Below, in pieces: positions 1 to 20,239 of a DNA stretch of 20,239 bases (its first letter is position 1; the number at the start of each line of letters is the position of its first letter). Location: IMG/VR virus record IMGVR_UViG_3300001533_000905, positions 1-20,239 of that record; one strand, written 5' to 3'. The notes below the pieces were generated by a model that was not told the DNA's origin, did no database searches, and was given only the letters and a program-made list of their open reading frames with translations. Source of the stretch: a virus. Both the position numbers and the translations under genes were made by a program.

Positions 1-585
1 AGAAATACAAATCATTGTTCCATCCGCATACTTCACAAACTCACCATTAGCATTGCTGCCACGCTCAATAATTGCGCCGGTAGGGTCACCACCAGACTCC
101 GAAACGGTGCCAACAATGTTGCCTTGGTGGTACACGTCATCACCCGTAACGGTGGGTTCCTGCGTGAAATTGACCACGCCACCCGACGAGATAGCCATCG
201 CATCCGGGTCAGATGCCGAACCAATCGTGCCCGCATCATCCACCGTGATATTCGACACGTCCAAGTCCCCAGTAACAATCGCGTCCTGACTAATTGTTAC
301 ATCCCCGCCAGCGGCAATACTAATCGCGTCCGTATCCGACGCGCTACCAATCGTGCCATCATCATCCACAACAAGATTCGGGACCGTAACGTCACTACTA
401 AACGTCTTCGCCCCACCAATCGTCTGCGTCTCACTCGTCAAAACAACATTACTCTTTAACGCTAACTTACGATTCTTATCCGCGTCCGCAACACGGTCCG
501 GGTTCACCAAGTGCAAGACCGCGTTGCTTGACGAAATATCCGTCGAGTCCGCCGCACTCAATTCAGTAATTTTACGGTCAGCCAT
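1..585 (-). CDS. Tail fibre protein, N-terminal 195 residues (3' end outside the window)
   Basis: The frame opens at ATG 585, with AGGAG six bases upstream, and stays open to the left edge, so the gene is incomplete. Residues 1-60 look like a virion-attachment and spacer region (MADRKITELSAADSTDISSS start). Residues 72-112 and 114-150 form two copies of a unit with 42-residue period, both carrying DGTIGSASD/AGTIGSASD followed by beta strands. After VYHQGN near 151 comes GDPTGAIIERGSNANGEFVK, then YADGTMIC near 186-193. This is a motif I know from fibres of many phages, usually ahead of a lectin-like tip domain; the tip would lie outside. The product probably binds the host surface. Being last after the collagen-like fibre, it fits a host-recognition cassette. 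Confidence 0.8.
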   Translation of the reverse strand, partial: MADRKITELSAADSTDISSSNAVLHLVNPDRVADADKNRKLALKSNVVLTSETQTIGGAKTFSSDVTVPNLVVDDDGTIGSASDTDAISIAAGGDVTISQDAIVTGDLDVSNITVDDAGTIGSASDPDAMAISSGGVVNFTQEPTVTGDDVYHQGNIVGTVSESGGDPTGAIIERGSNANGEFVKYADGTMICIS

Positions 586-610
586 AACACTCTCCTAAAA
601 ACAAGATACT

Positions 611-625
611 ATTTCCCCGGGAGAA
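611..625. other. Imperfect palindrome in the gap between the two fibre genes
   Basis: The 51-base gap 586-636 contains TTTCCCCGGGAGAAA, a palindrome with one mismatched pair around CCCGGG. It has almost no loop, so it is a poor RNA hairpin and could be a protein-binding or promoter element. The minus-strand sequence TTGTTG-15-TAGTAT around it is only a weak match to a bacterial promoter. Confidence 0.25.
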
Positions 626-636
626 ACAACAAGTGG

Positions 637-1284
637 TCACCGAAGCCCGAACCACACAATGCGGGCACGCTCAACATCCGCGCTAGAGGTGTCCGTGTAA
701 TTAGCAAAGTACACGGTAACCTCATCATTCTGCTCTAACTCCATGAGGTACATGCTTTGCAACTTGCCGACGGCGGCAATCGTTACGGTCGCATTGCACT
801 CCGTCGCATCAATCGGGGTGCCATTCAACGCCAACTTAATACCGAACCGCGTCTTAATCGTAGGCGACATGTCCGCCGTAGCCACCACGTACGCCCACGA
901 GGAACCAGATGCCGTGCGCTTCAAACCAAACGAGCCAGCAGTAGATAACGACGTACCCACCGCACTGGCTGAGTCAAGCGTCCCACTCAAGCCACTATTA
1001 ATAAACGTTCCCGTAGCAACCCCACTAAAGTCAATACTTCCAGTCACGGTGCGGTAGGCCACGCCCCGAAACTGCGGGGCATCCGCACCAGCAGGACCCG
1101 TAGGACCAGCAGGCCCAGTAGGACCCTCTTGGCCCTCAAGCAGCACCCAGTCCGTACCATCCGTCTCGTAAAACAGGCCGGTATCCCGCACGTAGAACGC
1201 GGTACCCAACTCAAACGCGCTCGGTGCAGGCAAATCACTGTATTCACCCACCGACGGTAAGTAACGCAAACGCTTCGTTGTCAC
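637..1284 (-). CDS. Short tail fibre with collagen-like stretch and C1q/TNF-like tip
   Basis: The 215-residue product has three parts. Residues 1-50 contain YSDLPAPSAFELGTAFYVRD and a TDGTDWVLL motif, commonly seen at the start of phage receptor-binding or appendage proteins. Residues 51-68 form six Gly-X-Y triplets (GQEGPTGPAGPTGPAGAD), a short collagen-like trimerisation stem. Residues about 72-215 look like a beta jelly roll of the C1q/TNF type, with RFGIKLALNGTPI, NATVTIAAVGKLQSMYLMEL and NDEVTVYFANY before a final strand, RARIVWFGLR. This would form a trimer binding the cell surface or decorating the tail. It starts at GTG overlapping the previous stop (GTGA). Confidence 0.75.
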   Translation of the reverse strand: MTTKRLRYLPSVGEYSDLPAPSAFELGTAFYVRDTGLFYETDGTDWVLLEGQEGPTGPAGPTGPAGADAPQFRGVAYRTVTGSIDFSGVATGTFINSGLSGTLDSASAVGTSLSTAGSFGLKRTASGSSWAYVVATADMSPTIKTRFGIKLALNGTPIDATECNATVTIAAVGKLQSMYLMELEQNDEVTVYFANYTDTSSADVERARIVWFGLR

Positions 1285-4200
1285 CGGTTACCCCCAAACA
1301 CACGATTCGCTGCACTTGCCAAATCCTGATAAGGACCATACTCCCTAATAAATTCCTCTCGCAACTCCTCAATCCGGGCAAGCAACGCATCCGCCTCATC
1401 CATGTCACCCCGACGCACAGCAGCCGAACGACGCTCCCTCAAATCCCGCAATTTCTCATCAAACTCAAACCGCAACGACCGCATAGGCTGACGAATATTC
1501 TGGCCCTGCACACCACCCTGCGTCACAGCCCGCGTAGAACGAACAAACGTAGTGAACGCCTCAGCAGCCAACCCACGGTCAGGCATCCGACCATACGCAT
1601 CCATCATTGCCTGAGCATTCTCACCAGCACTACCCGGCAACGTAAACACGTTACGCGCAAGTGAAGGAATCAAACCACCAGTCGGTTCACCCACACCACC
1701 CGGCATCACAAGTTTCCTGGCGAAACCCGGAGCAAACGACTCGTAAATAAACTTAGCCAAACCCTGCAACTTCTCACTATTATTCGCGCTAGGCGTCCAC
1801 ACTTGACGACCAAACCGTTGACCATACGTAGCCGTACCATCCGACTCATCCCACGCAGCCAAACTACTCACCACGTCATACAACGGACCCCACAAACCAC
1901 CCTGCTCCAACTGCTCCGTAACAAAATTACCAGTCAAACCCGACAAACCATTCGTCATCAACATTTGACCAAGAGGCAAAAACTGCCAACCAACCCGATT
2001 ACCATCCGCATCATTAATAGGCCACAAAGGAACGTACTGGTCGCGCCGCATCCAATCATTCATGCCGCCCCACAACGCTAATTGCTCCTCCTCCGTAGCC
2101 ACATTCGCATTCCACACGGCCTCACTCACCCGGTCACTAGCAGCCAACACACCCGGACGACTCCACGCCGCATTAAGTGTCCTACCAATCATGAACGCAG
2201 GGAACGAAGGAAACAAAATCAAGCCCGTATCCCGCATGGCCCTAATCGCGTCAGGCTGCGCACCATAATCAAACACCATGAAACGCGCGTAATCATACGC
2301 CTCATCCTGATTCAAGCCACGCTTCAACGCCTGCCGGTACGCAGCCACGCGAAACAAGTTCTCACTAATCTCAAACGGTTCCAGACCCAACGCACCAATA
2401 CCCAACGGTTTACGCACCACGTACTGCTGGTAACCGCTATACAAACTATTCGCCAAGGCCTTCATGCCATCAACAGCGGACCGCTCATCAATAAACTGTT
2501 GCGCCTTCAAGTCAGGAGCCACCCGCAAAATATCAGCCTGCGACAATGTATCCCCAAGCAACGGACCCACCGCACGAAAATCATCCAGATTCCCAGCACG
2601 CAAATCTCGGTACGCCCCCAGCATTTCCGACGCCAAACTCACAGGATTCTGCCCATACAAGAACGCCGTAAAGAACCCGCCAAGCACGTTCGTAGTTGTT
2701 GTTGCAGGGTTAGCCAAGTAACCCCCAGTCACCATTGACCTAAGCATGGCTGCACCCCGAACAAACTCGTTCGGGCGTTTAGCCTTCGCCATCAAATTAT
2801 TCAACTCCCGATACAACATTGGGTGAACCTCAGTGCCCGCCAAATCCCCATAAATATCCCGCTGTTTACTACTAATCCTAATAAAGCCCTTAGGTTTCGC
2901 GCCCTTACCCCGGTACACAAGCAACGGATTTGCGCTTGCGTACTCCATAATTTTTTGGAGTTGACGCTTCTGACTCACGACACGCTGAGCAGCACTTGCA
3001 CTTTCAAACGCAGAAACAAACGGGTCCAAACCCTCAACCAACGCATCAAGAAACGGGGCATCCAACTCCATGTTCCGCTGCCTAAACGCGCCACCCGACA
3101 CACCCATCGGCAAACGCGGGTCCGCGCCCTGCCCAATGCGAGGCCCATACCGCTCCTCCATGAACCGACGAACATTACCCAACACATTCCCAACCGTTTC
3201 ACTATCATCCACTTCCCGCATGAACCGCTCAAACCACAAGTTAATATCATCCGCACCAAAACCCTCACGCAAAAGGTAATCCTTCAACTCCTTCTGCCCA
3301 AGAGCCACACCAAACTGACGACCATCCCTAGACACAGGCGTCGACATTTTAAAAAAACGCTGCACACTCTGCGTAATAGCAGGCAAATCCTGCATCAACG
3401 TACTACCCTCACTCACGACCGCTTCATCCACCACGTTCTTCAGGACGACACGCCCGCGCTCCATTTGACGCAACATGCTCTCGTACGATTCCGCGTTATT
3501 AAACATGCCGAACGAGCGACGCAAATGCCCATCCATCAAACTATTAAAGTACGACTGCGGTTTAAGCGCACCCTCCGTCAAAGTCTCAAGCAACTCAAAC
3601 GATTGCCTACCCGTAAACGCATTCGCAACCCGCTGCGTTTCAGGGATACGCAATTGACGCGCAATCGACCGAGGAATAGGGAACGACTGACCATAAAACT
3701 CATCAAGTTTGCCAAGCAAACCAGACTCAATACCTTTACGCCAAATTTTTGCTGCCCAATCCTGCTGCGCTTGACGACTCCACACGTTATCCAACTCCGC
3801 GAACCGAGGGTCAGTCTCCTTAAGGTTCTCCAACCACCGAATCGGTTGCGCAATCGCTTCTTCACGAACGTACGGAAGCATGCTAGTCTGGTAACCCAGC
3901 ATTGCGTCACTCTTCATAATGTCATCCACCGTGGCACGCAACAAACCAGCAGCAATATCAGGGTCATCCCCATTACGGACCGCAAATTCACGCACCGCAC
4001 TCATTTGTTCATCAAACAAATTGCGTTGCGCCGGGAAACTTTCAGCGGTCGCTTCACGCAAAGCCTGCCTGCTGCGCAACAAACGCCGGGTTTCTGCAAC
4101 AAATTCGCCTGCCACACCCATGCTAGTGACAGCCTCTTCACTCAAGCCCAACAATGGACTGGTTTGCCCCACCACACCATAAGCAGCGCGATGCACATTC

Positions 4201-5300
4201 CTTAGGGTAGGCATAGAGACATCCGCCTCCGCCAACCGTTTAGGAATATCCCTGAAATGCACAGTTTGTGTGCGATTCATTTGCTCAATCAACAGCTTAG
4301 CCCGCTCATCACCCTGATTCGCCATCAAACGAGTAATGACACTCACAACCTCGCCCGGTGTTTCACCCGCTTCAAACTCAGCGCGACTCAATTCACGAAC
4401 AAGATTCGGGTCCCTACCCGCATCCACCATAAACAAACCAGCCGGAGTGGTAACCCGACCACCCGGCAAAGTAATAGGTTGATATTGCAACCAGTTAGAA
4501 ACACCCACACCAACTTTCGCAACCTCATCCATGCGGGTCTGCACAAACGACCTTACTTCAGGCGTCAACAAATCCGCGTACAATTGTTGCGTCCGGGTCT
4601 TAACCGCGTTCGCAACCTCCGTATCAGCCTTCCAAGCAGCCCGCACACCATCCAAACGCCCCGTCAAAATACCGGCAGCCGTACTCTCCCTACCAATTGC
4701 AGACGGGCGACCCACAATATTCGTCACTTGCCTCACGCTACGCGCGGTAGGTACACCACCCGCCAACAAAATAGATTGCGTAACGTCATCCACACGGTCC
4801 GCAGCCCGCATCAACCCATCAACACCACCCGCCGCTTTTGATACGCCACGCAAGTACGCACCCATAAGCAGTGGGTCCAACGCCAAATCCAACGCAATAC
4901 CACCGTATTGCGCAACCTGCTCATCCATTACACCCATCGACTCAAGAATCGACCGGCCAGTCGCTACACGCTTAGGAGCTTCAGTCCACGGAGTGTACTT
5001 ACCCCACTCCATCTCCCGAAAATTATCCCAAACAGATTCCTCTTCAGAATAAATACCTTCAAGAACACTGAACAAAATGTCTTGCGGTAACTGCAACGGC
5101 GACAGTAATGCACCCACGCCACGCAATCCACGCATAGCAACATCAGTAGCCCGCTCACCAAACCCAACATCAACATCTTGCTCTGCACGAATTCCAGCAA
5201 TCCGCTCACTCAATGGAACACGACGGAATGATGTTTCCCTGCGAAACGTATCTTCACGTTCCTCTGGAGGATTAAACAACCAGTCGTAAGAGTCGGCCAT
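1281..5300 (-). CDS. Very large ejection (internal virion) protein, gp16-like by size and place
   Basis: At 1339 residues this is the largest product in the window and probably the main ejection protein. The N-terminus is charged (LFNPPEEREDTFRRETSF), and the body is mostly helical. A hydrophobic stretch occurs near residues 855-890 (MVTGGYLANPATTTTNVLGG, then FFTAFLYG). Near 1000-1045 is YARFMVFDYGAQPDAIRAM followed by LILFPSFPAFMIGRTLN. This resembles a C-terminal region shared by large internal proteins and polyvalent phage proteins, in which FDY...FP(F)Y...R motifs recur (I recall it as the LPD38 type). The C-terminus is a charged coiled coil (LRDLRERRSAAVRRGDMDEA). No lytic transglycosylase signature was seen. 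The ATG overlaps the previous stop by one base and the stop overlaps the next GTG by four. Confidence 0.68.
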   Translation of the reverse strand: MADSYDWLFNPPEEREDTFRRETSFRRVPLSERIAGIRAEQDVDVGFGERATDVAMRGLRGVGALLSPLQLPQDILFSVLEGIYSEEESVWDNFREMEWGKYTPWTEAPKRVATGRSILESMGVMDEQVAQYGGIALDLALDPLLMGAYLRGVSKAAGGVDGLMRAADRVDDVTQSILLAGGVPTARSVRQVTNIVGRPSAIGRESTAAGILTGRLDGVRAAWKADTEVANAVKTRTQQLYADLLTPEVRSFVQTRMDEVAKVGVGVSNWLQYQPITLPGGRVTTPAGLFMVDAGRDPNLVRELSRAEFEAGETPGEVVSVITRLMANQGDERAKLLIEQMNRTQTVHFRDIPKRLAEADVSMPTLRNVHRAAYGVVGQTSPLLGLSEEAVTSMGVAGEFVAETRRLLRSRQALREATAESFPAQRNLFDEQMSAVREFAVRNGDDPDIAAGLLRATVDDIMKSDAMLGYQTSMLPYVREEAIAQPIRWLENLKETDPRFAELDNVWSRQAQQDWAAKIWRKGIESGLLGKLDEFYGQSFPIPRSIARQLRIPETQRVANAFTGRQSFELLETLTEGALKPQSYFNSLMDGHLRRSFGMFNNAESYESMLRQMERGRVVLKNVVDEAVVSEGSTLMQDLPAITQSVQRFFKMSTPVSRDGRQFGVALGQKELKDYLLREGFGADDINLWFERFMREVDDSETVGNVLGNVRRFMEERYGPRIGQGADPRLPMGVSGGAFRQRNMELDAPFLDALVEGLDPFVSAFESASAAQRVVSQKRQLQKIMEYASANPLLVYRGKGAKPKGFIRISSKQRDIYGDLAGTEVHPMLYRELNNLMAKAKRPNEFVRGAAMLRSMVTGGYLANPATTTTNVLGGFFTAFLYGQNPVSLASEMLGAYRDLRAGNLDDFRAVGPLLGDTLSQADILRVAPDLKAQQFIDERSAVDGMKALANSLYSGYQQYVVRKPLGIGALGLEPFEISENLFRVAAYRQALKRGLNQDEAYDYARFMVFDYGAQPDAIRAMRDTGLILFPSFPAFMIGRTLNAAWSRPGVLAASDRVSEAVWNANVATEEEQLALWGGMNDWMRRDQYVPLWPINDADGNRVGWQFLPLGQMLMTNGLSGLTGNFVTEQLEQGGLWGPLYDVVSSLAAWDESDGTATYGQRFGRQVWTPSANNSEKLQGLAKFIYESFAPGFARKLVMPGGVGEPTGGLIPSLARNVFTLPGSAGENAQAMMDAYGRMPDRGLAAEAFTTFVRSTRAVTQGGVQGQNIRQPMRSLRFEFDEKLRDLRERRSAAVRRGDMDEADALLARIEELREEFIREYGPYQDLASAANRVFGGNR

Positions 5301-8074
5301 TACTGACCGCCACCACCAACCGGCGTTTCATCATCCTGACCAAGCCACCAATCAATTCTGTTTTGCACACCCGTACCACTTCTTTGAAGAAACTCAGTAA
5401 ACGGGTCCACAACACGACCCTGAAACAACTCACTAGTATTCCTACCAAAACTGTAGACCGCATCATTCACCGCAGCAGCCCGCTCAGCACCACGCCCACC
5501 CGTCAAATCAATCCCACCAGTACGGTCAGGCGGTGCGACAGGCACAGAAGTAAACTCGCCAGCCGTCAACGGAATGTCACCCATATCCCGCAACATCATT
5601 TCCACCTGACGCATAAGTTCATTACGCACATCCTCCTGAATACCCTCATCCATGTTCGGCAAGAAATTATTAATAAGGTTTTCCGCAAACATCATAGGAG
5701 TCATTTCAGGACCCAACAAATTATTCTGGAATGCGTTACGCACCTCACCCGCAATCGTGGCCGCACCCACCTCAATCTCACTATTAGTAGGCGCCCAACC
5801 CTCAGGCAACTCCGTACTAACCAACGCACCCAAGAAATCATCAATCTGATTAATCGTGTTCACAAAATCAGTATCAAGTTCCACCAAGGAATCCATAATC
5901 GCCATGCACGACTCGGAACCCTCATTCTGAGCAACACCATCCGCGTCAGGCAAACAACCATTCGCGCGAGCCTGCGACTCAAGATTAATACGCCGATTAT
6001 TAATACCGTCAAGACGAACATCAAGCAACAAACGACCCGCATTAATAGTTTCTAACGAATCATCATCCACTTCTTCCAACGCGCCAACACCAAACTCCTG
6101 AACAATTTCGTAAGCAGCCGTAACCTTCGCATTCTCAATCTCCCGCTGCATACGAACAATCTCATCCTGCTCATTACCCTGCTCCCAAGCCACACCAAAA
6201 CTCCTGGCAAACTCATTAGCAGCCTCATCACCCAACACGGGAGCCAAAATGTCTTTCACTTCCTGCTGCATTGCCGCAATGTTTCCCTGAGAAACATCCA
6301 TTTCAGCAAACGCATTAGCCCTACGCCACGCAGCCTGAAACACAGCGTCACTCTCAAGAATACCGCCAACCTCAGACTTACGTTTAGCACCCTCAATAAG
6401 ACCCGCAGTTTCCTCAGGAGTACCAAACATCAAACGCTGACTTTCAGGCAAAGAACGCCACCAATTATCAATCGCTTCAGGCGTCATGTACGCAGCGCGA
6501 GAATCAAGAATACTCATGACCGCAGCCGTACGCTCAGCCTCACCAAGCACACCCTGATTCGCAATCGCGCTATTCAACTCAGCAATCGCCAACGTATTCT
6601 GCAAATCAATAATATCGCCCGCCGTACCAGCCTCAACAATTGCTTCATCAACAACACTCGTCAAGTTAAGGCGACGCAAAGTATCCCCATGATTTGTTTG
6701 CAAACTCGTCAAGAACGCAACATCACCCATCGTAATCGCGTTCGCAATACGAGTCCGCATGGCATCCGTGTTCGCCATATCCACATTAAACTTCATGTAC
6801 GTAGCAGCGTACTCATCCGCATCGTACTGAAGTTGCGCACTAGCCAAATCAATCCCCGAAATTTCAGCAGCCGTACGTTCACGCTCAAGACGCAACTCCA
6901 TCAATTCACGATGCTCACCAGCAAGAACCGCCTGCGCATCCTCAAACGACAATGCAGCACCATTCTCATCCCGCAACGGACTATTCTGATACATGACTCG
7001 CACTGAATTAGCCAAACGCTCATCCGAAGGTAGAAACCCGTACGTTTGGAAAGCCTTCCAAGCAGCATCCTCATTGCCGAACACTACGCCTGACAATGCA
7101 GCCTGCGCAGACTCGTAATCCAATTCCTTAAACTTGCGGTAAAACTCCCTATCCACCCCCATTTTTTCGCGTTCCCAATCAATAATTTCCGTGCGAAACC
7201 TAGACTCCTCAGTAACAGCAGTACTTCTTGCACGCTCTTCCTCAAGCAACCTCAACGCATCAGGATTTTCTTGCAACGCAATATTTACTTGGTCAACATA
7301 AGACTGGTAAGTAGCAACATCAAGTGTTTCAGGCAAATTACCTGACTCAAGAATTCCAGTAATACGGTCAGCAGCCAACCCAGCGCTCACTAACCCAGCG
7401 CCAGTACCCGCATTCAAACCTGACTGCAACAAACCCAAGTCACCATCAAGCAAAGCCGCGTTACGCTCAAGAGTTTCAAGACTATTCTCGTACTGCGTAT
7501 TCATGTAAGACGCATACGCCTTACCCTGCGATAAAATTGTACGCATCGTCAAGGGCGCATCAAGCGCTGCGATAGCCGTACCATCCGCAATATCCTGCGC
7601 ACTAAAAATATTTCCAGGAGTACCCGCAGGCACAATCTCCATGTTCAACGTCTCATCAACAAGACGCCCCCAATCAGCAGGGTTAGCACTACGAACTGTG
7701 CTCCACTGAGAAGCAGCCCGAACCGCTGCATTGTACTCAGCATCCGACACGGCATTAGGATTCTGTTGACGCAACAAGTCAAGACTGGATACCAACTCAT
7801 CAGCCTGCTGCGTGTAATTATCAATAACCGGAGCGTACTGCAAACCCTTCTGGTACTGCTCCTGCCGACTCCGCTCATACATCCCAGCAAAATCCTGAAT
7901 ACCTGTAGCCACAGCACCAAAAATGTTTTGCGTAGCCTCCGCATCAATTTCTGCTTGACGAGCCTGCATCTGCAAAGCCATCTCATCATTACGACGCTTT
8001 GTTTCAGCCTGCATAATAAGAGACTCAGCAAGGTCCCTAAGGGCTGAACGGTAAGGAGTTCTCCAAGAAGCCAT
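5300..8074 (-). CDS. Large helical ejection (internal virion) protein, gp15-like by position
   Basis: The 924-residue product is predicted almost entirely helical, acidic and rich in Ala, Glu, Asp, Asn and Gln. There is no signal peptide, membrane segment or enzyme motif that I can recognise. The N-terminus is amphipathic (YRSALRDLAESLIMQAETKR), and repeated helical segments run through the middle. A pair of Cys lies near residues 705-725 (in NGCLPDADG and SESCMAIMD), and the C-terminus is Gly-rich (PVGGGGQ). Placement between the gp14-like and gp16-like genes, with a two-base gap before it and a TAATG overlap after it, supports a role as a middle ejection protein forming part of the trans-envelope channel. 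That role is inferred from order and from what is known of T7-type virions. Confidence 0.6.
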   Translation of the reverse strand: MASWRTPYRSALRDLAESLIMQAETKRRNDEMALQMQARQAEIDAEATQNIFGAVATGIQDFAGMYERSRQEQYQKGLQYAPVIDNYTQQADELVSSLDLLRQQNPNAVSDAEYNAAVRAASQWSTVRSANPADWGRLVDETLNMEIVPAGTPGNIFSAQDIADGTAIAALDAPLTMRTILSQGKAYASYMNTQYENSLETLERNAALLDGDLGLLQSGLNAGTGAGLVSAGLAADRITGILESGNLPETLDVATYQSYVDQVNIALQENPDALRLLEEERARSTAVTEESRFRTEIIDWEREKMGVDREFYRKFKELDYESAQAALSGVVFGNEDAAWKAFQTYGFLPSDERLANSVRVMYQNSPLRDENGAALSFEDAQAVLAGEHRELMELRLERERTAAEISGIDLASAQLQYDADEYAATYMKFNVDMANTDAMRTRIANAITMGDVAFLTSLQTNHGDTLRRLNLTSVVDEAIVEAGTAGDIIDLQNTLAIAELNSAIANQGVLGEAERTAAVMSILDSRAAYMTPEAIDNWWRSLPESQRLMFGTPEETAGLIEGAKRKSEVGGILESDAVFQAAWRRANAFAEMDVSQGNIAAMQQEVKDILAPVLGDEAANEFARSFGVAWEQGNEQDEIVRMQREIENAKVTAAYEIVQEFGVGALEEVDDDSLETINAGRLLLDVRLDGINNRRINLESQARANGCLPDADGVAQNEGSESCMAIMDSLVELDTDFVNTINQIDDFLGALVSTELPEGWAPTNSEIEVGAATIAGEVRNAFQNNLLGPEMTPMMFAENLINNFLPNMDEGIQEDVRNELMRQVEMMLRDMGDIPLTAGEFTSVPVAPPDRTGGIDLTGGRGAERAAAVNDAVYSFGRNTSELFQGRVVDPFTEFLQRSGTGVQNRIDWWLGQDDETPVGGGGQ

Positions 8075-8076
8075 AC

Positions 8077-9900
8077 TTACCTGCCCCTCGTAAAGAACCG
8101 TTTATTCGTTGATGTTGTTTTTGACGGCGCACTCGTAACCTTCTTCGTAGAAGGCCCTGGAGTAAGGGACGCGCCAGTAGCAGACGTTGTCCAGGTAGAA
8201 CCACCTTGAGTACCCTTCGTAGTAGCACGCGAGGTAGTGCTACGCCAGGTTGTTGTACCAGACCCACCCTGAGTACCCGTCGTAATACTACGAGACGTAG
8301 TTGTTCTTGGTTTGGTAATACTACGAGACGTAGTTGTTCTTGGTTTGCTAGTGCTCGAAGAAGTTGTTCTTGGTTTGCTAGTGCTCGAAGAAGTACCAGA
8401 AGTTAACTTCTTAGAACTATCCGTAGTGGTTTTCTTTCCATCCAAGGAAATAAACGTATTTGCGGTTCTAGGTTGAACAGCGGCAGTAAACCTGCCAGAA
8501 CTACTAGTAGTCCGATTAGAAGTGGGTGGAGGCGGAGGAGGAGTTCGTGTAGAACTACGAGGCGCAGGCGGAGGAGGAGGAGGAGTTCGTGTAGAACTAC
8601 GAGGCGCAGGCGTAGGCGTCTCATTAATATTCCTACGAGTAATCGACCGAGTAGGAGCCGTATCCTCACGCTCACGCGCTGCACTACTCGCAGAACGCGC
8701 CGCTTCACGACGAGGCTCAACAGCAGGCGTAACAGGATTCTCCAACGCACGACTCGTAGTCTTTTTAGGTTCAGGCGCAGGAGGCGGAGGACGATTCGCG
8801 CCAATACTATTAAAAAAATTGTCTTTAACGCCAGGCATCCTCATAAGCGTATCCTTAAGCGTAGTACCCGACTGCTGCTCGCCATCACCATAATTACCGC
8901 CAGGCACATTCCAACGACGCCGATACTCCTGCAACAAATTCTCAGACCGAGACAAATCCAACGGCGCATTCGCACCAAACGCCTCATCCTGATAAATATT
9001 CCCCATTTGCATCGTCCGCTGCATATTAAAGTCCGCAACAGCCTGCGCTTGCTCCATATTCATACCCGCAGCCTGAAGTTCCGCCACCTGATTCGCGCGA
9101 GCAGCATCAAGCATTGCAGACTGATTCGCCAACGCAGTCTGCATACCCATTTCACCAGTAGCAATATCCGCACTCAAACCAGCCTGCTGATTCGCCAACG
9201 CAGCCCGCAACAACGCATCCTGATTCGCCATTTCACGCTGAGTAGACAACCCACCAGCACCCTGATAAATATTTGCGGCACCCGTAAGCGCCTGCATACG
9301 CTGCTGACTAATATCCCTAGCCAACCCAGCCATCACATCCCCAGCCATACCCCGAGCCTGCATTGCACCAAACCCGCTACCACGCACACCCTGAGCAGCA
9401 AGCATTGCATTCAACGACTCGCCACCCACATCCAACTCACGCATAGCAGCCCGACGCAAATCAACGCCACTATCCTGAGCAGCCAACTGTTGAGCAATAT
9501 CCCGCATAGCGCCAACATCTACTGATTCACCCAACGTTTCGGCACCCACACGCTCCGCCGAAATAGCAGCCGGAGTCGCAATTTGTTGAGCCTGAATACC
9601 CATAGGGCTTACAGCCTGAAACTGCGGACCCTGCAAACCCTCAAACAAACCAACAACATCCTCAAGTTTCCCCGCGCGAAACGCGGCCTCCTGCTGACGA
9701 CGACGCTGCTCCTCAAGACCAGCCTCCATCCCCAACACAGCGCCCTCACGCTGAAACTGAAGTTGCTCCTCAGACATTTCCTGCTGAGTTTCAGCCTGCT
9801 TTTTAGCGGCAGCAGACTTCTGAGAGGCGGCCTGCGCAGCACCAATAGCAGAAACTGCTGAACCGCCAAACAAAATAAGTGCAGTAAGTGGGTCAATCAC
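8077..9900 (-). CDS. Ejection (internal virion) protein, gp14-like, with a basic low-complexity tail
   Basis: At 607 residues this is probably the first of three ejection proteins that cross the cell envelope before the genome. The N-terminus (residues 5-25, LTALILFGGSAVSAIGAAQA) is a hydrophobic Gly/Ala segment like that of podophage gp14-type proteins. Residues about 28-320 are helical, Gln/Ala/Met-rich. From about 365 the character changes: PPPPAPEPKK, then two 14-residue units (SSTRTPPPPPP type) and a tail of about 140 residues rich in Ser, Thr, Arg and Lys. The tail contains near-identical units such as TSKPRTTSSS and SRSITKPRTT, and ends FFTRGR. The tail is strongly basic and probably disordered. 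The start is GTG with GGAGG nine bases upstream. Family membership is inferred from order and composition. Confidence 0.65.
   Translation of the reverse strand: MIDPLTALILFGGSAVSAIGAAQAASQKSAAAKKQAETQQEMSEEQLQFQREGAVLGMEAGLEEQRRRQQEAAFRAGKLEDVVGLFEGLQGPQFQAVSPMGIQAQQIATPAAISAERVGAETLGESVDVGAMRDIAQQLAAQDSGVDLRRAAMRELDVGGESLNAMLAAQGVRGSGFGAMQARGMAGDVMAGLARDISQQRMQALTGAANIYQGAGGLSTQREMANQDALLRAALANQQAGLSADIATGEMGMQTALANQSAMLDAARANQVAELQAAGMNMEQAQAVADFNMQRTMQMGNIYQDEAFGANAPLDLSRSENLLQEYRRRWNVPGGNYGDGEQQSGTTLKDTLMRMPGVKDNFFNSIGANRPPPPAPEPKKTTSRALENPVTPAVEPRREAARSASSAAREREDTAPTRSITRRNINETPTPAPRSSTRTPPPPPPAPRSSTRTPPPPPPTSNRTTSSSGRFTAAVQPRTANTFISLDGKKTTTDSSKKLTSGTSSSTSKPRTTSSSTSKPRTTTSRSITKPRTTTSRSITTGTQGGSGTTTWRSTTSRATTKGTQGGSTWTTSATGASLTPGPSTKKVTSAPSKTTSTNKRFFTRGR
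8282..8393. repeat. Tandem coding repeat in the tail of the first ejection protein
   Basis: Two identical 33-base units (8282-8314 and 8315-8347) are followed by a related 30-base unit (8348-8377) and a partial fourth (from 8378) sharing CTAGTGCTCGAAGAAG. All units stay in frame and encode SRSITKPRTT and STSKPRTT-type motifs. Near-identity at DNA level suggests recent duplication by slippage or unequal recombination. Confidence 0.85.
8529..8612. repeat. 42-base direct repeat encoding a proline-rich unit
   Basis: Two copies of a 42-base unit encode SSTRTPPPPPP preceded by APR (14 residues per copy). The shared core runs through GTTCGTGTAGAACTACGAGG in both copies, with a GGA-rich part that encodes the proline run on the minus strand. 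The reading frame is kept. The exact edges of each unit are approximate. Confidence 0.8.
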
Positions 9901-9917
9901 GCTAAAAAACCTCCGCC

Positions 9918-12551
9918 CTAACGCTCACGATAACGAATCGCGTACTCAATCACAACGGGTGGCTCAACCACCAAATCCGTTGTTGCGCCAGGAAACTTTA
10001 ATTTAAGGTCCGCCGTAGGACCCACAAGACCACGCGGGAGAGTAAATACCCAACGACCATCACCATTATCAAGACCAGTAACCGAACCCGAAAAACCACG
10101 AATCTCATACTCCAACTCCGGTACACCGTCACCAGTACCCCGAGTAAACACCTCAACACGACGCCACAACTTCATAGTGTCCTTCACACCAAAATCAAGT
10201 TGACGCCACTCAACCTCAGGCGTATCCACCAAACTACTATCCACAACCTCAAAGTACCCATTCACGTTATAACGAGTGCCATAACGCCCACAATCACAAG
10301 CAGCAGACAACCACCGCAACCCATCAACCTCACTAAAAATGTCGGTCAACCACGATTGCCGCGTCGTATCCAAACGATAAACCTTCCCAGACCGCGTCAA
10401 CCCCACCAAATGATTACGGACAGGCTCACCAACAACCTGAATAAACGGGTCCGACGGCAACCACACAGGCGTCGAAATATTCACCATCGTCCCACCAAAA
10501 TCAACATCCCCGCCACCAAGATTAATCGCGTAAATCTCACCACGATAAATCGGCATAACCACACTACCCATCCTCGCAGGAATAACACCCCTATCATTAC
10601 CAACCGTGCCACTCAAACGCTGCACATTCAAATTTTGCGTAGCCGGGTCACCCCGAACCAAGAACGTTTCATTCTCCATAAACACAAGCAAACCAGCAGG
10701 CGTGCTTGCCAAGCCCGTAATACTAGTACTCGTCAGGGGTGATAACACCAAGAAATTATTAAGGGTCCCGCGATTCACGGCCCCAACGGACGAGTACACC
10801 AGCGTAATATCCGGGTTCACAACCGGGCCAAACCCAACATCAGGTGACGCTGGACCGTACCGAACCACCATGTTGTACCGACTATTCGTAGTCCACGTCT
10901 CAGCATTATCACTACTACTCGTCCACGTCGTCAAACTCGTTGTCGGGTCGTAATCCTCAATATCCCCAAGAACATCCACGGCAGCGCCATTACCCAACTT
11001 CACGCTCTTAATTCGCAACTCACGATTACCAAACGCCGCGTCAGAAACAAAATCAGTAGGCAACTTACCCAACGCAAACACCTGATTCGCGCTCGCCGTG
11101 TAGGCCGTCCAGTCCGTGTACGCGCTCGTATCCGTACCCACGCTCACACCAGTAATCGTTTGCGTGTACGAAATAGCGCCACCCGTAATTTGCACAAACC
11201 CTTCACTCGTGATAGAGCCGTCACCATTATCCGTAACGGAATCCAACTCAAACCGCAACACAATATTCTTAGAGTCCCGGGAACTATACTTACTTGTACC
11301 CAGAATCACCTGAGTCAAAGTAATTTCTTCATCAAAAATAGTGTGCGCCGTCGTGCCATCCGCCGTAAACAAAATCTTCAGGTGCGGATACTCATTATCG
11401 GTAGCCCACTCAAAGTACGCCCACATTCGCTTATCCGCATCCGCAGAGTGGTAATAATCAAACAAACCAACCACGACAGGCTTATCAACCCGCGTGCGCT
11501 TCACGTAAAAACGTTTAATATCAAACTCAATATAATCATTATTTGCTTTAAGGCCATTATCGCCAGACGCAACCGACCCGTACTGCCTTAACTCATCAAA
11601 CCCGTCCTCCGACAGCATCATAAAGCCACCACTGCGGGTAACACTGGAGTCCGACAAAAACGGAATGAACGGTGTTGGCCTGGCTTTACCCCAGACTCGG
11701 CCATTGTGGGCCTCAAGGCGGCCTGGGCCAAAGTTCACAATTACATCCTCGGTAGGCAACCAATCCGTACCTGGTTCACCTAAAGTTGCGGACGGCGCGT
11801 TCTGCCCATCACTAATTGCAATAGCAAAACGCTCCATTGTCGCGCTACCCGAAGGCCGGTAGTAAAACCGTGCAGCCGTACCCTCCTCATACACCTCACT
11901 CAACGACACGGTAAGACTCTCAATAGTCGCGGACACCGTGTAGGAGTCCCTACCAATCTCCTCGATAGCCGTACCGTTATCCGTCACGCCCTCAATCAGC
12001 CACAACACCTCGTACGTATCCGCAGGCAAACCAGTACCCGCATTTTCCGTAAAGGTTGCCGTGCTTGTAGCACCCAACGTAGTAAACCCGCCACTCGACC
12101 TAAACAAGTACGACTTACCGATATACCCATCATGCGTACGTTGCCACGGGCTTACCAATGCAGACCGAGGAACAATAAACAAATCCGTTTGATTCTGAAA
12201 CTCCGCGCTAGTAATGCTGCCAAAATGGTTGTTAACCCACATGGCTGGACCCGTTAAGAGTGTCAGGTCATGCTCATCGTAAGCAAGTTGCTCACGGTCA
12301 TCAAGCGCGGCTGCGGGGCGCCATGTAGTGGCGACAAGGCTGCTGTCCTCCATCAAAATGTAGTCGCTAGTCTCAAGCAGCATGAGGGACAGTTCACGCT
12401 CACCAAGCCAACTATCATTAATACCCCCCAGGGGTATGTAACCACCCGTTCGTTTCAACGAGAAACCTTTAACTACGTCAGGGTTACCGCCAACACCGTC
12501 AACATTATTGCGGTTAACGCCACCCAAATTTTCAATGACGAACCGCTCCAC
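9918..12551 (-). CDS. Tail nozzle / tail tubular protein B-like, with an inserted beta domain
   Basis: The 877-residue product most resembles the nozzle proteins of short-tailed phages (T7 gp12/P22 gp10 functional class), which form the tail channel. The N-terminus begins with a repeat-like segment listing gene-specific sites (RFVIENLGGVNRNNV), followed by a beta-propeller-like region. Typical nozzle signatures are GRLEAHNGRVWG near 277-288 and, after a long gap, LVYSSVGAVNRG near 584, ITGLASTPAGLLVFMENETF near 611, and GEIYAINLGGGDVDFGG further on. Between these, about residues 300-565, sits a separate beta-rich segment (for example FDIKRFYVKRTRVDKPVVVG and MWAYFEWATDN) that looks like a lectin/jelly-roll fold. 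The start is GTG two bases after the previous stop, with GAGG ten bases upstream. Confidence 0.75.
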   Translation of the reverse strand: MERFVIENLGGVNRNNVDGVGGNPDVVKGFSLKRTGGYIPLGGINDSWLGERELSLMLLETSDYILMEDSSLVATTWRPAAALDDREQLAYDEHDLTLLTGPAMWVNNHFGSITSAEFQNQTDLFIVPRSALVSPWQRTHDGYIGKSYLFRSSGGFTTLGATSTATFTENAGTGLPADTYEVLWLIEGVTDNGTAIEEIGRDSYTVSATIESLTVSLSEVYEEGTAARFYYRPSGSATMERFAIAISDGQNAPSATLGEPGTDWLPTEDVIVNFGPGRLEAHNGRVWGKARPTPFIPFLSDSSVTRSGGFMMLSEDGFDELRQYGSVASGDNGLKANNDYIEFDIKRFYVKRTRVDKPVVVGLFDYYHSADADKRMWAYFEWATDNEYPHLKILFTADGTTAHTIFDEEITLTQVILGTSKYSSRDSKNIVLRFELDSVTDNGDGSITSEGFVQITGGAISYTQTITGVSVGTDTSAYTDWTAYTASANQVFALGKLPTDFVSDAAFGNRELRIKSVKLGNGAAVDVLGDIEDYDPTTSLTTWTSSSDNAETWTTNSRYNMVVRYGPASPDVGFGPVVNPDITLVYSSVGAVNRGTLNNFLVLSPLTSTSITGLASTPAGLLVFMENETFLVRGDPATQNLNVQRLSGTVGNDRGVIPARMGSVVMPIYRGEIYAINLGGGDVDFGGTMVNISTPVWLPSDPFIQVVGEPVRNHLVGLTRSGKVYRLDTTRQSWLTDIFSEVDGLRWLSAACDCGRYGTRYNVNGYFEVVDSSLVDTPEVEWRQLDFGVKDTMKLWRRVEVFTRGTGDGVPELEYEIRGFSGSVTGLDNGDGRWVFTLPRGLVGPTADLKLKFPGATTDLVVEPPVVIEYAIRYRER

Positions 12552-12552
12552 C

Positions 12553-12861
12553 CTAGTTCATCCTCATCGGGTCGTTAGGACCCGGAAACAAACCATTCAA
12601 CTCCTGCCCCAAAGTTTCCCCGGGCAACGCAGGCTGCTGATTAATGCTGCCCATAGGTTGCTGCAACTCACTACCCAAATCCTGCATAACCTCCATCATT
12701 GGAGGCTCCATCTGCATACTCGCCTCCTGAAACAAATTCAAGCGAGGCTGATTCGGGTACATAGGCGCAATATCATTCATCAAACTAAACCCAGATGCGC
12801 TACCGTAATACGACTGCAAATACTGCAAAAAACCCTTCATGAACTCTTTATTGTTAATCAT
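12553..12861 (-). CDS. Small Met/Gln/Pro-rich protein of unknown function
   Basis: A 102-residue product that I do not recognise. The N-terminus looks helical (MINNKEFMKGFLQYLQSYYG). The rest is rich in Met, Gln and Pro, with segments such as MQMEPPMMEVMQDLG and PLPGET-like turns, and is probably extended or disordered. It has no signal peptide or membrane segment. It is bracketed by connector and nozzle genes and coupled to the adaptor gene by a one-base overlap, with GGAGGAAGAGG upstream of the ATG. A minor structural or tail-assembly role is possible from context only. Its last codons contain a hairpin just before the nozzle start. Confidence 0.65.
   Translation of the reverse strand: MINNKEFMKGFLQYLQSYYGSASGFSLMNDIAPMYPNQPRLNLFQEASMQMEPPMMEVMQDLGSELQQPMGSINQQPALPGETLGQELNGLFPGPNDPMRMN
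12568..12584 (-). promoter_or_regulatory. Hairpin just before the nozzle gene ribosome binding site
   Basis: CGGGTC at 12568-12573 pairs perfectly with GACCCG at 12579-12584 around a five-base loop (GTTAG). It lies in the last codons of the small gene, ending immediately before the GAGGATGAAC stretch that serves the GTG start of the nozzle gene at 12551. It could influence access to that ribosome binding site, or it could be chance in coding DNA. It has no T-run, so it is not a terminator. Confidence 0.35.
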
Positions 12862-13526
12862 TAACCTCTTCCTCCTCGCACAACCGTGCGTGTATATAGA
12901 GGATTCTTAGCCGTCATAATCCCTTGCATACTAGCACCACGCGCCGCAGTTAACCTACGGTCATACTCAAGCGCCATGTTCCCATCACGAGTCAACAAGT
13001 AAGCAGCCCGGTACGCAAGAATGTCATGAAACGACTCAAGCCGACCATTAAACGGCTCATCCTCCAACGCATCCATTTTAGTAGGACGCACCACATAATT
13101 AATGCGGAACGCCTGAACATGCGAACTATCAGGAGGAGGCACCGGGTACGGCGTAGCAACCTCAGCCGTAGGGTCCCAAACAATATAACGAGCCACATCC
13201 GCAGGCTGAGCAAGCGTCCAACCCGGCTCATACACACTAGCCGTATTAAAATCCCAAACCGGAATTTCATCACTAGAAACAACATCCCCATCCTCATCAA
13301 GAGACAAGGCATACACACGCAGAATGCCGTCCTCACGCGCATCAGAAGGCCAATCAAGCACACCCACCGCATCAATACCCGTATACATCACGGTCTGCGT
13401 AGGCGCACGAATCTCACGACTCACATCCTCCTGCGCAACATTAAGAAACTGAAGCAACACAGCATCCGTCAACGCTGTCTGCCCAGTCAAAACACGCACC
13501 ATCTCCATCAATTCAGCAGCGGTCAC
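12861..13526 (-). CDS. Head-tail adaptor-like protein, second of two
   Basis: This 221-residue product has the same plan as the preceding gene: an N-terminal helical segment (TDAVLLQFLNVAQEDVSREI), a beta middle with LDWPSDAREDGILRVYAL and FRINYVVRPTKMDALEDEPF, and a C-terminal helical section (SFHDILAYRAAYLLTRDG). This fits the phage adaptor type. It probably forms a second ring of the connector, or a tail-completion ring. The middle has an extra loop relative to its neighbour (around residues 75-140, rich in Trp/Pro/Asp). It starts with GTG inside the GTGA overlap with the previous stop, and ends in TAATG shared with the next gene, so translation of the three genes is probably coupled. Confidence 0.62.
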   Translation of the reverse strand: MTAAELMEMVRVLTGQTALTDAVLLQFLNVAQEDVSREIRAPTQTVMYTGIDAVGVLDWPSDAREDGILRVYALSLDEDGDVVSSDEIPVWDFNTASVYEPGWTLAQPADVARYIVWDPTAEVATPYPVPPPDSSHVQAFRINYVVRPTKMDALEDEPFNGRLESFHDILAYRAAYLLTRDGNMALEYDRRLTAARGASMQGIMTAKNPLYTRTVVRGGRG

Positions 13527-14149
13527 GACTCAGCCACCTCCTGAGCAATAGCCTTATTCAAAGGCGTCTCATTCAAGAACAACGAGAACTCCTGAGACAC
13601 ATTCTGCTCACGAGTCAACCAATACTGACTACGGTCAACCTCAAGGCTAGCCTCAAACGCCTTAACAGCAGCCCGATAAACCACAATCTCATGGTACGCA
13701 GGAAACAACCCATCCCAAACCTCAGCATTCTCATCACCCGGAGTGTACTCTTTCACATACTCAAACGAAATAACAGCATCACGCGGAGCCTTAGGAGCAA
13801 ACGCAACCTGACCACCACGCTTAGGCTCCCAATTATAGTAACGAGGCAAACCAAGACTAGCCTGCTGCACCGCACCCAAAATGCGTCTACGAGGCGCAAG
13901 CGTCAAAGCAAACCCATCAAACGACACTTCATTCAAATCAATGTTCGCAGCATCCGAAGGAAGATTAAACGTAAAATCATCCGCATTTACATTCACTGAC
14001 CCAAGCGCGGTAGGAAACCCAAAATTCATGGCAATCTCTTTAGCCGACCGCTGCAAATAACCCAACAAATCAGCGTCAGAGTAGTAATCCGTACTCGCCT
14101 CGGCCAGCACGTCATTACGCAAAATTGTTCGCGCCTCACCAAACGTCAC
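13523..14149 (-). CDS. Head-tail adaptor protein, first of two
   Basis: This 208-residue protein probably forms the ring below the portal that joins head and tail. The N-terminal helices (SDADLLGYLQRSAKEIAMNFG, with the preceding TILRND segment) match the layout of podophage adaptor/gatekeeper proteins. A beta section follows with FTFNLPSDAANI and VISFEYVKEYTPGDE, then a C-terminal helical part (FPAYHEIVVYRAAVKAFEAS). The PSDA motif and the H-x(6)-R-A-A helix recur in the next gene, suggesting paralogy. The start is GTG with GGAG five bases upstream, just past the terminator hairpin, and the stop overlaps the next GTG start by four bases. It is the first gene of the tail module. Confidence 0.65.
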   Translation of the reverse strand: MTFGEARTILRNDVLAEASTDYYSDADLLGYLQRSAKEIAMNFGFPTALGSVNVNADDFTFNLPSDAANIDLNEVSFDGFALTLAPRRRILGAVQQASLGLPRYYNWEPKRGGQVAFAPKAPRDAVISFEYVKEYTPGDENAEVWDGLFPAYHEIVVYRAAVKAFEASLEVDRSQYWLTREQNVSQEFSLFLNETPLNKAIAQEVAES

Positions 14150-14165
14150 GGCTACTCCATTCAGA

Positions 14166-14195
14166 AAGGGGCCAGCCCCGGAAGGCCAGCCCCTT
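14166..14195 (-). terminator. Probable intrinsic terminator/attenuator after the capsid gene
   Basis: Positions 14166-14177 pair with 14184-14195: a 12-pair GC-rich stem with two G-T wobbles and a six-base loop. On the minus strand it is followed by TTTCTGA, so the T-tract is short and read-through is likely. It lies in the only gap of note between head and tail genes. The location matches that of T-phi after gene 10 in T7, which lowers transcription of tail genes relative to the capsid gene; that parallel is knowledge of T7, and the function here is inferred. Confidence 0.7.
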
Positions 14196-14200
14196 AGTTT

Positions 14201-14220
14201 CCCCTCGGGAAATCCGGGGG
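14201..14220 (-). terminator. Upstream hairpin of tandem pair after the capsid gene
   Basis: Eight bases after the capsid stop, positions 14201-14204 plus 14206-14208 pair with 14214-14220 (CCCC and CGG with CCG and GGGG). This gives a seven-pair stem with one bulged base at 14205 and a five-base loop. It is followed on the minus strand by AAACTAA, not a T-run, so alone it is not a standard intrinsic terminator. It may act with the next hairpin, or protect the 3' end of the capsid transcript. Confidence 0.55.
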
Positions 14221-14228
14221 CCTAGAAC

Positions 14229-15203
14229 TTAACTACCAGGAATCTTCAGGACACGGCGAGCGTCAGTCGCACCAACCGAGAAGCGCATTTGAATACGGTG
14301 CGCAATTGCCTTCGGGTCATCCAGGTTGTACGTATCCGTGTTAGGAGCCTCGCGGACGTACATGTTCAGCTTCTTATCACGACCAATAACGTACGTATCC
14401 TCAGTGCCGGTCAGGTACACGTTCTCAATAACCTTGTCCGGGGTCATGCCGAGGCTGCTGTAAATGTTCGTGACGCCCTCATTGTCGTTCGTCGTGGTGC
14501 TGTACGAGGAACCACCACCGGTACCGCTCGTGTAAGCAAGGCGGTCGTAAGCAGAGTTGCTCGACAGAATCTGGCGCCACAGAGGAGCAAGTTCCGGGGA
14601 GACGTGAATCGACTCAATCTCAACGGGCGTCCAGAAGCCCTGGTCATTCAAGACTCGCTTGAAGTACGAGTAAATGACCTGGAGCGTGGCGTACGTAGGG
14701 CCACCGGCTGCCGTAATGTTGCTGTACGTGTCGCTGCTACCAACAAGCTCGTGGTCCGAAGCGAAGATTGCCTTGCCGTCCCACGTGCTGTAAGCGTTAG
14801 CGTCCGTGCCGTTGTTGAAGAGCTCCGCCGCGACGGTCTCCATGCGGTACGCGGCGCCCTCGCCCATTGTGCCAATCACGTCCGTAATAATGCCGTACTG
14901 GTCATCATCGGCCGCGACCTTGGTGTACACGTACTGGTAGCGGTACTCGTGGTGACGGTAAATAACCTTCGGGGAAATCTCGAAAGATACTTGCGGAGTT
15001 GCTACCGTGTCACTAGCAACGCGGGGCACAGCGGGAAGGCCGCTGTACATAACTTCCATTTCCAGTGCGTTGCCTGACGGCATAACGTTAAGGAACGACT
15101 GGTGAACACGGGGAATGGACTCCAGACCTTCGCGGCTAATCTTGCTCCATACCGCGCGGTGGAGTTTAGCGTCAAAGTTTTGAGCGAGAGGCGCGCCTGC
15201 CAT
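14229..15203 (-). CDS. Major capsid protein, HK97-fold type
   Basis: The 324-residue product is the likely shell protein. Signs are the early helix and E-loop-like region (HQSFLNVMPSGNALEMEVMY), the long helix-strand region around residues 85-125, the motif WDGKAIFASDHEL near 140, which recurs in HK97-fold capsid proteins of Mu-like and related phages, and a beta-rich C-terminus ending in RMRFSVGATDARRVLKIPGS-like P-domain strands. It has no long N-terminal delta domain, which fits a separate scaffold gene. The ribosome binding site AAGGAGG, eight bases before the ATG, is the best in the window. Third positions favour C (GAC, TAC, AAC, AGC), unlike neighbouring genes, as expected of a very highly expressed product. 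Two hairpins follow the stop. Confidence 0.88.
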   Translation of the reverse strand: MAGAPLAQNFDAKLHRAVWSKISREGLESIPRVHQSFLNVMPSGNALEMEVMYSGLPAVPRVASDTVATPQVSFEISPKVIYRHHEYRYQYVYTKVAADDDQYGIITDVIGTMGEGAAYRMETVAAELFNNGTDANAYSTWDGKAIFASDHELVGSSDTYSNITAAGGPTYATLQVIYSYFKRVLNDQGFWTPVEIESIHVSPELAPLWRQILSSNSAYDRLAYTSGTGGGSSYSTTTNDNEGVTNIYSSLGMTPDKVIENVYLTGTEDTYVIGRDKKLNMYVREAPNTDTYNLDDPKAIAHRIQMRFSVGATDARRVLKIPGS

Positions 15204-15214
15204 CTAACTCCTCC

Positions 15215-15652
15215 TTAGAAGGCCGCAGCGTCACTCACGACGCCAACGACAAATCCGCTCGTGTCACCCAGTGAGGTTTCACGGCCAAGACGACGAATAG
15301 TGAACACACCGTTACTGGTGCTGTCAATATCGACATCACCATCGGCCTCAAGGCGGTAAGCGCCCCCACCGATATCGGTCTGCTCAATGCCAGCAGAGTC
15401 AGCGGTAACGAACGGAACCTCAATCTCAGTGTCCTCACCCAGCAGGGCAAGGTCAACCTGAGTCTTGGTGCCTTCATATTCCGTATCCGGGTACCCATCA
15501 AGGGCAACCGCCAGATTAGTGTTTGACCCGAGTGAAATTTCTGAAACGGTTCCGCTAGATACCGTGACGAAATCGCCACGGGCAATCGTTGCGGAGGAAT
15601 CAACATCCACCGGACCCATCGTTTGATATGGACCAACAAAACGAACGCTCAT
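15215..15652 (-). CDS. Probable head decoration (capsid stabilising) protein
   Basis: The 145-residue product is acidic, Gly/Ser/Thr/Val-rich and likely all beta. The N-terminal half has VDSSATIARGDFVTVSSGTV, a hairpin-like pattern seen in small capsid decoration proteins that begin with a short loop followed by a beta barrel. Later segments (LALLGEDTEIEVPFVTAD; SNGVFTIRRLGRE; GFVVGVVSDAAAF) continue alternating hydrophobic strands. The gene sits directly before the major capsid gene, the usual location for decoration genes. It starts with ATG overlapping the previous stop by four bases, with GGAGG seven bases upstream, and its stop lies in the capsid ribosome binding site. Such proteins bind the capsid exterior at symmetry axes. 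The assignment is from fold impression and location, not a named motif. Confidence 0.6.
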   Translation of the reverse strand: MSVRFVGPYQTMGPVDVDSSATIARGDFVTVSSGTVSEISLGSNTNLAVALDGYPDTEYEGTKTQVDLALLGEDTEIEVPFVTADSAGIEQTDIGGGAYRLEADGDVDIDSTSNGVFTIRRLGRETSLGDTSGFVVGVVSDAAAF

Positions 15653-16191
15653 CCAATAACCTCCGTCAAATCAGCACGCCTCGACTTGGCCTGCTGTTCG
15701 ATACCAATATCATCCAACTTGCTTGTTTCAACGTCAACACGTCGCTCCATCTCCTCCTTCTGTGCTTTGCGACGCTCATCCCGGTACTGCCGGTACCCAA
15801 TCATCAAGACCCCACCACCAAGGGACACCATGCGGTGCGGCCCCTCCTCATACTGATTCACTACGAGCTTGCTTTGGTTATTAGGGTCTGTAGTAACCTC
15901 ATCAATCTCAACAGGACGGAAACCAAGGCCCTTAATAAACGACAAATGCCGACCATTATCGATGCGAGGGTCCGTGGCCCAGGTAACCACGCGGTCCGCG
16001 GGCAAGTTGTTGACACGAAGGAATTCATCCATCGGACCCATACGTTGACCAAGCGAACCAACACGAAACTCCTTAAAATTTGCAAGCGCCTCATCACGCG
16101 GGTCAATACCAGAAGACTTAGAGACTGTTGCCTTCGCAGCCTCATTACTGTCACTAGCCGAACTTGCATCAGTTGCAGCAGACTTAGGCAT
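15649..16191 (-). CDS. Unrecognised 180-residue head-module protein
   Basis: I do not recognise this family. The N-terminal 30 residues are Ala/Ser/Asp-rich and probably disordered. A folded-looking middle follows, with LGQRMGPMDEFLRVNNLP, VVTWATDPRIDNGRHLSF and VSLGGGVLMIGYRQY. The C-terminus is charged and helical (RDERRKAQKEEMERRVDVE). I start it at the ATG at 16191 rather than the in-frame TTG at 16206, because that TTG lies inside the GGAGG ribosome binding site that sits eight bases before the ATG. This start lies three bases beyond the stop of the scaffold-like gene. The stop overlaps the next gene as ATGA. Its place between scaffold and decoration protein suggests a head assembly or minor capsid role, but the sequence does not show which. 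Confidence 0.75.
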   Translation of the reverse strand: MPKSAATDASSASDSNEAAKATVSKSSGIDPRDEALANFKEFRVGSLGQRMGPMDEFLRVNNLPADRVVTWATDPRIDNGRHLSFIKGLGFRPVEIDEVTTDPNNQSKLVVNQYEEGPHRMVSLGGGVLMIGYRQYRDERRKAQKEEMERRVDVETSKLDDIGIEQQAKSRRADLTEVIG

Positions 16192-16193
16192 AC

Positions 16194-17054
16194 TTACTTC
16201 CTCCAACCCTTCTTAGTTTGCGGAATGTCATAAATAGCCACCCCATTATTATTCGCAGTAGGACTATTCTCATTAAAACGAGGGTCGTAAAACTCCTCAG
16301 GACTATTAATAATCCCTCGAGAAATGTAGTACTCACCCACCTCTTGGTCCTCCGCATTACGCCACTGAACACCACGCTGAGGACGACGACCCACAGCACC
16401 AGAGTTGTAACCCTGACTCGGAGCAGCAGGCGGTGCCTTAGGTTGAGAGCCTTGTTTAGCCATAACGTCATACTCCAAATTCTTTCGAATCATGTCCAGC
16501 ATCGTTTGGTTACCCCGCAAGTGAGGCTCCAACTGGAACACCGCATTATTGAATTGCTGCTCGATAGCCCGAAACCGCGCACTGTTTGCAAACTTAGCCT
16601 TGTACTGCTGAACCACACCCGTCGTGTGCTGCTCAGCAAGCATGCGTTCCTGCGTACGAATACGAGCCTCAACCAACTGCTCCTGAAGTTGGTCAACCTC
16701 CTCCTTAATACGCTCCCGCTCCCAGAAGGTCTGAGGGTTCTGGTCATCCAACTCAGGCATCGACTGACGCTTCTCCTGAATTTGTTGACGCAACTGCGTA
16801 ACCTCATCAACCTGCGGAGCCGCAGGCTGTTGCGCGTACTGCTGTTGACGCATTTCCTCAAGCATTTCAAGACGAGTTTGCGCCTGAATAGCCTGCGCCT
16901 TCCAATCAACACGCTCATCATCAGACGCCTGCTCAACCTGCTTCTGCGCAGCATCAACCTCAGCCTGCGCATTATCAATATCTTGCTGCTCAATCAGGTC
17001 TGGCTGCTCAAAAGTTTCTTCGTGAAACTCCGCTTCATTCGGCATATCGCTCAT
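16194..17054 (-). CDS. Probable capsid scaffold protein
   Basis: The 286-residue product has an acidic N-terminus (residues 1-50 are rich in Glu/Asp), a long Gln/Glu/Arg-rich coiled-coil region (about 25-135), a Pro/Ala/Gln linker (near 205-215) and a basic C-terminal end (TKKGWRK). This layout is typical of phage scaffolding proteins, which line the procapsid interior and bind the capsid protein through a basic C-terminal helix. Position between portal and capsid protein supports the call. No protease signature is visible in this gene or nearby, so scaffold removal would presumably occur by exit rather than cleavage; that is inference. The ATG overlaps the previous stop by one base. An alternative is an unrelated structural coiled-coil protein. 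Confidence 0.6.
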   Translation of the reverse strand: MSDMPNEAEFHEETFEQPDLIEQQDIDNAQAEVDAAQKQVEQASDDERVDWKAQAIQAQTRLEMLEEMRQQQYAQQPAAPQVDEVTQLRQQIQEKRQSMPELDDQNPQTFWERERIKEEVDQLQEQLVEARIRTQERMLAEQHTTGVVQQYKAKFANSARFRAIEQQFNNAVFQLEPHLRGNQTMLDMIRKNLEYDVMAKQGSQPKAPPAAPSQGYNSGAVGRRPQRGVQWRNAEDQEVGEYYISRGIINSPEEFYDPRFNENSPTANNNGVAIYDIPQTKKGWRK

Positions 17055-17257
17055 TAAGAACCTTTCCGTAACGCACGAACGTAAGTTTCTGTGTCCGCAA
17101 TCAAGTGGCGTAATTCCTTGATAGCGCCCGCAATCTCAAAGCCTTTAGTCGTATCGTGCTTCAACATTGCCTCCTCCAACTGATTCCGTCGACGCTCAAC
17201 CTGCTCCTCGAGATACCGGCGGACCGAAAGCAAATTGCTTTCATTCAGTGACTCCAA
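17054..17257 (-). CDS. Small coiled-coil protein of unknown function between portal and scaffold
   Basis: A 67-residue, highly charged protein that I do not recognise. It is almost wholly predicted helical, with segments such as SVRRYLEEQVERRRNQLEEA and ELRHLIADTETYVRALRK showing heptad-like spacing of Leu/Val. The stop overlaps the ATG of the next gene by one base (TAATG), which suggests translational coupling. The start is uncertain: the longest reading uses TTG at 17257, one base after the portal stop zone, with only a weak GGTGG-like ribosome binding site. A second in-frame TTG lies eight codons downstream. Small helical proteins between portal and scaffold are common in phages; some help assembly, but nothing here defines a role. 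Confidence 0.7.
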   Translation of the reverse strand: MESLNESNLLSVRRYLEEQVERRRNQLEEAMLKHDTTKGFEIAGAIKELRHLIADTETYVRALRKGS

Positions 17258-17259
17258 TC

Positions 17260-19155
17260 CTATTCACCACCCCCCACACGCATCTGGTTCATCATCCCGC
17301 TAAACTCAATCATCTCCGTATGACTCGGGATAGCCTGCGGAGACTGGGCCGGAAGGTAATCCGTCCAGTTGTGAATATCCATACTGACCAACCAATCCTT
17401 CATCGCATGCCAAAACGGCTTGTACTGCTGAGCCATCTGCAACGCCGGCATCATTGTCTGAAGAAGGGACTGCATTTTCTGGGCCCGCATCAACTTATCC
17501 GGCACCAACTGCGCACCGTTAGCAATCCACTCCATGTCATCACGCTTAGCGCTCGAAATAAAGAAACGACCAGCGGCCTTCTGCTGCTGAATCATCATTT
17601 CCACAATGATGTTCTGTTCCTCAGGCGCAAACATTACACCACTCGTTTGTTGAATGTACTCAACCATCCGGGCAGCAATATCCTCGTCCGACAACTCCGC
17701 GGAGGCAATAAGGAACTGGTCGCTGCCATTAAAGACTGGCATTACACCAGCCGGCTCAATCTTGTACTTATAAATAAGGGACCAATACATTTTTGCAAAA
17801 ATGCTGAGGTCATACGCAATATTGCTCAGGTCCTCAGCAAGCTTCTTACTTGCCGCATTCGTAACCGCATTAATTTCTGTGGCGCTACGCACCGTATTCG
17901 TAGGCACACCATTCAACTGCAAGTCCGAAAAAGTAGCGTCATCGCCCAGAGCGCGCGCGGTCTGCAAAAGGTTCAGTGCCTCACTAGCAGGCGGAATTTG
18001 AAGCGCGTACACAGACTGCTGAGGCTCACCCCGGGTAGGAATAACCATGCCTGGCGCAAGACCAGCCTCACTAATGTGCTCCCAAATTTGAGTGTTCTCA
18101 TCCACAAACACAGGCGGGGCAATCGCAAGTTGGTCATGCGCAATCTTGCTGTTGTACGCAAAGTCCATAATGTTCTGGATTCCCTCAAGGACCTGCGCGT
18201 ACGACTCACCATAAAAGTAACCAATGCGAGGCATGGGACGAATCGGCACGTACGGCGGGGCATCAAACACATCAAGGTACGGACTTTCCTCAACCCTCAA
18301 AATTTCTGTGAGGTTCTTGCTGTAAATCACCCGCCAAAGAGTGTGACCCATCTCCTCATTACCCCACCGGTAGTAACACTCCCACAATTCATGCAACTGA
18401 TTATCGTTCTGCCACGTGTGAACCCGACTGCCATCAGCAATCTCATCGTAATTTGGCATGGCCGTAATACTTGTCTTGATTCGTTGTGTTGCCTCGTAAT
18501 CGTACTCTCCAGCCTCAGCGCGTTCATTAATAATGTGCCAAGGCTCCATAAACCGGTAGAACGTACTAACTCGGCTAATGTCCTCAACACCCGCAGGCGC
18601 CACATGGAAATCCTCAAGGCGTACTGCTTTAGCCTGAACAAGGTACTCATCAAAAGGTTTAGCGACACTTAGTTGCATGACGCCAGTACCCGTGAGGCAG
18701 GCCTCTTCAATCGCCATAAAAATTTGCCGTTGCGTGGCACTGCGGTCCAACTCTCGCTCCATCATGGTTTCCCAGACAGGCTGGTTCTTAGAAGCCTCAG
18801 TGGTGTACGGGCGTACCGTGAAGAACGGGTCTTGGTTTAGTGCGCCCCTAAAGTGAGCGGTCGCGCCCGAAATTTTGGCGCGAATGTAAGGAACTACATG
18901 GTTAGGTGCTCCCTCGTAAGGTGGTGCTGGTTTATCAAGCGAGTAGTACTGACGGTACCTGCGGATACGTTCATCAATATTGACTTTACTGCCGACTGCT
19001 GCATCAAGGTCGCGCTGCAAATCAGACTTGAACTGCCCTAGAGTTTGTTCGCTAAACGCATCACTAATGGGTGGTTGCTCAGGTCCAAAGTCAATCACAT
19101 TGTCTTGGTTGGTTTCGATTTCCTGAACATCAAGAAATTCGCTCAGATTATCCAC
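17260..19155 (-). CDS. Portal (head-tail connector) protein
   Basis: The portal is a dodecameric ring at one capsid vertex through which DNA is packaged and ejected. At 631 residues the length fits portals of short-tailed phages. Supporting signs are the N-terminal segment rich in Asp/Glu/Gln, the block PYEGAPNHVVPYIRAKISG near residues 79-97, FFTVRP near 111, and the segment FYGESYAQVLEGIQNIMD near the middle, which resembles the portal stem region. The C-terminal third is rich in Gln and Met (for example EMMIQQQKAAGR) and is probably helical, as in portal barrels. The gene follows the terminase directly, which is a common arrangement. The start is GTG with GGAGG six bases upstream. Identification rests on overall character and position, because portal sequences diverge strongly. 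Confidence 0.9.
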   Translation of the reverse strand: MDNLSEFLDVQEIETNQDNVIDFGPEQPPISDAFSEQTLGQFKSDLQRDLDAAVGSKVNIDERIRRYRQYYSLDKPAPPYEGAPNHVVPYIRAKISGATAHFRGALNQDPFFTVRPYTTEASKNQPVWETMMERELDRSATQRQIFMAIEEACLTGTGVMQLSVAKPFDEYLVQAKAVRLEDFHVAPAGVEDISRVSTFYRFMEPWHIINERAEAGEYDYEATQRIKTSITAMPNYDEIADGSRVHTWQNDNQLHELWECYYRWGNEEMGHTLWRVIYSKNLTEILRVEESPYLDVFDAPPYVPIRPMPRIGYFYGESYAQVLEGIQNIMDFAYNSKIAHDQLAIAPPVFVDENTQIWEHISEAGLAPGMVIPTRGEPQQSVYALQIPPASEALNLLQTARALGDDATFSDLQLNGVPTNTVRSATEINAVTNAASKKLAEDLSNIAYDLSIFAKMYWSLIYKYKIEPAGVMPVFNGSDQFLIASAELSDEDIAARMVEYIQQTSGVMFAPEEQNIIVEMMIQQQKAAGRFFISSAKRDDMEWIANGAQLVPDKLMRAQKMQSLLQTMMPALQMAQQYKPFWHAMKDWLVSMDIHNWTDYLPAQSPQAIPSHTEMIEFSGMMNQMRVGGGE

Positions 19156-19158
19156 GCG

Positions 19159-20239
19159 CTACCTCCAAGTGTAGAACGGCTTCGGTTGCACTGCCTGCGC
19201 TACTTCAGGAGCGCGGTCACCCATATTATAGACAGCCATCACTGCATACCTCAAAGCGTCAAGAATGTCATCATTACGTTTCCCCCGGAAATCATCCCAC
19301 TGCATGTAATGCAACGTCTTAATAACTTGAGAACAATTGTCCATCACGAACAAACGAGGCTTGGGGTCAGGCTCATAAATAGACGTAGAACGCGCCGTCA
19401 AGTAATCCTTCAACCTAGCAATACTCAATTCACGGTTCTTATTAGCCCGGTTCAAAGGCCGTATACCTGCATTAATGTAATCATCCGCAATTGTGCCCGG
19501 AGAACGCGGGTCAACATTCCACATTTGCGTATCAGCCCTAAACTCAATACGCTCATACCCACCAATCATCTCCAAAATCTCGTACGCATTCTCCTGAGGA
19601 GACAGGTTCCTAGCCGCGTACTCATCAAACACAATCAATTCACCACCACGGCCAATAGCCACCCCAACCGCTGCTGTCGGGTGGTCAAACCCGTGGTCAA
19701 TACCCACAATGACCTTCCAGTCAAAAGGAATTTCGTCCTGCGGAATCACATGCACCCCCGGGTCAAACTCCGGGAACAACAAACCAGTCTGCGTATCAAC
19801 CTTACCCAGAATGTATTTTTCTCTTAGTGCGGTAGATACGCCACGCGCGTTCTGAAGATTCTGCTGGTTAAGGGACAAGTTCTCATGCGTAAACGCATAC
19901 AACGCCAACCTCTGAATAATGACTTGAACATCCTTAGCCTCCAGCGGTTCCTTACGGCCAGACACAAAAACCTTACTATTCTCAATTTTTTCTACCAAGT
20001 GACGCTTCTCATGTACCCGAACAAGGTCCCCAACAAACAAATCCGCGCCAGCCTCCATTGGTTGGTACAACTCTTCCCGCAAACCCACATTCTTTTTCAC
20101 CCATTCATTCGTCATGTTCATACCCGGGTGAGGTTTCCCCACAAAACGCCGCCACAACCAGTTATTACCCTCATCGTTCGCCACAATCTTCACCTGGTTC
20201 TTGCCCAGCTTCCCGGTCTCCCGGTGGTAGACCTTCTGC
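19159..20239 (-). CDS. terL: Terminase large subunit, C-terminal part (5' end outside the window)
   Basis: This is the nuclease half of the DNA-packaging motor, which cuts concatemeric phage DNA at the portal during head filling. The frame stays open to the window edge. A GTG at 20193 is in frame, but 15 more codons precede it without a stop, so the gene is partial and the N-terminal ATPase (Walker A/B) lies outside. Counting from that GTG, the RNase H-like nuclease core begins near residue 160 with VIVGIDHGFDHPTA, which holds the first acidic residue. FRADTQMW near 218 is the likely second acidic site, and NDDILDALRYA near 307 is the third acidic cluster. All are typical of terminase nuclease domains. 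The stretch GLLFPEFDPGVHVI, just upstream of the core, is also usual in this family. The stop is three bases from the portal start, within the portal ribosome binding region. No small terminase gene is visible. Confidence 0.93.
   Translation of the reverse strand, partial: QKVYHRETGKLGKNQVKIVANDEGNNWLWRRFVGKPHPGMNMTNEWVKKNVGLREELYQPMEAGADLFVGDLVRVHEKRHLVEKIENSKVFVSGRKEPLEAKDVQVIIQRLALYAFTHENLSLNQQNLQNARGVSTALREKYILGKVDTQTGLLFPEFDPGVHVIPQDEIPFDWKVIVGIDHGFDHPTAAVGVAIGRGGELIVFDEYAARNLSPQENAYEILEMIGGYERIEFRADTQMWNVDPRSPGTIADDYINAGIRPLNRANKNRELSIARLKDYLTARSTSIYEPDPKPRLFVMDNCSQVIKTLHYMQWDDFRGKRNDDILDALRYAVMAVYNMGDRAPEVAQAVQPKPFYTWR

Follow-up and report, generated by a model that had tools for sequence, protein, structure and literature searches.

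A basic, repeat-containing and predicted disordered tail on an ejection-type protein of a podovirus-like phage

The ejection proteins of phage T7 offer a comparison in gene order. In the T7 core stack gp15 holds gp14, which leaves before the other core proteins and becomes inserted in the outer membrane; gp14-type proteins are about 200 residues long (181–240 residues in 14 phages), and positively charged C-terminal residues of T7 gp16 are required for infectivity (PMC8954989). A different layout is found in ejection protein gp44 of phage 80alpha, in which a helical N-terminal region is followed by a mostly unstructured, basic C-terminal region, and in which DNA is bound by the C-terminal domain and not by the N-terminal domain (PMC7290940). 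For PhiM1, disordered loops of the ejectosome that carry positive residues have been proposed as anchors of the last-in DNA (PMC11440229).

The window analysed here, a stretch of 20,239 bases, corresponds to positions 1–20239 of a 21,447-base IMG/VR viral record. Its structural genes are all encoded on the minus strand and follow one another as TerL, portal, scaffold-like protein, two small proteins, MCP, two adaptor-like proteins, nozzle-like protein (877 aa; 9918–12551), a 607-aa protein (8077..9900, GTG start), a 924-aa protein (5300..8074), a 1339-aa protein (1281–5300) and a fibre. Compared with T7 genes 12–17 this is the T7 order, without an equivalent of gene 13, and the T7 genes before gene 12 follow the same order of portal, scaffold and capsid. 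The gene of the 607-aa protein sits between the nozzle-like gene and the two genes for large proteins, a slot that is the same in the window, in the related contigs L008 and L009 (see below) and in T7 (V01146, PMC8954989). Here gp14-, gp15- and gp16-position serve as names of slots only, and the scaffold, nozzle and ejection roles are putative assignments by position. The portal matches Pfam family PF23899 (SU10_portal) and one adaptor-like protein matches PF24175 (SU10_adaptor), families of the type found in Kuravirus SU10, in which the ejection proteins are gp20–24 (PMC9509320). Long open frames of 350–501 codons on the plus strand (8473–9525, 2823–4205 and 17167–18672) lie opposite real genes, and are probably shadows of their codon usage.

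The 607-aa protein consists of a helical core and a C-terminal tail. The core (residues 1–365; 8806..9900, minus strand) is predicted by AlphaFold, from the single sequence, to form long helices between residues 4 and 307 with pLDDT values up to 95, and FoldIndex ranges from +0.08 to +0.19 in residues 1–320. Within the core, residues ~223–279 (9067..9243, minus strand) contain 11-residue (33-nt) repeats starting with ANQ (ANQDALLRAAL/ANQQAGLSADI/.../ANQSAMLDAAR/ANQVAELQAAG), a hendecad coiled-coil pattern. No Pfam, PHROG or PDB match was obtained for the protein, nor any match in IMG/VR or, by tblastn, in the collection of GenBank phages when it was used as query; Foldseek with the model found nothing usable in the PDB. 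One Foldseek match in BFVD (E-value 6e-6) was dropped, as its TM was 0.08 and it is a probable composition effect of the low-confidence model. Within the collections searched, the core is a family of its own.

The earlier note had implied membership of the gp14 family, an assignment with which gene order alone agrees. The 607-aa protein resembles T7 gp14 in being rich in Ala and Gln, and T7 gp14 also ends in a short, basic K/S/T-rich stretch of which the last codons are at the same time a ribosome-binding site, as is the case here. The similar ends, '...TRGR' here and '...KTGR' in T7, were rejected as a sign of homology because both are encoded by the ribosome-binding site of the next gene. 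T7 gp14 has 196 residues versus 607 here and lacks the long tail; the homologues in two relatives have 435 and 434 residues, and only that of L008 (227 residues) falls within the size range of the gp14 type. In a crude hydropathy test a single hydrophobic peak (KD19 at least 1.2) was found at residue 4, and none in the homologue of relative G003, versus four or five predicted transmembrane helices in homologues of T7 gp14. Furthermore, alignment with T7 gp14 gave an SW score no different from the mean of the shuffles, and the hhalign probability is 0.1%. The gp14 label thus denotes gene position only, as the comparisons of size, hydrophobicity, sequence and profile with T7 gp14 all fail. With SU10_21 the core gave a z-score of 3.6, better than all 200 shuffles, for two sequences that are both rich in Ala, Gln and Asn; this weak, composition-biased resemblance is no more than suggestive of kinship with SU10 gp21, which would fit a portal and an adaptor of the SU10 type. 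SU10 gp21 and gp22 have no tail of like length or charge (the maximum in SU10_21 is +5 per 80 residues).

A search with the MCP led to eight related contigs, three of which (G003, L008 and L009) cover the gene of the 607-aa protein; the contigs L002 (MCP 98% identical) and L003 (94%) end before this gene and fall outside the tail comparison. G003 (IMGVR_UViG_3300002733_000139) is the closest relative covering the gene, with an MCP that is 86% identical and, in the same gene slot, a homologue of 435 residues, followed by L008 (MCP 70%, 227 residues) and L009 (MCP 69%, 434 residues). The core (residues 1–335) is homologous in all three, with SW z-scores of 22.7 for G003, 8.3 for L009 and 7.2 for L008, and none of 200 shuffles scoring as well; for G003, a translated search gave an E-value of 4.8e-17, with 53% identity over residues 131–212. 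The G003 alignment skips the repeat segment at 9067–9243, suggesting that addition of 33-nt units may have lengthened the core as well. The tail, on the other hand, has no counterpart in any of the three, with nil similarity by SW, and neither L008 nor L009 carries a comparable tail. In G003 the core is followed by an unrelated C-terminal sequence of 220 residues (216–435), neutral to slightly acidic (pI 4.7) and rich in Pro, Thr and Val plus Ala or Gly, with loosely repeated motifs and no tandem DNA repeats; it is predicted to be mostly coil at low confidence with a short helix at the end, in a model that is poor overall (pLDDT 44). The view of the earlier note that typical gp14-like proteins lack such a tail therefore holds for a basic tail in these relatives and in T7 gp14, but G003 has a long Pro-rich C-terminus of its own and T7 gp14 its short basic end. 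In these alignments it is the C-terminus of the protein that evolves fast, and within the collections searched the length and charge of the basic form are lineage-specific. Insertions of low complexity are also seen in the ejection-type protein next to it, as the gp15-position protein of L009 (16580–19567) contains a long Pro/Ala run near residues 821–900 with an entropy of 2.5 bits. A further contig, L020 (JAABRY010000201.1; 4.3 kb), has a capsid gene that is 74% identical and was binned in a Gemmatimonadetes MAG; as an indication of the host this one binned contig was considered too weak.

The tail (8077..8805, minus strand) is first Pro-rich and then rich in Ser, Thr, Arg and Lys. The earlier note had recognized this switch from helical sequence, but its estimate of some 170 residues was too short, since the tail starts at about residue 366 (8805) and comprises 242 residues. 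The predictions run here bear out its description of the tail as basic and disordered. The isoelectric point is 12.0 and the net charge +31, with 41 Lys/Arg and 10 Asp/Glu next to 56 Thr, 39 Ser and 33 Pro, and not a single Met, Cys or Tyr; the most basic half, residues 466–607, has 24 Lys/Arg versus 2 Asp/Glu. Its most basic stretch of 80 residues carries +14, the highest value among the structural proteins examined, for which the maximum was +10 elsewhere in the window (gp16-position protein), +11 in T7 gp13–16 and +11 in SU10 gp18–24. Sequence entropy is below that of nearly all these proteins, and is lower only in the Pro/Ala run of L009. FoldIndex of the tail is -0.235, and nearly all of it has pLDDT values of 30–44 with almost no predicted secondary structure; in a single-sequence AlphaFold model such values are weaker evidence of disorder, and the composition agrees with them. 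The tail does not correspond to a known domain in these searches: on its own it matched nothing in Pfam, PHROG, the PDB or phages, and had no homologue in the collections searched. Four viral contigs with the codon pattern of KPRTTTSRSI were discarded as chance matches, being unrelated frames of 22–45 codons on contigs without an MCP. An overlapping gene was also rejected, since codon shuffles equalled the open run of 133 codons in another frame in 71% of cases, and that of the antisense strand in 83%.

Part of the tail consists of short tandem repeats. TRF detected units of 33 nt (3.0 copies, 8282–8377), 30 nt (3.1 copies, 8299–8394) and 42 nt (2.1 copies, 8528–8616), the unit lengths of the in-frame repeats reported in the earlier note. 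On the minus strand, the 42-nt tandem duplication encodes APRSSTRTPPPPPP twice (residues 432–459; 8524..8607) with 95% identical DNA, the 30-nt duplication encodes SSSTSKPRTT twice (residues 504–523; 8332..8391), and the 33-nt duplication encodes TSRSIT+KPRTT (8282..8347; 33-mers 8282–8314 and 8315–8347). The latter two pairs are identical even at silent sites, while a GTQGGS pair with a spacing of 63 nt (8197..8301) is older and has diverged to 81% DNA identity. The claim that the tail is built of repeats is correct in that the repeats are real, but they do not cover all of it: short repeats span only part of the 242 residues. The tail contains 63 pairs of repeated 15-mers, all 63 at a spacing that is a multiple of 3, as compared to a mean of 1.0 (maximum 12) in synonymous-codon shuffles that keep both protein and codon counts, a mean of 0.004 in codon shuffles, and at most 3 in any stretch of 729 nt of the window outside the tail. 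The DNA identity is thus far above what a repetitive protein requires, showing that the tail was made by DNA duplication and not solely by selection on the peptide. We conclude that it grew by recent in-frame tandem duplications, as the earlier note had proposed.

An assembly error, i.e. a chimeric or mis-expanded repeat, has to be considered for a single metagenomic contig of which the tail has no second copy in the collections searched. The arrays are, however, less than 100 nt long, shorter than one ordinary short read. Moreover, none of the repeats breaks the reading frame, and the next gene follows at a tight junction: the stop codon lies 2 nt ahead of the next ATG (8074), and the end of the tail (8078..8090, minus strand; coding strand ACGAGGGGCAGGT) provides a Shine-Dalgarno-like AGGGG/AGG just ahead of it. 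For these reasons an artefact is very improbable. As these codons double as ribosome-binding site, the last residues TRGR are doubly constrained.

The duplications could also reflect a nearly neutral process, in which a permissive unstructured end takes up and sheds low-complexity sequence by slippage or unequal recombination, drifts in composition and acquires charge without a specific role. This would fit tails that are wholly different among relatives with 70–86% identical MCPs, duplications so recent that silent sites are still the same, a GC3 of 0.34 in the tail versus the 0.52 expected for these residues from the codon usage of the phage, and low-complexity stretches in other proteins of the group, such as that of L009. 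It has to be taken seriously because the relatives do without the charge. Nevertheless, both the reading frame and the charge bias hold strictly along all 242 codons, with 24 basic versus 2 acidic residues in the last 142. Drifting low-complexity sequence is not bound to remain basic and soluble, and keeping about 730 nt is costly in a compact genome. On balance, we regard neutral expansion as unlikely.

We favour the reading that the tail is a flexible, threadable arm that may bind DNA or another polyanion non-specifically. This reading is preferred because the tail is basic (+31 in total, +14 per 80 residues) and predicted to be disordered, and because of the T7-like gene order and the precedents of 80alpha gp44, PhiM1 and T7 gp16. 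80alpha is a long-tailed phage, and as a Staphylococcus phage it has a Gram-positive host. Its gp44 and the 607-aa protein, compared by description, share a helical N-terminal part followed by a basic C-terminal part that is unstructured, as predicted here (PMC7290940); the tail in the window is repeat-built and rich in Thr, Ser and Pro, unlike the C-terminus of gp44, and the likeness drawn here is one of layout. On this reading, the 607-aa protein would be one of the ejection-type proteins inside the particle of a podovirus-like phage, with a shared helical core and a lineage-specific basic arm. We assign a probability of roughly 45% to this explanation as a whole, and the same to the proposed function of the arm. 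The protein would be packaged in the head, where the arm would stay unfolded and its 41 Lys/Arg residues could contact packaged DNA or another polyanion non-specifically. Through such contacts the protein could be kept close to the portal-proximal DNA. The unfolded arm might also thread the tail channel along with the leading end of the genome, and repeat duplication would be a cheap way to adjust its length and charge. Against a DNA-binding arm speaks that the core fits none of the ejection-protein families compared. The basic charge is also not conserved, as G003 has a non-basic C-terminus and L008 and L009 have no comparable tail, so that phages of this group can do without a basic arm.

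Inside the virion, the tail could alternatively pair with a protein. The adjacent gp15-position protein is strongly acidic (pI 4.3, net charge -79, -8.5 per 100 residues) and is a possible electrostatic partner, in which case binding might keep both proteins together in the core or order their delivery. The gp15-position proteins of L008 and L009, which have no basic tail next to them, have net charges of -36 and -20 (-3.8 and -2.0 per 100 residues), and the charges of nozzle, portal and MCP differ much less across the compared phages; the gp14–gp15 contact in the T7 core stack (PMC8954989) also fits. The extra acidity favours pairing, but with three phages compared it is a lead and not a result. 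The contig of G003 breaks off 62 residues into its gp15-position protein, and packaged DNA is a much stronger polyanion in the same space. Pairing is improbable. A wider proposal, for which we would likewise give low odds, sees the C-terminus as a fast-evolving disordered arm retuned by repeat expansion, which in this lineage might have become a histone tail-like polycation with a matching gain of negative charge in the gp15-position protein, tethering DNA or a partner during packaging and ejection.

Finally, the tail might act outside the virion as a leader that exits first, its positive charge binding outer-membrane LPS or the inner membrane and positioning a translocation channel. A long, unfolded, basic and Pro-rich chain could pass a narrow channel, and T7 gp14 sets a precedent by leaving first and entering the outer membrane (PMC8954989). 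The sequence contains no signal for such a role, however, and the core has few hydrophobic segments compared to the homologues of T7 gp14, which makes this role quite improbable.

Returning to the arm that may bind DNA, the basic tail is an unusual version of an already known kind of part. It bears on how ejection proteins of podoviruses are retained with the tightly packed DNA and released before it, and the cryo-EM maps with which these proteins are studied do not show disordered parts. A long, discrete basic arm, set beside relatives in which the arm differs or is missing, offers a clean comparison for the binding of DNA or a partner protein, and repeat expansion would be a fast route to altering an internal virion protein.
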